64,000 bases of DNA, taken from Chelativorans intermedius. Its GTDB lineage: Bacteria > Pseudomonadota > Alphaproteobacteria > Rhizobiales > Rhizobiaceae. Under the pieces are notes generated by a model, which saw nothing but the letters and a program-made list of their open reading frames with translations, ran no database searches and was not told where the DNA came from. The stretch is taken from positions 1 to 64,000 of the forward strand of contig NZ_JAODNW010000003.1 of assembly GCF_025398255.1 (NCBI RefSeq), read 5' to 3'. Positions 1 through 64,000 of the stretch are shown here, one piece after another. Positions within the stretch are counted from its first letter, which is position 1. Every line of letters starts with the position of its first letter. A program made the position numbers and the translations under genes.

Positions 1-1
1 T

Positions 2-1324
2 CGGCGGCTGCCTGTTCAGTTGGGGCCGGCAGCCTGGAACGCCATCCTAGGGCCGCAAGGGGCGACCCGACGACTAGGCGCTGATCGAACCGCCGATTTC
101 GTGGTCGTTGGGGCCGGCTTTGCCGGGCTGTCGGCGGCACGCAGGCTGACCCAATTGCAGCCCGGCGCGCGCATCGTGGTGCTTGAGGCCGGACGCTTGG
201 CCGAGGGCGCTGCCGGGCGCAATTCGGGCTTCATGATCGACCTGCCGCACAATCTGAATTCGGACGACTATACCGGATCGGGTGACGACCAGGCGATGAT
301 CGGTCTCAACCGGCAGGCCATCGCCTTTGCCCGCACGGCGGTCGAGGAGTATAGGATCGACCGCAACTACTTCGATCCCATAGGCAAGGTGAACGGTGCC
401 GCCAGTCCAGCGGCGCACGCCCGCAACAAGCGCCATGCACAATATCTCGCCTCACTCGGGGAGAAGAGCGAAATGCTCGATCCCCTGCAGATGTATGAAT
501 TGACGGGATCGCGCCACTACATCTCCGGCCTCTATACGCCTGGCACCGTGATGCTGCAGCCCGCTGGCTATATCCGGGGTCTCGGTGCTGGACTGGTCGC
601 CCAGGGTGTCGAAATCTATGAAGGCAGCCCTGTGATTGGCTTCGAGCGCCAGGATGACGGGTGGCGCGTCAGAACGCCGGGCGGCAGCGTCGTCACGCCG
701 CGTGTGATCCTGACAGTAAACGGCCATCTGGAGAGTTTTGGCATCGCTCGGGGACGGCTGATGCACCTGTTCCTTTATGCGGTGATGACGCCCGAATTGA
801 ATGGCGCAGCGCTGGCCAGACTGGGGGGAAGGCCCCGTTGGGGGATCACGCCATCCGACCCCATGGGCACCACCGTGCGCCGGATCGGCAGCGGCCAGGG
901 GGGCAATCGTATCATCACGCGTACCTGCGCCACGCTGCGACCGAACGCGGTGCCGACCCGGAAAGACTTGAACAGGGCAGCGAAGGTGATGCAGCGCAAG
1001 TTCGATCAGCGTTTTCCGCAACTGGCGGGAATGCAGATGGAGTATGCATGGGCGGGCCTTCTATGCCTTACTCTCAATGGTGTCGCGGTGATGCGTGAGA
1101 TCGAGAAAGGTGTCTACGCCGGCTGTGTCTGCAATGGATTGGGCACCACTCGCGGCACGTTGACGGGAATTGGTGCCGCCGAGCTTGCCTGCGGCGAGGA
1201 GAGCGCGATAACGCGACATTTCACTGCTGAGGCGCCGCCCAGGCGCCTTCCGCCGAAACCCTTCCAGAAGATCGGCGCAAATGCAATCCTGCGCTGGAAG
1301 GAATGGCGCGCGCGCGACGAGTAA
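2..1324 (+). CDS. FAD-dependent amine/amino-acid oxidoreductase (PuuB/DadA-like), 5' end outside window
   Basis: This is a flavoprotein of the DAO superfamily, which oxidises amines or amino acids. A dinucleotide-binding motif (VVGAGFAGLSAARRL) lies about 30 residues into the visible protein, followed by the AEGAAGRNSGFM stretch typical of gamma-glutamylputrescine oxidase-like enzymes. A C-terminal segment (GVYAGCVCNGLGTTRG) matches the family's second FAD contact. The frame is open to the left edge. A TTG at 20 could start it, but relatives carry a longer N-terminus, so I treat the 5' end as missing. No partner gene is visible. The substrate is unknown; a gamma-glutamyl amine is one possibility. 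Confidence 0.8.
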   Translation, partial: RRLPVQLGPAAWNAILGPQGATRRLGADRTADFVVVGAGFAGLSAARRLTQLQPGARIVVLEAGRLAEGAAGRNSGFMIDLPHNLNSDDYTGSGDDQAMIGLNRQAIAFARTAVEEYRIDRNYFDPIGKVNGAASPAAHARNKRHAQYLASLGEKSEMLDPLQMYELTGSRHYISGLYTPGTVMLQPAGYIRGLGAGLVAQGVEIYEGSPVIGFERQDDGWRVRTPGGSVVTPRVILTVNGHLESFGIARGRLMHLFLYAVMTPELNGAALARLGGRPRWGITPSDPMGTTVRRIGSGQGGNRIITRTCATLRPNAVPTRKDLNRAAKVMQRKFDQRFPQLAGMQMEYAWAGLLCLTLNGVAVMREIEKGVYAGCVCNGLGTTRGTLTGIGAAELACGEESAITRHFTAEAPPRRLPPKPFQKIGANAILRWKEWRARDE

Positions 1325-1505
1325 CCCGGGCAAGGGACAGCAGCCTTCTGATTTGCTGTCGCAGCGGCTGCGCTGCCGTTGGCACTGGCGCCCTTCGCCG
1401 GGGCCGCTCTACGGGAGCGTCGTCGGGAACGAACAGGCTGTTGGCAGGCTGGCCCCGCTGACGGTGTGTGTCCGCAGTGCACGGATCGGTTCGGGTGCCG
1501 AGCGG

Positions 1506-1979
1506 TCATGCCCTGTCGCCATTGGACGGGCCGTCCAGCACCATGTTCCAGACCAAGACCGGCCGACCGGCGAACATGATCTCCCGCTCACTCTCGACGG
1601 TGAACCCGTAGCGTTCGTAGAGCCGCCGCGCTCCTTCGTTGACCTTGAAGCAGGCGAGCGTGAGCGGGCGCCCGAACCTCGCCTCCACATGGCGCAGCAG
1701 CGCCGTTCCATGACCGCGCCCTTGATGTCGAGGATCGACGAACAGATTGGAGATGTGCCGCCCGTTAAGGTCGACAAACCCGACGATCGTGCCGCCGAGG
1801 CAGGCGACCAGACGCAGTTCGACATCCTCCAGCGGCGCATCCGGCTGAAAGAAATGCCGGGCGTGGGGAAGATGGGGTCCATACGAGGACATCGCGGCGC
1901 TGGAAGCGATCGCCTGGCAGGGCGGCCGATCTTCCTCCGTGAAGGGACGGAACCGCAGAGTCATCGTTCCGCCGTTCAT
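1506..1979 (-). CDS. GNAT family N-acetyltransferase
   Basis: A 157-residue protein with one GNAT fold that would acetylate an amine using acetyl-CoA. The acetyl-CoA loop is clear (LFVDPRHQGRGHGTALL, with the R/QxxGxG/A core) and is followed by an NEGARRLYERYGF helix typical of the family's C-terminal half. The start overlaps the stop of the upstream GyrI-like gene by four bases (ATGA), which supports translational coupling; an internal ATG at 1964 is an alternative. It is the last gene of a TetR - GyrI-like - GNAT operon, so a drug or metabolite resistance role is plausible. The substrate cannot be inferred. Confidence 0.85.
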   Translation of the reverse strand: MNGGTMTLRFRPFTEEDRPPCQAIASSAAMSSYGPHLPHARHFFQPDAPLEDVELRLVACLGGTIVGFVDLNGRHISNLFVDPRHQGRGHGTALLRHVEARFGRPLTLACFKVNEGARRLYERYGFTVESEREIMFAGRPVLVWNMVLDGPSNGDRA

Positions 1980-2446
1980 GCCGACCGATCCGGGCTGGCT
2001 ATCGGCATGGCGACGAGGATGCGTCGCTCACCGTCTTCTTGATGGTGAATTTCCCGCCCCGGACCGTCGGGCACGAGACCCTCTTCGGCGATGCGGTCCA
2101 TGATGGCACCATAGACCGAAAGGATGGCCGGGAAATCGCAGGCTTCCCCGCGGGCCTGTGCAACCAGGGCCGTGATTGCCGGCAACTGCCTGATGCCAGC
2201 TACCGGCTTGGAGGGCACAGGCAGGCAGACCTCGACAGGGCCATCCCGCGCGTCGTCGACATCCCCATGGTAGAGGACGACCGGCGCAGCATCGGGCGCC
2301 ATCCCGGCAGCCGCGGCCTCTCGCCCGAGCATGGCGATGCTCTCCTCGATGAATGCGTCAAGCCCGGCGACCGTCACGCGTCCGATCCGGCTCAATACCG
2401 TCTGCGCCGGGAAATGCCGCAGTTGCGTTGTCGCGATCGTTTCCAT
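1976..2446 (-). CDS. GyrI-like small-molecule-binding domain protein
   Basis: A 156-residue protein that looks like a free-standing GyrI-like (SHS2) effector-binding domain, the module that binds small molecules at the C-terminus of many multidrug regulators. The order RIGRVTVAGLDAFIEESIAMLG, a PVVLYHGDV strand and a VEVCLPVP strand is typical. There is no DNA-binding domain. It lies 18 bp after the TetR gene and overlaps the GNAT gene by four bases, so it may bind the ligand that the operon responds to. The assignment rests on fold-like sequence pattern only. Confidence 0.7.
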   Translation of the reverse strand: METIATTQLRHFPAQTVLSRIGRVTVAGLDAFIEESIAMLGREAAAAGMAPDAAPVVLYHGDVDDARDGPVEVCLPVPSKPVAGIRQLPAITALVAQARGEACDFPAILSVYGAIMDRIAEEGLVPDGPGREIHHQEDGERRILVAMPIASPDRSA

Positions 2447-2464
2447 GAAGAGGTCTCCCGGGGT

Positions 2465-3046
2465 TCATCTCTGTTCTGCTTCAGCCGCAAGCAGACGCGC
2501 AAAGGCTGCTTCGGCCTTGCGGCGGGCATCGGGGTCATCGAGGAGGCGCAGAGCGTGGCTGTAGGAAAGGACGATCCCCTGCAGGCAGAACGCCCGCAAT
2601 GCCGCTTCTTCCCGCTGCCAGCCGATGGCACGGAACTCGTCTTCGACGACGCGCATCCATGCAGCCTGGCCCGATCTCAGCCGGTCGCGGATGGGGCCTG
2701 GCTGGTCGTCGAATTCGATACAGGCCGCTGTGATCGGGCAGCCGCCGCTCACATGTTCTCCCTCTACCCAGGCAAGCCACCCCGAGAAGACGCATTCAAG
2801 GCGCTTCCGCCCCGCGGGCAGTGCCGCCGCCGGCTCCCAGACGATGCGGCGGAAGCGTGCAAGAAGATCGTCGACGAGTGCGCGCGTCAGCGCCTCCTTG
2901 TCCACGAAATGCCGAACGACCCCGCTCTTTGACAGGCCGGCAGCATCGGCCAGGTCTTGCAGGCTCACGGCGGCGAAGCCGCGGATGCTCGTGCGGTCCG
3001 CCGCGACATCAAGAATGTGCTTTCGCGTAGCTTCGCCCTTACGCAT
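2465..3046 (-). CDS. TetR/AcrR family transcriptional regulator
   Basis: A 193-residue repressor-type protein. The N-terminal TetR helix-turn-helix is evident (RKHILDVAADRTSIRGFAAV, then LADAAGLSKSGVVRHF). The C-terminal ligand domain contains the FSGWLAWVE and GCPITAACIEFDD segments seen in the TetR_C subfamily often found beside alpha/beta hydrolase genes. It is divergent from the epoxide-hydrolase-like gene. The 150-bp space between them holds two near-identical operator-like repeats, so it probably represses itself and that gene. The downstream GyrI-like and GNAT genes are likely cotranscribed. Confidence 0.88.
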   Translation of the reverse strand: MRKGEATRKHILDVAADRTSIRGFAAVSLQDLADAAGLSKSGVVRHFVDKEALTRALVDDLLARFRRIVWEPAAALPAGRKRLECVFSGWLAWVEGEHVSGGCPITAACIEFDDQPGPIRDRLRSGQAAWMRVVEDEFRAIGWQREEAALRAFCLQGIVLSYSHALRLLDDPDARRKAEAAFARLLAAEAEQR

Positions 3047-3070
3047 CTCCCGCTCCTCTTCTTGACATTA

Positions 3071-3118
3071 GAGAACGATCGTGCACTTTTCAATGGAAAA
3101 GAGACCAATCGTTCACTT
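3071..3118. promoter_or_regulatory. Candidate TetR operator: two direct copies 30 bp apart
   Basis: Two 18-base copies begin at 3071 and 3101 (GAGAACGATCGTGCACTT and GAGACCAATCGTTCACTT), matching at 14 positions. Together they imply a palindromic core GAACGATCGTTC. The 30-bp phase is three helical turns. They lie midway between the divergent TetR and hydrolase genes, where a TetR dimer pair would bind. A TTGACA at 3062-3067 could be a -35 element for the plus-strand gene. Binding by this TetR protein is inference. Confidence 0.6.
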
Positions 3119-3196
3119 CTTGCCCGGATGGGCGCGCGTGCGCAGATGCGGGTCGCGTGCCGGGCATCAGGTGGCGCAAAGCGGGAGAGCGGCGTG

Positions 3197-4153
3197 ATGA
3201 AAGTCGTCGACACCTCGTCCGGCGCCTTCAGCATTCGCGACGAGGGGCAGGGACCTGCCGTGCTGTTGCTGCATGGCTGGCCGGAGACGGCCCATTCCTG
3301 GCGGCATCAGTTCGCGCCGCTCGTTGCGGCGGGCTTCCGTGTCGTCGCGCCCAACCAGCGGGGCTATGACGGCTCTTTCGCACCGGACGCGATCGAGGCC
3401 TATTCCATCTTCCATCTGGTCGGCGATGCGATCGCGATCCTTGATGCGCTGAAGATCGAAAAGGCTGTCGCAGTGGGCCACGACTGGGGGGCGCCGGTGG
3501 CCTGGACTTCAGCCTTGATGCGCCCGGATCGCATCGCGGCCGTTGTGGGCATGAGCGTGCCATATGCGTCACGCGGGCCGAAGCCGCCGCTTGAGGCCAT
3601 GCGGGAGGCGGGCGCCGGGAACCATTACATGCTCCATTTCCAGGAGCCGGGCCGGACCGAGGCCGAGCTTGAGCGGAACGTGAGCCGAACGATGAGGAGG
3701 ATCCTCTACAGCGTCTCGGGCTCGCTTCCGGACGGTGCGACCTGGAGACCTTTCGTGCCGGAGGGCGGCGGCTTTCTCGACACGACCTTCGAGCCCGATG
3801 CCCTTCCGCAATGGCTGTCCGACGAGGATCTGGATATCTACATTGCAGCGTTCGAGCGGAGCGGATTTCGCAGGCCACTCAACTGGTACCGCAACATCGA
3901 TCGCAACTGGGAGCTTTCCGCCGCCCTTGCCGGACTTCGCATCCGGCAGCCGTCGCTCTTCGTCATCGGCGCCCGGGATCCGCTTCTTGCGACCATGGGG
4001 CCCGCGGTGGAGGCGCTGCCGAGAATCCTGCCTGATCTTCGCGGGCGGCACGTCATCGAACGTGCAGGCCATTGGGTGCAGCAGGAAGCGCCGGAGGCGG
4101 TCAACCGGCTGCTTCTGGAGTTTCTCGGTGGCCTGCCGGGGCATCGCGGTTGA
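3197..4153 (+). CDS. Alpha/beta hydrolase, epoxide-hydrolase-like
   Basis: A 318-residue soluble alpha/beta hydrolase. The oxyanion motif HGWP is at 26-29 and the nucleophile elbow VGHDWG carries an aspartate (D96), as in epoxide hydrolases and haloalkane dehalogenases, not a serine. A late acid (GARDPLLA) and a histidine (ERAGHW) complete the triad. The lid region contains the tyrosine-bearing LNWYRN segment expected of epoxide hydrolases. I chose the ATG at 3197 because homology begins there; the frame is open upstream for 80 more codons without family similarity. It is divergent from a TetR gene and likely induced by a xenobiotic or reactive epoxide. Confidence 0.85.
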   Translation: MKVVDTSSGAFSIRDEGQGPAVLLLHGWPETAHSWRHQFAPLVAAGFRVVAPNQRGYDGSFAPDAIEAYSIFHLVGDAIAILDALKIEKAVAVGHDWGAPVAWTSALMRPDRIAAVVGMSVPYASRGPKPPLEAMREAGAGNHYMLHFQEPGRTEAELERNVSRTMRRILYSVSGSLPDGATWRPFVPEGGGFLDTTFEPDALPQWLSDEDLDIYIAAFERSGFRRPLNWYRNIDRNWELSAALAGLRIRQPSLFVIGARDPLLATMGPAVEALPRILPDLRGRHVIERAGHWVQQEAPEAVNRLLLEFLGGLPGHRG

Positions 4154-4239
4154 CCGACGGCGCTTCGTGGCTGCGCCATATCGGGCCGTCGGCGTTTGCT
4201 TGCGGCGGATTGATGCCGGTCAAGTCGTCTGCCGAACGG

Positions 4240-4278
4240 CCTTGCTAGGCTTCTTTCCGTCAGAAAAACCAAGCAAGG
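4240..4278 (+). promoter_or_regulatory. Inverted repeat in the leader of the SDR gene
   Basis: CCTTGCTAGG (4240-4249) and CCAAGCAAGG (4269-4278) pair at nine of ten positions around a 19-base loop. The right arm ends in the purine-rich Shine-Dalgarno region (AAGGGAG) ten bases before the ATG at 4289. It could be an operator or a leader hairpin that partly hides the ribosome site. Confidence 0.4.
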
Positions 4279-4288
4279 GAGCACGGCA

Positions 4289-5059
4289 ATGGGCATGGTT
4301 TCCGGAAAGACTGCCATCGTGACCGGATCGGGTGCGGGCATCGGGCGCGCCGCGGCGCTGAGGTTTGCGGCCGAAGGCGCGAAAGTCGTCGTCTGCGACG
4401 TCGATGTCGAAGGCGGCAAAGAAACAGCCGCCGCAATCGAACGGCAGGGCGGCAAGGCGATCTTCATCGAGGCCGACGTCTCCCGCGTGCAGGATGTCGA
4501 TGCGCTGATTACCAGGACCGTGGAGGCATTCGGCCGGCTCGACTGCGCGTGCAACAACGCCGGCATCGAGGGAAGGATCGCGCCCATCGTCGAACAGCCG
4601 ATCGACAATTTCGACCGCATCATGGCCGTCAATCTGCGCGGCACCTTCCTTTGCTTGCAGGCCGAGATCAGACAGATGTTGAAGAATGGCGGCGGAGCGA
4701 TCGTCAATCTCGCATCGGTCGCCGGCCTGATCGGCTTTCCCGGGCTCGCCCCCTATGTGGCCTCCAAGCATGGGGTCAACGGGCTCACCAAGAACGCCGC
4801 GCTGGAGTATGGCAAGCAGGGCATCCGCGTGAACGCCGTCTGCCCCGGCGGCGTCGATACCCGCATGCTGGACTCGCTGGCTCGGCAGTCGACCGGCGGC
4901 GAGAAGACGACCCGTGAGATGATGGAGCCGCTGCATCCCATCGGCCGCATCGGCACGCCCGAGGAAATCGCCGAGCTGATCGTGTGGCTGTGTTCCGACC
5001 ACGCATCTTTCGTCACCGGTGCGAACATCCCCATCGACGGTGGCTTTGTCGCGCAATAG
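4289..5059 (+). CDS. SDR family NAD(P)-dependent oxidoreductase
   Basis: A 256-residue classical short-chain dehydrogenase. It shows the cofactor glycine motif TGSGAGIGR at the N-terminus, the acidic CDVDVEGG stretch after beta-2 (suggesting NAD preference), NNAGIEG, a catalytic serine in NLASVAG, the YVASK Tyr/Lys motif, and a C-terminal GGFVAQ end. The length is standard. It stands alone between the hydrolase gene and the cbb3 operon. The substrate is unknown; similar proteins are annotated as glucose 1-dehydrogenase or 3-oxoacyl-ACP reductase, names that should not be taken literally. Confidence 0.88.
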   Translation: MGMVSGKTAIVTGSGAGIGRAAALRFAAEGAKVVVCDVDVEGGKETAAAIERQGGKAIFIEADVSRVQDVDALITRTVEAFGRLDCACNNAGIEGRIAPIVEQPIDNFDRIMAVNLRGTFLCLQAEIRQMLKNGGGAIVNLASVAGLIGFPGLAPYVASKHGVNGLTKNAALEYGKQGIRVNAVCPGGVDTRMLDSLARQSTGGEKTTREMMEPLHPIGRIGTPEEIAELIVWLCSDHASFVTGANIPIDGGFVAQ

Positions 5060-5318
5060 AACGCAATGTTTCAGGCGTCTGTTCTTCACGGAACGAGGCA
5101 AGCTAACCTCGGTGACTTGCCTCGCACATGCCTGGACGCCGTGGTGTGGTGTGCGATCACGCGGCCTTTACGGCGATCTTCTTCTGGTCTTCTTCGCCTC
5201 CGCGGACTTGGGAAGCGTTGCCGTGAGGATACCCTTTGCGAAGCTGCCCGTGGCGGACCGCCTGCAGGAGATGTTCCCCGCCGATGTGTGCGGCGCGGTT
5301 CACCGTGCTTCCTCGCGT

Positions 5319-5492
5319 CTATCCTTCATGTCTTTCGCGGAGGGGGCGGTCGTCTTCGGCATCGAGCAGGATGCGTTCGGCCGCACCGTCGAGGTCCTCG
5401 TACTGGCCGCGGCGCAACGACCATAGAAAGGCGAGAAGCGCGGTTATTCCCATCAGAAGCGCGATCGGGATCAGCCAGACCAGATAGCTCAT
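5319..5492 (-). CDS. ccoS: cbb3-type cytochrome oxidase assembly protein CcoS/FixS
   Basis: A 57-residue single-pass membrane protein with an N-terminal hydrophobic segment (LVWLIPIALLMGITALLAF, residues 4-22) followed by the family signature LRRGQYEDLDGAAERIL. CcoS is needed to insert cofactors into cbb3 oxidase. The ATG at 5490-5492 overlaps the ccoI stop by four bases (ATGA), the coupling normally seen for the ccoI-ccoS pair. It is the last gene of the long minus-strand haemoglobin - nsrR - cco operon. Confidence 0.93.
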   Translation of the reverse strand: MSYLVWLIPIALLMGITALLAFLWSLRRGQYEDLDGAAERILLDAEDDRPLRERHEG

Positions 5493-7735
5493 GACATCGC
5501 CTCCGCCAGCTTGGGAGTGGAACCGGAGGGCGTACGCCAGTCCGCACCGTCCGCGGGCATTCTCAGGGCATTCGCCACCACGAGGATGGATGACAGCGAC
5601 ATGGCGACCGCCGCCAGGAGCGGCGTTACCTGACCGGCAAGGGCGAGCGGCACGACCAGCACATTGTAGACGATCGCCAGACCGAGATTCTGCCGGATGA
5701 GCCGGGCGGCGCGGTGCGCGATGCCGAGAGCTTTCGGCACAGCGCCGAGCGCTCCGTTCAAGAACACCAGATCGGCGGCGTTGCGGCCGACCTCGGCCGC
5801 CGTTCCCGGTGCCATCGACACATGCGCTGCGGCCAGGGCCGGGGCGTCGTTCAGCCCGTCGCCGACCATCAGCGCCTTGCGGCCAAGGCGGCGAAGCTCC
5901 TCCAGCCTGCGCACCTTGTCGGCCGGCAGGAGGGCCGAGGTGAAGTCGGTGATGCCAACCTGCTGCGCCACGGCGGTAACGGCCTGTTCGCCGTCGCCCG
6001 AAAGGATCTCCATGGAAACATTGCGCGACCTCAGGTGATCGACGGCGGCTTTCGCGTCGGCGCGCGGCGCATCGGCAAAGGCGAACATCCCGGCGGGAGC
6101 GCCCTGGCGGGACAGCGCGCTCATCGTCTTGCCGCCGGGGGCGGACCCGCCGCCCAAAGCCCAGGAGGGACGCCCGAGGCGATAGCGGATTCCGTACACC
6201 TCGCCCTCGATGCCGAGCCCCGCATGCTCGACGACGTTGCGCGCCGCGAGCGGTTGCGGCGCGCCCTTCAGGCTGGCAATGGCGCGCGCGGCCGGGTGGT
6301 GCGAACGCGCCGCCAGCGCAACGGCGGCCGCCAGGTCGCGGCCGGTCGCCGTATGGCCGGCAAGGCGCAGTTCGCCCCGTGTCAGCGTGCCGGTCTTGTC
6401 GAAGACCACGGTATCGACCTGCGCCAGGCGTTCGAGGGCGCTGCCTTCCTTGAGCGCGATGCCCTGTTCGAACAGGCGGCGGGCCGCCACCACCTGCACC
6501 ATGGGAACGGCCAGCCCCAGCGCGCAGGGGCAGGTGATGATGAGAACCGACACCGCAACGGTGAGCGAACGGTGCCAGTCGCCCGTAGCCGCCATCCAGC
6601 TCGCAAAGGCGGCGAAGGCCAGCGTGTGAATGACCGGCGCATACAGGCCGGCTGCACGGTCTGCGATGCGGCGATAGCGGGAACGGCTGCCCTCTGCGGC
6701 CTCCATCATGCGCACCATCTCCGCCAGAAAGGAATCCTCGGCCTTGTGCGTCACCCGGATCGTCAGCGCGCCGCTCAGATTCAGCATCCCGGCACTCACC
6801 GCCTCGCCGGGACGCGCGGCCACGGGCTCTGCCTCTCCCGTCACGATCGCGGCATCGAGCTCGGCCGTTCCCTCCTGCACGATGCCGTCGAGCGGGATGC
6901 GCTCGCCGGCGGCAACGATGACGGTTTCTCCCGGCGCGATGTCGCGCAGCTCCCTGTAGCTCCGCTCCCCGGAAGGGGAGAGGACCGTCGCGCCGCGCGG
7001 CATGATGCGCGCAAGACCGACGATGGCAGTGCGCGCTCTGCGGCGCATCATGTGATCGAGCGTGCGCCCGATCAGCAGGAAGAAGGTGAGGGAGACCACG
7101 GCGTCGAAATAGGCGTGCGGCTCGTTGCGCAGCGTGTCGTGAAGGCTCAACCCCAGTGTCGCGAGAATGCCTATGGAGATCGGCACGTCCATGTTGGTCC
7201 GTCCGCGCCTGAGCGCCGACCACGCGGATCGGAAGAAGATGCGCCCCGAATAGCCGATGGCGGGCAGCGCCAGAAGGGCCGAGATCATGTGGAAGGCATG
7301 GCGCGTCCCGGCGTCCGCGCCCGACCACACGGACACCGACAGCAGCATGATGTTCATGGCGGCAAAACCCGCCACGGCCGTGGCACGCAGCAGCCGGGTG
7401 AACTCGGGATCCTCCTCCTTCTCCTGGAAGGAAAACAGCGTCGCTTCATATCCCGCATCGCGCAGCGCCTTGAAGAAGGGCGGCACGGGCCCATCCCTCC
7501 GCCACTGGACGGCAACGCGGCGTGTGGAAAGGTTGAGTCTCGCCGCGCTTACGCCCGGCAGGGCCAGAAGCGCCTTCTCGATTGCGGCGATGCAGGCGCC
7601 GCAATGGGCCGAGGGCACGGAAAGATGTGTCTGCAGCAGCGTCGGCGAGATGGCGTGGCTGGCAAGACGCACCTCCTCGTCGCCGGGTGCGCCTGCCGGC
7701 GGTGCGGCGTCCGCCGGGGGGCAGCAGCCCGTCAT
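5489..7735 (-). CDS. ccoI: Copper-translocating P-type ATPase CcoI/FixI
   Basis: A 748-residue P1B-ATPase that delivers copper for cbb3 oxidase assembly. An N-terminal heavy-metal domain carries the CxxC pair at C45/C48 (SAHCGAC). Eight membrane segments are expected. The transport motif TCPCALGLAVP, phosphorylation site FDKTGTLTRGE, HP motif (SHHPAA) and hinge VGDGLNDAPA are all present. The acidic N-terminus with a second Cys pair (MTGCCPP) is typical of FixI. Four-base overlaps join it to the DUF2189 gene upstream and ccoS downstream. The usual ccoG and ccoH genes are absent in front of it. Confidence 0.95.
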   Translation of the reverse strand: MTGCCPPADAAPPAGAPGDEEVRLASHAISPTLLQTHLSVPSAHCGACIAAIEKALLALPGVSAARLNLSTRRVAVQWRRDGPVPPFFKALRDAGYEATLFSFQEKEEDPEFTRLLRATAVAGFAAMNIMLLSVSVWSGADAGTRHAFHMISALLALPAIGYSGRIFFRSAWSALRRGRTNMDVPISIGILATLGLSLHDTLRNEPHAYFDAVVSLTFFLLIGRTLDHMMRRRARTAIVGLARIMPRGATVLSPSGERSYRELRDIAPGETVIVAAGERIPLDGIVQEGTAELDAAIVTGEAEPVAARPGEAVSAGMLNLSGALTIRVTHKAEDSFLAEMVRMMEAAEGSRSRYRRIADRAAGLYAPVIHTLAFAAFASWMAATGDWHRSLTVAVSVLIITCPCALGLAVPMVQVVAARRLFEQGIALKEGSALERLAQVDTVVFDKTGTLTRGELRLAGHTATGRDLAAAVALAARSHHPAARAIASLKGAPQPLAARNVVEHAGLGIEGEVYGIRYRLGRPSWALGGGSAPGGKTMSALSRQGAPAGMFAFADAPRADAKAAVDHLRSRNVSMEILSGDGEQAVTAVAQQVGITDFTSALLPADKVRRLEELRRLGRKALMVGDGLNDAPALAAAHVSMAPGTAAEVGRNAADLVFLNGALGAVPKALGIAHRAARLIRQNLGLAIVYNVLVVPLALAGQVTPLLAAVAMSLSSILVVANALRMPADGADWRTPSGSTPKLAEAMS

Positions 7736-8520
7736 CCCACGCGATCCCGCGCCACGGCTTCATAGGCGTGCCAGGTCGCATGGCCCAGAAGCGGGAAGAT
7801 GACGACAAGGCCGAGGAGGCCCGTTGCGAGGGAGACGAGGAACAGCGCCAGAACAATGGTCCCCCACATCAGCATCACGGGAAGGTTGTTCCACACCAGC
7901 GCCATGCTGAGGCCCATCGCCGTCAGGGCATCGGTTCGCTGATCGACCAGCATGGGAATGGAGAAGACACCGATTGCGAAGGAAAAGGCAGCGAAGAGAC
8001 CGCCGACGACGGTGCCCGTGACGAGCATCGCCCAGCCGGTGGGCGTGGTGAAGAGCATGGGCATGATCTGGTCGAGGCCGGGAAACGGCCGCAGGCCGAA
8101 GAACAGCGCATAGATGAGCACCGCCGCGCGCATCCAGAAGACCATCAGAAGCGCCAGGATCAACCCGACGAAGAAGATCTGCCCGCCCGAGCGCACGGGA
8201 ACGAAGAGAACGTGTCGGAGGCTCAGCGCCTCGCCGCTCGCCAGCCGGCGGCTCTTTTCGTAGGTGCCGATGGCGATCAGCGGCCCGACGATCATGAAGC
8301 CGGAAAGGGCGGGAAACAGGATGTGATCCCAACCGGCCGCGAACATGACGGCGATCACCAGTACCGAAAGCGCCAGGACACCCAGCCCGTAGACGAGGCT
8401 GAGCGCGGGCCTTCTTGCGAAATCGTGCCAGCCCGCCCTCAGCCATTCAAAGGCCGTGCCGACCGCCAGCCCGCGGTCGCGGACCACCATCATGCCGCCA
8501 GTCTGCGATTGGTTGGCCAT
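7732..8520 (-). CDS. DUF2189 family integral membrane protein in the cco operon
   Basis: A 262-residue protein with about six membrane helices and the DUF2189 pattern: WLRAGWHDFARRPALSLVYG near residue 30 and IAIGTYEKSRRL near residue 95. Its role is unknown. I chose the ATG at 8518-8520 because similarity and the typical cytoplasmic leader begin there, although the frame stays open upstream. It occupies the place between ccoP and ccoI that normally holds ccoG and ccoH, and it overlaps ccoI by four bases. A function in oxidase assembly or membrane copper handling is therefore an attractive but untested inference. Confidence 0.82.
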   Translation of the reverse strand: MANQSQTGGMMVVRDRGLAVGTAFEWLRAGWHDFARRPALSLVYGLGVLALSVLVIAVMFAAGWDHILFPALSGFMIVGPLIAIGTYEKSRRLASGEALSLRHVLFVPVRSGGQIFFVGLILALLMVFWMRAAVLIYALFFGLRPFPGLDQIMPMLFTTPTGWAMLVTGTVVGGLFAAFSFAIGVFSIPMLVDQRTDALTAMGLSMALVWNNLPVMLMWGTIVLALFLVSLATGLLGLVVIFPLLGHATWHAYEAVARDRVG

Positions 8521-8540
8521 AGTTCGTCTCTCCCGAAGGT

Positions 8541-8738
8541 TCAGCAGGCGGACTTCGCCGCGCGGTATTGTCCTTGCCGGGCGTCGTCCGGCAGTTTGAG
8601 ATGATCGACGCATTCGCTCCTCGAGGCGAGGGCAACATAGAGCAGGTGGGCATTGGCCCCGAGGAAAAGGAGCAGACCGCCGGCCACCCCCGCAATCACC
8701 AGGAGCCTGCCCCTGCCTTTTCGCTCCGCCGGGCTCAT
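8541..8738 (-). CDS. Small membrane protein (65 aa) following ccoP
   Basis: A 65-residue protein with one hydrophobic helix (about residues 10-39) followed by a soluble tail with two cysteines (SECVDHL and the terminal KSAC). Its ATG at 8736-8738 overlaps the ccoP stop by four bases, which argues for genuine translation. I do not recognise the family with confidence. Topology and position suggest an accessory protein for cbb3 assembly; it is too short to be CcoH and lacks the ferredoxin-type clusters of CcoG. The paired cysteines could matter for copper or disulfide chemistry, which is inference. Confidence 0.72.
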   Translation of the reverse strand: MSPAERKGRGRLLVIAGVAGGLLLFLGANAHLLYVALASRSECVDHLKLPDDARQGQYRAAKSAC

Positions 8739-9631
8739 TGCTGCCTGTTCTCCCGGCCTGCAAGGATCTCGGTCACATAGAGCGTCAGCATCTTGCGCTC
8801 GGTCTCGCCCAGCCGGCCCTCCCAATGGGGCATGTGCCCCTGGCGGCCGTTCCAGACGGTGCGGACAAGCGTCTGCCGGTCGCTGCCGACAAGCCATGCA
8901 TCGTCCATCAGGTCGGGCGCGCCCACCGCCTGGTCGCCGCGCCCTTCCGCTCCGTGGCAGGCGGCGCAATTGTCGGCAAAGAGGCGGCGGCCCTCCTCGA
9001 TGCCTTCCGCATCCTGCGGCCCCAGATCGGCGATCCCTTCGGCATTGCTGCGGATGTAGGAAACGATGGCGGAAATGGCTGCGGCGTCGAGGATGCCGTC
9101 GCGCCCGAAGGCGGGCATCTGTGCAAAGCGGGTCTCTGGGTGGGTGGAGTTGATGCCCACGCGCAGCGTCTCGGCCACGGTCTGCGGGTCTCCGCCCCAC
9201 AGCCATGTACCATCGGCGAGGCTTGGAAAGCCTGGGCTCCCCGCGGCATCGAGGCCATGGCAGGCGGCGCAATTGTCACCGAACAGCGTCTTGCCCGCTT
9301 CCGCCACGATCTGCATCAGTTCGGGGCGCGCGCTGATCTCGTCGAAGTCAAGCTGCGCGATCTCCTGCGTCCAGGTCGCGCGTTGGGCGTTTGCCTCGCG
9401 CACCGATTCTTCGACCACCTGCCGCTGGTCGAGCCCCAAGAGCCCCCGCGTGTAGGTGCTGCCGAGCGGCCAGGCGGGCATCAGGATCCAATAGACGACG
9501 GAGAAGAGCGTCGTCACGACAAGGAAGAAGATGACCGCCCGCGGCACACGGTTGTCCAGCTCCTTGATGCCGTCCCACTCGTGTCCGGTGGTGTGTATGC
9601 CCGTGATCGGGTCGCGTTCTCCTACCGCCAT
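8735..9631 (-). CDS. ccoP: cbb3-type cytochrome c oxidase subunit III (dihaem cytochrome c) CcoP
   Basis: A 298-residue subunit that passes electrons from the cytochrome c pool to CcoO/CcoN. The N-terminal FixP domain (GHEWDGIKELDNRVPR) precedes one membrane helix (about 31-52). Two cytochrome c domains follow, with haem-binding CAACH at 121-125 and 222-226 and distal methionines in QMPAF and GHMPHW. Length is normal. The start overlaps the ccoQ stop by ten bases, and the stop overlaps the next small gene by four. Confidence 0.95.
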   Translation of the reverse strand: MAVGERDPITGIHTTGHEWDGIKELDNRVPRAVIFFLVVTTLFSVVYWILMPAWPLGSTYTRGLLGLDQRQVVEESVREANAQRATWTQEIAQLDFDEISARPELMQIVAEAGKTLFGDNCAACHGLDAAGSPGFPSLADGTWLWGGDPQTVAETLRVGINSTHPETRFAQMPAFGRDGILDAAAISAIVSYIRSNAEGIADLGPQDAEGIEEGRRLFADNCAACHGAEGRGDQAVGAPDLMDDAWLVGSDRQTLVRTVWNGRQGHMPHWEGRLGETERKMLTLYVTEILAGRENRQQ

Positions 9632-9798
9632 GGCTTGTCATCCTTGTCGAGAAGTATGCTCTTCTTCGCACGGGCGAAGCGCGCCTTGTTTGCAGGCCAG
9701 AACGTATAGACGAGCACGCCCGCCGACAGCGCGATGAGATAGAAGAGCCCCCAGCTCTTGGCGAAGGCCACGAGGCTCTGGTGGTCGAGGTCTATCAT
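9622..9798 (-). CDS. ccoQ: cbb3-type oxidase subunit CcoQ
   Basis: A 58-residue single-span protein translated from the ATG at 9796-9798. The helix (about residues 15-33) is followed by the conserved TFWPANK and ending [11 protein letters not shown], hallmarks of CcoQ/FixQ. CcoQ stabilises the interaction of CcoP with the CcoNO core. It overlaps the ccoO stop by four bases and ends inside the start of ccoP. The order ccoN-O-Q-P is canonical. Confidence 0.93.
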
Positions 9799-10538
9799 TC
9801 GGCTTCTCCCGCTGCGGCGATGTCCGCATTTTCCTGTGCTGCGTCGGTGAGGCGGCCGAGAACCTGCAGATAGGCCACAAGCGCGTCCATCTCCGTCAGG
9901 CGGCCACGCTCGCCGTCGAAGGCGCGGATATTGGTTTCCGCTCCGTAGCGCTCGGCGACGCCATCGGCCATCTCGCTGTCGGGAAAGGCCTGGGCGAAGG
10001 CATCCCGCGCCGCGTTCTCCACCATCTCGTCGGTGTAGGGCACGCCGAGACGACGCAGCGCGGTCAGATGTTGCGGAAGATCATCCGTCCGCAGGTCATT
10101 GCGGGCCAGCCACGCATAGGCGGGCATCTTGGACTCGGGCACGACGGCACGCGGGTCGATCAAGTGCGCGACGTGCCACTCGTCCGAATATTTGCCGCCG
10201 ATGCGGGCAAGGTCGGGACCGGTGCGTTTGGAGCCCCACAGCATCGGATGATCGTATTGCGACTCGACCGCCAGCGAGTAGGGGCCGTAGCGCTCCACCT
10301 CGTCGCGCAGGGTGCGGATCATCTGGCTATGGCAGGCGTAGCAGCCTTCGCGGATGTAGATGTTGCGGCCGGCAAGCTCGAGCGGCGTGTAGACGCGCAT
10401 GTCCTCTACCTTCTCCACCGTTTCGTCGATGGTGAAGAGCGGGGCGATCTCCACGATGCCGCCGATGCTGGCGACCCCGACGATGGCCAGCACGAAACCA
10501 ATGGCCGAGCGTTCCAGTTTCTTGTGTGTTTCCGACAT
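9795..10538 (-). CDS. ccoO: cbb3-type cytochrome c oxidase subunit II (monohaem) CcoO
   Basis: A 247-residue membrane-anchored cytochrome c. One helix (about 12-34) is followed by the periplasmic domain with CYACH at 66-70, the family's [14 protein letters not shown] stretch and [15 protein letters not shown], and a distal methionine in PESKMPAY. I placed the start at the ATG at 10536-10538 because a good ribosome site (GGGGGAG) lies seven bases upstream; it begins four bases after the ccoN stop. The protein relays electrons from CcoP to the CcoN active site. Confidence 0.95.
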
Positions 10539-10542
10539 GTTG

Positions 10543-12177
10543 CTACTCCCCCGGCACGAACGAACGGGCCGCACCAAGCCTGGCGCTGGCCGGCAGTGGC
10601 TCGTGGCGGATCGTCATGTAGATGTTGTAGGCGCCCACCGCCGCGCCGACGAAGAAGAAGAGGCCGCCGACGGTGCGTGCGATGTAGTAGGGGTGCATCG
10701 CGACCAGCGACTCGATGAAGGAGTAGGTCAGCGTGCCGCTGTCATTGTAGGTGCGCCACATCAGGCCCTGGACGATGCCCGAGTTCCACATCGCGAAGAC
10801 GTAGATCAGCGTGCCGATCACCGCGCACCAGAAATGCACCTCCACGAGGGTGGCAGAATAGATTCGGTCGCGTTTCCACATGGCGGGCGCCAGTGTGTAG
10901 AGCGCGCCGAAGGTGATCATCGCCACCCAGCCGAGCGCGCCGGCATGGACATGGCCCACCGTCCAGTCCGTGTAGTGGGACAGCGAGTTGACGGCCCGGA
11001 TCGCCAGGAAGGACCCCTCGAAGGTGGACAGGCCGTAGAAGACGGCGGCCACCATCATGAAGCGCAGCGTGGCATCGTCCCGCACCTTGTGCCAGGCGCC
11101 GTTGAGCGTGAGCAGCGCGTTGCCCGCCGAAGCCCAGGACGGCACCAGAAGCACCACGGAAAAGGTCATGCCCAGCGTCTGCACCCATTGGGGCAGAGCG
11201 GTGTAGTGCAGGTGATGGGAACCCGCCCACATGTAGATGAAGGTGATGCCCCAGAAGCTGATGATCGACAGCCGGTAGGAATAGATCGGCCGCTCCGCGC
11301 GCTTGGGCAGATAGTAATACATCATGCCGAGGAAGCCGGCCGTGAGGAAGAAGGCGACGGCATTGTGGCCATACCACCACTGTGTCATTGCATCCTGCAC
11401 ACCGGCGAAGACGGAATAGGCCTTCGCGCTGCCGAGGCTTACCGGCAGGGCAAGGTTGTTGACGATGTGCAGCATGGCCACCACGAGGATGAAGGCCATG
11501 TAGTACCAGTTGGCCACATAGATGTGCGGCTCCTTGCGGCGGGCCAGCGTGCGGATGTAGAGCAGGAAATAGGCGACCCACACGATCACCAGCCAGATGT
11601 CGGCATACCACTCCGGCTCGGCATATTCCTTCGACTGCGTGATGCCGAGGAAGTAGCCGGAAACGGCCAGCAGGCAGAACAGGTTGTAGCCGAGCAGAAC
11701 GAACCAGGGACTCACCTGATCCGGCAGGCGGGCGCGCGAGGTGCGCTGCACGACATGCAGCGAGGTGGTGATGAGCGCGTTGCCGCCGAAGCCGAAGATG
11801 ACGCCCGTGGTATGGGCCGGGCGCAGGCGCCCGAAACTCGCCCAGGCGGCATCGAAGGTAAGCTCCGGCCACGCCAGAAGGGCGGATACCCACACGCCGA
11901 CGAACATGCCGAAGATGGCCCACACCATGGTCAGCACGATGCCGACCCGGATGGGATCGTCGTAATATTCGGAGAGCCTTTCCTCGCCCGGTTCGGGCCG
12001 GTCCATCTGCCGCAGGATGGCAATGGCGACGACGGCGCCGAAAGCCGCGATGAGCAGGCCATGATAGGCCAGCACGTCATGGCGCCCGGCAAGTCCGAGC
12101 GCCGCTCCGAGCAATGTCACGATGAGAGCGAGAACGAGGCCGATCTGTCGTTCCGTGGTGGTGAGCTGTGCAATCAA
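10543..12177 (-). CDS. ccoN: cbb3-type cytochrome c oxidase catalytic subunit I CcoN
   Basis: A 544-residue haem-copper oxidase core subunit of the high-affinity C family, which reduces O2 and pumps protons at low oxygen. About 12-14 helices are expected. Metal-ligand motifs are visible: the CuB histidine pair in [13 protein letters not shown], an early ligand in [11 protein letters not shown], and haem histidines in [10 protein letters not shown]. The start is a TTG at 12175-12177 with AGGGGA about eight bases upstream. It lies only four bases after the NsrR-like gene, so the oxidase appears to be cotranscribed with that regulator and the haemoglobin gene. Confidence 0.95.
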
Positions 12178-12181
12178 TTTG

Positions 12182-12664
12182 TCATCCCCTGCCTGATTCT
12201 GCGTGCTGCAGCGCGTTGCCAGGTGCCGGCGGCTCCGTTTGAAGCAGCAGGCCGAGCTCGGCTTTGTTCTGGATCAAATCTGCCAGAGAATACCCATCGA
12301 AAACCGCGAGATATGCGTCGAGCGCCTGGCGCACGACGCCCCTCAGCCGGCATGCCGGCGAGAGAAGGCAGGCCCCTCCATCCTGCCTGAAACATTCGAC
12401 CAGCGCGAAATCGTCCTCGCTGGCGCGGACGATGCTGCCGATGTTGATGGCGGCGGCGTCTCGGGCAAGCGCGATGCCGCCGGAACGTCCGCGCGTCGTG
12501 ACGATCACACCCATCCGGCGCAGCTTCAGCGCCACCTTCAGAAGATGATTGCGCGAAAGCCCATACTGCTCGGCCACCTGCTGGACGGTGACCGGCTTGC
12601 CATCCTTGAGCGCCAGCATGATGAGCATGCGCAGGGCATAGTCGGTGTGGAGCGTCATGCGCAT
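12182..12664 (-). CDS. nsrR: Rrf2 family regulator, NsrR-like nitric oxide sensor
   Basis: A 160-residue Rrf2 protein with an N-terminal winged helix (MRMTLHTDYALRMLIMLA; VAEQYGLSRNHLLKVA). Three cysteines at 91, 99 and 105 are spaced as in the Fe-S cluster ligands of NsrR. The LHTDYALR start and the RGRSGGI wing are also NsrR-like. Known NsrR proteins lose repression when NO attacks the cluster. The gene sits between a truncated haemoglobin and ccoN on one strand, and a 29-bp palindrome lies in front of the haemoglobin gene, which suggests autoregulation of the whole unit. IscR is less likely because no isc genes are near. Confidence 0.88.
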   Translation of the reverse strand: MRMTLHTDYALRMLIMLALKDGKPVTVQQVAEQYGLSRNHLLKVALKLRRMGVIVTTRGRSGGIALARDAAAINIGSIVRASEDDFALVECFRQDGGACLLSPACRLRGVVRQALDAYLAVFDGYSLADLIQNKAELGLLLQTEPPAPGNALQHAESGRG

Positions 12665-12709
12665 GGCTGTTTCCTCGGGCGCATGGCCGTTCGCAGACGG
12701 AGCTTGCCG

Positions 12710-13165
12710 CTAGGCATCGGGCTTTCCCCCTTCGGTCCCGGGCCGGGCGGGCAGGCGGAAGAACATCGCAAGCTGCAGGCTGTGGGCGATCCGCTCGGCG
12801 CGCTCTATGAAGATGGCAGCAATCCCGGGATTGCAGCGTTGCCTCACCGTCTCGCGGAACAGGCCGAGCCAGATGGCAAAGTCCGTCGGGCGCACCTCCT
12901 TCAGCTTCAGATGCGCCGGCACGGGCCGCCCATGGTAGGTGCCGGTCTTCAGGATGACCGAGCACCAGAAGTCCGTCATCTTCTCCAGATGCGGCTCCCA
13001 GTCGCCGGCGACGTGGCGGGCGAAGATCGGTCCCAGGCGCTCATCGGCGCGCACGCGGGAATAGAAGTCGCGGACGATCCCGCCGATGAACTCTCTGTCG
13101 ACGCCTCCGGCTTCGATCGCTTTCTCGGGTTCCGGCCGGGCCGGCACAATGCGAAGATGGTTCAT
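12710..13165 (-). CDS. Group III truncated haemoglobin
   Basis: A 151-residue globin of the trHb3 (P) class, characteristic for its DFYSRVRADERLGPIF helix B region, the HLEKMTDFWCSV helix E-F region and the HGRPVPAHLKL proximal segment. Such proteins bind O2 and NO and are often linked to NO tolerance. The gene leads the minus-strand unit that continues through nsrR (45 bp gap) into the cbb3 genes. The promoter region between it and the divergent DUF1858 gene contains the palindrome described separately. A role in removing NO, which would otherwise inhibit the oxidase, fits the context. Confidence 0.9.
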   Translation of the reverse strand: MNHLRIVPARPEPEKAIEAGGVDREFIGGIVRDFYSRVRADERLGPIFARHVAGDWEPHLEKMTDFWCSVILKTGTYHGRPVPAHLKLKEVRPTDFAIWLGLFRETVRQRCNPGIAAIFIERAERIAHSLQLAMFFRLPARPGTEGGKPDA

Positions 13166-13174
13166 CGATCTTCA

Positions 13175-13203
13175 TATAAGTGGCATAATTGATACCACTT
13201 ATA
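13175..13203. promoter_or_regulatory. 29-bp palindrome, candidate NsrR operator
   Basis: Perfect 9-base arms TATAAGTGG (13175-13183) and CCACTTATA (13195-13203) flank an 11-base centre that is itself largely symmetric; 12 of 14 base pairs match across the dyad. It starts nine bases upstream of the truncated haemoglobin ATG on the minus strand. Its 11-1-11 architecture and a GCAT core resemble published NsrR sites. AT-rich sequence is rare here. The assignment to NsrR is inferred from neighbourhood. Confidence 0.65.
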
Positions 13204-13280
13204 ATAGCCGCTTGGCGCGCCGCTCTCAACGGATGAGATGTCGCACCTGGCCGCTTGGGGCGGCATTCGCGCCTTCTTCT

Positions 13281-13294
13281 TTGTGATTGCACAA
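13281..13294. promoter_or_regulatory. FNR/NnrR-type box (TTGTG-N4-CACAA)
   Basis: The 14-mer TTGTGATTGCACAA is a perfect dyad with the geometry of CRP/FNR-family sites. It lies about 50 bases before the GTG start of the DUF1858 gene and about 80 bases beyond the NsrR-type palindrome, so it could act on either divergent unit. A similar dyad occurs before pseudoazurin and nirK. Confidence 0.55.
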
Positions 13295-13330
13295 CGATCC
13301 GGCCCGGCCAGCCGGCGATGATTGGCAGGA

Positions 13331-13336
13331 AGGAGG
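13331..13336 (+). promoter_or_regulatory. Ribosome binding site deciding the GTG start at 13342
   Basis: AGGAGG sits five bases before GTG 13342-13344, whereas the earlier in-frame ATG at 13318 has no comparable site. This favours a 68-residue product. Confidence 0.6.
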
Positions 13337-13341
13337 AGACG

Positions 13342-13548
13342 GTGAGAGAGCGGCGACCAGATCCCGAGATGACGCTGGAGGAAGTCATGACGGCCTGGCC
13401 GGCTTGCGTTTCCGTCATCCTTCGTCATCGCATGTTGTGCGTCGGCTGCCCGATCACCCCGTTCCACACCATTGCCGATGCCTGCCGCGCCCACGGGGTG
13501 GACGAGGCGGCCTTTCTGGAGGCCCTTCAGGCCGCGATCGCGGCCTGA
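13342..13548 (+). CDS. DUF1858 domain protein (hybrid-cluster-protein-associated redox fold)
   Basis: A 68-residue protein consisting of a DUF1858 module. The pattern MTLEEVMTAWPACVSVILRH, then CVGC and a FHTIADACRAHGVD segment, is typical of this family, which accompanies hybrid cluster protein and ScdA/Ric-type iron-sulfur repair proteins. The Cys pair may form a redox disulfide or hold a cluster. It is divergent from the truncated haemoglobin gene and has an FNR-type box upstream, so it is probably induced under low oxygen or NO. An alternative ATG at 13318 would add eight residues. Confidence 0.8.
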   Translation: MRERRPDPEMTLEEVMTAWPACVSVILRHRMLCVGCPITPFHTIADACRAHGVDEAAFLEALQAAIAA

Positions 13549-13555
13549 AGGTCGC

Positions 13556-14257
13556 TCAGCCGTCTTCGCGGCTTTCCGCCTTCAGCACCAGGCGGTGGGG
13601 GTCTCGCACGATCACCCGCTTGCGTCCGCTTCTGACGATTTCCTGCTCTTCCCAGGCGCTCAAGAGGCGGCTGACAGTGTGCAGGGTCGCGCCCGTCATC
13701 TCCGCAATGTCCTGGCGCGTGATGGGAAAGTCGATCTCGATGCCTTCGTCCGTCTGGCGGCCGGTCTGGCGCACGAGGCGCAGCAGCGCGTGTGCCACGC
13801 GCTGCTCCACCTGTTCGGTGGACATCTCGACCACCCGTGTGTGCGCGTCCTGCAGCCGGTTGCCCACCGTCTTGTAGGTGTTGACGCCGATAAGGGGAAA
13901 GCGAGCCGACAGTTCGGGCCACAGCGCGCTCGGCCAGGCCAGAACCACGCAGTCGACAGCGGCAATCGCCGTTGCGGGATAGGTGGTGCGGCCAAGGGCG
14001 GCGGCGATGCCGAACACTTCGCCTTCGCTGATGTAGCGCACGATCACCTGCTCGCCCTCCGGCGTGGTGCGCACCACGCGCACATAGCCGTCGAGCAGGA
14101 CGAAGAACGAATGCGCTTCCGCCTCCTGCTCGAAGATGGCTGCCTCCCGCGCAAACCGCAGGGAACGGGCCGATGAGAGCACCTGCGCGAGCTCTTCCCT
14201 TTGCAGACCTTCAAAGGGCGGCAGACCGGCAATCAGCGATGTATCGAGTTTCGGCAC
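13556..14257 (-). CDS. CRP/FNR family regulator, NnrR/Dnr-like
   Basis: A 233-residue regulator with an N-terminal cyclic-nucleotide-binding fold (FVLLDGYVRVVRTTPEGEQV; EGEVFGIAAAL) and a C-terminal winged helix (ITRQDIAEMTGATLHTVSRLLSAWEEQ). The N-terminus lacks the cysteine cluster of FNR, so it is not an Fe-S oxygen sensor; NnrR/Dnr-type NO or haem sensing is more likely. It lies beside pseudoazurin, nnrS and nirK. A TTGCG-N4-CGCAA box in the 114-bp divergent promoter to pseudoazurin is a likely target, and could also mediate autoregulation. Confidence 0.85.
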   Translation of the reverse strand: MPKLDTSLIAGLPPFEGLQREELAQVLSSARSLRFAREAAIFEQEAEAHSFFVLLDGYVRVVRTTPEGEQVIVRYISEGEVFGIAAALGRTTYPATAIAAVDCVVLAWPSALWPELSARFPLIGVNTYKTVGNRLQDAHTRVVEMSTEQVEQRVAHALLRLVRQTGRQTDEGIEIDFPITRQDIAEMTGATLHTVSRLLSAWEEQEIVRSGRKRVIVRDPHRLVLKAESREDG

Positions 14258-14292
14258 GTCCTATCCCGTCGTTTCGACAATCTCCCGCCACT

Positions 14293-14306
14293 TTGCGCGA
14301 GCGCAA
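14293..14306. promoter_or_regulatory. FNR/NnrR-type box upstream of pseudoazurin
   Basis: TTGCGCGAGCGCAA is a perfect dyad with CRP/FNR-family spacing. Its centre at 14299.5 is about 41.5 bases from a plausible start near 14341, with TAGACA at 14329-14334 as a -10 element, i.e. class II activator geometry for the plus-strand gene. It is 36 bases from the CRP/FNR gene start on the other side. Confidence 0.68.
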
Positions 14307-14371
14307 GTTTCCGGCCCGCGGGCGGCGCTAGACAGGATGCACCACGCGGAACCGTTAGGAAAGGAATCGTA

Positions 14372-14812
14372 ATGAAAAAGACACTTCTCGCCGCCGCCTG
14401 TGTCTTGCTCGTCACGGCCGGGGCTGCAAACGCCGAGGAGCACGTGATCGAGATGCTCAACAAGGGTGAAAAGGGAACCATGGTCTTCGTGCCGGATCGC
14501 ATCCGCGCCGCACCGGGCGACACGCTGCGCTTCGTGGCTGCCGACAAGGGGCACAATGCCGAGACGATCAAAGGCATGGTTCCCGAAGGGGCCAGCGGCT
14601 TCAAGGGAAAGATCAACGAGGAGGTGACGGTGGTGCTGGAGAAGGAGGGCGTCTACGGCATCAAATGCGCGCCGCACTACGGCATGGGCATGGTGGCGCT
14701 CGTCATCGTCGGCGAGCCGGTCAACATGGGCGATGCCGCTCGGGTGAAGCATCCCGGCAAGGCGGGCAAGGTCTTCGCCTCCCTGTTCGAGCAGGCCGTC
14801 GCATCGAATTGA
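14372..14812 (+). CDS. Pseudoazurin (type 1 copper electron carrier)
   Basis: A 146-residue periplasmic cupredoxin. A Sec signal peptide ends at about residue 21 (AGAANA before EEHVIEM). The copper ligands are H61 (KGHNAE), C99, H102 and M107 in KCAPHYGMGM. Pseudoazurin donates electrons to NirK-type nitrite reductase, which lies close by. The ATG follows a GGAAAGG ribosome site, and the promoter has a perfect FNR/NnrR-type box. A strong hairpin follows the stop. Confidence 0.93.
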   Translation: MKKTLLAAACVLLVTAGAANAEEHVIEMLNKGEKGTMVFVPDRIRAAPGDTLRFVAADKGHNAETIKGMVPEGASGFKGKINEEVTVVLEKEGVYGIKCAPHYGMGMVALVIVGEPVNMGDAARVKHPGKAGKVFASLFEQAVASN

Positions 14813-14851
14813 GGGGGGCCGCGAAAATCTTCGCGGCGATGTGATGGTCGA

Positions 14852-14884
14852 GGCCGGGCGGGCACGATGCCGTGCCGCCCGGCC
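14852..14884 (+). terminator. Strong GC hairpin after pseudoazurin
   Basis: GGCCGGGCGG (14852-14861) pairs with CCGCCCGGCC (14875-14884), and an inner CACG/CGTG pair closes over an ATGC loop with one bulged G. There is no long T run, so it may act as a terminator or as an RNA-stabilising barrier between pseudoazurin and nnrS. A weaker hairpin (CCGCGAA/TTCGCGG, 14819-14836) precedes it. Confidence 0.55.
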
Positions 14885-14916
14885 ATTCGTGTTTCTCATC
14901 CTTCGGAGTTCGTTTC

Positions 14917-16098
14917 ATGGCTGTTCCCAGGCTTCGGGCGTTTCACGGCCCTGCCATCCTCTCCTATGGCTTTCGGCCCTTCTTCCTGCTGGGAGCCCTT
15001 CACGCGGGCTTTTCCATTCCCGCATGGGTGCTGGTTCATGGCGGTGTGCTGGATTTGCACACGGGCTTCCTGCCGGTGGATTGGCATGTTCACGAAATGC
15101 TGTTCGGGTATCTCGCGGCGGTGCTCGCCGGGTTTCTCCTGACCGCGGTGCCCAACTGGACGGGCCGCCTGCCCGTGCAGGGCGGCCCGCTTCTCGCGCT
15201 CGTCGTGCTGTGGCTTTCCGGGCGTGTCGCCATTCTCTTTTCCGGCATGCTGGGCTGGGTTCTGACGGCGCTTGTCGATTGCGCGTTCCTCGCCGCCCTC
15301 GGGCTTGCGGTGGGCCGGGAGATCGTGGCGGGCAGAAACTGGCGCAACCTGAAGGTTCTGTTGCCGGTGAGCGTTCTCTTCGTGGCGAACCTGGCCTTTC
15401 ACCTGGAAGTGCAGTTCCATGGCGTCTCCGACATCAGCCGGCGTCTCGGGCTTGCCGCCGCCATCACCCTGATCATGCTGATCGGAGGCCGCATCATTCC
15501 CTCCTTCACGCGCAACTGGCTGGTGCGGGAAAACCCCGGCCGCCTGCCCGCGCCCTTCGGGCGGTACGATGGCCTGTCGATTGTCGTGTCCGTTCTGGCG
15601 CTGGCGGTGTGGTCAGCCGCACCTGAGCGTGTTCTTTCGGCCGTCCTTCTGGGATCTGCGGCCGTGCTGCAGGCGATCCGCCTTGCGCGCTGGGCCGGAG
15701 ATCGCGCCGTGCGCGACGGGCTCGTTTTCGTTCTCCACCTTGCCTATGGCTTCGTTCCCCTCGGTCTTGCGCTTGCCGCGGCAAGCGCGGTGGCGCCGGG
15801 CGCGGTTCCCGTGGCCGCGGGGACGCACGCGCTGGGCAGCGGAGCGATCGGAGCGATGACGTTGGCGGTCATGGTGCGCGCCACGCTGGGCCATACCGGC
15901 CGCGCGCTCGTGGCGGGGCCGGCGGCAATCGTCCTTTTCGGTGCCGTCTTCGCTTCCGCCGTGTTGCGCATTCTGGCGGCGTTCGACGCGCAACCGATGT
16001 TGATCGATCTTGCAGGCGCCGCCTGGGCGCTGGCCTTTCTCGGCTTTGCCGCCGTCTTTGCGCGGGCCTTAACGAGGCCTCGCCTTGCAGCGCGGTAA
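14917..16098 (+). CDS. nnrS: NnrS family haem-copper membrane protein
   Basis: A 393-residue protein with about 12 membrane segments. The N-terminal pattern ILSYGFRPFFLLGALHAG and HVHEMLFGYLAAVLAGFLLTAVPNWTG, with clustered histidines, is diagnostic of NnrS. RIIPSFTRNW and MVRATLGHTGR are further family blocks. NnrS proteins protect against nitrosative stress and are under NnrR control in known denitrifiers. I chose the ATG at 14917, where family similarity begins; the frame opens 45 bases earlier inside the upstream hairpin. It is convergent with nirK across a shared terminator. Confidence 0.92.
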   Translation: MAVPRLRAFHGPAILSYGFRPFFLLGALHAGFSIPAWVLVHGGVLDLHTGFLPVDWHVHEMLFGYLAAVLAGFLLTAVPNWTGRLPVQGGPLLALVVLWLSGRVAILFSGMLGWVLTALVDCAFLAALGLAVGREIVAGRNWRNLKVLLPVSVLFVANLAFHLEVQFHGVSDISRRLGLAAAITLIMLIGGRIIPSFTRNWLVRENPGRLPAPFGRYDGLSIVVSVLALAVWSAAPERVLSAVLLGSAAVLQAIRLARWAGDRAVRDGLVFVLHLAYGFVPLGLALAAASAVAPGAVPVAAGTHALGSGAIGAMTLAVMVRATLGHTGRALVAGPAAIVLFGAVFASAVLRILAAFDAQPMLIDLAGAAWALAFLGFAAVFARALTRPRLAAR

Positions 16099-16101
16099 AA
16101 C

Positions 16102-16134
16102 GAAGGCGGCCCGGCGTGCTGCCGGGCCGCCTTC
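16102..16134 (-). terminator. Intrinsic terminator between nnrS and nirK
   Basis: A perfect 14-bp stem (GAAGGCGGCCCGGC, 16102-16115, with its complement 16121-16134) encloses a five-base loop. Read on the minus strand the stem is followed by GTTTTACC, so it fits nirK best, but the stem may also stop nnrS transcripts. Confidence 0.82.
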
Positions 16135-16148
16135 CGGCCGGTCCCCAC

Positions 16149-17252
16149 TCAGTTGGTGACGATGGGACGCGGTGCGTCCACCTGCTTCATCAGGTCGTCG
16201 TTCCACTCTCCTTCGACCATGATGTGCGCCGCCGCCCCAAGCTCCACCGCCTCGATGAGATTGTGATTGACATAGGCGTAGAGGCCGGGCTGCAGGAAGG
16301 TGTACGTCGCGGCGCCGGCCGAGCCGCCGCGGATGAACCACGTCTCCAGATCCCTGGCTGGCGGATTGGCAAACTTGCCTTCTTCCCACACATAGTCGCC
16401 ATGGCCGCCGATCAGATGGGGCCTGCTGTCGCGGTTTGCCTGCGCGTGGACGATCATGACCGTTTCACCCACTTTCGCGCGTAGCGCGTTGTCGCCCGTC
16501 AGCGCGCCCCTGGCGCCGTTGAACACCACATGGGTGGGGGTGAGGCCGCGCATCACCTCAACCGTGTCGGCATAGGCGTCTCCCGCCGAGTCGTAGCGCC
16601 TGAATTTGCCCTCGGCATCGCGGGGGACATAGAAGTCGTTCTCGCCGATGTAGAAAATGCGGTCGTAACGGACCGGCTCGCCCTTTTCGTTCTTCAGTCC
16701 ATCGCGCGGCAGCACCATGATGGCGCCGCTCATGCCCGAAACCACGTGCCACGGGGTCATCGCGCCACCGGGTGCGCAGTGATAGACGAAGACGCCGGTG
16801 CGTGTCGCCTTGAAGCGCAGCGTCGTCTGCTCGCCGGGGTTGATGAGCGTCAGCTCGCCGCCGCCCATGCCGCCGGTGGCGGCGTGAAAGTCGATGTTGT
16901 GGGCAAGGCTGTTGGTCTCGGGATTGACCAGAGTGAGCTCCACATAGTCGCCCTCGTGCACCACCATCATGGGGCCCGGCACCGAACCGTCGAAGGTCAT
17001 GGCGTGAAAGGTCGTGCCCTCCTCGTCGATGACGATCTCCTTCTCCTGAATGGTCATCGTGAAGGCGACGACCTTCGGGCCGCCGGTGGCCACCTGCTCG
17101 TGGGCGTGCACGAAGGGCGGCGCCACCAGGGCCACCTTCTCGCGGGGCAGGGCATCCGCCTCGTCCGCCCAACCGGGCGTGGCCGCGACAGGCAGTGCGC
17201 TCAGCATGGCGGCGGTGGCCGCACCCAACAGTGCTTGGCGTCGCGTAAACAT
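16149..17252 (-). CDS. nirK: Copper-containing nitrite reductase (NO-forming) NirK
   Basis: A 367-residue periplasmic enzyme reducing nitrite to NO. The Tat-type leader [16 protein letters not shown] lies at 3-18. Type 1 copper ligands are H118, C159, H169 and M174; type 2 copper ligands are H123, H158 and H330; the catalytic pair is D121 (HNIDFH) and H241 (PTHVVFNG). [11 protein letters not shown] is also conserved. The ATG at 17250-17252 follows an AAGGAG site. An FNR/NnrR-type box lies about 65 bases upstream. No nirV follows. With pseudoazurin and nnrS nearby this forms a compact nitrite reduction module; nor and nos genes are not in the window. Confidence 0.96.
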
Positions 17253-17317
17253 CTCGTTCTCCTTGTGACTGTCGGTTGTCGATGGAGAAACGCTACAAAC
17301 GCGACAAGGGAAGTTCT

Positions 17318-17331
17318 TTGCTCTTACGCAA
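17318..17331. promoter_or_regulatory. FNR/NnrR-type box upstream of nirK
   Basis: Read on the minus strand, TTGCGTAAGAGCAA has outer half-sites TTGC/GCAA with correct spacing and resembles the pseudoazurin box. Its centre is about 72 bases from the nirK ATG, compatible with class II activation. Confidence 0.6.
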
Positions 17332-17439
17332 GTTTTCCTGCGTCTTTCTTCCGGCGGCCGGTGCGTGTGGCGCGGTGCGAAGACACGGCCAGACGCTGTT
17401 CTTGCAATAGACGGGATCAGGCCTGGCGGCGACCTTGTG

Positions 17440-17655
17440 CCGCTTCGCCAGCGCCGAAGTGGCAGCGCACGAAATCGGCGTGGGTGGCGTGCCGGCCCAA
17501 CGGACATGGATATGCAGATCGATGAGCCCCGGAGTGACGAGGCAACCCGACGCATCCACCAGACGGGCGGCACGGTCAGGCGGAATGTCGCCGTCGATGG
17601 CGGCAACCCGCCCGTCGGCGAACGCCACGCCGCCTCGCTTCTCGGGTCCCTGCCG
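17440..17655 (-). pseudogene. Remnant of an amidohydrolase (dihydroorotase-like) N-terminus
   Basis: The minus-strand frame reads [23 protein letters not shown] followed by the metal-binding [12 protein letters not shown] pattern of cyclic amidohydrolases ([12 protein letters not shown]). After about 70 residues the similarity stops in low-complexity sequence, and a TGA lies just upstream of the visible start region. Intact relatives are near 380 residues. This is therefore a decayed N-terminal fragment lying between nirK and ridA, next to other stubs. Confidence 0.6.
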
Positions 17656-17685
17656 TCAGTGGTTTCATGCCCCTTGTGCCCTTTT

Positions 17686-18051
17686 CTAAAGCGGCTTGTA
17701 CGCGACGGCCTCGATCTCGACCTTGATGTCGATCATCAGCCGTGACTCGACCGTCGTGCGGGCCGGCGGGTTCTTGGGAAAATGCCTGGCGTAGACGGTG
17801 TTGAAGATACCGAAGTCGCGGGCGTCCTCAAGCCACACGGTGGTCTTGACCACATCGTCCATGGTGCAGCCGGCCAGCGCCAGCGCCGCCTTGACGTTGG
17901 CGAGCACCTGCTCGGTCTGCTCGGCGATGCCGCCCTTGACCACCTGGCCGTCGCTGTTAACCGGCACCTGGCCCGAAACATAGACGAAATCGCCTGCGCG
18001 CACGGCGGGCGACAACGGAACATGGGATGTGCCGAAGCATTGCTTGGGCAT
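17686..18051 (-). CDS. RidA/YjgF family enamine/imine deaminase
   Basis: A 121-residue RidA-type protein, normally a trimer that hydrolyses reactive enamine and imine intermediates. [13 protein letters not shown], the [10 protein letters not shown] helix and the catalytic-arginine region [11 protein letters not shown] are all present. Length is normal. The ATG is at 18049-18051. It follows a truncated permease gene on the same strand (27 bp gap) and precedes an amidohydrolase remnant, so it appears to survive from a largely lost catabolic operon. Confidence 0.88.
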
Positions 18052-18077
18052 TTGCGGTACTCCTTTTCCTGATCGGG

Positions 18078-18380
18078 TTACTTGACGGCACCAATCGCCA
18101 GCCCGCGCACCAGACAGCGCTGCAGCCAGGCAAAGACGATGGCGAAATAGCTTTGCAGCATCAGGACCGTGAAGGTCGCGGCGAAGGCGCCATAGACGAA
18201 CACCACGGAATTGACATTGTCGAGCAGGCCCAGCCGGCTCGGCCACCATGTGGGCCGTAGAACCTCCTGCGCGGGCTTCAGCGCGGTGATGACCGTCACG
18301 GCGAAGGGAAACAGGATGAGCACGACGAGCGGTGACAAGAACAGCCACGCGGCAAGCGTGCGCTTGAGCTTTCTGGTCAT
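18078..18380 (-). pseudogene. Internally deleted ABC sugar permease (MalG-like)
   Basis: The frame encodes about 100 residues. The first half (KRTLAAWLFLSPLVVLILFP, ITALKPAQEVL) matches the N-terminus of CUT1-family MalG permeases. The last half (FAWLQRCLVRGLAIGAVK) matches their extreme C-terminus. The roughly 170 residues in between, including the EAA loop that contacts the ATPase, are missing. The reading frame remains open, as if an internal deletion occurred without a frameshift. It cannot form a working permease. Confidence 0.65.
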
Positions 18381-18616
18381 CGCCGCTCGCTCCTCATGGC
18401 ATGGCGATTGCATTCTGACTGGCGATCACCGCGATGGGCCCGCGGTGCCCTGTCCGTAACTTTTTTACAGATTTTTGGAACAGGCAAGCGATTTCGCGGA
18501 TTCATGTTGCTAGATTACGAAACTTCCGCAAGGTTGCAACGGCGGTGCGACCCTGCGGCGGGTTGCGGGAGGAAGGTTGTGGAGCCGACGAGGATGGAAA
18601 GGGAGAGGCGCGCGCG

Positions 18617-19375
18617 ATGATGGGGCTGGAAGGGCGCAGGGTGGTCATCACCGGGGCAGCGGGCGGTATCGGCCGTGCGCTGGTGGCTGCCTTCGCCGGG
18701 TGCGGTGCATCCGTCGTCGCCTGCGATGTGGCGGGAGCGGCTCTCGACGACCCGGCAATCGCGGAAGTGCACCGTTTCGACCTGCTCGACGATGCCGCTG
18801 TGGCACACGCCGCCGAGGCAATTGCGGCGAACGGCGCGCCCGCCGTCGTCGTCTCCAATGCCGGCTGGACGCGCGCCGAAACGCTGGATCAGGTGACGGG
18901 CGAGGCGCTTTCGCACGAACTCGATCTCAATCTGCGCAGCGCCGCCCTGCTTTCGCGGCATCTGCTGCCCGCCCTGCGCAACCGACCGCAGGCAGCGGCC
19001 TTCGTGTTCATCGCCTCGATCAATGCGCTGGCGCATTTCGGCAATCCTGCCTATGCCGCCGCCAAGGCCGGACTTCTGGCCTGGATGCGCGCCATCGCCG
19101 TCGAGGAGGGGCGCAACAATATCCGCGCCAATGCCATCGCGCCCGGCTCGGTGCGCACGCCCGCCTGGGACCACCGGCTGAAACGCGATCCCGGTGTTGC
19201 GGATGCCGTCGCCCGCCTCTATCCCCTCGGCCGCATGGTGGACCCGCACGAGGTGGCACAGGCGGCCGTGTTCCTCGCATCGCCCCTTGCCAGCGGGGTT
19301 ACCGGCGCCGTGCTGCCGGTCGATGGCGGCGTCACGGCGGGGAACCTGCCCTTTCTGGAACAGATCGCCGGCTGA
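18617..19375 (+). CDS. SDR family oxidoreductase
   Basis: A 252-residue short-chain dehydrogenase with TGAAGGIGR, an acidic CDVAG after beta-2, SNAGWTRAE in place of the usual NNAG, the ASINAL serine, YAAAK Tyr/Lys motif and a GGVTAGN end. It appears intact. The ATG at 18617 (second Met three bases later) marks the start of family similarity. Divergent from the broken permease, it is followed 15 bp later by an ATPase stub and then an RpiR regulator, so it probably served in sugar or sugar-acid oxidation in the parent operon. Confidence 0.85.
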   Translation: MMGLEGRRVVITGAAGGIGRALVAAFAGCGASVVACDVAGAALDDPAIAEVHRFDLLDDAAVAHAAEAIAANGAPAVVVSNAGWTRAETLDQVTGEALSHELDLNLRSAALLSRHLLPALRNRPQAAAFVFIASINALAHFGNPAYAAAKAGLLAWMRAIAVEEGRNNIRANAIAPGSVRTPAWDHRLKRDPGVADAVARLYPLGRMVDPHEVAQAAVFLASPLASGVTGAVLPVDGGVTAGNLPFLEQIAG

Positions 19376-19390
19376 AGGAGGGGGAATTTC

Positions 19391-19579
19391 ATGGCCGATG
19401 TTCGGATGATCGCCGGGTTGGAGGAACTCTCGGGCGGCGGCCTGCTGATCGGCGGCGGCGCTCGCGTCGTCTGCCGCGATCGGATCCTGCCCAGGCCGGG
19501 CAAGGAGATGCGCCTGTCTGTGCCAGTGGAAGCGGTGCATCTCTTCGACCCGCAGAGTGGCGACAGGCTGGGCCCATGA
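19391..19579 (+). pseudogene. C-terminal stub of an ABC transporter ATPase (MalK/UgpC-like)
   Basis: A 62-residue frame with an excellent ribosome site (AAGGAGGGGG six bases before the ATG). Its second half (VPVEAVHLFDPQSGDRL) matches the final beta strands of MalK/UgpC regulatory domains. Walker A, signature and Walker B motifs are absent. The start and translation signal seem to be those of the original gene, with the core deleted. It overlaps the RpiR start by four bases (ATGA), so it may persist because it couples translation to that gene. Confidence 0.6.
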
Positions 19580-20502
19580 GTGTCGCTGGCGAAAGCAGCC
19601 AGGAGCGCGCGCAGCGCACCGTCGACATCATCGCGCGCCTCAAGGACAGGCTCGAGCGCGGGCGCGAGGCCGAACGGCGGCTGGTGGAAAGCATCCTGTC
19701 CGATCTGCAGTTTGCCGCGCATGCCTCGATTGCCCAGATCGCCGATCGGGCGGGCGTGAGCCAGCCGACCATCACGCGCCTGGCGCGTGCCATGGGCTTT
19801 CCCGGCACGCGGGAGATGCGCTTTCATCTGGCGCAGGCGCTGGCCATCGGAGGGGCCTATCTGCGCACGCCCGCGAACGTGCCGGGCGACGAGGGGCTTG
19901 CGCTGTCGGGCCGCGTCATTGCCAAGGTCGCCGGCGGGGCGCACGCCGCACTGGAGCTGATGACCGCCGCCCTTGCCGATGTCGATCTGGAGCGCATGGC
20001 CCGCCAGATCGCCCGCGCCAGCCAGATCCTGGTCTATGGCACCGGCGGCGGCTCGTCCATGGCGGCGGTGGAGCTGCAGAACCGTCTGTTCCGCCTCGGC
20101 CTGCACGTCACCGCCCACACCGACCCGCAGCTTCAGCGCATGAGCGCCTCGGTGCTGTCGCCCGGCACACTCGTCATCGGCTTCTCCATTTCCGGTCAGG
20201 CCGGCTCGGTGATCGATGCGGTGAGGATCGCGCGCCAATACGGCGCCCGTGCCCTGGTGGTCACCATGGCCGGCTCCCCCCTCGCCAACGCGGCCGAGTG
20301 GGTGTTGCCCTTCACCTTCAAGGAGGATGGAAACCTTCTGAAACCGTCGTCCAGCCGCTATGCCCTGCTCGCCGCCGTCGACATCCTCGCCATGGCGACC
20401 GCCGAGACCATCGGCCCGCGCGTTCTGGAATCCCTGCGCCGCGTGCGCCACAGCCTGGCCAGCCAGAACATTCGCGATCCCAATCTTCCCATCGGAGACT
20501 GA
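19576..20502 (+). CDS. RpiR/MurR family regulator with SIS domain
   Basis: A 308-residue regulator. The N-terminal RpiR helix-turn-helix (IAQIADRAGVSQPTITRLARAMGF) is followed by a sugar-phosphate isomerase (SIS) domain (ILVYGTGGGSSMAAVELQ; IGFSISGQAGSVIDAV). It resembles HexR-type proteins that sense phosphosugars. The start overlaps the stop of the ATPase stub by four bases. It looks intact although the transporter it presumably controlled is decayed. Confidence 0.88.
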   Translation: MSVAGESSQERAQRTVDIIARLKDRLERGREAERRLVESILSDLQFAAHASIAQIADRAGVSQPTITRLARAMGFPGTREMRFHLAQALAIGGAYLRTPANVPGDEGLALSGRVIAKVAGGAHAALELMTAALADVDLERMARQIARASQILVYGTGGGSSMAAVELQNRLFRLGLHVTAHTDPQLQRMSASVLSPGTLVIGFSISGQAGSVIDAVRIARQYGARALVVTMAGSPLANAAEWVLPFTFKEDGNLLKPSSSRYALLAAVDILAMATAETIGPRVLESLRRVRHSLASQNIRDPNLPIGD

Positions 20503-20583
20503 AGCCCAAGAGATGTGGGGCCGCCCCGGGACCGGCCCTTGCGCAGCCGACACGCCATCTGCCTTCAAGTTTTCTGCGAAATC

Positions 20584-20623
20584 GGCTTGCTGGTTGACAA
20601 AGCCCCCCCTGCAAGCCTCTATC
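20584..20623 (+). promoter_or_regulatory. Candidate promoter with flanking inverted repeat
   Basis: TTGACA at 20594-20599 and TCTATC at 20618-20623 (18-bp spacer) could form a sigma70-type promoter for the SAF-domain oxidoreductase. The inverted repeat GGCTTGC (20584-20590) / GCAAGCC (20611-20617) brackets the -35 and spacer, a good place for an operator. Confidence 0.42.
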
Positions 20624-20654
20624 TCCGCCCGTCGCTAGTACCGGAAAGCCGCTC

Positions 20655-21974
20655 ATGACCAACGTCGCCCCCACTGGCCTTGCCCGCGATCTCGCCCGCC
20701 GCGCCGAGGAGGGACGGCCGGTGCGCATCGGCATCATCGGCTGTGGCGAAATGGGCACCGACATCGTCACCCAGGTCGCGCTCATGCGCGGCATCGAGGT
20801 CGCGGCCATTGCCGACCGGCGCTTCGTGAACGCGGAGGCGGCGATCCGAATTGCCGGAAGGGCGCCGGAGAGCGCAATGCGTGCCCATTCCAGCGGCGCC
20901 ATGGCCGACGCCATCCGCTCGGGCCGCACGGCCATTGTGGGCGATGCCATGCAGCTCATGGCGTGCGAGGATATAGACGTCATCGTCGATGCGACGGGAA
21001 AGCCCGCTGCCGGCGCCGAGTTCGGCATGGCCGCCATCGAGGCCGGAAAGCATCTCGTCATGATGAATGTGGAGGCGGACGTCACCATCGGCGCCTATCT
21101 GCGCCGCGAGGCCGACAGGCGGGGCGTGGTCTACTCGCTGGGGGCGGGCGACGAGCCCTCCTCCTGCATGGAGCTGATCGAGTTCGTCACCGCCATGGGC
21201 CACGACGTGGTGGCGGCGGGCAAGGGAAAGAACAATCCCTTCAATCCCGAGGCGACGCCGGATGACTACCGGGAGGAGGCGGCCCGCCGCAACATGAACC
21301 CGCGCATGCTGGTGGAGTTCGTCGACGGGTCGAAGACCATGGTGGAGATGGCGGCCATTGCCAATGCGACAGGCCTCGTGCCCGACAAGCCGGGCATGCA
21401 TGGTCCGGCCGCCACGCTGGAGGATCTGCCGCGCGTGCTCTGCCCCGTGGAAGATGGTGGCGTGCTGTCGAAGAAGGGCTGCGTCGACTTCACGATCGGC
21501 AAGGGGGTTGCGCCCGGCGTCTTCGTCGTTGCCGACATGGCCCATCCGCGGCTGCATGAGCGCATGGCCGATCTCAAGCTGGGCGAGGGGCCCTACTTCA
21601 CCTTCTACCGGCCGCACCATCTCACCAGTCTGGAGGTGCCGCTCACCTGTGCGCGTGTGGTGCTGTATGGCAAGGCCGACATGGTGCCGCTGGACAGGCC
21701 CGTGGCCGAGGTGTGCGCGGTGGCCAAACGCGACCTCTCGCCGGGCGAGAAGCTCGACGCCATCGGCGAATACACCTATCGTTCGTGGATCATGACGGTG
21801 GAGGACGCACGCGCCGCCAATGCCATACCCTGCGGTTTGCTGGAGGGCGGCACGGTGACGGCTGCGGTGAAGAAGGGCGCGCTTCTCACCTACGACAATG
21901 CGGCGCCGGTGCCCGGCACCCGGCTGATGGAGCTGAGGCGCCTGCAGGACGAGATGGTGCTGGAAGGCCGATAG
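20655..21974 (+). CDS. NAD(P)-dependent oxidoreductase with C-terminal SAF domain
   Basis: A 439-residue protein. An N-terminal Rossmann fold (VRIGIIGCGEMGTDIV) resembles homoserine dehydrogenase, followed by the DVIVDATGKPAAGAEFG stretch. A C-terminal SAF-type domain (roughly 350-430; KRDLSPGEKLDAIGEYTY) is of the kind also found in FlgA and sialic-acid synthases, and members are often misnamed flagellar proteins. True function is unknown; members occur with sugar and polyol catabolism genes, and an RpiR gene lies just upstream. It is convergent with proC, with only four bases between the stops. Confidence 0.8.
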   Translation: MTNVAPTGLARDLARRAEEGRPVRIGIIGCGEMGTDIVTQVALMRGIEVAAIADRRFVNAEAAIRIAGRAPESAMRAHSSGAMADAIRSGRTAIVGDAMQLMACEDIDVIVDATGKPAAGAEFGMAAIEAGKHLVMMNVEADVTIGAYLRREADRRGVVYSLGAGDEPSSCMELIEFVTAMGHDVVAAGKGKNNPFNPEATPDDYREEAARRNMNPRMLVEFVDGSKTMVEMAAIANATGLVPDKPGMHGPAATLEDLPRVLCPVEDGGVLSKKGCVDFTIGKGVAPGVFVVADMAHPRLHERMADLKLGEGPYFTFYRPHHLTSLEVPLTCARVVLYGKADMVPLDRPVAEVCAVAKRDLSPGEKLDAIGEYTYRSWIMTVEDARAANAIPCGLLEGGTVTAAVKKGALLTYDNAAPVPGTRLMELRRLQDEMVLEGR

Positions 21975-21978
21975 CCGA

Positions 21979-22788
21979 TCACTTGCCCAGCTCGACGGAT
22001 CGCCGCCTGGCCGCCTCCACCGCGTCGACCAGCAGCGTCTTCAGGCGCTCCTCGCCCATCAATATGTCGAGCGCGGCGGCCGTGGTGCCTCCGGGGCTCG
22101 TCACCTGCTCGCGCAGCCTGCCTGGCGCCTCGCCGCTTTCCCGGGCCAGGCATGCCGCGCCGTAGACGGTCTGCATGGCAAGCAGGCGCGCTGTCTCGCC
22201 GGGCAGGCCGGCCTTCTCGCCGGCCGCCGTCAAGCACTCGATGAAGTGGAACACGTAGGCCGGGCCGGAGCCGGAGACGGCTGTCACGGCGTCCATCAGC
22301 GTTTCGTCGTCGATGCTCGTCACAGCGCCGCTTGCGGTCAGAAGCGTTTCCACGAAGGTTTTCGTCTCGCCGCGCACATTGCGGTTGGCAAACAGCACCA
22401 TCATGCCCTTGCCGATGGCTGCGGGTGTGTTGGGCATGCAGCGGATGATGGCGGCATCGGCGCCCAGAAGCTCCTCGAAGGTGGCGACGGCGGTTCCTGC
22501 CGCCACGCTGACATAGGCGGCGCTGCCCGCCATGCCGCGATAGGCCGGCACGACGTTGCGGATCACCTGCGGCTTTACCGCAAATATCACGAGATCCGCC
22601 GTGACCTCGCCAAGCTCGCCGGCCTCCCCCGCCACCTTCACGCCATGCGTGGCGGCGCGGGCGCGCAGCTCGGGGTTCGGCTCCACAACCGTCACGTCTG
22701 CCGGTGCCAGCCTGCCGGCTGCCAGCCAGCCCTTCAACATGGCATAACCCATGTTGCCGCAGCCGACGAGTATCACCTTTCTGCCCAT
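21979..22788 (-). CDS. proC: Pyrroline-5-carboxylate reductase
   Basis: A 269-residue enzyme making L-proline from pyrroline-5-carboxylate with NAD(P)H. The nucleotide motif VGCGNMGYAML, the FAVKPQ block, IIRCMPNTPAAIG and the signature VSGSGPAYVFHFIE with a late TSPGGTTAAAL are all present. The start at 22786-22788 has a strong AAGGAGG site. Length and motifs are typical. It is transcribed in the same direction as, and just after, the O-antigen-ligase-like gene. Confidence 0.92.
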   Translation of the reverse strand: MGRKVILVGCGNMGYAMLKGWLAAGRLAPADVTVVEPNPELRARAATHGVKVAGEAGELGEVTADLVIFAVKPQVIRNVVPAYRGMAGSAAYVSVAAGTAVATFEELLGADAAIIRCMPNTPAAIGKGMMVLFANRNVRGETKTFVETLLTASGAVTSIDDETLMDAVTAVSGSGPAYVFHFIECLTAAGEKAGLPGETARLLAMQTVYGAACLARESGEAPGRLREQVTSPGGTTAAALDILMGEERLKTLLVDAVEAARRRSVELGK

Positions 22789-22847
22789 GATTGCCTCCTT
22801 GGTGTCCGTTTCCAGCAATGGCGCCACCGGCGCGCGGATGCAACCGC

Positions 22848-24152
22848 TCAAACGTGTCCCGTCACGGGGAAGCGCGCCGTGAGCCGCAGCCCGAGCAGCG
22901 AGAAGACCAGGAAAAGCCAGACCGGATCGACGCGGCGGAAAAAGAAGCTTTCAAAGAGGGCGTTGATGAGCGCGAAGGCGGCGATCATCAGGAAGAAGTC
23001 GGCCAGCAGGACGTTTTCTCTGAGCGGCGGGGTGCGCAGAAAGTCGCGCAATGGCGCCACGACGAAAGCGACGATGGCGATGGCAAGCGCGGGCAGGCCC
23101 ATGGCGATGGCAAGGTCGAGATAGCTGTTGTGGCCGTGCACGATGCCGCGGATGTCCCAATCGCGGTCGAAGGGCTGGTCGGCCAGAAGGACGGTATCGC
23201 TGTTCCAGAAACCTTCGAGGCCGTAGCCCGCCCAGGGCCGTTGCGCCAGCATCTCGCCCATGAAGGCCCACAGCGTTGTGCGTCCCGTATAGGTGACATC
23301 CGGCAGGAAGGCGTCGTGAAGGTCGCCCAGCGGCCCGATGAAAACGACGCCGAGCGTGACCAGTCCCATCAGGCAGAGCGTGAGCGCAACAAGAAGCGGA
23401 GCCAGAAAGCGCATGCCGCAAATTCCGGGCAACAGCACCATGATCGCCACCAGCGGCATCACGGACATCGTCGCCTTCGAGCCGGCATTGACCATAAACA
23501 CAAGCGCCAGCACGAAGATAAGGCCGCCGCCGAAGCGCCAGCCGCGCCGCCACAGATAGATGCCGGCGAAGCAAAGCGTGGCCATGACGGGAGAGGCGAT
23601 GTTCTTGTGCGCGAAGCTGCCGCGCCACAGCCCCGCGTGCTGTGCTTCCGGTCCTTCCGCCCCGTGGATGGCCACCTCGGGCAGGGCCAACACCCCATAG
23701 TAGCAAAGGCCGAGCACGATCACCGCCATGGTGGCAAGCATGGTGGAGAAGCCCGCCGCGTCGCGCGGCAGGGTGAGCGCCGCCGCCATGATGAAGAGGC
23801 CGGTCATGGTGTAGATCCCAGCGCGCAGCGCGTCCGGCGGGGAGGGAGCCTGAAGGACCGAAAGGCCCATGAGCGCGAGAAGCGCCAGCCACCAGGGGCT
23901 GAGCAATGTCGTTGCCACGCGCCTGTCCACCAGCGTGAAGAGGCCGAACAGGGCTACGGCTCCAAGGAACCCGAAACCGAGCTGATTGACGAGGTCGCCG
24001 CCTTCATCGGGCTGCGGCCCGGCGGGCTCGAACGGATGGAAGGAGACGATGGTCACCGTCGCGAGCACGGTGGCAAGCAGCGTGCACAGGCGCACCACCG
24101 GCCAGCCGGCCCGCGCGCCTTCAGTTCTTGTCGGGTTCGCGATACTGCTCAT
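22848..24152 (-). CDS. O-antigen ligase/Wzy-like polysaccharide polymerase
   Basis: A 434-residue protein with about 11-12 membrane helices. The Wzy_C-type loop carries GRTTLWAFMGEMLAQRPWAGYG and the HGHNSYLDLAIAMGLP motif, diagnostic of the O-antigen ligase/ExoQ superfamily. It would polymerise or ligate polysaccharide repeat units at the periplasmic face. The ATG at 24150-24152 lies 32 bases inside the upstream glycosyltransferase gene. Polymerase and ligase roles cannot be separated by sequence alone. Confidence 0.85.
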   Translation of the reverse strand: MSSIANPTRTEGARAGWPVVRLCTLLATVLATVTIVSFHPFEPAGPQPDEGGDLVNQLGFGFLGAVALFGLFTLVDRRVATTLLSPWWLALLALMGLSVLQAPSPPDALRAGIYTMTGLFIMAAALTLPRDAAGFSTMLATMAVIVLGLCYYGVLALPEVAIHGAEGPEAQHAGLWRGSFAHKNIASPVMATLCFAGIYLWRRGWRFGGGLIFVLALVFMVNAGSKATMSVMPLVAIMVLLPGICGMRFLAPLLVALTLCLMGLVTLGVVFIGPLGDLHDAFLPDVTYTGRTTLWAFMGEMLAQRPWAGYGLEGFWNSDTVLLADQPFDRDWDIRGIVHGHNSYLDLAIAMGLPALAIAIVAFVVAPLRDFLRTPPLRENVLLADFFLMIAAFALINALFESFFFRRVDPVWLFLVFSLLGLRLTARFPVTGHV

Positions 24153-25149
24153 TGGCATAGCCGAATTCCGCGAGCACGCGGCCGAGCCCGACATAGACCG
24201 GATACATGGCGGCGGAGAGGGAGCCGGTGGCGGCAAGCCTGCGCAGCCCGCGCAGCGGGGAAAGCGCCAGAAGCGCAAGGCTTTTTGCGACAACGCGCGC
24301 CCCACCCAGCCTCTCGCCGGCGCGCTTCTTCCTCTCCACCAGCGTGGAGATGACGCCGTTGCGCAGGCTGCGCGCGCGGATCCAGTCAGGCTCCAGCCGT
24401 CTGGGCGGCACGGTTTCGCGCACCGGCGCCTCGGCGCACCACGCCAGGCGAAAGCCCCTTGCCGCCGCCCGGCTCAGAAAGTCGGAGTCGCCGCCACCCA
24501 TGAAGTTGAAGGCGAGGTCCAGAAAGGGGCGTTCCATGGCTTCGAGCACGTGGCGGCCGAGGAGCAGATTGCCGGAGGAATAGAGCGCCGGCACAGGGCC
24601 GGTGCGCGCATAGGGCGGGCGGAAGACCGGGTGGTTCTTCAGGCTGTTTCTGCCGCCATCGGCGAAGACCGGCTCCTGCGGCCCGCCGACGATGTCCGCT
24701 TCGAGCCGCCGTGCCGCCAGGCACATGGTCTCCAGCCAGGAGGGCGGCGCCACCTCGTCGTCGTCGATCACGAGGAGGTGGCGAAAATCGGGAAAGGTGC
24801 GCAGCGCCGTCTCCCATCCCGCGTTGTAGGCGGCGCAATTGCCGCGCTGATGGGCGAGGATGACGAGGCCGCAAGGTGCCCCCGCCTCGATCAGCGGTGC
24901 CGCCGCCTTCGCGCCTGCGCACTCCCGCGTCTCATTTTCGATGACGATTGCGGCGAAGCGGCGGCGGGTCTCCTGCGCGGCAAGGGAGCGCAGGGTTTCC
25001 AGAAGCTGGCCGGGGCGCTTGAAGGTGGGCACCGTCACGACGCATTCGACGGTCTCGGCGTCAAGCCCTGGCGTGCGGGTGAACAGGTGAACCGCTTCGC
25101 TGTCGAGATGTCGTGCCAAGAAAATGCCCCGCCGGCTGTCCGCTCCCAC
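24121..25149 (-). CDS. Glycosyltransferase family 2
   Basis: A 342-residue GT-A glycosyltransferase. VVTVPTFKRPGQLLETLRSL, an ENE acidic patch, HQRGNCAAYNAGWE and the metal-binding VIDDDEVAPP (DxD) are clear. The late FMGGGDSDFLSRA region resembles the ED-type acceptor motif. It probably adds a sugar to a lipid-linked repeat unit on the cytoplasmic face. It overlaps the ligase gene and is divergent from another glycosyltransferase gene. Confidence 0.88.
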   Translation of the reverse strand: MGADSRRGIFLARHLDSEAVHLFTRTPGLDAETVECVVTVPTFKRPGQLLETLRSLAAQETRRRFAAIVIENETRECAGAKAAAPLIEAGAPCGLVILAHQRGNCAAYNAGWETALRTFPDFRHLLVIDDDEVAPPSWLETMCLAARRLEADIVGGPQEPVFADGGRNSLKNHPVFRPPYARTGPVPALYSSGNLLLGRHVLEAMERPFLDLAFNFMGGGDSDFLSRAAARGFRLAWCAEAPVRETVPPRRLEPDWIRARSLRNGVISTLVERKKRAGERLGGARVVAKSLALLALSPLRGLRRLAATGSLSAAMYPVYVGLGRVLAEFGYANEQYREPDKN

Positions 25150-25275
25150 CCCTTATGCCCACCGGCGATTAAGCCTCCGTTAAACACCTTGGCGCCGCCC
25201 GTGGCGCACGGGCCCTGGCTCTTAATCAATGTTTCATTGCCTTTCGGGTAAGCCTGCCGCAACAGGAAGGTACCC

Positions 25276-26442
25276 ATGCACCTGGTCTTTGCGACCTCCA
25301 TCGTTCCCTGCGGCGCGCCGCAGACGGGCTATGAGATCGCCAACGCGGCGATACTGGACGCCTTGGCGCGCGCCGGCGTGCGCGTCACGGTGCTGGGTTT
25401 TGCCTGGCCGGGCGCGGCGCCTGCAAATCCGGAAAACACCGTGGTTCTCGGTCATGTGGATGTCACCACGGATGGCGCCCCGGCGATGCGGAAGCTGCGC
25501 TGGCTGGCCAGGGCGCTGTTGGGCGGGTTCACCTTTTCCTCCGCCAAGCTGCGCGTGATCGGGCACGGAGAGCTGCAGACGGCCTTGGCCGCACTGGAGC
25601 CCGTGGACGGCGTGATCTTCAATTCCGTGCAGTTTGCAGGGGCCTTTGCGTGGGCCTTTTCCGGCCTTCCCTTCCTCTATATCGCGCACAATGTCGAGCA
25701 CCGCTCGGCAGAGGAGAACGCGGCCGCCAGCCCGCCGCTTCTGCGTCTGCTCTACCGGCGCGAGGCGCGTCTTCTCAAGGCGCTGGAGGCGCGGCTTTGC
25801 GCCGATGCGCGCTTCGTCTTCACCCTGGCGGAGGAGGATCGGGCGCTGCTCGGCGTTGCCGACGATGCACGCTCGGCGACACTGCCGCTGGTCGTCGGCG
25901 TGGCGGCGGCGCCGGATCGCGAACGCAAGCCCGTGTTCGATGCCGCCCTCATCGGCACCTGGACCTGGGCGCCGAACCGCATCGGCCTCGAATGGTTTCT
26001 CGACAAGGTGGTGCCGCGCCTGCCTGCCGGGTTCAGCATTGCCGTTGCCGGGCGCGTGCCCGCCGGGCTGGCGGAAGCCCATCCGCGCGTGCGCTTCGTG
26101 GGCCGGGTGCCGGAGGCGGCCGCCTTCATCCGCCAGGCGCGGGTGGTGCCGCTCGTCAGCCGCGCCGGCACGGGCGTACAGCTCAAGACGATCGAGACCT
26201 TCGAGCTCGGTCTGCCTTCGGTCGCCACCAGCCATTCGCTGCGCGGCATTGCCAGCATCCCGGAGAACTGCCGGCGTGCCGACGCGCCTGAAGCCTTTGC
26301 CGAAGCGCTTCAGGACATGGCGGCGGGCGGTGTGCCGGACCTTGACGGGCGCACCTTCCACCGCGCCCAGCGCGATGCGCTGGACCGTCAATTGCGGCGC
26401 GGCCTTGCCGTTTTCGGCAACGCGTGCGCGGAGGCTGCCTGA
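25276..26442 (+). CDS. Glycosyltransferase family 4/1
   Basis: A 388-residue GT-B enzyme. The N-terminal domain shows the acceptor-side HNVEHRSAEENAAA segment. The C-terminal domain has IGTWTWAPNRIGLEWFLDKV, RVRFVGRVPE and VPLVSRAGTGVQLKTIETFELGLP, where the glutamate belongs to the nucleotide-sugar binding EX7E region. The stop overlaps the start of the WecG-like gene (TGATG). It is the first gene of a three-gene plus-strand exopolysaccharide operon. Confidence 0.87.
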   Translation: MHLVFATSIVPCGAPQTGYEIANAAILDALARAGVRVTVLGFAWPGAAPANPENTVVLGHVDVTTDGAPAMRKLRWLARALLGGFTFSSAKLRVIGHGELQTALAALEPVDGVIFNSVQFAGAFAWAFSGLPFLYIAHNVEHRSAEENAAASPPLLRLLYRREARLLKALEARLCADARFVFTLAEEDRALLGVADDARSATLPLVVGVAAAPDRERKPVFDAALIGTWTWAPNRIGLEWFLDKVVPRLPAGFSIAVAGRVPAGLAEAHPRVRFVGRVPEAAAFIRQARVVPLVSRAGTGVQLKTIETFELGLPSVATSHSLRGIASIPENCRRADAPEAFAEALQDMAAGGVPDLDGRTFHRAQRDALDRQLRRGLAVFGNACAEAA

Positions 26443-27221
26443 TGGATGCGCAGGCCACCATGGCCGGCTTCGCGCCGACGGGACGGCGCATTCTGGGCAC
26501 GCGCGTCGCCGCGCTCGGCTGGGAGGAGGCCATCGCGCTTCTGCGCCGGCTGATTGCCGAGAAGCGGTTCACGCCGATTGCCTTCCTCAACGCAAACAAC
26601 GCGAACATTGCGGCGCGCGAACCCGCTTTTGCCGCCGCCCTTGAAGATTTCCTCGTCCTGCCGGACGGTATCGGCGTCGACATCGCGGCCAAGCTGCTCT
26701 ACGGTGCCTCCTTCCCCGCCAACCTCAACGGCACAGACCTCGTGCCCGCCCTCTTCATGGCGGAGAAGAGACCGCTGCGGATCGGCCTGATCGGCACCAG
26801 GCGCGAGAATGCCGAGGCAGCCACGGCGCGGCTTGCCGCACTTGCTCCGCAGCACACCTTCATCTTCATCCATGACGGTTTCTTCACGCAGGAGGAGGAG
26901 CCGGCGATCCTTCAGGAGATCGAGAGCCAGGCGCTCGATGTGCTGCTGGTTGCCATGGGGGTGCCGCGCCAAGAGCTGTGGATTGCCCGCAACATCACCA
27001 GCCGCCACTGCGTCATGCCGATCGCGGTGGGCGCGCTGCTCGATTTCCTCAGCGGCGCCGTGCCGCGCGCGCCGCGCTGGATGCGCCGCCTGCGGATGGA
27101 GTGGGTGTTCCGCCTTGCGCTCGAGCCGCAGCGGCTTTGGCGGCGATATGTGCTGGGCAATCCGATTTTCCTGACCCGGGTGATGATGCAGCGGCTGAAG
27201 GAAGGGAGCGGTCGCGAATGA
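26442..27221 (+). CDS. WecG/TagA/CpsF family glycosyltransferase
   Basis: A 259-residue GT26 enzyme that usually adds an N-acetylmannosamine-type sugar to a lipid carrier. LNANNANIAAREPAF, LPDGIGVDIAAKLLYG, LNGTDLVPALF and the VAMGVPRQELWIARN block are hallmark motifs. The ATG at 26442 overlaps the previous stop. The protein is soluble but ends in a basic amphipathic stretch (RWMRRLRMEWVFRLALEPQR) used for membrane docking in this family. Confidence 0.9.
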   Translation: MDAQATMAGFAPTGRRILGTRVAALGWEEAIALLRRLIAEKRFTPIAFLNANNANIAAREPAFAAALEDFLVLPDGIGVDIAAKLLYGASFPANLNGTDLVPALFMAEKRPLRIGLIGTRRENAEAATARLAALAPQHTFIFIHDGFFTQEEEPAILQEIESQALDVLLVAMGVPRQELWIARNITSRHCVMPIAVGALLDFLSGAVPRAPRWMRRLRMEWVFRLALEPQRLWRRYVLGNPIFLTRVMMQRLKEGSGRE

Positions 27222-28090
27222 GCGGGCCGAGCGCTGCCCTCGTCACGCCGAGCTATGCCGGCGATTTCGAGCGTTGCCGCCTACTTTGCGAGACGGTCGA
27301 TCGTTTCGTCTCCGGTGCACGCAGACACTATCTGCTGGTGGCCGGCCACGACGTCGCCCGCTTTCGGGCGCTGGAGGGCGGGCGGCGCGAGGTGATCGAC
27401 GAGCGCGATCTTCTGCCCGGCTGGCTTCGCAGCCTGCCGGATCCGTCGAGCCTCTTTCGCCGGCGCATCTGGCTCAGCACGCGCACACCGCCGCTGCGCG
27501 GCTGGCACGTGCAGCAGCTTCGCCGCATCGCCATTGCACGCAAGGCGCCGGAAGATACGTTCGTCTATTGCGATTCCGACGTGGTTTTCCTGAAGCCCTT
27601 CGACCTGTCGGCCTTCTGGCGCGGCGACTGCCTGCGGCTGTATCGCCGCGACGGCGCGCTGCCGGCGGGCGAGGGGAGCGAGCACCGGCAGTGGGCGTTG
27701 AATGCAGCCCGCGCCTTGGGTCTGCCGGCAGATGTGGGCCCGGCCCACGACTACATCTCCACCGTCATCGCCTGGCGCCGCGATGCCGTTCTTTCCATGA
27801 TCGACCATATCGAGCGGCTTCATGGCCGCCACTGGGTGGAGGTGCTTGCGGCCCCGCGCCGCTTTTCCGAATGCATCCTCTATGGCCGCTATGTGGACGA
27901 GGTGACGGGGGGGCGCGGGCATTTCCACGACGATGAACAGCTCTGCCGGGTCTACTGGTCGGGGCCGCGCATGGGAAAGGAGGAGCTTCGTGCCTTTGCC
28001 GCCTCCATGACACCCGGGCAGGTGGCCATCGGCGTTCAGTCCTTCACCGGTACCGATCTTGCGGCCCTGCGCAGCCTCGTGCGCGGATAG
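27218..28090 (+). CDS. DUF6492 family putative glycosyltransferase
   Basis: A 290-residue protein of the DUF6492 type. It begins LVTPSYAGDFERCRLLCETVDRF, has a DXD-like YCDSDVVFLKPFD metal site and a YISTVIAWRRDAV acceptor-side block. The fold is GT-A-like, so a sugar transfer to the polysaccharide is likely. Its ATG overlaps the previous stop (ATGA). The TAG stop at 28088-28090 abuts the opposing gene's stop with no spacer. Confidence 0.8.
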   Translation: MSGPSAALVTPSYAGDFERCRLLCETVDRFVSGARRHYLLVAGHDVARFRALEGGRREVIDERDLLPGWLRSLPDPSSLFRRRIWLSTRTPPLRGWHVQQLRRIAIARKAPEDTFVYCDSDVVFLKPFDLSAFWRGDCLRLYRRDGALPAGEGSEHRQWALNAARALGLPADVGPAHDYISTVIAWRRDAVLSMIDHIERLHGRHWVEVLAAPRRFSECILYGRYVDEVTGGRGHFHDDEQLCRVYWSGPRMGKEELRAFAASMTPGQVAIGVQSFTGTDLAALRSLVRG

Positions 28091-29386
28091 CTACACCCTC
28101 TTGGGCGGCATGGCGAGCGCCGTGTAAGTGAGCGCGAGCGATGCCAGGTAGAGTGCCGCAAAGACCCCGTTGAGCGCGATCATGACGTCGCCGGGCGCGG
28201 TGTAGGCGCCCAGGACATGGGCCAGCAGCACCGCCTTGGCTCCAGCCAGCAGCACCAGATTGACGGCGCGCACCGCCGTCTGCCCGCGGGCAAACAACAG
28301 CTCCGCCTGATATTCAACCAGATTGCGCAGCCCCGGAACGAGCAGGGCCAGGATCACCAGCGGGGCGGCTTCCGCGACATTGGAGCCCAGGATTGTCGGG
28401 AAGATGCGGAGAATGACGGCAAGTGCCAGAAGCGCCAGTGTCGAGACGGCGAAGATGGCCACCTCGATGCCGAGGCGGCGGCTCCATCGGGAGAGCAGAT
28501 CCGGCGCCTGCATCATCTTCTGCACCAGTAGCATGGAGAAGGTTCGCACGGGAATGGCCGTGAGATCGACCAGCCGCATGACAATGGCGTAGAGACCGGC
28601 AAGGTGAGGGCCGCCGAGTGCCAGGACCAGAAGCTTGTCGAGCTCCATCTGCAGGTAGAAAAGCACCTCGGCACCCGCGACATAAACGGCATCGGCAAGC
28701 CGCTTCGCATACAGCGCCGGCGTGAATCTCAACCGCCGGTGGGGATAGAAGAAGGCGATGGCAAGCATCAGCGACAGGGCATTGGCGGCCAGATAGAACA
28801 GCGTCCAGCTCAGGAGGCCAGGCGGGGCGAACAATGCGAAGGCGACCGCCGCGAGCGCCCGGACCGCCGTGCCGAGGATGACGAGCAGCGCGCCGCGGCC
28901 GAAGCGGCCGAGCCCGTTGTTGACGACGATGACGGCCTCTGCCGGCCGCCATAAAAGCGCCTCCGCCGCCACCACAAGCAGGAAAGGGGCAAGCGGCATG
29001 TCGCTGCTGAAGAACAGCAGATAGATGCCGAAACTGGCTGCGCCCAGCACCGGCAGGGAGAGAGCGCTCATCACGAGAAAGCCCGCCGTATAGGCGCCGA
29101 GCAGGCGCGGCTTTACCGTCGCGATGCGATAGAGGGGGGCGAGGAAGCCGAAGGCAAGCAGTCGCGAAAGCATGACGCCCGCCGCCGAGGCGGTGGCAAA
29201 CAGGCCGAACTCGGCGATGGAAAGCGCGTTGGCCAGAACGACGAAATAGGCGAGCGAGAAGACGAGCCGACCTGCCGAGCCGCTGATCGCCGCAAGATAG
29301 TCGCGCAGAACGCGCTGCCTGCCTTCGATGTAGGCACGAATGGAAATGGCCGTATCCCCGTCTACCGCTCCTTGCATCGGGCTCAT
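28091..29386 (-). CDS. Lipopolysaccharide/oligosaccharide flippase (Wzx/MATE-like)
   Basis: A 431-residue membrane protein with about 12 helices and the polysaccharide_synt pattern: VFSLAYFVVLANALSIAEFG at the N-terminus, LGRFGRGALLVILGT in the middle, and VEYQAELLFARGQT in the C-terminal half. It would flip undecaprenyl-linked repeat units to the periplasm for the nearby ligase. It is divergent from the GumC-like gene. An ATG nine bases inside is an alternative start. Confidence 0.85.
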   Translation of the reverse strand: MSPMQGAVDGDTAISIRAYIEGRQRVLRDYLAAISGSAGRLVFSLAYFVVLANALSIAEFGLFATASAAGVMLSRLLAFGFLAPLYRIATVKPRLLGAYTAGFLVMSALSLPVLGAASFGIYLLFFSSDMPLAPFLLVVAAEALLWRPAEAVIVVNNGLGRFGRGALLVILGTAVRALAAVAFALFAPPGLLSWTLFYLAANALSLMLAIAFFYPHRRLRFTPALYAKRLADAVYVAGAEVLFYLQMELDKLLVLALGGPHLAGLYAIVMRLVDLTAIPVRTFSMLLVQKMMQAPDLLSRWSRRLGIEVAIFAVSTLALLALAVILRIFPTILGSNVAEAAPLVILALLVPGLRNLVEYQAELLFARGQTAVRAVNLVLLAGAKAVLLAHVLGAYTAPGDVMIALNGVFAALYLASLALTYTALAMPPKRV

Positions 29387-29516
29387 ACCACCGAAAGCTT
29401 AATCCGCCGTTCCTGCCTGGTGTTAACCTTTCCTTTTCCCTGTCTGTTTAGGCTGGCTTAAAGATGAGCGCGGGCCCTGGCGCCCGCGTCGCAAGCATAA
29501 GCGCGGCCAGCTATTG

Positions 29517-31445
29517 ATGTTCAGTCCCGACGGGTTCTTGAAAAACCGGCATGTCCCGTCCGCCTCTTCCAACGGGGGGAGGGCACGGGCCAGCAATGCG
29601 CTGCTCTCCGACTGGCAGGCAAGGTCCCGGGCCGCGCCGGAAAGCGTGGGGGACGAGCCGCCGGGCTTCTGGCGGCGGGCGAAGGAGCGCCTGTTTGCGC
29701 GCGGACCCCGAAAGGAGACGGAGCGGCAGGCTCCCGCAGAGGCACCCCCGCCTGCCGCGCCCATGCGGGCCGGCGCGCGTGTCGCGCTGCCGCCCGGCGG
29801 GCCCGTCTGGCAACCCCTGATCGACCCGATGGCGATCCTTTCGGGCATCCTGCGGGCGAAACGCCTCATCGTGCTCACCACCGTGGCCGGGGCGATACTC
29901 GGCGTGCTTGTCGCGCTTGCGACCCCCAAGCAGTACTACGCCGCCACGGACCTGCTGTTCGACCCGCGCGACCTGCAGCTCATCGAGCGTGATCTGACGC
30001 GCGGCACCCTTCCCTCCGATGCAACCCTGGCGCTGATCGAGAACCAGGTTGCCATCATCAGGTCGCGCAATGTCCTCGACAAGGTCGTGGAACGGCTGAA
30101 TCTGACGGAAGACCCGGAGTTCAATGGCGAAGGCGGCACGCTTTTGGGAACGTTGACCAATTGGCGCGCGCTCCTTCCCTTTGGCGGCGGCGAGGAGGGG
30201 CCGGCAAGCCGGCAGGCGCTGACGGTTCAGAACCTGGCCGAAAGCCTCCACGTGGAACGCCTGAGCCGCACCTTCGTCATCTCCATCGGCATCACCACGC
30301 AGGACCCCGGGAAATCGGCGCGCATCGCCAACACGACGGCGCAGGTGTTCCTGGACACCACGGCGGCGATGGCGGCCGGCCGCGCCGGCAAGGCCAACAG
30401 CGAGATCACGGCGCAGCTCGATACGCTGCGCGCCGAGGTGGAAAGGGCCGAGCAGGCGGTGGCCGATTTCAAGGCCCGCAACGATATCATCGACGCGCAG
30501 GGACGGCTGATCTCCGAAGACGAGATCGTGCGGCTCAACGACCAGCTTTCCACCGCGCGCGCCCGAACGGCAGAGCTCAGCGCCCGCGTTGCCTCGGCGC
30601 GCGCGCTGGATGTCAACCGGGTGCTGGGCGGTGCCCTGCCCGAGCAGGTCGACTCGCCGGTGATGACCGAGCTGCTTGCCCAGTATGCGCGCCTGAAGCA
30701 GCAGGCCGATCGCGCGGCGGCGCAACTTGGCCCCCGCCACCCGGACAATCAGGCCGTGCAGGCCGAGCTTGCGGGCCTGCGCGCGGCAATCGGCGAAGAG
30801 CTGCGACGCGTCGTCGCCTCTCTTCAGGTGGAACTGGAGCGGGCGGTCGAGCTGGAACAGGATCTGGCCGGCCGGCTGGCGCGGCTCAAGGTGCAGAAGG
30901 GCGAGCTGGAGAACGAGCGCGTCAGGCTGCGCGAGCTGCAGCGCGAGGCAGAGGCTCACCGCGCCGTCTACGAAGCCTTCCTCCTGCGGGCGCGCGAGAC
31001 GGGCGAGCAGCGCGATCTCAACAGCACCAACATCAGCATCATCTCCACCGCCTATCCGCCGCTTCAGCCGACGGGCCTCAGCCGAGCCGCCATCGCAATC
31101 GCGGGCACGCTCCTGGGTTTTCTCGCCGGCGTCTTTCTGGGCGGCGGAACGGCCGCGTTGGGCAGCCTGCGCGAGAACCTTTCCGACAGGCGCGAAGCCG
31201 CGCAAGGGCGTGCGGCGCCGGTGGATGAGAACGGTCCCCAGCCGCCCGACAGCCCCAGCACCGGCATGGCGGCGCCTGCCGCACCGGCTGAGGCCGTGGT
31301 GCTGCACGGAGCGCGTGTTTCGCCACCCCCCGCGGATCGGTGGCAGTCGCGGGAGGAGGCCATCGAGCAGATCCGCCACCGCCTGCGGATCGTCCGCGAG
31401 GAGGTGGACATGCTGACCAGGGAGCGCGCGCGCCGCGCCGGATAG
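29517..31445 (+). CDS. Wzz/GumC-type exopolysaccharide chain-length determinant
   Basis: A 642-residue inner-membrane protein. A long disordered N-terminus is followed by a first helix (RLIVLTTVAGAILGVLVAL, near 115-135), the Wzz signature (KQYYAATDLLFDPRDLQLIE), a long periplasmic coiled coil (about 280-500) and a second helix (near 525-550). The G-rich tyrosine-kinase domain that ExoP/Wzc carry after the second helix is missing; only a short proline-rich tail remains. It would control chain length with a separate kinase or none. A TTG three bases before the ATG at 29517 is an alternative start. Confidence 0.85.
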   Translation: MFSPDGFLKNRHVPSASSNGGRARASNALLSDWQARSRAAPESVGDEPPGFWRRAKERLFARGPRKETERQAPAEAPPPAAPMRAGARVALPPGGPVWQPLIDPMAILSGILRAKRLIVLTTVAGAILGVLVALATPKQYYAATDLLFDPRDLQLIERDLTRGTLPSDATLALIENQVAIIRSRNVLDKVVERLNLTEDPEFNGEGGTLLGTLTNWRALLPFGGGEEGPASRQALTVQNLAESLHVERLSRTFVISIGITTQDPGKSARIANTTAQVFLDTTAAMAAGRAGKANSEITAQLDTLRAEVERAEQAVADFKARNDIIDAQGRLISEDEIVRLNDQLSTARARTAELSARVASARALDVNRVLGGALPEQVDSPVMTELLAQYARLKQQADRAAAQLGPRHPDNQAVQAELAGLRAAIGEELRRVVASLQVELERAVELEQDLAGRLARLKVQKGELENERVRLRELQREAEAHRAVYEAFLLRARETGEQRDLNSTNISIISTAYPPLQPTGLSRAAIAIAGTLLGFLAGVFLGGGTAALGSLRENLSDRREAAQGRAAPVDENGPQPPDSPSTGMAAPAAPAEAVVLHGARVSPPPADRWQSREEAIEQIRHRLRIVREEVDMLTRERARRAG

Positions 31446-31486
31446 ATCCTTCCCTTTTCACTCTCGTCTTCCACTTGCGTCAAATG

Positions 31487-31512
31487 GCGGCGCAACTGCG
31501 CGGTTGCGCCGC
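31487..31512 (+). terminator. GC-rich inverted repeat before folD
   Basis: GCGGCGCAAC (31487-31496) and GTTGCGCCGC (31503-31512) pair perfectly over a six-base loop. It could end the GumC-like transcript or lie in the folD leader; no T run follows. Confidence 0.4.
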
Positions 31513-31568
31513 GCGCGCGTGCGGCATATGGCAGGGGCGGAAGAACCACCACGGGGAGAAGGCGTTTC

Positions 31569-32465
31569 ATGGCGGAGATCATCGACGGCAAGGCGGTGGC
31601 AGCCGAGGTTGTGGAGGAGGTGACGCGGCATGCGCGGGAGCTGATCGCCGCAGGCACGACCCCCGGTCTTGCCGTCATCATCGTCGGCGAGGATCCGGCA
31701 AGCCAGGTCTATGTCGCCTCGAAGTCGAAGAAGGCGAAGGAGTGCGGTTTCCATTCCGTCCAGCACACGCTGCCGGCCGAGACCTCCGAGGAGGAGCTGG
31801 TAGCGCTCGTCGAAACGCTCAACCGCGACCCCGCCATCCACGGCATTCTCGTTCAGCTTCCGCTGCCCGGACATATCGATTCCGGCCGCATCATCCAGAC
31901 CATCGCGCCGGAAAAGGATGTCGACGGCTTCCACTTCATCAATGTCGGCAAGCTGGGTACCGGCGAGGTGGAAACGGCCTTCGTTCCCTGCACCCCGGCG
32001 GGTTCCATGCTCCTTCTGGAGCGCGTGCGCGGAAAGGATCTTTCCGGTCTCAACGCCGTTGTCATCGGACGATCCAACATCGTCGGCAAGCCGATGGCCA
32101 ATCTGCTGCTGGCGGCCAATGCCACCGTGACGATCGCCCACAGCCGCACGAAGGACCTGCCGGCGCTGGCGCGCACGGCCGACATTCTGGTGGCGGCGGT
32201 CGGCCGGCCCGAGATGGTGCGCGGGGACTGGATCAAGAAGGGCGCCACCGTCATCGACGTGGGCATCAACCGCATTGCGGCTCCCGAAAGGGGCGAGGGC
32301 AAGACGCGGCTCGTCGGCGATGTCGCCTTCGAGGAGGCCAGGGCGGTGGCCGGCGCCATCACGCCGGTGCCGGGCGGCGTGGGGCCCATGACCATCGCCA
32401 TGCTGATGGCCAACACGCTGGTTTCGGCCTGCCGTGCCGCCGGGCGCACGCCGCCCGCCCTTTGA
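31569..32465 (+). CDS. folD: Bifunctional methylene-THF dehydrogenase/methenyl-THF cyclohydrolase FolD
   Basis: A 298-residue enzyme interconverting one-carbon units on tetrahydrofolate. The catalytic [13 protein letters not shown] lysine block, [12 protein letters not shown], the EKDVDGFH region, the NADP loop [16 protein letters not shown] and the [18 protein letters not shown] ending are all present. Length is standard. It appears to be a stand-alone housekeeping gene. The DCVDGF-type cyclohydrolase motif is intact. Confidence 0.95.
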
Positions 32466-32584
32466 GTTTCACCCATGGCCGGGCTTCCGCTCTACCGCAC
32501 GACGATGAAAAGCTCGGCACCGTCACGATAGAGATTGAGCGCGATCGCCGGCCCCGCGCTGGGCTTGCCGGTGGTGGTGTAGAT

Positions 32585-32622
32585 GGAAAAACGCGGAGCC
32601 GGCAGCGCCGCTGCCGGCTCCG
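32585..32622 (-). terminator. Intrinsic terminator of the Hsp20 operon
   Basis: CGGAGCCGGCAGCG (32594-32607) and its complement (32609-32622) form a very stable stem. Read on the minus strand the stem is followed by CGTTTTTCC, giving a U run. It lies six bases after the last hsp20 stop. Confidence 0.85.
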
Positions 32623-32627
32623 TCGCC

Positions 32628-33134
32628 TCACACCGTCTTGACCTCGATCCGGCGCACCTTCTGTTGCGCTTCCGGTGTCTTGGGCAGTGTGATCGTCAGA
32701 ACACCGCTCTTGAATCGCGCATCGGCCTTTTCCGGGTCGACACCCGCCGGCAGGGGAATGCTGCGATAGAAGGAGCCATAGCTGCGCTCGGAGAGGTAGT
32801 AGCCCTTCTTCTTCTCCTCGCGCTCGTTCTTCTTCTCGCCGCGGATGGTGAGGACATCATCGGTCAGGCTTACCTCGATGTCCTTCTCGTCCATGCCCGG
32901 CAGTTCGACCGACACTTCCACCTCCTTCTCGGTCTCGGATATGTCGGTGCGCGGGTTGGCGGCTGTCAGAAAGCCGTTGGCGCCGGCATAGGAGCGCTCG
33001 AATCGGTTCCAGAAGTCCTCGAAAACGCGGTTGATGTCCCGCTGAAGGCTCAGGAGCGGATTGTCGGCCTCCGCCTGCCGCTGCGAAAGCGAACTCCGCT
33101 CCCGGCCCCAGGGGATGAGATCCCTGATCTGCAT
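32628..33134 (-). CDS. Small heat-shock protein Hsp20 (third gene of operon)
   Basis: A 168-residue ATP-independent holdase. The alpha-crystallin domain spans about 60-160: NPRTDISETEKEVEVSVELPGMDEKD, DDVLTIRGEKK and the dimer-interface ARFKSGVLTITLPK. The N-terminus (IPWGRERSSL; INRVFEDFWNRFE) is of the long type. The start has an AAAGGAGG site. It follows another hsp20 by 60 bp and precedes a strong terminator. Confidence 0.92.
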   Translation of the reverse strand: MQIRDLIPWGRERSSLSQRQAEADNPLLSLQRDINRVFEDFWNRFERSYAGANGFLTAANPRTDISETEKEVEVSVELPGMDEKDIEVSLTDDVLTIRGEKKNEREEKKKGYYLSERSYGSFYRSIPLPAGVDPEKADARFKSGVLTITLPKTPEAQQKVRRIEVKTV

Positions 33135-33194
33135 TGCAAGCCTCCTTTCCTTCCGTCTCTTCGTCTCTTGAACACGCTGCGGTGCCGGGCCGGC

Positions 33195-33593
33195 TCACGC
33201 CGCCTTGACACCGATCTTGTGGGTCTTCGCGGTCTCGGCCTTCGGCATTTTCAAGGTGAGGACGCCGTTCTTGTGGGTGGCTTCGATGTGCTCGCGGTCG
33301 ATTTCCTCCGACAGCGTAAAGGAGCGCTCGAAGTCGCCTTGACCGTATTCGGCATAGACCTTTCGGTATCCCTCGTGGCTCTCCTCCGGCACGCGGCCGC
33401 GTATGGTCAGGACGCGCCGTTCCAGCGTCACGTCCACATCCTGCGGGGCAACGCCGGGCATGTCGGCGACGAGCACCACGTGGTCGGCGGTCTCAAAGAT
33501 GTCGATGTCCGGCCGGTAGATCGCTGCAGGACGGGTCGTCTCGCCCGTCTGTGCAAGCTGCCGCCTGGCGGCGGTCGTCATTTCCTGAGCCAT
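33195..33593 (-). CDS. Small heat-shock protein Hsp20 (second gene of operon)
   Basis: A 132-residue Hsp20 with a short N-terminal arm. The domain shows YRPDIDIFETADHVVLVADMPG, RVLTIRGRVPEE and the C-terminal THKNGVLTLKMPK. The sequence differs markedly from its two neighbours, so the three are ancient paralogues, not recent duplicates. The tail lacks a clear I-x-I motif, ending KTHKIGVKAA. A strong AAGGAGGT site precedes the ATG. Confidence 0.92.
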   Translation of the reverse strand: MAQEMTTAARRQLAQTGETTRPAAIYRPDIDIFETADHVVLVADMPGVAPQDVDVTLERRVLTIRGRVPEESHEGYRKVYAEYGQGDFERSFTLSEEIDREHIEATHKNGVLTLKMPKAETAKTHKIGVKAA

Positions 33594-33623
33594 GACTGCA
33601 CCTCCTTCCTTCCGGTGATCGGC

Positions 33624-34064
33624 TTACTGGCTGCTGATCGCGATTCTGCGCGGGCGGTCGGCCTCGGGGCGTTGCATCTCCACCTCCAGCACGCCGTTGC
33701 GGAATCTCGCCTGCACATGATCCGGATCGACGCGATAGGGCAGCGAGATCGTGCGGGAGAATGTGCCGTAGGCCCGTTCGCGCCGGTGCCAGCTTGCCTG
33801 CTCCGCCTCGGCCGCCGGTTTGCGCTCACCGCGGATGGTCAGCGTGTCCTCGCGGATTGTCAGATCCACGTCCTCGGGCGTCAGACCCGGCAGCTCCGCC
33901 GTGACGACCACGCTGTTGTCACCGATCCAGAGGTTGACCGGCGGCGAGAGCCGGCTGGCCGAAACTTCGGCCACGTCGTCGAACAGCCGGTTCATGTCTT
34001 CCCGTAACCGTCGCATCTCGGCGAAGGGGTCCCAGCCGAGACGGTCGAACTGTGTCATCAGCAT
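33624..34064 (-). CDS. Small heat-shock protein Hsp20 (first gene of operon)
   Basis: A 146-residue Hsp20. The FDRLGWDPFAEMRRLREDMNRLFDD N-terminal helix, the SVVVTAELPGLTPED strand, DTLTIRGERKP and VQARFRNGVLEVEMQ are typical, and the tail ends RRIAISSQ. I chose the ATG at 34062-34064 (eight bases after AAGGAGG); an ATG two codons in is possible. It is divergent from ftsH. I could not find a ROSE-type RNA thermometer signature in the leader. Confidence 0.9.
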   Translation of the reverse strand: MLMTQFDRLGWDPFAEMRRLREDMNRLFDDVAEVSASRLSPPVNLWIGDNSVVVTAELPGLTPEDVDLTIREDTLTIRGERKPAAEAEQASWHRRERAYGTFSRTISLPYRVDPDHVQARFRNGVLEVEMQRPEADRPRRIAISSQ

Positions 34065-34437
34065 TGCCTCTACCTCCTTCCTTCCTCGCCTTTGCGCAGG
34101 CGCATGAAGCTGCCTTCGCGCATGCACATGCATGCACGGCGCGCAAGCGTTGCGATCTGCGGGACATCGTGTCGTGCCGAAAGGGCTGCCGGGCCGCAGG
34201 CAAGGGCGGGGTGGACTCAAGCCCGGCTCGGGAAGGACGCAGAGCACGGCATCCGCCATGCGGTGCGACAATCAATGGCTAGGCGCACATCCTTGCGTCG
34301 CGAAGCGACGTGCGGCGCCCGCCCCGTCGGGCCGGACACGCCATTTCTTGCCTCGGGACCCGTCGCCGGCATCCCGCGCCATTGGATTTGGTGCCGGTCG
34401 TGGCGGCTTTCAAGTCCGGCGCATCGGCGCCGGCAAC
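34065..34437. other. Non-coding leader region between hsp20 operon and ftsH
   Basis: About 370 bases with no supported gene. It holds a run of TGCATGCA-type repeats near 34121-34137 that could fold in the hsp20 leader RNA, and otherwise GC-rich sequence. I see no convincing sigma32 site for the minus-strand hsp20 operon here; the one recognisable heat-shock-type promoter faces ftsH and is listed separately. Confidence 0.5.
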
Positions 34438-34465
34438 ATTGAAACGGCCAGCATCGCCCCTATAT
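34438..34465 (+). promoter_or_regulatory. Sigma32 (RpoH)-like promoter for ftsH
   Basis: ATTGAA (34438-34443) and CCCCTATAT (34457-34465) are separated by 13 bases, close to the heat-shock consensus CTTGAA-N13-17-CCCCATnT. The site is about 58 bases before the ftsH ATG and lies beside three Hsp20 genes. Confidence 0.58.
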
Positions 34466-34522
34466 CTGCTGCGGCTTTGCTGCAGCGTGTTCTTCGGCCG
34501 ATCGTCAGGCGGAACGGCAGTC

Positions 34523-36379
34523 ATGGACCGTAAGACCCAGATAAACATTTGGTATGTCGTGCTCGCCGTCTTCGGGGTGATCCTGCTGCGCGACCTGTGG
34601 GTGCAGGTGCAGACGGTCGAGCCGATCCCCTACAGCCAGTTCGAGCGGTATCTCGACGAAGGGCGCGTGCGCGACGTCGTTGTCGGCCGCGACTACATCA
34701 GGGGAACCTTCACCCAGCCGCAGAACGGCAAGACACAGTTCGTGACGACACCCGTCGATCCCGCGCTCGCGGACCGGCTCAGCGGCAAGGCGGTGGAGTT
34801 TACCGGCGCGGTCGAGAACACCTGGCTTGGCACGCTGCTTTCCTGGGTGGTTCCGGTTCTGCTCTTCTTTGCGCTCTGGATGTTCGTGATCCGCCGTTTC
34901 GCGGAGAAGCAGGGCTTTGGCGGCCTGATGCAGATCGGCAAGAGCAAGGCAAAGGTCTATGTCGAACGCGACACCGGCGTGACGTTCGACGATGTGGCGG
35001 GCGTCGACGAGGCCAAGGAAGAGCTGCGGGAGCTTGTCGCCTTCCTGAAGAATCCCGCCGACTATGGGCGGCTTGGCGGGCGGATGCCCAAGGGCATCCT
35101 GCTTGTCGGGCCGCCTGGCACGGGCAAGACGCTGCTTGCCAAGGCGGTGGCCGGCGAGGCGGGCGTCCCCTTCTTCTCGATCTCCGGTTCGGAGTTCGTG
35201 GAGATGTTCGTCGGTGTCGGCGCGGCCCGCGTGCGCGATCTTTTCGAGCAGGCGAGGGGCAAGGCCCCCGCCATCATCTTCATCGACGAGCTGGATGCGC
35301 TGGGCCGTGCCCGCGGCATCGGACCGTTGGGCGGAGGGCACGACGAGAAGGAGCAGACGTTGAACCAGCTTCTGGTCGAGCTGGACGGCTTCGATTCCTC
35401 CACCGGCCTCGTGCTGCTGGCGGCTACCAACCGGCCGGAAATCCTCGATCCGGCGCTGTTGCGCGCCGGGCGCTTCGACCGGCAGGTGCTCGTCGACCGC
35501 CCGGACAGGGCAGGACGTATCCAGATCCTCAAGGTGCATATGAAGAAGGCGAAGCTGGCCGCCGGCGTGGATGCGGAGAAGGTGGCGGCGCTGACGCCCG
35601 GCTTCACCGGCGCCGATCTTGCCAATCTCGTCAACGAGGCGGCTCTGCTCGCCACCCGCCGCGGCGCCCCGGCGGTGACGATGGAGGACTTCAACAACGC
35701 CGTCGAGCGCATCGTGGCGGGGCTGGAAAAGCGCAACCGGCTGCTCAACCCGCGCGAGCGCGAGATCGTCGCCTATCACGAAATGGGCCATGCGCTGGTG
35801 GCGCTGGCGCTGCCAGGGGTGGATCCCGTGCACAAGGTTTCGATCATTCCGCGCGGCATCGGCGCGCTCGGCTACACCATCCAGAGGCCCACCGAAGATC
35901 GCTTCCTGATGACGCGCGAGGAACTGGAGAACAAGATGGCGGTGCTGCTGGGCGGCCGCGCAGCGGAGTGGATCGTCTTCGGGCACCTGTCCACGGGCGC
36001 GGCCGACGATCTGGCCAAGGTCACGGATATCGCACGGGCCATGGTCACGCGTTACGGCATGTCGGAGAAGCTTGGCCATGTGGCGCTGGAGAAGGACCAG
36101 CGCTCCTTCCTCTCGCCCAACCCGATGAGCGAGGGGCCGCGCGAGCGGGCCTTCTCCGACGAGACGGCGGCAGCGGTGGACGAGGAGGTGCGCAGGATCG
36201 TCGATGACGCCTTCGAACGCACCGTGGCGCTGCTTGAGGAGCGGCGCGACCTTCTCGACAGGACGGCGCGCCGGCTTCTGGAGAAGGAGACGCTGGACGA
36301 GGCGGAGCTCCAGGCGTTGACACGCGAACCGCCCCTGGCAACGGAAGCGGCGCACAGGGCGGAGGCTCCCGGAAGTTGA
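34523..36379 (+). CDS. ftsH: ATP-dependent zinc metalloprotease FtsH
   Basis: A 618-residue membrane AAA+ protease that extracts and degrades damaged membrane proteins. Helices lie at about 8-25 and 102-123. Walker A GPPGTGKT is at 196-203, Walker B IIFIDE at 251-256, the second region of homology [20 protein letters not shown] at 301-320, and the zinc motif HEMGH at 419-423. The N-terminal periplasmic domain is complete. The ATG at 34523 starts similarity; the frame is open further upstream. Its heat-shock-like promoter and Hsp20 neighbours suggest a stress-specific paralogue of the housekeeping FtsH, which is inference. Confidence 0.92.
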
Positions 36380-36426
36380 AAAAGGCTCTCCCGTGGAGAA
36401 ACAGGCGCGCGCGCCGCCAGCCTGCC

Positions 36427-37905
36427 TCAGGCGTGCAGCGCCGCCTCCATCTCGGCCTCCTGCCGCTTGCGGATGGCACCGATCCCGCCGCGCAGCGCAT
36501 AGGCCTGGTAGCCATGTTGCTGCATGATCTCGGCCAGATACGCCGACTGGGTTCCAAACGGACAGTAGAGGACGTAGCAGCGCCGCTTGTCGAAACGGCG
36601 AAGGTTGCGCACGATGTCCTCCGGCGCCCGGTTGACGGCGCCTGGCAGGTGCCAGTGCCTGTAGTGGGCCGGCGGCTGGCAGTCGATCAGCTGGGCATCT
36701 TCGGGGATGTCATCCACGAAAAGATAGTCCGATCGCAGTTCGTCTCCCGTCACCTCCGCAAGGTCGATGCGGCGCATGCCGGCGAGCGTGCGTTCGAGAA
36801 CGCCGGGATCCATCGCCGCCTCCTGCGCGCCCACCTTCCGGGCCGTGCTTTGGACGGCCGGAGATGGTCCCGACAGGGCGCAGTATTCGGGAATTTTCTC
36901 TGACAGCAGTGCCGTTCCGATCCTGTGAGCCTGGGCCATGATCTCGCTCTTGTCGAGGCCCAGAAGGGGCCGCAGGACGATCATCTCGGCGGCCGGCTCG
37001 ATGGCCTTCAGGTTTGCCAGCGTCTGCGAGGAGACCTGGCTGATCGCCTCCCCCGTTATGATGGCTTCGGCCCTGCACCTGCCGGCGGCGCTTGCGGCGG
37101 CGCGGTACATCAGCCGCTTGAGCACCACCTGCCACAGGCGCGGCTCGACACGGGCCTTCAGCTCGTCGACCACGTCGGCGAAATCGACCACGAACAGCCA
37201 TGGCCGCGTGCCGAAGGCCCAGAGGTCGGTCAAGACCTTCGCCACCTGAATGACCTGGCGCTCATAGGCGCCTCCGGCCAGATTGCAGAACAGGAAGTCG
37301 ACGGCAATGCCGCGGCGCATCATCCGCCAGGCCGCAACAGCCGAATCGAAGCCGCCGGAAAGCAGCGCCAGCGCCCGCCCGCTGGTGCCGAGCGGCAGGC
37401 CGCCCGCCCCCTGGTCGCGCTCGGTGAAGAAATAGGCCCGCCCGTCGAGAATCTCGACATGCACCGTGATCTCGGGGTTCTCGAGATCGACCGTGGCGTT
37501 CGCATTGAGCACTGCGCCCAGGCAGCGTTCGACATCGACGGAGCTGAAGTCGTGGTTGCCCCGGCGGCGTGCGCGCACGGCATAGCGGCGCCCTTCCACG
37601 AGCGGCCTGAACCTTTCTACGGTGCGCGCCATTTCCGCCGGATCGGCACTGCACCGCGCCGCGATGCGCGAGAAGTTCGCAAGGCCGAACACGCGCGCAA
37701 GCGCGGCGCGCGCAGGTGTTTCCTCGGATGCGAAGACGAAAAGCCGGTCATGCGCCTGCACGGTGCGGGCACGCACCCCGGACCGGGCGAGCGCTGCACG
37801 GATGTTCTTCTGGAGGGTGCGCGAAAAATGCGTGCGGGTACCGCGCGACTTGGTGGCAAAATCCGCGGAGAACCGTGCGATGAAGGCGCAGTGCGACAAG
37901 TTCAT
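36427..37905 (-). CDS. thiI: tRNA 4-thiouridine sulfurtransferase ThiI with rhodanese domain
   Basis: A 492-residue enzyme for s4U in tRNA and possibly thiazole synthesis. A THUMP region (about 60-165) precedes the PP-loop ATP site SGGFDS (183-188). C342 in KIPEYC and the rhodanese-domain C448 in LYCPFGTQSA match the two catalytic cysteines of E. coli ThiI (482 aa). The visible AGGAGG directly abuts the ATG at 37905, so an ATG at 37942-37944, 13 codons upstream, may be the true start. The domain layout is complete. Confidence 0.9.
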   Translation of the reverse strand: MNLSHCAFIARFSADFATKSRGTRTHFSRTLQKNIRAALARSGVRARTVQAHDRLFVFASEETPARAALARVFGLANFSRIAARCSADPAEMARTVERFRPLVEGRRYAVRARRRGNHDFSSVDVERCLGAVLNANATVDLENPEITVHVEILDGRAYFFTERDQGAGGLPLGTSGRALALLSGGFDSAVAAWRMMRRGIAVDFLFCNLAGGAYERQVIQVAKVLTDLWAFGTRPWLFVVDFADVVDELKARVEPRLWQVVLKRLMYRAAASAAGRCRAEAIITGEAISQVSSQTLANLKAIEPAAEMIVLRPLLGLDKSEIMAQAHRIGTALLSEKIPEYCALSGPSPAVQSTARKVGAQEAAMDPGVLERTLAGMRRIDLAEVTGDELRSDYLFVDDIPEDAQLIDCQPPAHYRHWHLPGAVNRAPEDIVRNLRRFDKRRCYVLYCPFGTQSAYLAEIMQQHGYQAYALRGGIGAIRKRQEAEMEAALHA

Positions 37906-38117
37906 CCTCCTGTTCCGGCGTGCGCCGGCGCCGCCGGTCTTCATGGCGGCCGCTACCAAGGGCGCCCATCGGCCTTTCCGGCTCAGGCGCGCGACCGCGG
38001 GCTCGAAAACACACTCTTCGCTTCCGCGCAAGAGCGCATCAGGGCCCAGCATATCCAAAACGGCGGCGCCCAGAAGAAGGGGATTGGCGCAATAGGGAAC
38101 CGCCCGGTTTCCATATT

Positions 38118-38146
38118 GTTCAAAATATACTAGAGCGTTCAAATAA
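38118..38146 (+). promoter_or_regulatory. iclR-type promoter: -10 box between two 10-base operator repeats
   Basis: GTTCAAAATA (38118-38127) and GTTCAAATAA (38137-38146) start exactly 19 bases apart. TATACT at 38126-38131, between and overlapping them, is a plausible -10 element 36 bases before the IclR ATG. A protein bound here would block the promoter, so autorepression is likely. The same repeat with the same period lies at the catabolic operon promoter (52613-52641). Confidence 0.65.
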
Positions 38147-38166
38147 GCACGAGGCAGGAGGTGTTC

Positions 38167-38982
38167 ATGCAGGTAGAGGAAGCGCGGGAGGCCGCGCCGA
38201 ACTATGTTGTTCCCCCGGTCGTCCGGGCGATCGCCCTCCTGCGCCACGTGGCCGCCGGAAACCGCTGCCGCAACATCAGCCGCACCGCCAAGGCGCTCAA
38301 CATCAACCGCACGACGCTTATCCGGCTGCTGGCGACGCTGGAGGCCGAGGGCATTCTGGAAGCGATCCCCGACGAGGGCGGCTATCGCCTGGGAACCGGG
38401 CTCATCGCCCTTGCCTCCGAGGCACTCAGCGAGCGCAGCATTCTGCAGGTTGCCCGTCCCTTCCTTAGACAGCTCGTCAAGGAACTCAACCTGTCTGCGC
38501 ATCTGGGCGTGCTCGAAGGGCGGGAGATCGTGTATCTGGCCCGCGAGACGCCCAACTCGCACCTGGCCAGCACGGTGCGCGAGGGCACACGCCTTCCCGC
38601 CCATGCAACGACGATTGGTCGCATTCTTCTTGCCGAGCTGCCGCAGAAGACGCTGCGCCAGCTCTATGCCGGCCAGCCCATGGAGGCCTTCACCTCGAAG
38701 ACGCGCACCACGCTTGCCGAGCTGGAGGCACAGCTCCAGGCGGACCGGGCACGCGGCGTTGCCTGGAGCGTCGCCAATTTCGAGCCGGACATTGGCTCGG
38801 CGGCGGTCGCTGTCTTCGACCATCAGGCGCGCGCCGTGGGCGCCATCAATGTCACGGGACACGCCAGCATCTTTGCCGAGGGCAGTCCGCAGGTCGATGC
38901 CATCGAAAGGGCGCTCAAATCCGCCGCACGGGCGATGTCGGAAGCGCTCGGCTATCGCGGCTGGGCCGCCGATCAGCTGTAG
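38167..38982 (+). CDS. IclR family transcriptional regulator
   Basis: A 271-residue regulator. The N-terminal winged helix (PPVVRAIALLRHVA; ISRTAKALNINRTTLIRLLATLEAEGIL) is followed by the IclR effector domain (ELNLSAHLGVLEGREIVYLARE; LPAHATTIGRILLA; ARGVAWSVANFEPDIGSAAVAVFD). IclR proteins of this sort control aromatic catabolism. The ATG at 38167 has AGGAGG five bases upstream. It ends convergently with the last gene of the large catabolic operon, overlapping it by ten bases, and shares a putative operator with that operon's promoter. Confidence 0.9.
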   Translation: MQVEEAREAAPNYVVPPVVRAIALLRHVAAGNRCRNISRTAKALNINRTTLIRLLATLEAEGILEAIPDEGGYRLGTGLIALASEALSERSILQVARPFLRQLVKELNLSAHLGVLEGREIVYLARETPNSHLASTVREGTRLPAHATTIGRILLAELPQKTLRQLYAGQPMEAFTSKTRTTLAELEAQLQADRARGVAWSVANFEPDIGSAAVAVFDHQARAVGAINVTGHASIFAEGSPQVDAIERALKSAARAMSEALGYRGWAADQL

Positions 38983-39572
38983 CAGTAGCCATAGTAGAGC
39001 TCGAACCTGTCGCGGCCGAGGGCGGCATTTCCGGCGCGCGCGCGGCGCAACCAAAGGCGGCCGTGAACCTGGGTGTCGGAGAAATCGGCCGTCTCGGGCA
39101 GCCTGGCGGCTTCGCACCACAGCCCGCCCATCCATTCGGCTCCGCGAAAAGAGGCGCGGCCCCTCATCTCCGCTTCCTGCAGCGAAAAATTGCCGTAGCA
39201 CACGCAGTGGCTGAAATCGGCATCCGCGTGGAAGACGGCGCTGTCGAAACGGCCGATGCCGCGAAATTCCGCGCCCGCGAAGGAAGCCTCACTTCGAAAG
39301 CTAGTCTCCTCGAAGCGCGCATCGTTGGCGAAGACGGCCCCGGCAAAATGCGCCGATCCCCCGAATCGGACCCCGCGAAACCAACTCACGCCCAGAAAGC
39401 GGGCATTGGCCGCCTCCACCCCCTGGGGAAATTGTGCGCCGGTGAAGTCGACACCGGTAATGTCGAGCCCGGAAAGGTCGAGACGGTCTTCGCATTCCAC
39501 GCCCGCCAGGTCGATGCAGTCGCCGTGACGCCACGGGACGGCAAGCCTGGCGCGGATGTCGTCGGCTTTCAT
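38973..39572 (-). CDS. Pentapeptide-repeat protein
   Basis: A 199-residue protein with tandem five-residue repeats from about residue 30 to 165 (DLSGLDITGVDFTGAQF; VFANDARFEETSFRSEASF), forming a right-handed quadrilateral helix. Phenylalanine dominates the central position. There is no signal peptide. It overlaps the flavodoxin stop by one base (TGATG) and is the last gene of the catabolic operon. Function is unknown; members range from gyrase-protecting DNA mimics to structural proteins, and nothing here decides between them. Confidence 0.85.
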   Translation of the reverse strand: MKADDIRARLAVPWRHGDCIDLAGVECEDRLDLSGLDITGVDFTGAQFPQGVEAANARFLGVSWFRGVRFGGSAHFAGAVFANDARFEETSFRSEASFAGAEFRGIGRFDSAVFHADADFSHCVCYGNFSLQEAEMRGRASFRGAEWMGGLWCEAARLPETADFSDTQVHGRLWLRRARAGNAALGRDRFELYYGYCYS

Positions 39573-40039
39573 CACGCGGTCTCCTGCATCTTCTCGGCAG
39601 CCAGCGCGATCACCTCCTCGGCCCACGGCAAGGCGATGTCCTCGGGCATGTCGCTGCCGGAGGCATCGTGCTTGGCCCGCTCGCCCACCTGCGTGGCTCC
39701 GCGCGCGGCGAGCAGCTCCGCCATGCGCTTGCCGCCGAAGTTGAAGGTTTCCTCATACTCGCTGTCGCCGAGGCCGAAGACGGCAAAATGAATGCCGCTC
39801 AGATCCGGCGCCGTCGTCTCCAGCGCTTCCGCGAAGGGTTGCGCGGAGGCTGGCAGCTCGCCGTCGCCATAGGTGGAGCAGACGATGAGATACAGATGGT
39901 CGCTCTTGAAGGCATCCGGCGGGAAATCGCAGAGATTGCAGCATTCCACCGTATGTTCGGACTGGAGCTCGGAGGCGATGTCCTCGGCGAGCATCTCGGC
40001 ATTGCCCGTTTCGGTGCCGTAGAGAACGGTGATCTTCAT
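39572..40039 (-). CDS. Flavodoxin (MioC-like)
   Basis: A 155-residue FMN protein. The phosphate loop LYGTETGNAEMLAEDI and the ring-binding CSTYGDGELPASAQPF and VFGLGDSEYEETF segments are intact. It is translated from the ATG at 40037-40039, overlapping the reductase stop by four bases. The tight pairing suggests the reductase supplies it with electrons, and position in the operon makes the Rieske oxygenase the obvious final acceptor, which is inference. Confidence 0.88.
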   Translation of the reverse strand: MKITVLYGTETGNAEMLAEDIASELQSEHTVECCNLCDFPPDAFKSDHLYLIVCSTYGDGELPASAQPFAEALETTAPDLSGIHFAVFGLGDSEYEETFNFGGKRMAELLAARGATQVGERAKHDASGSDMPEDIALPWAEEVIALAAEKMQETA

Positions 40040-41289
40040 TGACCGGACTCCCTTGTCTGGTGGGCCAGCGCCAGCATGGCGCTGCGGGTGGGGATCTTGA
40101 TACGACAGCGATCTTGCGGAAGCTCGGACGTCTCGGCCGCGTCTATGCGCTTCCATCCTTCGTAGCAGACATGGCCGGCAAGCCGTCGGAAGAGCGCCTC
40201 GCGCTCCTGCGCGGGGCGGGGCGACGCCTCCTGGATGTCGGCCAGGATGCGCGTTGCCAGCTCCTGGGCGTCGGCCCGGTTTTCGGGAATGGTGCCGCGG
40301 GGGCCGCGGCGGAACCAGCCCGCGGCATACAGCCCCGGGGCAAGCGATCCCCCCTCGGGATCGGCCGCCGCGCCGATCAGCGCATCGCGTGGCAGGCTCC
40401 CCTCGGCCTGAAAGCCGATGGCCGTGATGAAGGCGGAGCAGGGCAGGGTGACGGTCTCGCCCCTTGCGTTGCGGAAGCGGGCCTGCTCGACGCGGCCGCC
40501 CCGGCCTTCCAGCGCCACCGGCACAAGGCCGAAGCGGAAGGTGATGCAGCGTGGGCCGCTTCCATGCCCGTCAATGGATTCCAGCGCCTCGATCTTCTTC
40601 CGGGCGTCCGCATCGTCGCTTTCGCCCGCGCCCTCCACACGGATCGTCACGCCGCCGAGCTTGGCAAGCTCCTTGACCATCACCGCATCGAACCTGGCCT
40701 GCGCTGCCGGCGAGCGGCCCACGATGTCGATCTCCGCAATGCCGGATTCGGCAAGCCACTTGCTGGGTGCAGGGCCGAGATCGGAGCCGGCGAGCTCCTC
40801 CGGCGTCTTGGCGAGCAGGCGCAGGATGTCGATGGCGACATTGCCGTTGCCCATGATGATGACGCGGGGGCCGAGCGGCGGCGGCAGAGGGTCGGCGTCG
40901 GGATGCTCGTAGAGCGCACGTGTCAGGCGCCCGGCGCCGATCACGCCGTCGAGCGCTTCGCCCTCGATGCCCAGCCGGCGATCGCCGGAAAGCCCGGCGG
41001 CGATCACCACGGCATCATAGGCGGCACGCAACGCCTCAAGCGTCACATCGCGGCCGACCGTGACATTGCCGGCGAAGCGCGCGCCCTGCCGCTCGAAAAG
41101 GCGTGCGAACTGGCGCGTGACAGCCTTCGTGCCCTGGTGATCCGCCGCCACGCCATAGCGCACGAGACCATAGGGCACCGGCAGCGCGTCGAACATGTCC
41201 ACGGCGAGCTCGGGCGCTGCCTTCAGAAGCGCCTGGGCGAGATAGCAGCCCGAAGGGCCGGAGCCGACGATGGCGACCGCCCGCTTCAT
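40036..41289 (-). CDS. NADPH-ferredoxin/adrenodoxin-type reductase (FprA-like)
   Basis: A 417-residue FAD enzyme of the adrenodoxin reductase family. FAD-binding AIVGSGPSGCYLAQALL is at the N-terminus, the family signature PYGLVRYGVAADHQGTK follows, and the NADP fold has MGNGNVAIDILRLL. The late APGLYAAGWFRRGPRGTIPENR is also characteristic. It is coupled to an aldehyde dehydrogenase gene upstream and a flavodoxin downstream by four-base overlaps. It likely starts the electron chain for the Rieske oxygenase encoded earlier in the operon, in place of the usual dedicated oxygenase reductase. Confidence 0.9.
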   Translation of the reverse strand: MKRAVAIVGSGPSGCYLAQALLKAAPELAVDMFDALPVPYGLVRYGVAADHQGTKAVTRQFARLFERQGARFAGNVTVGRDVTLEALRAAYDAVVIAAGLSGDRRLGIEGEALDGVIGAGRLTRALYEHPDADPLPPPLGPRVIIMGNGNVAIDILRLLAKTPEELAGSDLGPAPSKWLAESGIAEIDIVGRSPAAQARFDAVMVKELAKLGGVTIRVEGAGESDDADARKKIEALESIDGHGSGPRCITFRFGLVPVALEGRGGRVEQARFRNARGETVTLPCSAFITAIGFQAEGSLPRDALIGAAADPEGGSLAPGLYAAGWFRRGPRGTIPENRADAQELATRILADIQEASPRPAQEREALFRRLAGHVCYEGWKRIDAAETSELPQDRCRIKIPTRSAMLALAHQTRESGQ

Positions 41290-42779
41290 GACACACCTGC
41301 CGCGGCTCCGGCCCAGGGAAGGGGGCCCCCTGAAAGATCGGTATAGAAGGACTTCTGGGCCATATAGGCGCGGATGCCCTCGCGCCCCTTTTCACGGCCC
41401 ATGCCGCTTTCCTTCTCGCCACCGAAGGGCGTGGAGATGGAAAACTGCTTGTAGGTGTTCACCCACACCGTGCCGGCGCGGATGGCGCGGCCCACCCGCC
41501 AGCTCTTCGGAAAATCGCGAGTCCAGATGCCGCAGGCAAGGCCATAGTCGTTGTCGTTGGCCTGGGCGATGACGTCGGCCTCGTCCTCGAAAGGCAGGAC
41601 GACCAGCACCGGGCCGAACACCTCCTCGCGGCAGATGCGCGCCGTGTTGGGAACGCCTGCGAGGATTGTCGGCAGGTAGTAGGCACCCTTCTCGTACTCC
41701 TCCCCCTGGGGAATGCCACCGCCGCACAGCACCTGCGCTCCCTCCGCGCAGGCCATGCGCACATGGGCGGCAACGCTATCGCGATGGTCGAAATGCACCA
41801 GGGGTGCGACCTGCGTGTCCGCGTCGAAGGGATGGCCGATCTTGAGGCGGCGGGTTGCCGCCACCAGCCGCTCGACGAAGGCATCGTAGACCGGGCGCTC
41901 GACGAAGAGCCGCGATCCGGCGATGCAGCTCTGGCCGCTGGAGGAGAAGATGCCGAAGAGCACGCCGGCGATCGCCTGGTCCATGTCGGCATCGGCAAAG
42001 ACGATGGTGGGAGACTTGCCGCCAAGCTCCAGCGACACCGGCATCAGCTTCTCCGCCGCCTTCAGGGCGATGGCGCGGCCCGTCTGCGTGCCGCCGGTGA
42101 AGCTGACCTTGGCGATGTCGGGATGCTCCACCAGCAGATTGCCGATTTCGCGGCCGGAGCCCGGTAGAACCGAAAGCAGGCCCTTCGGCAGGCCGGCCGC
42201 CTCCACGATGCGGGCCAGTTCGAGGGAGACCAGGGGCGACCACGAGGCGGGCTTGAGCAGGACGGCATTGCCGGCGGCGAGCGCCGGCGCCACCTTTTGC
42301 GCATCCGACGCGATGGGCGAGTTCCAGGGGGTGATGGCGGCGACAAGGCCGAGCGGCTCGTGAATGGACATCGTCAGCGCGTCGCCGCGCTGCGCGGTCA
42401 GGCGTTCGTCGGAAGTCTCCAGAACCGCGCCGAAATAGCGGAAGGTCCCGGCGGCAGAAGCGGCAAGCGCGCGGGTCTCGCGCAGGGTCTTGCCCGTGTC
42501 GCGGCTTTGAATGTGCGCGATACGCGCCGCATTTTCCTCGATGCCGTCGGCAATGGCATAGAGATAGCGTGCCCGTTCATGCGGCTTGAGGTTGCGCCAG
42601 GCGGGATCGGCCTGCGCCTTTCTGGCGCGGGCAATGGCGCGCTCGCCATCCTCCTTCGAGGCGCCGCGCAGGACGCGGTTGAGCGAGCCATCGGCGGGGA
42701 AGATGGAGGTGATGGGCTCCCCCGATCCTTCTTCCCACTCGCCGCCGATGAACAGCTTGCCCTGCGGCAGTTCGATCAT
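41286..42779 (-). CDS. Aldehyde dehydrogenase (hydroxymuconic-semialdehyde-type)
   Basis: A 497-residue NAD(P)-dependent aldehyde dehydrogenase. The oxyanion asparagine is in ITPWNSP, the general base E251 in LELGGKSP, and the nucleophile C285 in SSGQSC. Length is standard. It would oxidise an aldehyde formed after ring cleavage, for example a muconic-type semialdehyde, or a simple aldehyde from the ThDP enzyme. It overlaps the reductase gene by four bases and lies 12 bases after the aspartate-dehydrogenase-like gene. Confidence 0.9.
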   Translation of the reverse strand: MIELPQGKLFIGGEWEEGSGEPITSIFPADGSLNRVLRGASKEDGERAIARARKAQADPAWRNLKPHERARYLYAIADGIEENAARIAHIQSRDTGKTLRETRALAASAAGTFRYFGAVLETSDERLTAQRGDALTMSIHEPLGLVAAITPWNSPIASDAQKVAPALAAGNAVLLKPASWSPLVSLELARIVEAAGLPKGLLSVLPGSGREIGNLLVEHPDIAKVSFTGGTQTGRAIALKAAEKLMPVSLELGGKSPTIVFADADMDQAIAGVLFGIFSSSGQSCIAGSRLFVERPVYDAFVERLVAATRRLKIGHPFDADTQVAPLVHFDHRDSVAAHVRMACAEGAQVLCGGGIPQGEEYEKGAYYLPTILAGVPNTARICREEVFGPVLVVLPFEDEADVIAQANDNDYGLACGIWTRDFPKSWRVGRAIRAGTVWVNTYKQFSISTPFGGEKESGMGREKGREGIRAYMAQKSFYTDLSGGPLPWAGAAAGVS

Positions 42780-42791
42780 TCTCTCCTCCTT

Positions 42792-43613
42792 CTAGATCAC
42801 CAGCGGGCCGGCGCGATTCCTGATCTCCCGCAAGACGCTGTAAACGGTGGAGACCGATGTCTTGGCATTCCCGGCGGAGGGGCGGTTCTCGATGCGCACG
42901 GCGTAGCTGGCCAGCGGCGAGGCAACGGAATATTCGTGCACATTGCCGGGGGCGGAAGGATCGGCAACCAGCGTCACCTCGGTGGCGTCGAAGCCGGGGC
43001 CTGCAAGCGCCAGCGTGGCCGCCACATTGGCGTTTCTGGGATAGGCGGAAGCCGCCTCGCGCGCCGTGCCGGAGAAGAAGACATGTGCCGTGCGGATCCG
43101 TTCGAGGTCGACGGCGCGCTCCGCCGGCGTGCCGGCCCAGGCCGCCGGCGGCTTGATGCCGCGATAGGAGACCTTCACATCACCGGCCACCTTCAATGCC
43201 GAGAGCAGGTCGACGCCACCGATGGCGCCGGCAGGAAGGATCAGGCGCGCGTTGCCGGCCCTCGCCGCCTCCTTGAGCTCGGCCTCGATGCGCGGCTCCG
43301 CCAGGGCGCCCACCGAAACCACCACCACGTCGATGCCGGCGCGCAGCAGGCCAGGCACGTGCGACGAGACGGCACCGTGGCCGGCACACTCGACCACCAG
43401 ATCGGGCCGCCCTTCCATCTGGTCGCTGGAACAGACCACCGAAAAAGCCCGTGCGACGGCGCTGAAATCCCGCGCAAGACGGCTGCGTACAGGTTCGGCG
43501 TCCGCTGGCATGGACACCACCGACAGGCGTTCGAGCGGCCTGCCGAGAGCCTCCGGCAGGAGCTCCAGAAGCGTCGTTGCGATGTTGCCGAAGCCGATCA
43601 GCCCCAGATGCAT
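42792..43613 (-). CDS. Aspartate dehydrogenase-like protein (NadX family)
   Basis: A 273-residue Rossmann-fold enzyme. GLIGFGNIATTLLE binds the cofactor; the LVVECAGHGAVSSHVPGLL and GAIGGVDLLSALK blocks and the YPRNANVAATLALAGPG segment match L-aspartate dehydrogenase. No NAD-synthesis genes (nadA, nadC) are near, so a biosynthetic role is unlikely. In a catabolic operon it may deaminate or reduce an imino/keto intermediate instead. It is nine bases after the ThDP enzyme gene. Confidence 0.82.
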   Translation of the reverse strand: MHLGLIGFGNIATTLLELLPEALGRPLERLSVVSMPADAEPVRSRLARDFSAVARAFSVVCSSDQMEGRPDLVVECAGHGAVSSHVPGLLRAGIDVVVVSVGALAEPRIEAELKEAARAGNARLILPAGAIGGVDLLSALKVAGDVKVSYRGIKPPAAWAGTPAERAVDLERIRTAHVFFSGTAREAASAYPRNANVAATLALAGPGFDATEVTLVADPSAPGNVHEYSVASPLASYAVRIENRPSAGNAKTSVSTVYSVLREIRNRAGPLVI

Positions 43614-43622
43614 GGAACGCTC

Positions 43623-45290
43623 CTAGTTGCCTGCCGCGCCGGCCGGAGGGCCCGAAAATGCCTGCGCGAAGGGGCCGATGGCGCACATGTCGACCTCAAG
43701 AAGCTGCGGGCCTTCCGCGGCGAGCGCCGCATCGAGCGCGGCGGGAAAGCCTTCCAGATCGTCGACCAGCCGGTGCGGCATGCCGATCGACCGGCAGAAG
43801 GTCGCGAAATCGGGCGTCGCCAACGCCGAATAGTGACGGCGGCTTCCATACTGGGCGTCCTGGATGTTCTGGATCACCCCATAGGCCCGGTCGTTCATCA
43901 GCAGATAGACGAGGGGCACGCGCTCCTCCACGGCGGTGATCATCTCGGCAAGGCCCAGCATGGTGCCGCCATCGCCGAGCAGCGTGATCGCCTTCGGTCC
44001 GTCGGATGCAAGAGCGGCACCGATGCCCATGGCCACGCCCTGGCCGATGCCGCCGCCCAGCGCATGGACGCCGTGGCGCGCCTCCGCCAGCCTGACGTAG
44101 CGGTTTCCGAAGGTCGAGTTGGAGATTGTCACGTCGCGCACCCATGGGTGGCGCCCCGCGGCGACACGCTCGGTCAGCGCATCGGCCACCACCCGATAGG
44201 GGCCCAGAACGTCGCGCATGCATCCTTCCGCCTGCACGCGGGCCTGGGCGATGTCGAAGGACAGGTTGGGATCGGTGTCGAGCGTTGCGGGCAGCTTTTG
44301 CAGGAGCCGCGACAGCGTGCCCGCAGCGTCGCCATAGGCGAAGACGTCGACGGGATAGTTGCGCCCGCCCTGGGCTGCGTTGGCGTCGATCTGGATCAGC
44401 GGCCGCGGCAGGGGCATGCGGTTGTTGTGGGTCTCGTTGCCGCGCAGGCGCGAGCCGACGACGATCATCAGGTCGCAGCTTCTGTAAAGGTTCATGGCCT
44501 GCGGCGTCATGTTGAAGGCGCCCAGATTGGCGGGCTCATCCTCGGAGACGATGGCCCTGCCGTTGGTGGAGGAGACGATGCCGAAGCCGCGGCGCATGAG
44601 CTCGGTGGCCTGTTCGGCCGCGCCGCGCGCGCCGCCGCCCAGCCACAGAAGCGGGCGCCTGGCGCGCTGCACCAGCTCGGCAATCTCGTCGATCACCGTG
44701 TCGGGCGCCACCGGGCAGAGCGGCTGCGGCGGATGAATGCGGCGGATGGGTCTTGCCGGATGGCGCTGCACATCGACGGGAATCTCAAGGCTGACCGGGC
44801 CCGTGGGCGCCGACAGGGCGGCGGTGACGGCCGCCGTCAGCGTGCCGATGGCGCCGTTGGTGTCCCATAGGCGATAGACGGCCTTGGACAGGCCGCGCAG
44901 CATCTCCGGCTGGCGCGGCACGTCGTGAATGGCGGCACGGTCGCGGTCGACGAATTCAAGGTCCACCTGGGAGGTGATGTGCAGCACCGGCGAGCCGGCG
45001 GTCAGCGCCTCCGCCTGGGCGCCGGCGGCATTGCCGGCGGCGGTCCCTGTGGAGGTGATGCACACGCCGAGCCGGCCCGCGACGCGGGCATAGGCGTCGG
45101 CCATGTTCATGGCACCGGCCTCGCCACGCGCCGGCACGAAGCGGATGCGCCCCTGACGGGCGATGGCATCGAGGATCGGCATGTTGTGGATCGAGATGAC
45201 CCCAAAGACCGTCGTGACGCCGATTTCGGCCAGATAGCGGGCGATGAAATCGCCAACGGTCTCGGCCTGCGGAATGGTTTCGAGTTTCAT
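43623..45290 (-). CDS. Thiamine-diphosphate-dependent enzyme (acetolactate synthase/decarboxylase-like)
   Basis: A 555-residue enzyme with the three-domain layout of the POX/ALS family. The activating glutamate is E57 (ARGEAGAMNMADAYAR), and the ThDP/Mg motif is LLGDGGTMLGLAEMITAVEERVPLVYLLMND in two parts (GDGG and ND). The central domain holds PLLWLGGGARGA. It could cleave or join a 2-oxo acid; benzoylformate-type decarboxylation or a carboligation are options. Gaps of nine bases on each side place it firmly in the operon. Confidence 0.88.
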   Translation of the reverse strand: MKLETIPQAETVGDFIARYLAEIGVTTVFGVISIHNMPILDAIARQGRIRFVPARGEAGAMNMADAYARVAGRLGVCITSTGTAAGNAAGAQAEALTAGSPVLHITSQVDLEFVDRDRAAIHDVPRQPEMLRGLSKAVYRLWDTNGAIGTLTAAVTAALSAPTGPVSLEIPVDVQRHPARPIRRIHPPQPLCPVAPDTVIDEIAELVQRARRPLLWLGGGARGAAEQATELMRRGFGIVSSTNGRAIVSEDEPANLGAFNMTPQAMNLYRSCDLMIVVGSRLRGNETHNNRMPLPRPLIQIDANAAQGGRNYPVDVFAYGDAAGTLSRLLQKLPATLDTDPNLSFDIAQARVQAEGCMRDVLGPYRVVADALTERVAAGRHPWVRDVTISNSTFGNRYVRLAEARHGVHALGGGIGQGVAMGIGAALASDGPKAITLLGDGGTMLGLAEMITAVEERVPLVYLLMNDRAYGVIQNIQDAQYGSRRHYSALATPDFATFCRSIGMPHRLVDDLEGFPAALDAALAAEGPQLLEVDMCAIGPFAQAFSGPPAGAAGN

Positions 45291-45299
45291 GCCGTTTCC

Positions 45300-46088
45300 C
45301 TAGATGAAGCGCGATAGTCCGCCCGAGACTTCAAGCTGGGCGCCGGTGATGTAGCTGGCTGCCTTCGAGCCGAGGAAGGCGATGGCCGCGGCCGCTTCGC
45401 GCGGGTCGCCCAGCCGGCCAAGCGGAATGCCCTTTTTCCTGGCCAGCGCCGCATACCACTCCGCCTTGCTCTGGGTCTGGTCCTCGCGTTCGGCAAAGCG
45501 GCGCAGCCACTGGCCGGATTCCACCATTCCCAGAAGAATGGAGTTGACCCGCACATCGGGCGCCAGCTCGACGCTCAGCGACTTGACGAGATTCTGCACG
45601 CCCGCGCGTGCCGAGGAGGTGCACACCATGTGCGCTTCCGGCTGCAGGGCAAGCAGCGAGTTGACCACGACGATGGCGCCGCGGGCCGCGCGCAGCATCG
45701 GCAGAAAGGCGCGCGTGGGATAGATCTGGCTGAACAGCTTGAGCTCGTATTCGGCGCGCCAGTCCTCGTCGCTGGTCTCGGCAAAGGTGGAGATGCGGCC
45801 CTGGCCGGCATTGTTGACCAGCAGGTCGCAGCGGCCGAAACGTTCCTCCACCCGCGCGGCGAAGGACTGCACCGCCTGCGGTTCCAGAACCGAGAGCGCA
45901 CAGGCCAGAACATTCTCCTCGCCATGGTCGCGTTTCAGGACGGCCGCCACATCCTCCAGTCGACCGGGCGTGCGCGCGCACAACGCCACCCTGGCCCCCG
46001 ATTCGAGAAGCGTTTCCACCGTGGCGAGCCCGATCCCCGACGAACCGCCGGTCACAACGGCCACCTTGCCCTCATATCCGTAATGCAT
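45300..46088 (-). CDS. SDR family protein with substituted catalytic Tyr and Lys
   Basis: A 262-residue short-chain dehydrogenase fold. TGGSSGIG (13-20) binds NAD(P), NNAG is at 92-95 and the catalytic serine is S144 (VVNS). At the positions of the catalytic tyrosine (S+13) and lysine (S+17) it has T157 and R161, within CTSSARAG. A small SDR subgroup shares such SSARAG-type changes. Activity must differ from the classical mechanism, or the protein may be non-catalytic. Its ATG overlaps the dioxygenase stop by one base. Confidence 0.85.
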   Translation of the reverse strand: MHYGYEGKVAVVTGGSSGIGLATVETLLESGARVALCARTPGRLEDVAAVLKRDHGEENVLACALSVLEPQAVQSFAARVEERFGRCDLLVNNAGQGRISTFAETSDEDWRAEYELKLFSQIYPTRAFLPMLRAARGAIVVVNSLLALQPEAHMVCTSSARAGVQNLVKSLSVELAPDVRVNSILLGMVESGQWLRRFAEREDQTQSKAEWYAALARKKGIPLGRLGDPREAAAAIAFLGSKAASYITGAQLEVSGGLSRFI

Positions 46089-47014
46089 CACACCTTCTCC
46101 CGCTGCGGCAGCAATTCGGGAAAGCCCGGGTCGGGGCGCCCCTGCATGACGGCGCGCTGCGCCGGGGTGGGGGGACCGGCGGTCATCCAGCGGTCCATCG
46201 CTTCCGGGTTGTCGCGCGGCCACACCTTCGCCTCATGGGTCGCCTCGTCGATCTGCTGCAGCTCGGAGGTGAACTCGATGACGAAGCCCGAGGGCGAGAC
46301 GAAATAGGCGAAAGGGTTGTTTCCAGGGCCGTGTCGGCCCGGCCCCCATGTGGGCACATGGCCCTTCTGCTTCATGCGGCCGATGCCGCGCATGAACTCG
46401 TCGATCGACGGCATCTCGAAGGCGACGTGGTTGACGCTCGCATAGTTGCCGTTGACGAGGGCGATCGAATGGTGATCGGAGTTGCAGCGCAGGAACACCA
46501 TCTGGTCGGCCGAGTAATCGGAGACGCGGAAGCCCAGAACCTGGCAGTAGAAGTCCTGCACGCCCTTCATGTCCGGCGTGTTGAGCACCACATGGCTCAC
46601 CTTGCGCGGCTTTGCCCATTCGGGCTCCTCGTCGAGGACGAGCGCCCCGGCGCGGAAGCGCAGCCGCCGGTTGTCGGGGTCGAGGATCTCGAAGCCGTAG
46701 CCCCCGGCATAGTCGTCGAAGGTATCGGGAGCGGAAATGGCGCGCCCGCTGCGCGCCTGCACCTGGCGGTAGAGCGCATCGACGGATGCGTGGTCGGGCA
46801 TGCCGAAATGCACATACTCGATGCCGTAGATCGGCCCGTCCTTGAGCCCGTAGAGGAACGGCTCGCCGCCGGTGCCGCGCAGCAGCGCGAGGCCCTCCTC
46901 CTTGTGCGCCAGGCGCAGGCCCCACATGTCCTCGTAGAAGGGCAGAGTGGTGGAAATGCCCGGACCGCGCATCATGATGCCGCGTAAATATCCGACCCGA
47001 ACGGTGTCAGTCAT
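46088..47014 (-). CDS. Extradiol-type VOC dioxygenase (two-domain)
   Basis: A 308-residue type I extradiol ring-cleavage enzyme. Two VOC modules are visible: the N-terminal one (about 8-125), which has lost its metal site, and the C-terminal one (136-255) with the metal ligands H141 (KVSHVVL), H196 (SVNHVAF) and E247 (FVIEF). H228 and Y237 sit where acid-base residues occur in BphC-type enzymes. It should cleave a catechol-like ring using Fe(II) or Mn(II). The ATG at 47012-47014 has a strong AGGAGGAG site. Confidence 0.88.
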   Translation of the reverse strand: MTDTVRVGYLRGIMMRGPGISTTLPFYEDMWGLRLAHKEEGLALLRGTGGEPFLYGLKDGPIYGIEYVHFGMPDHASVDALYRQVQARSGRAISAPDTFDDYAGGYGFEILDPDNRRLRFRAGALVLDEEPEWAKPRKVSHVVLNTPDMKGVQDFYCQVLGFRVSDYSADQMVFLRCNSDHHSIALVNGNYASVNHVAFEMPSIDEFMRGIGRMKQKGHVPTWGPGRHGPGNNPFAYFVSPSGFVIEFTSELQQIDEATHEAKVWPRDNPEAMDRWMTAGPPTPAQRAVMQGRPDPGFPELLPQREKV

Positions 47015-47034
47015 CTTGCGCTCCTCCTCGGCCG

Positions 47035-47847
47035 TCAGGCGGCCATTTCTCCCAGTGCTCCCAAGGCGTCGGCAAAGGCGGCAGGCGCCTGCTGATAGAG
47101 CGCGTGCCCGGTTGCCGGCAGCAGCGTGAAGGTGCCGCGCCAGGGCGCGCGCAGCGCCTCGAAGGCCCGTCGCGCGGATTCGGGCGGGGTGACGACATCT
47201 TCCGCGCCCACCACCACATCCGTGGGCACCTGCAGCCGCTCCGCATCGTCGAGAAGGCGTCCCGAGGCGAGCATGTGCGCTGCCTGCCGATAGCCGGCGG
47301 CGTTGACGCGCGCCATCGACCGGCGAACACGCTCGACAAGGCCCGGGTTTTTCTCCGGCTGGAAAACCAGGCGAGCGGCCCGTGCCCTCGCGAAGGCTTC
47401 CGGCCCCAAGGATTCCAGATCGTCGATGCGGGCCTGGGCTGCGCGGCTCAGAACGCCGCCGCGGGGCACGCCATGGCCCAGAGCCGGCGAGCTCAGCAGC
47501 AGTCGTCGCACGCGGTTTCCGTGTGCCGCGGCGAAGGCCGCGCCCATGAGGCAGCCCAGAGAATGGCCGGCAAGCAGCACCTCGCCGATGGCCAGCCTGT
47601 CGAGAAGCCCTTTGAGCGCCTCGGCATAGTCGAGCGCCAGCGGCCAATCGGCGGCGAGCGGGAGGGAGCGGCCATAGCCCGGGGCATTCCACGCCACCAC
47701 GCGCCAGCCTTCAGGAAGGTGCGGCAACAGCACCTCGAAGGTTTCGGCGTTTGAGCCGATGCCGTGGAGCAGCACCAGGGTCGGGCCGTTTCCGCCCGGC
47801 CGCTCCAGATATTCGATGCCGTCCGCCGTCTTGCGCTGAAATGTCAT
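47035..47847 (-). CDS. Alpha/beta hydrolase (MhpC-like)
   Basis: A 270-residue serine hydrolase. LLHGIGSNAETF is the oxyanion region, LAGHSLGCLMG the nucleophile elbow, VVGAEDVVTPP the acid and PATGHALYQ the histidine. In meta-cleavage pathways such an enzyme splits a C-C bond of the ring-opened product, which fits the preceding dioxygenase. I chose the ATG at 47845-47847, eight bases after the SDR stop, since a GAGGT site precedes it; an ATG seven codons upstream is possible. Confidence 0.87.
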   Translation of the reverse strand: MTFQRKTADGIEYLERPGGNGPTLVLLHGIGSNAETFEVLLPHLPEGWRVVAWNAPGYGRSLPLAADWPLALDYAEALKGLLDRLAIGEVLLAGHSLGCLMGAAFAAAHGNRVRRLLLSSPALGHGVPRGGVLSRAAQARIDDLESLGPEAFARARAARLVFQPEKNPGLVERVRRSMARVNAAGYRQAAHMLASGRLLDDAERLQVPTDVVVGAEDVVTPPESARRAFEALRAPWRGTFTLLPATGHALYQQAPAAFADALGALGEMAA

Positions 47848-47854
47848 GTCGACC

Positions 47855-48595
47855 TCAATTGAAGACAAAGCCGTTGTTGAGCGGCAGGGTCTGGCCGGTC
47901 AGCGTCAGGGCGCCTTCCGTCAGCAGAAAGGCGATGGCCTCGGTGATCTCCTCGGGACCCTGCGGGCCGGGCACGGCGCGGCCCTCGGCATAGAGCCTGT
48001 GGCGGGCCTCCGGCACGTAGCCGGTCGATTCGGTGGTCAGGATGCCGGGGGCGACAGCGGTCACGCCGATGCGGTCCGGTCCCAGTTCGCGCGCCAGCGA
48101 GCGCGTCATGGCGATGACGGCCCCCTTGCTGGCTACATAGGACATCAGCCGCGGCGCCCCCCAAAGGGCGGTGTCGGAGGCGATGTTGACCACCCGTCCC
48201 GAGCCGGAAGCCTTGAGCAGGGGCGCGGCCGCCCGCGTCATCAGCCATGTGCCACGCACGTTGACGCGCATCACCGCGTCCCAGCTCTCGATCTCGATCT
48301 CGTCGAAGGCGATGCCGCCGATGCCGGTGGCGATGGCACCGTTGTTGACGAGGCCGTGCAGCCTGCCATCGGCGATCTGCCCGACCTCCCGGCCGAGCGC
48401 GGCGACGGACCGGGGGTCGCCCAGGTCGACGCGCAGGAAGTCCGCACCGAGCGTGCCGGCCGTCCGGCGGCCCGCCTCCTCGGCGATGTCGGCCAGGATG
48501 AGGCGCGCGCCGTGGCGGGCGAGCGTGTGCGCGATCTGCGCACCGAGCCCGCGCGCGGCACCCGTGACCAGTATGGTGCGTCCCTGCAGCATCAC
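47855..48595 (-). CDS. SDR family dehydrogenase (putative dihydrodiol dehydrogenase)
   Basis: A 246-residue classical short-chain dehydrogenase with TGAARGLGAQ, an ILADIAEEAG acidic strand end, NNGAIAT, NIASDT serine and YVASK. It overlaps the Rieske oxygenase stop by four bases, the place where cis-dihydrodiol dehydrogenases usually lie, so re-aromatisation of the oxygenase product is likely. The catalytic tetrad is intact, unlike that of the other SDR in this operon. Confidence 0.88.
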   Translation of the reverse strand: MMLQGRTILVTGAARGLGAQIAHTLARHGARLILADIAEEAGRRTAGTLGADFLRVDLGDPRSVAALGREVGQIADGRLHGLVNNGAIATGIGGIAFDEIEIESWDAVMRVNVRGTWLMTRAAAPLLKASGSGRVVNIASDTALWGAPRLMSYVASKGAVIAMTRSLARELGPDRIGVTAVAPGILTTESTGYVPEARHRLYAEGRAVPGPQGPEEITEAIAFLLTEGALTLTGQTLPLNNGFVFN

Positions 48596-49641
48596 TCGGC
48601 GGCCTGCGCAAGCTCGGCTTCCACCTGGCTCTTCGCGGCGCGCGTGAGGATCTGGCGGATGCGCGACACGCCCAGGTCGTGCTGATAGAGCATCTCGCGC
48701 TTGCGCGCGTCGTCCGGCATGCCCTCCAGCATGACGCGATCCTGCTCCAGCACGTTCCAGTGGTTCTGCTCCAGCCGTGCGCGATACAGGAAGCGCCAGC
48801 TTTCGCGCGCCAGGCCCGTCACCTTGCGCATGCGCCAGAAGAACACCTTGCAGGTTTTCTCATCGACCGGCGTGACGAAGCCCAGGATGCGCATGAAGCC
48901 GCCCGGCCCGGCGGCCGGCGGATAGGGGATGTCCAGGAAGCAGAACATGGAGCCCGGATGGATCTCGAACTCCGTCCAGTCGAAGTTCTCGCCCACCTGG
49001 CCGACACGGCTGATGCGGAAACCCGCCTCCGTCTTGTCGAGCTTCATGAGATCCTGCTTGGAGCCGTAGGCGAGCGTGAAGCTCTCGGCATGCAGGTAGC
49101 AGCCGTGCATCGGATCGGCGAGGTTGTCGAGCGCATAGCGGTAGTTGGTTTCCCAAAGGCCGGTGCACAGAAAACCGGTCCACTCGTCGCTCGTCAGCTC
49201 CCTGGGAAGCGCGAGTTCGGGGGCCTGCGGCTGCTCGACGGACGGCACATAGACGAACACGGCGTCGTTGGATTCCGTCACCTGATAGGATTTCAGCGCC
49301 TTTCGGCCTTCCAGCGCACATTCGGGCATGGCCGGCACGCGCACCACCACGCCCTCGCCGTTGACGATCACCCCGTGATAGCGGCAGCCGATGTTGCCCT
49401 CATGGATCTCCCCATAGGAAAGGGGTGCGCCGCGGTGCGGGCAGAAATCCTCGATGCAGTTGATCTTGCCGGCGGCGTCGCGCCACAGCACGATCTTCTC
49501 GCCGAGAAGGCGTGTTCCATAGGGCCTGGACGCCTTCACCTCCACGGACTTTGCCACCGGGTACCACTGCCCGCGCAGGCCGCTGTTCACCCTTTCCTCG
49601 ATGAGGGCTTTCTTGTCGATGGCTGTCATCGTTGTCTCCAT
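48592..49641 (-). CDS. Rieske non-haem iron oxygenase, alpha subunit
   Basis: A 349-residue oxygenase of the phthalate/vanillate-type (alpha-only) class. The Rieske cluster ligands are C67, H69, C86 and H89 (FCPHRG; GCRYHG). The mononuclear iron site is N-x2-D-x2-H-x4-H with D176, H179 and H184, and a late acidic residue in LEQDRVMLE. No beta subunit gene follows. It would hydroxylate or dihydroxylate an aromatic ring or demethylate it, with electrons probably from the FprA-like reductase and flavodoxin at the end of the operon. Confidence 0.92.
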   Translation of the reverse strand: METTMTAIDKKALIEERVNSGLRGQWYPVAKSVEVKASRPYGTRLLGEKIVLWRDAAGKINCIEDFCPHRGAPLSYGEIHEGNIGCRYHGVIVNGEGVVVRVPAMPECALEGRKALKSYQVTESNDAVFVYVPSVEQPQAPELALPRELTSDEWTGFLCTGLWETNYRYALDNLADPMHGCYLHAESFTLAYGSKQDLMKLDKTEAGFRISRVGQVGENFDWTEFEIHPGSMFCFLDIPYPPAAGPGGFMRILGFVTPVDEKTCKVFFWRMRKVTGLARESWRFLYRARLEQNHWNVLEQDRVMLEGMPDDARKREMLYQHDLGVSRIRQILTRAAKSQVEAELAQAAE

Positions 49642-49681
49642 CAGTTGAGCCGGGGCTGTTTTGCTTTCGTGGCGGCGCGTC

Positions 49682-50521
49682 TCACCCCTGCGCCTTGGGC
49701 AGGTAGTGAAGCACCCGTGCCTCGACGCGCGCGAGCGCGGAATAGAGGACGAAGCCGATCACGGTCAGAAGCACGATGGCGTTGAAGACCATCGCCGCAT
49801 TGGCCTGGCCGCCGCCATAGGAGATGAGGAAGCCGAGGCCCGTATTGCCGCCCACCAGCTCGCCCACCGTCACGCCGATCACGGCGAGGGTGGAGGCGAT
49901 ACGCAGGCCGGCCATCAGGCTGGGCATGGTGGAGGGCATCTCGACCTTGCGGAAGATGCGCCAGCGCGAAAGGTTGTAGGCCCGGGCGAGATTGATGAGG
50001 TCGCGATCGACCGTCTTCATCGCCTGCAGAACGTTGACGAGAACCGGAAAGAAGACGATCAGCACCGTCACCAGCAGCTTGGGCATGGAGTTGTAGCCGA
50101 ACCACATAATGAACAGCGGTGCGAAGGCGACCTTGGGCGCGATCTGCAGTGCCAGGATGTAGGGGGAGAGCACCTTCTCCCAGAACTCCGACATGCCGAG
50201 CACATAGCCGATCGCCGCGCCGAGGAGACTGCCGATGGCGAAACCCAGCACCGTGTAGAGGGCGGTGGAGAAGGTGTGCGCCAGAAGGCTTTCCTGCGTC
50301 CACATCCTCTGCAACTCGACGATGCAGTCGCTGACGGTGGGGATGATGAACTTCGGTACGCCGAGCGCGGGCGGCAGGAATTCCCAAGCCAGCAGAACCA
50401 GCACCAGAAGCGCGAGGCTGGCAAACAGCGTGCTGTGGGTCGCCGCCATGGCCGCCTTTCCCTGTCGTTCCTTGCGAGCCGGGGCCTGCGCCCCGGCCGG
50501 CACGGGCGTTGCCTGTGTCAT
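49682..50521 (-). CDS. ABC transporter permease (NitT/TauT family)
   Basis: A 279-residue membrane protein with about six helices. The EAA loop that contacts the ATPase reads LINLARAYNLSRWRIFRKVEMPSTMPSL in part, followed by GLRIASTLAVIGVTVGE, typical of NitT/TauT/phthalate importers. The TM start is near residue 30 after a polar leader. It overlaps the binding-protein gene by four bases and lies 40 bases before the Rieske gene. It forms the channel of a one-permease homodimeric importer. Confidence 0.9.
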   Translation of the reverse strand: MTQATPVPAGAQAPARKERQGKAAMAATHSTLFASLALLVLVLLAWEFLPPALGVPKFIIPTVSDCIVELQRMWTQESLLAHTFSTALYTVLGFAIGSLLGAAIGYVLGMSEFWEKVLSPYILALQIAPKVAFAPLFIMWFGYNSMPKLLVTVLIVFFPVLVNVLQAMKTVDRDLINLARAYNLSRWRIFRKVEMPSTMPSLMAGLRIASTLAVIGVTVGELVGGNTGLGFLISYGGGQANAAMVFNAIVLLTVIGFVLYSALARVEARVLHYLPKAQG

Positions 50522-51492
50522 TGGACGAACTCGTTCGTGTAGAGATCTTCGACGGGCACCGCCTTCTGCACGATGCCGCTTTCGAGATAGAAGGTCTGCA
50601 CCTCGGCGATGCGTTGGGGATCGAAGGCACCGAGCGGCTGGTTCTCGCCCTCGGGATAGACAAGCTCAGCATAGGCGCGCAGGATGGCTTCGATCTCAGC
50701 CTCCTTGCCGGCGTGCTGCTGCATGAAGGAGGTGTACTCGACTGCCGCCTTTGCCGGGTCGTCGGAAATCTCGCGAATGGCCTTCAGAACGGCGGCAACG
50801 AATCCTTCGATCACCTCGGGACGCTCGGCAATGGTCTTGTCGGAGGCGATGATGGCCTGTGCCATGGCGGGGAAGACCCTGTCGACCGGCATCTGCTCCA
50901 TCTCTACACCGGCAGCCTCGACGGCGGCGATCCACTCGGGAACGCCCGAGAACGCCTGAAGATTGCCGGCGATGGTGAGCTGGATGATGCCGCCGGGGCC
51001 GACGGCCTGAATGTCGGCGTCGGCCTTCGAGAGACCGGCAGAGGCGAGCACCCCGAGCAGGTTGTAATAGGTGGTGTCCTGGAAGGAGAGAACACCGATG
51101 GTCTTGCCCTTCAGGTCCGCAGGCCCGGAAATGCCGCTGTCGGCGCGCCAGGCGAGCTGGGTCAGGCCGCGCCCGCCCAGCAGCGCTACACCGCGGATGT
51201 CGAGCCCGTTGGCGCGCACGATAATGGGGGTGTCCCCAATGCCGCCGCCGAGGTCGGCATTGCCGACGGCCACCTGGACGGCGACATCCGCACCCCCCTT
51301 GCCGACCTGAAAATCGACGTCGAGGCCGGCTTCCTCGAAATATCCCTTGTGCTTTGCAAGCTGGAATGGCGCGAAGGCCGGCAGGAAATCCGGCGCCGGA
51401 AAGAGATAGGTCACTTTCTCGGCTGCCATGCTCACCGGCGTCGCGAGGGCAAGGGCGGCCGCCGCGGCGGCCATGGCAATCAAGCGTTTCAT
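50518..51492 (-). CDS. ABC transporter substrate-binding protein (NitT/TauT/NMT1-like)
   Basis: A 324-residue periplasmic protein with a Sec signal ending near residue 24 (VSMAAEK). FQLAKHKGYFEEAGLDVDFQVGKGGAD and the DLKGKTIGVLSFQDTTYYN block are characteristic of NMT1/SsuA-type binding proteins. These capture small organic acids, sulfonates, thiamine precursors or aromatics. It is the specificity element of the operon's importer; the ligand should be the pathway substrate. Confidence 0.9.
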   Translation of the reverse strand: MKRLIAMAAAAAALALATPVSMAAEKVTYLFPAPDFLPAFAPFQLAKHKGYFEEAGLDVDFQVGKGGADVAVQVAVGNADLGGGIGDTPIIVRANGLDIRGVALLGGRGLTQLAWRADSGISGPADLKGKTIGVLSFQDTTYYNLLGVLASAGLSKADADIQAVGPGGIIQLTIAGNLQAFSGVPEWIAAVEAAGVEMEQMPVDRVFPAMAQAIIASDKTIAERPEVIEGFVAAVLKAIREISDDPAKAAVEYTSFMQQHAGKEAEIEAILRAYAELVYPEGENQPLGAFDPQRIAEVQTFYLESGIVQKAVPVEDLYTNEFVQ

Positions 51493-51519
51493 CGGGTTCC
51501 CCTTCGTTTCGTCATTCTG

Positions 51520-52290
51520 TCAGATCGCTTTTTCTTCGAGCTTCAGGTGCCGGAAGATCTGACCGGCATAGTCGCTCACCTCCGGCATGGTGCGCCGCCT
51601 GAGCGGCTCATCGCGGTGCGGAAGGTCCACCACGATCTCCGCCACCACCCTTCCCGGCCGCTCCGAGAGCACCAGAATGCGATCCGACATCAGGACGGCC
51701 TCGGCGAGGTCGTGAGTGATGAGCAGCGTCGTCTTGCGGGACTCGGCAATCGTGCCGGCGAAGCTGTTTTGCAGGAGAAGCTTGGTCTGCGCATCGAGGG
51801 CAGAGAACGGCTCGTCGAGCAGCACGATTTCCGGTTCGATGGCCAGTGTGCGCGCCAGGGCGGCGCGCTGGCGCATGCCGCCGGAGAGCTGATAGGGAAA
51901 GTGGTTCTCGAAGCCGGCGAGGTGGCAACGCTCAAGCTCCGCCATGGCACGCCGGCGCCTGTCCGCCGCCGGCACGCCGCGCGCCTCCAGACCGAACTCG
52001 ACATTGGAAACGATGTTGCGCCAGGGCAGAAGCAGGTCCTTCTGCAGCATGAAGCCGACATGCCCGTTGGGCCCGCGCACCACCTCGCCGCTGACCAGAA
52101 CCTCGCCTTGGGTGGGCTGGTAGAGGCCGGCGGTCATGCTCAGAAGGGTGCTCTTGCCACAACCCGACGGACCGACAACGGAAACGAACTCGCCTTCGTT
52201 CACCACGAAGCTGACGTCGCTCACCGCGGTGAGCACCTCGCCGCTGCGGGTCAGGAACTCCTTGGTGACGGAGCGGAACTCAAGCGCCAT
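51520..52290 (-). CDS. ABC transporter ATP-binding protein (NitT/TauT family)
   Basis: A 256-residue ATPase. Walker A GPSGCGKST, Q-loop FMLQKDLLLPW, signature YQLSGGMRQRAALAR, Walker B EIVLLDEPFSALD and switch histidine LITHDLAEAV are intact. I chose the ATG at 52288-52290, where similarity starts; it overlaps the small HTH gene by 11 bases. It powers the importer encoded by the next two genes. Confidence 0.92.
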   Translation of the reverse strand: MALEFRSVTKEFLTRSGEVLTAVSDVSFVVNEGEFVSVVGPSGCGKSTLLSMTAGLYQPTQGEVLVSGEVVRGPNGHVGFMLQKDLLLPWRNIVSNVEFGLEARGVPAADRRRRAMAELERCHLAGFENHFPYQLSGGMRQRAALARTLAIEPEIVLLDEPFSALDAQTKLLLQNSFAGTIAESRKTTLLITHDLAEAVLMSDRILVLSERPGRVVAEIVVDLPHRDEPLRRRTMPEVSDYAGQIFRHLKLEEKAI

Positions 52291-52582
52291 AGCCGTTGGC
52301 CTCGTAGGCCGCATCGAGCGCCCTGTTGGTCGTCTCCAGCTCTTCGGCCAGCAGTGCCTCGCTCCAGTCCGTGCGGCCCGAACGGGGCGCGACGACGCCC
52401 TTCTCGGAAAGGCGGCGCGCGACGGCGGCAAAGTCGTGCACGCCCTCGCCGTAGATCTCCATCAGCGCGTCGGCGAGGGCCTCTTCGCGCTCGTCGAGCG
52501 CGCGGCCGCGGCACTGATGAGCGAGCGCCGGGCGGCTGGTGTCACGAGCGTGCTGGGAAAGCCGATCCTTGAAAGCATCCAT
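52280..52582 (-). CDS. Recombinase-like helix-turn-helix domain small protein
   Basis: A 100-residue protein whose central part (YGEGVHDFAAVARRLSEKGVVAPRSGRTDWS) resembles the helix-turn-helix segment of serine recombinase C-termini (LNxxGIxTPxGxxW), without a catalytic domain. Stand-alone proteins of this kind are found at the head of aromatic or heterocycle catabolic operons. DNA binding is plausible but the function is unknown. It starts 26 bases after the palindromic operator and is the first gene of the operon. Confidence 0.72.
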   Translation of the reverse strand: MDAFKDRLSQHARDTSRPALAHQCRGRALDEREEALADALMEIYGEGVHDFAAVARRLSEKGVVAPRSGRTDWSEALLAEELETTNRALDAAYEANGYGA

Positions 52583-52607
52583 TGCTGCTCCTCCCGATAT
52601 TCCTCCG

Positions 52608-52641
52608 ACTATGTTCATATTAGAACATAGTGTTCATAAAA
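52608..52641. promoter_or_regulatory. Operator of the catabolic operon: palindrome plus direct repeat
   Basis: ACTATGTTC (52608-52616) and GAACATAGT (52623-52631) form a perfect 9-base inverted repeat with six bases between. The 10-mers GTTCATATTA (52613) and GTTCATAAAA (52632) repeat directly with a 19-base period, as in the iclR promoter. A palindrome plus an extra direct 10-mer recalls the three-repeat sites described for PcaU/PobR-type IclR proteins. Occupation by the IclR protein at 38167 is inference. Confidence 0.7.
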
Positions 52642-52643
52642 GG

Positions 52644-52672
52644 ATCATGCTGCAGGAGCGCGCCGGAGTCAA
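52644..52672 (-). promoter_or_regulatory. Candidate sigma70-type promoter of the catabolic operon
   Basis: On the minus strand TTGACT (52672-52667) and CATGAT (52649-52644) are 17 bases apart. Transcription would begin near 52637, inside the operator, so bound regulator would block it. The -10 match is imperfect. Confidence 0.45.
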
Positions 52673-52750
52673 GAACCCATCGTCAAATTGCGTTCCGCTT
52701 GCCTCCCGGCGGGCGCGGTGCGGCCCGCGCCCCGTGCGATGCCCCGTGCA

Positions 52751-52787
52751 AAACGGCGAACGCCCGGCACGTCGTGCCGGGCGTTCG
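52751..52787 (-). terminator. Intrinsic terminator of the gamma-glutamyl/ADH operon
   Basis: CGAACGCCCGGCACG (52757-52771) and its exact complement (52773-52787) form a long perfect stem. On the minus strand it is followed by CCGTTTTGC, giving a short U run. It lies 33 bases after the Fe-ADH stop and insulates that operon from the next promoter. Confidence 0.85.
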
Positions 52788-52820
52788 TGTCCTCGTCGTC
52801 GGTGCGGCGTCGCCGGCCGC

Positions 52821-53966
52821 TCAGATGGTCTCTTCGTAGAGCCGGCGGGTGGTCGCCCTGTCGAGGGGCACGGGATTGCCGGCGGCGGTGGGATCGACCA
52901 GGGCCATCTCCACCATCTCGTCGATGCGCTCGGCGCCCACCCCGAGAGCCGACAGCCTGTCTGGCACGCCCAGGTCGGCGCGCAGGGCCAGCACCATGTC
53001 GAGAAAGCCATCGAAGCCGCCAGCAATGCCCATATAGGCGGCCGCCGCGGCAATCTTCTGCTCGATGGCCGGGCGGTTGAAGCGCAGGACGGCCGGCATG
53101 ACGACAGCGTTCGTCGTGCCATGATGGGTGTCGTAGAGCGCGCCCACGGGGTGGGAAAGCGCGTGGATGGCGCCGAGGCCCTTCTGGAAGGCGACGGCGC
53201 CCATCGCGGCGGCCGCCATCATGTGGCCGCGTGCCTCGATGTCCTGCGGATCGGCGAAGACCCTGGGCAGGTTTTCCTTCACCAGCCGCATGCCTTCCAG
53301 CGCGATGCCCTGGCTCATGGGGTGGTAGGAGGGCGAAGAATAGGCCTCCAGGCAATGGGCGAGGGCGTCCATGCCTGTGCCGACGGTGATCGCCCTGGGC
53401 ATGCCGACGGTGAGCTCGGGATCGCAGATGGTGGCGGCGGGCAGCATCTTCGGATGGAAGATCACCTTCTTCACGTGGCTTTCGGAATTGGTCAGCACGC
53501 CGGCACGGCCGACCTCGGAGCCGGTGCCCGCCGTTGTCGGCACGGCAACAATGGGCGCGATCCTGTCGGCATCCGCCCGCGTCCACCAGTCGCCAACGTC
53601 CTCGAAGTCCCAGACGGGGCGCGACTGGCCGGCCATGAAGGCGATCAGCTTCCCGAGATCGAGACCCGAGCCGCCGCCGAAGGCGACGACGCCGTCATGT
53701 CCGCCCTGCCTGAAGGCGGCAATGCCGGCGGCAAGGTTCTTCTCGTTCGGGTTCGGGTCGACCTCGCTGAACATTGCGCGACCAAGACCGGCCGCCTCCA
53801 GAATGTCCAGCGCCCTCCCGGCGATCGGCAGGGGCGCAAGCCCGCGATCGGTCACCAGCAGCGGCCGCTTCATGCCGGCGGCCTTGCATGCCTCTGCCAG
53901 TTCGGCAAGGCGCCCCGCGCCGAAGCGAACCGAGGTGGGATAGGACCAGTTGACGGAAACACTCAT
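52821..53966 (-). CDS. Iron-containing (group III) alcohol dehydrogenase
   Basis: A 381-residue Fe-ADH. The NAD-binding GGGSGLDLGK, PTTAGTGSEV, CDPELTVGMP, and the metal-site region GTGMDALAHCLEAYSS with HALSHPVGALYDTHHG are complete. It oxidises a primary alcohol or reduces an aldehyde. The ATG at 53964-53966 overlaps the aldehyde dehydrogenase stop by four bases. As the last gene of an operon with a gamma-glutamyl ligase, it could oxidise the hydroxyl of a gamma-glutamylated amino alcohol. Confidence 0.9.
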   Translation of the reverse strand: MSVSVNWSYPTSVRFGAGRLAELAEACKAAGMKRPLLVTDRGLAPLPIAGRALDILEAAGLGRAMFSEVDPNPNEKNLAAGIAAFRQGGHDGVVAFGGGSGLDLGKLIAFMAGQSRPVWDFEDVGDWWTRADADRIAPIVAVPTTAGTGSEVGRAGVLTNSESHVKKVIFHPKMLPAATICDPELTVGMPRAITVGTGMDALAHCLEAYSSPSYHPMSQGIALEGMRLVKENLPRVFADPQDIEARGHMMAAAAMGAVAFQKGLGAIHALSHPVGALYDTHHGTTNAVVMPAVLRFNRPAIEQKIAAAAAYMGIAGGFDGFLDMVLALRADLGVPDRLSALGVGAERIDEMVEMALVDPTAAGNPVPLDRATTRRLYEETI

Positions 53967-55351
53967 GCCTGACGCTTTCTCAGATAGAAGGATTTGGGAC
54001 GGGTAAGGTTGTGATAGCCGATCTCCGAGAGGGCACCGCCGCGGCCGGTCGCCTTGCATCCGGTCCAGCACAGTGCCGGGTCGAGATAGTCGGCGCGGTT
54101 CATGAACACGGTGCCGGTCTCGATCCCGGCGCCCAGCCGCTCCGCACGGGCGGGATCCGCCGTCCACAGCGAGGCCGTCAGCCCATAGGGACTGTCGTTC
54201 ATCAGGGCGAGCGCCTCGGCATCGTCCTTGACGGGCATGATGCCGACGACCGGGCCAAAGCTTTCCTCGCGCATCACCCGCATCCGGTGGTTCACGTCCA
54301 CGAGGATCTGCGGGGCGAGATAGGTGCCGCCATCATCCTCGGGAAACAGCTTCGGGTCGATCAGGGTGCGCGCGCCCTCGGCCAGCGCCTCGCTGATCTG
54401 CGCGCGCACCGTCTCCGCAAAACGCCGGCTGGCCATCGGCCCCAGGGTGGTTTCCTCCTCCAGCGGATTGCCGAGCTTGAGCCCTTTCACCCAGGCGACG
54501 GCCTTCTCCACGAAAGGCTCGAACAGGCTTTCGGCCACATAGATGCGTTCGATGCCGCAACAGCACTGGCCGGCGTTGAACATGGCGCCGTCCATCAGCC
54601 CGTCGACGGCCCAGTCGAGGTCGGCATCCTCCATCACATAGCCGGGGTCCTTGCCGCCGAGCTCCAGCCCAAGGCCGGTGAAGGTGCCGGCGGCGGCACG
54701 CTCGATCGCCTTGCCGCCGCCCACCGAGCCGGTGAAGTTCACGAAGCCGAAAAGGCCGGCGGCAATCAGCGCCTCGGTACCGGCATGGTCGAGAAAGAGG
54801 TTGACGAACACGTCTTCCGGCACGCCCGCCTCGCGGAAGGCGCGCACCATGCGCTCACCCACCAGGAGGGTCTGCGTGGCGTGCTTGATCGCCACGGCGT
54901 TGCCGGCGATGAGGGCCGGAACCACCGTGTTGATTGCCGTCAGATAGGGATAGTTCCACGGTGCGATGACGAGCACGACGCCGTGCGGCTCGCGCCGGAT
55001 GAAACGCCGGTGTGTCTGCGAATCCTCGATCTCGATGGGAGAGAGTGCCTTCTGCGCGATCGAGGCCATGTAGTCGGCGCGCTCGTTGACGCCGCCGAAC
55101 TCGCCGCCATAGCGCACGGGCCGGCCCATCTGCCAGGCAAGCTCGGGCACCACCTCGTCCTTCATCGCGTTGAGGCGGGCGATGCCGGCCCTGACTAGGT
55201 CGACCCGTTCCTTGAGCGGGCGGGCGGCCCACGCCTTCTGGGCGCGGGCTGCCTGCTCGATGAGCTTTGCCGCCTCTTCGACGGCCATCACGGGTCGCTC
55301 GGCATAGACCGAGCCGTCGACGGGCGAGATGCATTGCAGTGTTTTCGGCAT
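53963..55351 (-). CDS. Aldehyde dehydrogenase
   Basis: A 462-residue NAD(P)-dependent aldehyde dehydrogenase of a shorter subgroup. The oxyanion Asn is in IAPWNYP, the base E230 in LELGGKDP, and the nucleophile lies in a run of three cysteines (GQCCCG, 261-266). The ATG at 55349-55351 begins one base after the gamma-glutamyl ligase stop. It probably converts the aldehyde made by the adjacent alcohol dehydrogenase to an acid. Confidence 0.9.
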   Translation of the reverse strand: MPKTLQCISPVDGSVYAERPVMAVEEAAKLIEQAARAQKAWAARPLKERVDLVRAGIARLNAMKDEVVPELAWQMGRPVRYGGEFGGVNERADYMASIAQKALSPIEIEDSQTHRRFIRREPHGVVLVIAPWNYPYLTAINTVVPALIAGNAVAIKHATQTLLVGERMVRAFREAGVPEDVFVNLFLDHAGTEALIAAGLFGFVNFTGSVGGGKAIERAAAGTFTGLGLELGGKDPGYVMEDADLDWAVDGLMDGAMFNAGQCCCGIERIYVAESLFEPFVEKAVAWVKGLKLGNPLEEETTLGPMASRRFAETVRAQISEALAEGARTLIDPKLFPEDDGGTYLAPQILVDVNHRMRVMREESFGPVVGIMPVKDDAEALALMNDSPYGLTASLWTADPARAERLGAGIETGTVFMNRADYLDPALCWTGCKATGRGGALSEIGYHNLTRPKSFYLRKRQA

Positions 55352-55352
55352 G

Positions 55353-56720
55353 TCAGGCTCTTTCAAATCCGCGTTTGACCTCCCAGTCGGTGACGTGGCG
55401 GTCATATTCCTGTTGCTCCCAGCGCGCTGCGTGGACATAGTGGTCGATCACCGCGTCACCGAAGGCTTCGCGCAGCATCTTCGAGCCGTCGAGTGCCGCC
55501 GTCGCGTCGCGCAGCGTGCGCGGTATCTCGCGCACATCCGTGCCGTGATAGGCATCGCCCACGAAGGCCGGTTCGAGGGGCAGCCCGTTCTCGATGCCGG
55601 CAATGCCGGCGGCGATCAGCGCGGCGAAGGCCAGATGCGGCGTCAGGTCGGCACCGCCCACCCGGCATTCCACGCGCACGGCCTTGGTGTCGGCGCCGCA
55701 CACGCGGTAGCCGGCGGTCCGGTTGTCCATCGACCAGATGGCCTTGGTGGGGGCGAAGGTGCCAGCGGCGAAGCGCTTGTAAGAATTGATGTGGGGGGCG
55801 AGGAAATAGGTGATTTCCGCGGCATGGGCCAGAAGACCGGCCATGTAGTGCCGCATCGTCTGCGACATGCCGTGCTCGGCCTGCGGGTCGTGGAAAAGCG
55901 GCTTGCCGTCCAGCGACCACAACGACTGATGGATATGCGAGGAACTGCCGGCGGCGCGATCGTCCCACTTGGCCATGAAGCTGACGGCATGGCCGTTCTG
56001 CCAGGCAATCTCCTTGCAGGCATTCTTGATGATGGCATGGCGGTCGGCCATGGTCAGCGCATCAGCATAGCGCACGTTGATCTCTTCCTGGCCGGCATCC
56101 GCCTCGCCCTTGGAATTTTCCACCGGGATGTCGGCGCCGTTCAGCCCGTTGCGGATCGCCCGCATCACCGCCTCTTCCTTCGTCGTCTGGAAGATGTGGT
56201 AGTCCTCGTTGTAGGCGCTGATGCGCTCCAGGCCGCGCCAGCCCTTGGCCTGTGCCTGCTCGAAGGAATCGCGGAAGAGGAAGAACTCCAGCTCGGAGGC
56301 CATCATGGCCCGCATGCCCATCGCCTCCAGCCGTGCGATCTGCTTCTTCAGGAGGGCGCGGGGCGAATGCGCCACCTCCCCATGGGTATGGTGGTCCAGC
56401 ACGTCGGCAATCACCAGCGCGGTGCCTTCCAGCCACGGAACGCGGCGCAGGGTCGAAAGGTCTGGCCTCATCGTGTAGTCGCCATAGCCGGCCGCCCAGC
56501 TCGTCGCGCGGTAACCCTCCACCGTGTACATCTCCATGTCGGTGGCCAGCAGATAGTTGCAGCTGTGGGTTTCCTCGAAGGCGCTGTCGAGGAAGAAATC
56601 GACATGGAAGCGCTTGCCCATGAGGCGGCCCTGCATGTCGACCTGCGCGACGATGACCGTGTCGATCTCCCCCGCCGCGGCGGCGGCCTTCAGCGCGTCC
56701 ATTGTCAGTTTTCCCGCCAT
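55353..56720 (-). CDS. Glutamine-synthetase-like gamma-glutamyl amine ligase (PuuA/IpuC-type)
   Basis: A 455-residue GS-fold enzyme. Metal-binding MASELEFFLF, the GEADAGQEEINVRYADAL block (QxEI in place of GQxE), GSSSHIHQSLW, the NSYKRFAAGTFAPTKAIW region and NRTAGYRV identify the type III GS-like family that ligates glutamate to amines such as putrescine, isopropylamine or ethanolamine, using ATP. True glutamine synthetase is unlikely, given the catabolic neighbours. It follows a TRAP transporter gene after a perfect palindrome. Confidence 0.88.
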   Translation of the reverse strand: MAGKLTMDALKAAAAAGEIDTVIVAQVDMQGRLMGKRFHVDFFLDSAFEETHSCNYLLATDMEMYTVEGYRATSWAAGYGDYTMRPDLSTLRRVPWLEGTALVIADVLDHHTHGEVAHSPRALLKKQIARLEAMGMRAMMASELEFFLFRDSFEQAQAKGWRGLERISAYNEDYHIFQTTKEEAVMRAIRNGLNGADIPVENSKGEADAGQEEINVRYADALTMADRHAIIKNACKEIAWQNGHAVSFMAKWDDRAAGSSSHIHQSLWSLDGKPLFHDPQAEHGMSQTMRHYMAGLLAHAAEITYFLAPHINSYKRFAAGTFAPTKAIWSMDNRTAGYRVCGADTKAVRVECRVGGADLTPHLAFAALIAAGIAGIENGLPLEPAFVGDAYHGTDVREIPRTLRDATAALDGSKMLREAFGDAVIDHYVHAARWEQQEYDRHVTDWEVKRGFERA

Positions 56721-56752
56721 GTGCGTCTTCCCGTCGTTCGGTTGGTCGGAGT

Positions 56753-56782
56753 TTCGGACCCGGAGGGCCCTCCGGGTCCGAA
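56753..56782. repeat. Perfect 30-bp palindrome between dctP and the GS-like gene
   Basis: TTCGGACCCGGAGGG (56753-56767) is followed at once by its exact complement (56768-56782). The RNA would form a very stable hairpin within the operon. No U run follows on either strand, so it more likely protects or separates the dctP mRNA from the downstream genes than terminates transcription outright. Confidence 0.75.
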
Positions 56783-56800
56783 GGATGGCTGACGGCGCGA

Positions 56801-57850
56801 TCAGCCGTAGCGGTAGGGCGGCCCTGCCTTGCGCATGACCTCACGATACTGGCGCAGGATTTCCACCACGCGCTGCCGGCGGCCGCCCTCGGCAGCGATC
56901 TCGTCCCAGAACTTCTCGGCCTCCGCCTCGACCTGCTCCCACTCCTCGTCGGGAATGGTCGTCAGCTCCATCTTGGCGCCGTTGACGCGCAGATCCGCCT
57001 CGCCGGCCCAGTACCAGTGCAGTCGGTAGTAGTGCGAGGAGTCCATGGCCAGGCGCAGGAGAGTTTTCAGGTGCTCGGGCACCTCGTTCCAGCGCTCGGT
57101 GTTGGCGAAGAAGTGGCCGATCCAGGCACCGCAGATGTTGTTGGTGAGGAAATAGGGCGTCACGTCCGCCCAGCCCACCGTGTAGTCCTCGGTGATGCCC
57201 GACCAGGCAATGCCGTCAAGCTCGCCCGTCTGCACCGCCACCTCGACATCCTCCCACGGCAACGTCACCGGCACGACGCCGAAGCGCGACAGGAAGCGGC
57301 CGGCCGTGGGGAAGGTGAACACGCGCTTGCCCTTCAGGTCCTCCAGGCTGCGGATCGGCTCCTTGGTGTTGAAGTGACAGGGATCCCACGAGCCGGCCGA
57401 CAGCCAGGTGACGTTCTCCACCTCGCCATAGGCTTCCTGCCAGATCTCGGCCAGGCCATATTTGTAGAAGAGCGCCTGCACGTCCAGCGAATAGCGGGTG
57501 GCAAAGGGGAAGTAGCCGCCGAAGACCGAGACGTCGACGGGAGCGGCCATGGAATCGTCGTCCGACTGCACCGCGTCGATGGTGCCGTTCTGCATGGCGC
57601 GGAAAAGCTCGCCGGTGGGCACGAGCTGATCGGCGAAGTAGAGCTCGATCTCCATCTCGCCATTGGCCGCCTTGTTGAAGGCGTCGATGGCGGGCTTGAC
57701 CACATGCTCGGCAAGCGCCGGGCCGGCATAGGTCTGCATACGCCAGCGAATGGGCGACTGGGCCTTCACATAGGGGGCGGCCAGCGTCGCGCTGCCGGCG
57801 GCAGCGGTGGCGAGGCCGGCCTTGGTGAGAAATTGTCTTCGGTTCTGCAT
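56801..57850 (-). CDS. dctP: TRAP transporter substrate-binding protein DctP
   Basis: A 349-residue periplasmic protein. A Tat-type leader (NRRQFLTKAGLATAAA) ends near residue 31. The binding domain shows the conserved arginine region FTFPTAGRFLSRFGVVPV and the TGELDGIAWSGITEDYTVGW block of DctP_PAAT-type proteins that bind 2-oxo acids or amino compounds. The ATG is at 57848-57850. With DctQ and DctM it makes a Na+-driven uptake system for the operon's substrate. Confidence 0.9.
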   Translation of the reverse strand: MQNRRQFLTKAGLATAAAGSATLAAPYVKAQSPIRWRMQTYAGPALAEHVVKPAIDAFNKAANGEMEIELYFADQLVPTGELFRAMQNGTIDAVQSDDDSMAAPVDVSVFGGYFPFATRYSLDVQALFYKYGLAEIWQEAYGEVENVTWLSAGSWDPCHFNTKEPIRSLEDLKGKRVFTFPTAGRFLSRFGVVPVTLPWEDVEVAVQTGELDGIAWSGITEDYTVGWADVTPYFLTNNICGAWIGHFFANTERWNEVPEHLKTLLRLAMDSSHYYRLHWYWAGEADLRVNGAKMELTTIPDEEWEQVEAEAEKFWDEIAAEGGRRQRVVEILRQYREVMRKAGPPYRYG

Positions 57851-57921
57851 GTCTCGTTCTCCTCTGGTTGGTTTTCGGGTTCGTGCCGCTTCTTCTGCCT
57901 CCTCGATGCCGTCACCTCCCT

Positions 57922-59244
57922 TCATCGGATGTAGTAGTGCTGGGGCAGCCACAGGGCGATCTGCGGGAAGGCCATCACCAGCACGAGCGCCAGAACCATC
58001 ACCGCCACGAAGGGGATGATGGAGCGGTATATGTCGCCCAGGCTCACCTCCGGGGGAGCCATGGCGCGCATCAGGAAGAGGTTGTAGCCGAAGGGCGGGG
58101 TCATGTAGGCGATCTGGCAGGTGATGGTGTAAAGCACGCCGTACCAGATGAGATCGAAGCCCAGCGCCTTGACCAGGGGGATGTAGAGCGGTGCGACGAT
58201 GACGAGCATCGCCGTGTCGTCGAGAAACATCCCCATGACGAGATAGGAGAGCTGCATCAGGATCAGCACCTCCCAGGGCGAAAGCCCCAGCTTGTCGAGA
58301 AAGAAGTTCTCGATGGCGCGCACCGCGCCCAGGCCGTCGAAGACGGCGCCGAAGCAGAGCGCTGCGAGGATGATCCACATGAACATGCAGGAGATGGAGA
58401 GCGTCTTCTTCACCGTGGTATGAAAGACGGCCCAGGAAAGGCGCCCGCGGATGGCGGCGGCGAGCGTGGCGGAAACGGCACCGATGGCCGAACTCTCCAC
58501 GAGGCTGGTATAGCCCATGACGAAAAGGCCCGTCATCGCCATGAAGATGAAGAAGGGCAGGATGCCGGCCGAAAGCAGCTTCAGTTTCTCGCCCCACGGC
58601 ACCTGCCGCTCCGCCGCCGGCAGAACCGGGCCGAGGCGTGGCTGCAGCCAGCAGCGGATGGCGATGTAGAGTATGAAGAGGCCGGCCATCATGAGCCCCG
58701 GGAAGACGCCGGCCAGCCAGAGCTGGCCCACCGGCTGGCGGGCGATCATGGCATAGAGCACCAGCACCACGCTCGGCGGCACCAGGATGCCCAGCGATGA
58801 GCCGGCCTGGATGACGCCCGTCACCATCACCTTGTCGTAGCCGCGGCGCAGAAGCTCCGGCAGTGCTATCGTCGCGCCGATGGCCATGCCGGCCACCGAG
58901 AGCCCGTTCATGGCCGAGATCACCACCATCAGCGCGATGGTTCCGATGGCAAGGCCGCCGCGCACCGGACCGAACCAGACGTGAAACATCTTGTACAGGT
59001 CGTCGGCGATCCCCGACTCGGAGAGCATGTAGCCCATGTAGATGAAGAGTGGCAGCGTGAGCAGCGCGTACCACTTCATCAGCTTCATGGCGGCCGAGAA
59101 GGCAATCTCGGAGCCGCCCGTGCCCCAAAGCATGAGCGCGAAGACGACGGCGATGAAGCCGATGGCCCCGAACACGCGCTGGCCTGTCAGAAGCAGGCCC
59201 ATCATGCCGGAGAACATGAGGATGGCGGTCATCTCGTAGCTCAC
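57922..59244 (-). CDS. dctM: TRAP transporter large permease DctM
   Basis: A 440-residue protein with about 12 membrane helices. The DctM motifs GMAIGATIALPELLRRGYDK, GSSLGILVPPSVVLVLY, MGMFLDDTAMLVIVAPLYIP and MTPPFGYNLF are present. I use the GTG at 59242-59244, which overlaps the dctQ stop by four bases; an ATG four codons later is possible. It forms the ion-coupled channel. Confidence 0.92.
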   Translation of the reverse strand: MSYEMTAILMFSGMMGLLLTGQRVFGAIGFIAVVFALMLWGTGGSEIAFSAAMKLMKWYALLTLPLFIYMGYMLSESGIADDLYKMFHVWFGPVRGGLAIGTIALMVVISAMNGLSVAGMAIGATIALPELLRRGYDKVMVTGVIQAGSSLGILVPPSVVLVLYAMIARQPVGQLWLAGVFPGLMMAGLFILYIAIRCWLQPRLGPVLPAAERQVPWGEKLKLLSAGILPFFIFMAMTGLFVMGYTSLVESSAIGAVSATLAAAIRGRLSWAVFHTTVKKTLSISCMFMWIILAALCFGAVFDGLGAVRAIENFFLDKLGLSPWEVLILMQLSYLVMGMFLDDTAMLVIVAPLYIPLVKALGFDLIWYGVLYTITCQIAYMTPPFGYNLFLMRAMAPPEVSLGDIYRSIIPFVAVMVLALVLVMAFPQIALWLPQHYYIR

Positions 59245-59750
59245 GACAGCTCCTCCCCGCGCGCCAGGGCCAGATCGCGGAAGAACTGGGCGATTGCCTG
59301 AAGCAGCATCAGCGCCACGCCGATGCACATGACGATCTTGATCGGCGCCATGTAGGGCGACCAGGCCGAGTAGCTGGTCTCGCCATAGCGCAGCGCATAG
59401 GCGGTGGAGGAGAAGCCGCCATACAGCAGGATGCAGAGATAGAAGATCAGGAACAGGATGGTGACGCTGTCGACCATGGCGCGCGTGCGCGGCCCCCAGT
59501 TGGCATAGATGAGATCCATGCGCACGTGGGAATCGTGCTGCAGAGACCAGCCGCCGCCCAGCATGTAATAGGCCGCCATCACGAACTGGGCCATCTCCAG
59601 CGTCCACAGCGGCGGGATGGCCACCGCCTTCATCACCGAGGAGTAGAGAAGAATCCCGATCATCGCCACGACGAGATACATGGCGAACAGGCCGACAACC
59701 CGGTTGACGCGGTCGATCAGTCTCACATAGCGGCGCACAATCTCAGGCAT
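59241..59750 (-). CDS. dctQ: TRAP transporter small permease DctQ
   Basis: A 169-residue protein with four predicted helices and the DctQ pattern VVAMIGILLYSSVMKAV, PPLWTLEMAQFVMAAYYMLGG and SHVRMDLIYANWGPRTRAMVD. The ATG at 59748-59750 begins family similarity. It partners DctM in the TRAP importer. It lies 54 bases after the amidohydrolase gene and is translationally coupled to dctM. Confidence 0.9.
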   Translation of the reverse strand: MPEIVRRYVRLIDRVNRVVGLFAMYLVVAMIGILLYSSVMKAVAIPPLWTLEMAQFVMAAYYMLGGGWSLQHDSHVRMDLIYANWGPRTRAMVDSVTILFLIFYLCILLYGGFSSTAYALRYGETSYSAWSPYMAPIKIVMCIGVALMLLQAIAQFFRDLALARGEELS

Positions 59751-59804
59751 GGCGTTCCGCCTCGCCGGGGCGCGCACGGTGCTGCGTTCGCTCCATTGTT
59801 CTCC

Positions 59805-60599
59805 TCATTTGGCGAGTGTTTCCCCTTTCAGCGCCGCAAGCGCCATTTTCAGGTGCCGCGCCAGCAGGTCCGCCATTGCCTTCTGCTCTGCGGCGCCGGC
59901 AATCAGATCGTTGCGGATTTCGATCATCACGTTGTCGAGCCCCCTGCCGAGCGCCTGGTCGGCGAGCGTGTGCGTCACGCCGTCCTGCGGTCCGTAGGGC
60001 TCGTTGCGGCGCACGATCCATCCGCCCTCCTGCGCAAGAGAGGCTATCAGCGCATCGGCAAGGCGACGGTCGCGATCGTGCAGGATGCCGATCTCCACGG
60101 CGCGCCGGCGGCCGAGATAGACCGGCGTGAAGGAATGCACGGTGACGAGGGCTGGCGCCTTCCCCGCCTGCATGCGGGAATCGAGGCAGGCCGAAAGCGC
60201 GGCACGGAAGGGAAAATAGAACCGCTCGGCGCGGCGCATCCGCGCGGCCCGGGTGAGCCCGGCATTGCCGGGGATCGTATAGGCCTCGCTGCGCGCCGGC
60301 GTGGCATCCGGGGCATGCGGCGGGCGGTTGCAGTCGTAGACGAGACGGGAGATGCGGCTTGCCACCAGCGGCGCATCGAGAAGGGCCGAAAGGTGCAGCG
60401 CCACCGCATGGGCGCCGGGGTCCCAGGCGACGTGACTCGCCAGCGCCTCTGCATCGAGGCCGAGATCGGAAAATTCCGCGGGAATGGCATTGGAGGCGTG
60501 TTCGCAGGCCAGCACGAACGGTCCGGCGCCATCGGGGTTGAGCGTCTCCACCACCCCCGGTTCCGCGGCGCCTTCTCCTCCTTGGTGCCTGTCTGTCAC
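59805..60599 (-). CDS. N-formylglutamate amidohydrolase family protein
   Basis: A 264-residue zinc amidohydrolase. The signature LACEHASNAIP (metal-binding H and E), VYDCNRPP, TVHSFTPVYLG and MIEIRNDLI matches the NFGase family. The family hydrolyses N-formyl-glutamate in histidine catabolism, but no hut genes are near. Next to a gamma-glutamyl ligase it may instead release glutamate from an N- or gamma-glutamyl product. The start is a GTG at 60597-60599 with GGAGGGG upstream. It is first in the operon. Confidence 0.87.
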   Translation of the reverse strand: MTDRHQGGEGAAEPGVVETLNPDGAGPFVLACEHASNAIPAEFSDLGLDAEALASHVAWDPGAHAVALHLSALLDAPLVASRISRLVYDCNRPPHAPDATPARSEAYTIPGNAGLTRAARMRRAERFYFPFRAALSACLDSRMQAGKAPALVTVHSFTPVYLGRRRAVEIGILHDRDRRLADALIASLAQEGGWIVRRNEPYGPQDGVTHTLADQALGRGLDNVMIEIRNDLIAGAAEQKAMADLLARHLKMALAALKGETLAK

Positions 60600-60751
60600 C
60601 AGCCCCTCCTGCCAGAACAGAAAATATCTTTTCACATTTGTCGTAGCGGTCAAGATTAATTCTGAAAATTTTGCTACAGACCAATCGGAAGAGTCTCGAT
60701 CCTTTGGAGATGTTCGTCGGGCGGCGCGGAGCGGGGGAGGTTTTTGGGGAC

Positions 60752-61627
60752 ATGGATGCATCGAACGGGAAGACGGTGGCAGAGCGTCTGCGGGGCGCCT
60801 TCGAGACTCTCACGCGCGCCGAGCGGCAGCTCGCCAACGCGCTTCTCGACAACTATCCCCTGCTCGGGCTGGAGAGTATTACGGCGGTGGCGGACTCGGC
60901 CGGCGTATCCACCCCCACCGTGGTGCGCATGGCCAAGAAGCTGGGCTTCGGCGGCTTTCCCGAAATGCAGGCGGCCCTCCGGGCAGAGCTGCAGGCCACC
61001 ATCTCCAATCCCATAGCCAAGCACGACCAGTGGGCCGAAAGCCCGCTTGAGGGCCATCTGCTCAGCCGCTTCGCCGACGCGGTGACGGAGAACATCCGCC
61101 AGACTCTCAACCAGCTCGACAAGCGCACCTTCGATGCCGTGGCGGACCTGCTGGCCGATGAAGGGCGCAACGTCCACGTGGTGGGCGGGCGCATCACCCG
61201 CTCCATGGCCGATCACTTCTTCACCCACATGCAGGTGATCCGCCCGGGCGTGACGCAGATCGCCTCGAACTCCAATTCCTGGCCGCACTACGTGCTCAAC
61301 ATGCGCGCCGGCGACATTCTGGTGGCCTTCGACATTCGCCGCTACGAGCACGACATATTGCGGCTGGCCGAGATGGCGCGGGCGCGCGACGTCACCGTCG
61401 TCCTGTTCACCGACCAGTGGGGCTCGCCCGCCGCCCGCCATGCCGCCCACCGTTTCCACGCCCGCATCCAGGTGCCCTCGGCCTGGGATTCGACGGCGGT
61501 CATCCTGTTCATCGCCGAGGCGCTGATCGCCGCCATCGAGACGCGCACCTGGGAGACGACGCGGGCGCGCATGAACGAGCTCGAAGAGCTGTTCGACAAG
61601 ACACGGCTGTTCCGCAAGTTCGTGTGA
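60752..61627 (+). CDS. RpiR/MurR family regulator with SIS domain
   Basis: A 291-residue regulator. The RpiR helix-turn-helix is ESITAVADSAGVSTPTVVRMAKKLGF, and the SIS domain contains VHVVGGRITRSMADHFF and DILVAFDIRRYEHDILRLAEMA. The SIS ligand loop differs from sugar-type RpiR proteins, matching a subgroup associated with amine and amino-acid operons. It is divergent from the NFGase-led operon across 152 bp of unusually AT-rich sequence, the likely operator zone. An ATG 14 codons upstream is a possible start. Confidence 0.88.
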   Translation: MDASNGKTVAERLRGAFETLTRAERQLANALLDNYPLLGLESITAVADSAGVSTPTVVRMAKKLGFGGFPEMQAALRAELQATISNPIAKHDQWAESPLEGHLLSRFADAVTENIRQTLNQLDKRTFDAVADLLADEGRNVHVVGGRITRSMADHFFTHMQVIRPGVTQIASNSNSWPHYVLNMRAGDILVAFDIRRYEHDILRLAEMARARDVTVVLFTDQWGSPAARHAAHRFHARIQVPSAWDSTAVILFIAEALIAAIETRTWETTRARMNELEELFDKTRLFRKFV

Positions 61628-61695
61628 CGGCAGCCACGGCGCCGTGCTCCGATCGGTCGCAGTGACTTCGCGTCCGGCACGTGCGAAGGGGAGGC

Positions 61696-62103
61696 ATGAG
61701 CACCATGCGGCGCATTCTGGGCGATCGGCTGAGCGGCGGGATTTTCGCCGCTCTCGTGGCCTATGTGCTCGCCGTCCAGGGGCTTTTGTCCGCCTTCGCA
61801 CAGGGGGCGCTCGCAGCGCCGCGCCCGGATACGGGCTTTGTCATCTGCTCGCTGGCGGGGGGTGTGTCGGCCAGGCCGGACCGCTCGCACCTGCCGCTGG
61901 AGCGCGCGGCCCATCACTGCTGTGCGGCGTTGTGCCATGCCGCCGCCGCCCACAGCCCCGCGCTGCCCGCCGCCGATGCCGCGCCTGCCTTCCTTTCGCG
62001 CGAGGGCGGGAAGCCGCAAGCCTTCTCCCCGCATGTGCCTCTACTTCCCGCCGCTCTCGGGCTGGCGGCCGAGGCCCGCGCCCCGCCTTTCCTCTCCGCG
62101 TGA
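61696..62103 (+). CDS. DUF2946-like protein, possibly copper-linked
   Basis: A 135-residue protein with an N-terminal hydrophobic segment (ALVAYVLAVQGLLSAFAQG, about 20-38) and a Cys/His cluster (AAHHCCAALCHAAAA, near 75-88). This layout resembles the small DUF2946 proteins found in copper homeostasis loci. It precedes a PCuAC copper chaperone and an SCO protein on the same strand. The cluster may bind a metal; there is no direct proof. The C-terminus is low-complexity. Confidence 0.65.
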   Translation: MSTMRRILGDRLSGGIFAALVAYVLAVQGLLSAFAQGALAAPRPDTGFVICSLAGGVSARPDRSHLPLERAAHHCCAALCHAAAAHSPALPAADAAPAFLSREGGKPQAFSPHVPLLPAALGLAAEARAPPFLSA

Positions 62104-62163
62104 CCTGGACCGCGAGGGGGTGCACCGCGCATCCCCCGTTTCGGCATATCTGGAGAGACGACA

Positions 62164-62649
62164 ATGCGATTTTTCCCAATTCTTCTTGCAGCATCGCTGC
62201 TGCTTGCCGCTCCCGCTTCGGCACATGACTATCAGGCGGGCGAACTTCACATCATCCACCCCTGGGCGCGTGCCACGCCGCCCGGCGCGCCAGCGGGTGG
62301 CGGCTTCGTCACCATCGTCAACAATGGCGGCGCTGACGACCGGCTCCTCGGCGTGGCCTCGCCGATCGCCGGGCGTGCCGAGCTGCACAGCATGGAAGTG
62401 ACCGACGGCATCATGAAGATGCGGCCGGTACCGGACGGCATTTCCATTCCCGCCGGCCAGACGGTGGCGCTCGAACCCGGTGGCTATCACATCATGTTTC
62501 TCGATCTCACCGGCCCCATCGAGGAGGGCGCGCGCGTGCCGCTCACCCTGACCTTCGAGAAGGCGGGGGCCGTGGAGGTGGAGATGGCCGTCGCCCCGCC
62601 AGGCGCGCCGGCCTCCGCCGCCGGTCACGACCATGGGGAGGCCCGGTGA
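62164..62649 (+). CDS. Periplasmic copper chaperone PCu(A)C
   Basis: A 161-residue protein with a Sec signal ending near residue 20 (APASAHDYQ). The copper motif is present as HSMEVTDGIMKM followed by GGYHIMFLDL, the H(M)x10Mx21HxM pattern. A His-rich tail (GHDHGEAR) may add a Cu(II) site. PCuAC loads copper onto haem-copper oxidases together with SCO proteins; the SCO gene follows with a one-base overlap. Confidence 0.92.
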   Translation: MRFFPILLAASLLLAAPASAHDYQAGELHIIHPWARATPPGAPAGGGFVTIVNNGGADDRLLGVASPIAGRAELHSMEVTDGIMKMRPVPDGISIPAGQTVALEPGGYHIMFLDLTGPIEEGARVPLTLTFEKAGAVEVEMAVAPPGAPASAAGHDHGEAR

Positions 62650-63263
62650 TGCGCCCGCGCATTGTCGCCCTGGTCGCCGGCGGGGCGTTCGCACTTGCTG
62701 CCACGCTCACCGCCTTCACCATGCTGGTGGGCTCCTGGGCGCCGCAGAACGGCGTTCGCACAACGGGGGTCGCCGCCGTTGGCGGCCCCTTCACCCTGAC
62801 CGACGAGACGGGCCGGCAGGTCACCGAGGCGGAGCTTCTTGGCCGGCCGAGCGTCATCTTCTTCGGCTTCACCTATTGCCCCGACGTCTGTCCGACCACG
62901 CTCTACGAAATGTCGAACCTCATGGAGCGGTTGGGGCCGAAGGCCGACCGGATGAACTGGGTGTTCGTTTCCGTGGATTGGGAGCGCGACGGGCCCGAAG
63001 AGATGCGGGCCTATCTGCAGGCATTCGACGAGCGCATCCGGGGCTTCACCGGCACGAAGGAGCAGATCGACGCGATCACCAGCGCCTACAAGGTGTTCTA
63101 TGAGCGTGTTCCCACCGGCGAGGGCGAAGGCGATTACACCATCAACCACACCGCCTCGGTGTTTCTGATGGATGGAAAGGGTGGCTTCGTCGGCACGCTC
63201 GGCTATGGCGAGGATGCCGACACGATGCTCGCCAAGCTGGAGCGCCTTGCCGCGGGCGGCTGA
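62649..63263 (+). CDS. SCO1/SenC/PrrC family copper/thiol protein
   Basis: A 204-residue membrane-anchored thioredoxin-fold protein. The single helix is at about 6-28. The copper site is C77 and C81 (FTYCPDVCPTT) with H167 (INHTAS), all intact. SCO proteins deliver copper or reduce cysteines at the CuA site and also aid cbb3 assembly in some bacteria. The ATG at 62649 shares one base with the PCuAC stop (TGATG); a GTG at 62646 is possible. Confidence 0.92.
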   Translation: MRPRIVALVAGGAFALAATLTAFTMLVGSWAPQNGVRTTGVAAVGGPFTLTDETGRQVTEAELLGRPSVIFFGFTYCPDVCPTTLYEMSNLMERLGPKADRMNWVFVSVDWERDGPEEMRAYLQAFDERIRGFTGTKEQIDAITSAYKVFYERVPTGEGEGDYTINHTASVFLMDGKGGFVGTLGYGEDADTMLAKLERLAAGG

Positions 63264-63269
63264 ACCGTG

Positions 63270-63299
63270 CCCGGTGCCGTGGGCGCCTACGGCGCCGGG
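63270..63299. terminator. Hairpin between convergent SCO and dehydrogenase genes
   Basis: CCCGGTGCCGT (63270-63280) and ACGGCGCCGGG (63289-63299) form an 11-bp stem with one G-U pair and an 8-base loop. It overlaps the end of the minus-strand gene and may serve both strands; there is no U run. Confidence 0.5.
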
Positions 63300-64000
63300 T
63301 TGCGCTTGTTGAGGTCCAGAAGCTCCAGATAGATGCCGGAGTGATCCTTCTCGGCGCCGCCCAGTTCCTCGACGAAGCGGCGGAAGCGGGCGCGCATCTG
63401 CTCGCTGAGCGGCAGGGTGAGGCCGGCGCGCGCCGCCTCCTCCAGCGCGTTGTCGAGGTCCTTGAGCTGCAGCCGCGAGGGGCCGCCGGGCGCGAAGTTG
63501 CCCGTGGTCATGCGCTCGCCGTGCTGCTGCAGGATGACCGAATCGGCAAAGCCGCCCTTCAGCGCATGGCGCACGGCAGCAGGGTCGGCGCCGCCCGCTT
63601 CCAGAAGCAGCATGGCCTCGGCCACCGCGCCTATGGTGACGGCGACGATGGCCTGATTGGCGAGCTTGGCAAGCTGGCCTGTCCCCGCCGGACCCACGCG
63701 CGCCGGCCGCCCCATGGCCTCCAGCACCGGACGGGCCGTCTCGAAGACGGCCTCCTCGCCGCCGGCCATGATGGCCAGGGTGGCGGCCTCCGCCCCTTTC
63801 GTGCCCCCGGAGACCGGCGCGTCCAGATGGCCGATCCCCAGTGCCTTGAGGCGGGTGGCATGGTCGCGGGCCTCGGCGGGGCGGATGGAGCTCATGTCGA
63901 TGAGCGTCGCCTGCCTGCCCATCGCCTCGGCGACGCCGCCTTCGAAAAGCACGGCGCCCACGGCGGCGCCGTCCGAAAGCATGGTGATGACGAACGCCGC
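63287..64000 (-). CDS. NAD(P)-dependent beta-hydroxyacid dehydrogenase (3-hydroxyisobutyrate dehydrogenase-like), 5' end outside window
   Basis: The visible part covers about 238 residues of a beta-hydroxyacid dehydrogenase. The substrate-binding LDAPVSGGTKGAEAATLAIMAGG and the catalytic lysine in GTGQLAKLANQAIV are intact, and the C-terminal helical domain is complete (HGERMTTGNFAPGGPSRLQLKDL). The N-terminal Rossmann motif lies beyond the right edge. It reads toward the SCO gene. Substrate could be 3-hydroxyisobutyrate, tartronate semialdehyde or a related acid. Confidence 0.85.
   Translation of the reverse strand, partial: AAFVITMLSDGAAVGAVLFEGGVAEAMGRQATLIDMSSIRPAEARDHATRLKALGIGHLDAPVSGGTKGAEAATLAIMAGGEEAVFETARPVLEAMGRPARVGPAGTGQLAKLANQAIVAVTIGAVAEAMLLLEAGGADPAAVRHALKGGFADSVILQQHGERMTTGNFAPGGPSRLQLKDLDNALEEAARAGLTLPLSEQMRARFRRFVEELGGAEKDHSGIYLELLDLNKRNPAP

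Follow-up and report, generated by a model that had tools for sequence, protein, structure and literature searches.

The locus described here, in a 64,000-nucleotide stretch of Chelativorans intermedius DNA (hereafter the window), is very probably an ethanolamine utilisation operon of the eto type. Its gene content was compared with the ethanolamine operon of Phaeobacter sp. MED193 (MED193_10021-10056), which comprises RpiR, GGAH, EtoV, EtoW, EtoX, ETAGA, GAADDH and GETADH (PMC10132767). The same eight genes are found in the window and follow the order of those locus tags (RpiR, GGAH, EtoV, EtoW, EtoX, ligase, aldehyde dehydrogenase, iron-containing alcohol dehydrogenase), and the RpiR gene adjoins the hydrolase gene in both; MED193 is another organism, and the likeness is one of gene list and gene order. 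Phosphorylethanolamine raises the levels of five eto operon proteins in MED193, and the Kd of EtoX for ethanolamine is 7.9 uM (PMC10132767). For C. intermedius, the ligand of EtoX and the inducibility of the operon proteins would be carried over from this orthologous locus, and the substrate, every enzymatic step and the role of the regulator are likewise predicted.

A preliminary description of this DNA had proposed import, gamma-glutamylation, oxidation of a hydroxyl to an acid and release of glutamate, a scheme that agrees with the published MED193 pathway (PMC10132767). The substrate, given there as an amino alcohol or amine, can be narrowed to ethanolamine.

Organisation of the locus

Seven tightly packed minus-strand genes extend from position 60599 to 52821 and encode one PF05013-type hydrolase, three TRAP transporter components, one glutamine-synthetase-type ligase, an aldehyde dehydrogenase (ALDH) and an iron-containing alcohol dehydrogenase (Fe-ADH). 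The gaps between them, from the hydrolase gene to the Fe-ADH gene, are only 54, -4, 71, 80, 1 and -4 bases, and the seven genes are therefore likely to be co-transcribed as one operon. The genes named in the preliminary description were confirmed at their stated coordinates, on the minus strand, by the open reading frames and by the Pfam scan of the window proteins, in which Fe-ADH, Aldedh, Gln-synt_C, DctP, DctM, DctQ and FGase all scored over their gathering cut-offs (Table 1). None of the NCBIfam models matched by the window proteins was specific for an ethanolamine gamma-glutamyl pathway.

Table 1. Features of the predicted ethanolamine utilisation locus (positions within the window)
Feature	Position	Strand	Evidence
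Gamma-glutamylethanolamide dehydrogenase candidate (iron-containing ADH, GETADH-like)	52821..53966	-	Pfam Fe-ADH 161.3 bits, ADH_Fe_C 146.2 bits
Gamma-glutamyl aldehyde dehydrogenase candidate (ALDH, GAADDH-like)	53963..55351	-	Pfam Aldedh 388 bits
Ethanolamine gamma-glutamylase candidate, glutamine-synthetase-type (ETAGA-like)	55353..56720	-	Pfam Gln-synt_C 333.3 bits
EtoX-like predicted ethanolamine-binding protein (DctP)	56801..57850	-	Pfam DctP; 4uab/4xf5 match
EtoW-like TRAP large permease (DctM)	57922..59244	-	Pfam DctM 224.9 bits
EtoV-like TRAP small permease (DctQ)	59241..59750	-	Pfam DctQ 75.4 bits
Candidate gamma-glutamylglycine amidohydrolase (GGAH), 264 aa	59805..60599	-	Pfam FGase PF05013, 152.6 bits
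Regulator/hydrolase intergenic region (expected promoters and operator, from position only)	60600..60751	.	
Divergent RpiR/SIS-family regulator	60752..61627	+	Pfam SIS and HTH_6

The hydrolase gene has a GTG start codon preceded by AGGAGG. A scan of positions 52300-61700 returned counts not above those of shuffled sequence, with one promoter-like site (1.2 in shuffles) and five terminator-like sites (4.3 in shuffles); the same scan gave no sigma-70-type promoter match in the regulator/hydrolase intergenic region. The divergent regulator gene, absent from the gene list of the preliminary description, is part of the conserved locus, and its position and orientation were kept in the conserved loci among the 100 compared.

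Conservation of the gene arrangement

The 100 loci were picked as close relatives of the ligase and are thus a non-random set. The order regulator, hydrolase, ligase, ALDH, Fe-ADH recurs in 74 of them, and the arrangement is therefore more than a chance one; at least one core gene was absent in the other 26, partly owing to contig ends. The genes for ligase, Fe-ADH, ALDH and PF05013 hydrolase occur together in the window. The importer is more variable. A homologue of the permease of locus L038 replaces the TRAP genes between hydrolase and ligase in 12 loci (L038 included), and the best NCBIfam model by far for the L038 permease was the ethanolamine permease TIGR00908, at 368.4 bits slightly under the cut-off of 381.75. 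In a further 34 loci the core genes were present, but TRAP genes and an L038-like permease were both missing. Six of these were inspected and had a different frame, of 515-548 residues, at the importer position; two of the six frames were scanned, and their sole matches, far under the cut-offs, were to general families of amino acid permeases. Three others of the 34 (L042, L053 and L091) had no space for a permease gene. No EutB match was found in the C. intermedius genome itself (assembly completeness 99.97).

The binding protein and the dehydrogenases

The EtoX-like protein carries a twin-arginine-type signal (model TIGR01409, 19.8 vs 16.7 bits). Its best solved structures were 4uab and 4xf5 (E 5.7e-163, 545.5 bits; runner-up 64.1 bits), two PDB entries with the same sequence, that of Csal_0678 from another organism, Chromohalobacter salexigens; in 4uab the protein has ethanolamine bound. 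The match spans residues 30-348, the signal region lying outside the alignment. The reported ethanolamine-coordinating glutamate appears to be kept in the window protein: candidate Glu221 and the surrounding GITEDYTVGWA stretch are identical to Csal_0678, and Glu221 corresponds to the reported Glu220 only if the numbering in the paper runs 3 above that of the deposited chain. The window protein is of the Csal_0678 type and, under this assumed offset of 3, has the coordinating residue, which was kept in all 36 loci with an EtoX homologue. The position of the carboxylate-binding arginine, placed by alignment with 4yzz, is occupied by Phe178 in the window and by Phe in 30 and Tyr in 6 of the 36 loci; Csal_0678 is reported to lack this arginine.

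The ALDH contains the motifs ELGGK at 230 and NAGQCC at 259, in which Glu230 and Cys264 are presumably the catalytic residues. In the Fe-ADH, the spacing of Asp200, His204, His268 and His282 fits that of the metal site in the iron-ADH family.

Ligase, hydrolase and alternative substrates

Two solved relatives stood out for the ligase, 5dm3 (626.5 bits) and 11zs (622.5 bits), the next match being far lower at 170.3 bits. Against three NCBIfam models (GlnA, type III and GGputSyn) the ligase fell far short of the cut-offs. The label "PuuA/IpuC-like" used in the preliminary description was loose as judged by these structures and models. The family-level names Gln-synt_C and FGase are compatible with an ordinary ammonia-using glutamine synthetase lying by chance beside HutG of histidine breakdown, and 15 of 21 inspected GlnA positions are identical in the ligase. 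This reading is nevertheless extremely unlikely, given the association of the genes in 74 of the 100 loci. Identification of the ligase as GlnA was rejected, with 236.4 bits against the TIGR00653 cut-off of 429.15 and with Phe322 aligned to E. coli GlnA Glu327, a position at which all 100 loci have Phe. The GlnA Asp50 column falls on ligase residue 68, which is not conserved among the relatives, in a poor part of the three-sequence alignment. The window hydrolase had no match at E<=0.01 to NCBIfam models, including the HutG model TIGR02017, and was likewise rejected as HutG; that model was matched instead by a paralogue on another contig (C11), at 370.3 bits (cut-off 278.75). This separate HutG adjoins HutH and HutU, so the histidine-pathway role does not fall to the window hydrolase. 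The two proteins share 22% identity, compared with 42-65% (median 53%) between the window hydrolase and 85 ligase-linked homologues. A paralogue on contig C38 with no linked ligase reaches 43% identity to the window hydrolase and is thus as near to it as the least similar linked homologues (42%). The closest solved structure to the window hydrolase was 2odf (Atu2144; 258.7 bits). Degradation of a hydroxyl-free polyamine or monoamine, of the putrescine or isopropylamine type, would accord with the distant similarity of the ligase to gamma-glutamylputrescine synthetase, but its 197.2 bits were far under the GGputSyn (PuuA, NF045547) cut-off of 650, on which an identification as PuuA was discarded. 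The Fe-ADH moreover belongs to the conserved core, and the domains that Pfam assigned to the seven genes include neither an oxidase of the PuuB type nor a hydrolase of the PuuD type, so that such a substrate is highly improbable.

A different small amino alcohol, for instance L-alaninol (2-amino-1-propanol), might be the main substrate of the same layout, with glutamate and alanine as products. The enzyme chemistry would be compatible, and the second Csal_0678 entry, 4xf5, probably holds 2-amino-1-propanol. However, what has been published on induction and binding for the orthologous MED193 operon concerns phosphorylethanolamine and ethanolamine (PMC10132767), and an ethanolamine-permease-like gene replaces the importer in the 12 loci noted above; this substrate is considered very unlikely. 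A shift of the operon in this lineage to an ethanolamine relative such as alaninol, the hydrolase then releasing an amino acid other than glycine, is just as improbable.

Predicted pathway and relation to known systems

In the preferred ethanolamine pathway, the TRAP system EtoVWX would import ethanolamine, which the ligase would join to glutamate at the expense of ATP. The hydroxyl of the resulting gamma-glutamylethanolamide would be oxidised to the aldehyde by the Fe-ADH, and the aldehyde to gamma-glutamylglycine by the ALDH. The PF05013 hydrolase would then release glycine and glutamate from gamma-glutamylglycine, and glutamate would thereby be recycled. Control of the operon would fall to the RpiR regulator, acting from the promoter region between the divergent genes.

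Use of an N-formylglutamate-amidohydrolase-type enzyme, thought new in the preliminary description, has precedents. In 2019 a Streptomyces member of this family was put forward as gamma-glutamylglycine amidohydrolase (PMC6529630); in 2022 a table for C. salexigens gave PF05013 the same function (PMC9397018); and in 2023 MED193_10026 received this name (PMC10132767). For Ruegeria pomeroyi, a passage of the annotation paper mentions only a hutG gene (PMC4334477). The GlnA4 pathway of Streptomyces coelicolor (SCO1611-SCO1615) has the same proposed chemistry, also with a formylglutamate-amidohydrolase-family hydrolase, but a putative ethanolamine permease and the regulator EpuRI stand where the window has TRAP and RpiR genes; in passages on the pathway, its post-ligase steps are phrased as predictions (PMC6529630). 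The E. coli Puu pathway (PuuA-PuuD) shares the logic of gamma-glutamylation, oxidation and hydrolysis, and its ligase belongs to the same superfamily, only distantly related. It employs an amine oxidase and a PuuD-type hydrolase in place of the Fe-ADH and PF05013 hydrolase.

The operon type and the ligand of the TRAP transporter are already in print, and little is added here as discovery. The family names glutamine synthetase and N-formylglutamate amidohydrolase are misleading at this locus. Ethanolamine is a piece of membrane lipid, and the defined pathway in which the operon would take part is one for ethanolamine of that origin.

Probable ethanolamine operon

The seven minus-strand genes of the window operon, separated in order by 54, -4, 71, 80, 1 and -4 bases, encode, according to Pfam, a PF05013 hydrolase, a TRAP small permease, large permease and binding protein, a glutamine-synthetase-type ligase, an aldehyde dehydrogenase and an iron alcohol dehydrogenase (Fe-ADH). 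Gene content and Pfam assignments confirmed the genes and coordinates of the preliminary description, from which the divergent RpiR/SIS regulator (also Pfam) was missing. The gene order is identical to that of Phaeobacter sp. MED193, for which a single operon is described, by locus tag, as RpiR, gamma-glutamylglycine amidohydrolase, EtoV, EtoW, EtoX, ethanolamine gamma-glutamylase, gamma-glutamylacetylaldehydeamide dehydrogenase and gamma-glutamylethanolamide dehydrogenase (PMC10132767). The same source reports that five of the operon proteins increase during growth on phosphorylethanolamine, and that EtoX binds ethanolamine with a Kd of 7.9 uM and does not bind any of the four further ligands that its text names. 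The C. salexigens pathway is more cautiously termed predicted in silico (PMC6529630). EutB had no match in the C. intermedius genome (0/1; completeness 99.97; positive control detected in E. coli), and on this basis the genome apparently lacks the ammonia-lyase route.

The preliminary description proposed a gamma-glutamylation pathway for an amino alcohol or amine, in which an NFGase-type hydrolase would be new. This is a sound reading of a pathway described before, but the claim of novelty is mistaken, because the PF05013-type assignment had already been printed: SCO1615 was proposed as a gamma-glutamylglycine amidohydrolase of this type (PMC6529630), the enzyme is listed in a table for both C. 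salexigens and S. coelicolor (PMC9397018), and MED193_10026 carries the same name (PMC10132767).

Coordinates of the operon, its neighbours and two variant loci
Feature	Location	Coordinates	Strand
Seven-gene operon	window	60599-52821	minus
RpiR/SIS regulator	window	60752-61627 (start at 60752)	divergent
Downstream genes	window	47855-52618	same as operon
Stretch with ligase-hydrolase pair	L044	6792-13867	
Stretch with ligase-hydrolase pair	L124	1665-11956	

Binding protein and ligase

The best solved relative of the window binding protein was 4uab/4xf5 (545.5 bits; next match 64.1 bits). The 4uab structure is Csal_0678 with ethanolamine, whose amine and hydroxyl are held by Glu220 (PMC12410723). 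The stretch around this residue is identical in the window protein, where the glutamate is residue 221 if the numbering used in that paper runs 3 ahead of the deposited chain's; glutamate occupies this position in all 36 loci with an EtoX homologue. The carboxylate-binding Arg of typical TRAP binding proteins, placed through alignment to 4yzz, is replaced by Phe178 in the window protein, and by Phe (30/36) or Tyr (6/36) across these loci. Csal_0678 is likewise described as being without this Arg (PMC4646407).

The window ligase matched 5dm3, which we take to be a C. salexigens protein, and 11zs at more than 620 bits, and other glutamine synthetases at no more than 170.3 bits. Among the matches listed, its closest relatives with organism names were from Nitratireductor (85-86% identity). 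When it was aligned with E. coli GlnA and PuuA, 15 of 21 inspected GlnA positions, whose selection, numbering and roles are assumed here, were identical to GlnA. The differing positions were 50 and 53 (alignment poor around both), 179, 212 (a gap, adjoined by window Glu206), 264 and 327. Asn264 is replaced by Ala in both the window ligase and PuuA, and Glu327 by Phe322 and Tyr340, respectively. Phe322 was present in 100/100 compared loci (the best 80 of at least 588 relatives plus 20 picked).

Hydrolase paralogues

Four PF05013 proteins are encoded in the genome. The copy on contig C11 is HutG (370.3 bits; cut-off 278.75) and adjoins HutH and HutU; the window hydrolase matched no NCBIfam model at E<=0.01. 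Identity of the window hydrolase to its paralogues was 22% (HutG), 29% (second copy, contig C27) and 43% (contig C38), and to 85 ligase-linked homologues in the 100 loci 42-65% (median 53%). The C38 copy is thus, by sequence, as close as the remotest ligase-linked homologues, and HutG is not. His34, Asp89, Asn91, Arg92, His155 and Glu227 were invariant in 85/85 ligase-linked hydrolases; because the three paralogues share them, these residues are markers of the family, not of the pathway.

Conservation and variation

A glutamine-synthetase-type match of some kind was found in 61/61 genomes of the same family (including C. intermedius), but a close relative of the window ligase (at least 59% identity among the listed rows) in only 41; the remaining 20 had distant matches only. 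The detailed comparison covered 100 loci with close ligase relatives, namely the best 80 of at least 588 and 20 stretches from 19 genomes, picked from the 43 close matches that other genomes gave. Of these 20 stretches, at least two probably duplicate others, since L043 and L123 (87,979 bases each), and L044 and L127 (102,748 bases each), are of equal size, leaving at most 98 distinct loci.

All five core genes (regulator, hydrolase, ligase and both dehydrogenases) were present in order in 74/100 of these loci; one or more were missing from 26, some owing to contig ends. Three TRAP genes accompanied 28 of the 74, and 12, L038 included, had a homologue of the L038 permease, whose closest model was the TIGR00908 ethanolamine permease (368.4 bits, below the cut-off of 381.75). 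The other 34 had neither. In the six of these that were read (L065, L072, L080, L096, L116 and L123), a 515-548-residue frame lies between hydrolase and ligase; the two scanned (L096 and L123) have a likeness to general amino acid permease families, with scores well under cut-off. At L042, L053 and L091 the hydrolase-ligase spacing is too small for a permease gene.

The window regulator was 53-74% identical to regulators of many other loci and only 35-37% identical to those at L035, L036 and L060-L062. As these are, among the matches listed, the loci with the closest ligases, the regulator gene may have a history distinct from the rest of the operon. The downstream genes, which may form a catabolic cluster of their own, encode a small protein of the helix-turn-helix type, an ABC importer whose binding protein is NMT1/THI5-like, a Rieske oxygenase carrying a VanA-type C-terminus and a short-chain dehydrogenase.

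At L122 (Oceanospirillaceae MAG) and L134 (Neptunomonas antarctica) the TRAP genes precede the hydrolase gene; no Fe-ADH homologue was detected at these two loci, and a different alcohol dehydrogenase may replace it. At a few loci, L044 (probably the same contig as L127) and L124, ligase and hydrolase are paired without aldehyde dehydrogenase and Fe-ADH. The L044 pair, when scanned, was adjoined by an acyl-CoA dehydrogenase, a CoA-transferase of family III and a protein with weak similarity to dehydratases, and similar frames, with TRAP-like ones, were read at L124. The ligase-hydrolase pair may be used in another pathway too.
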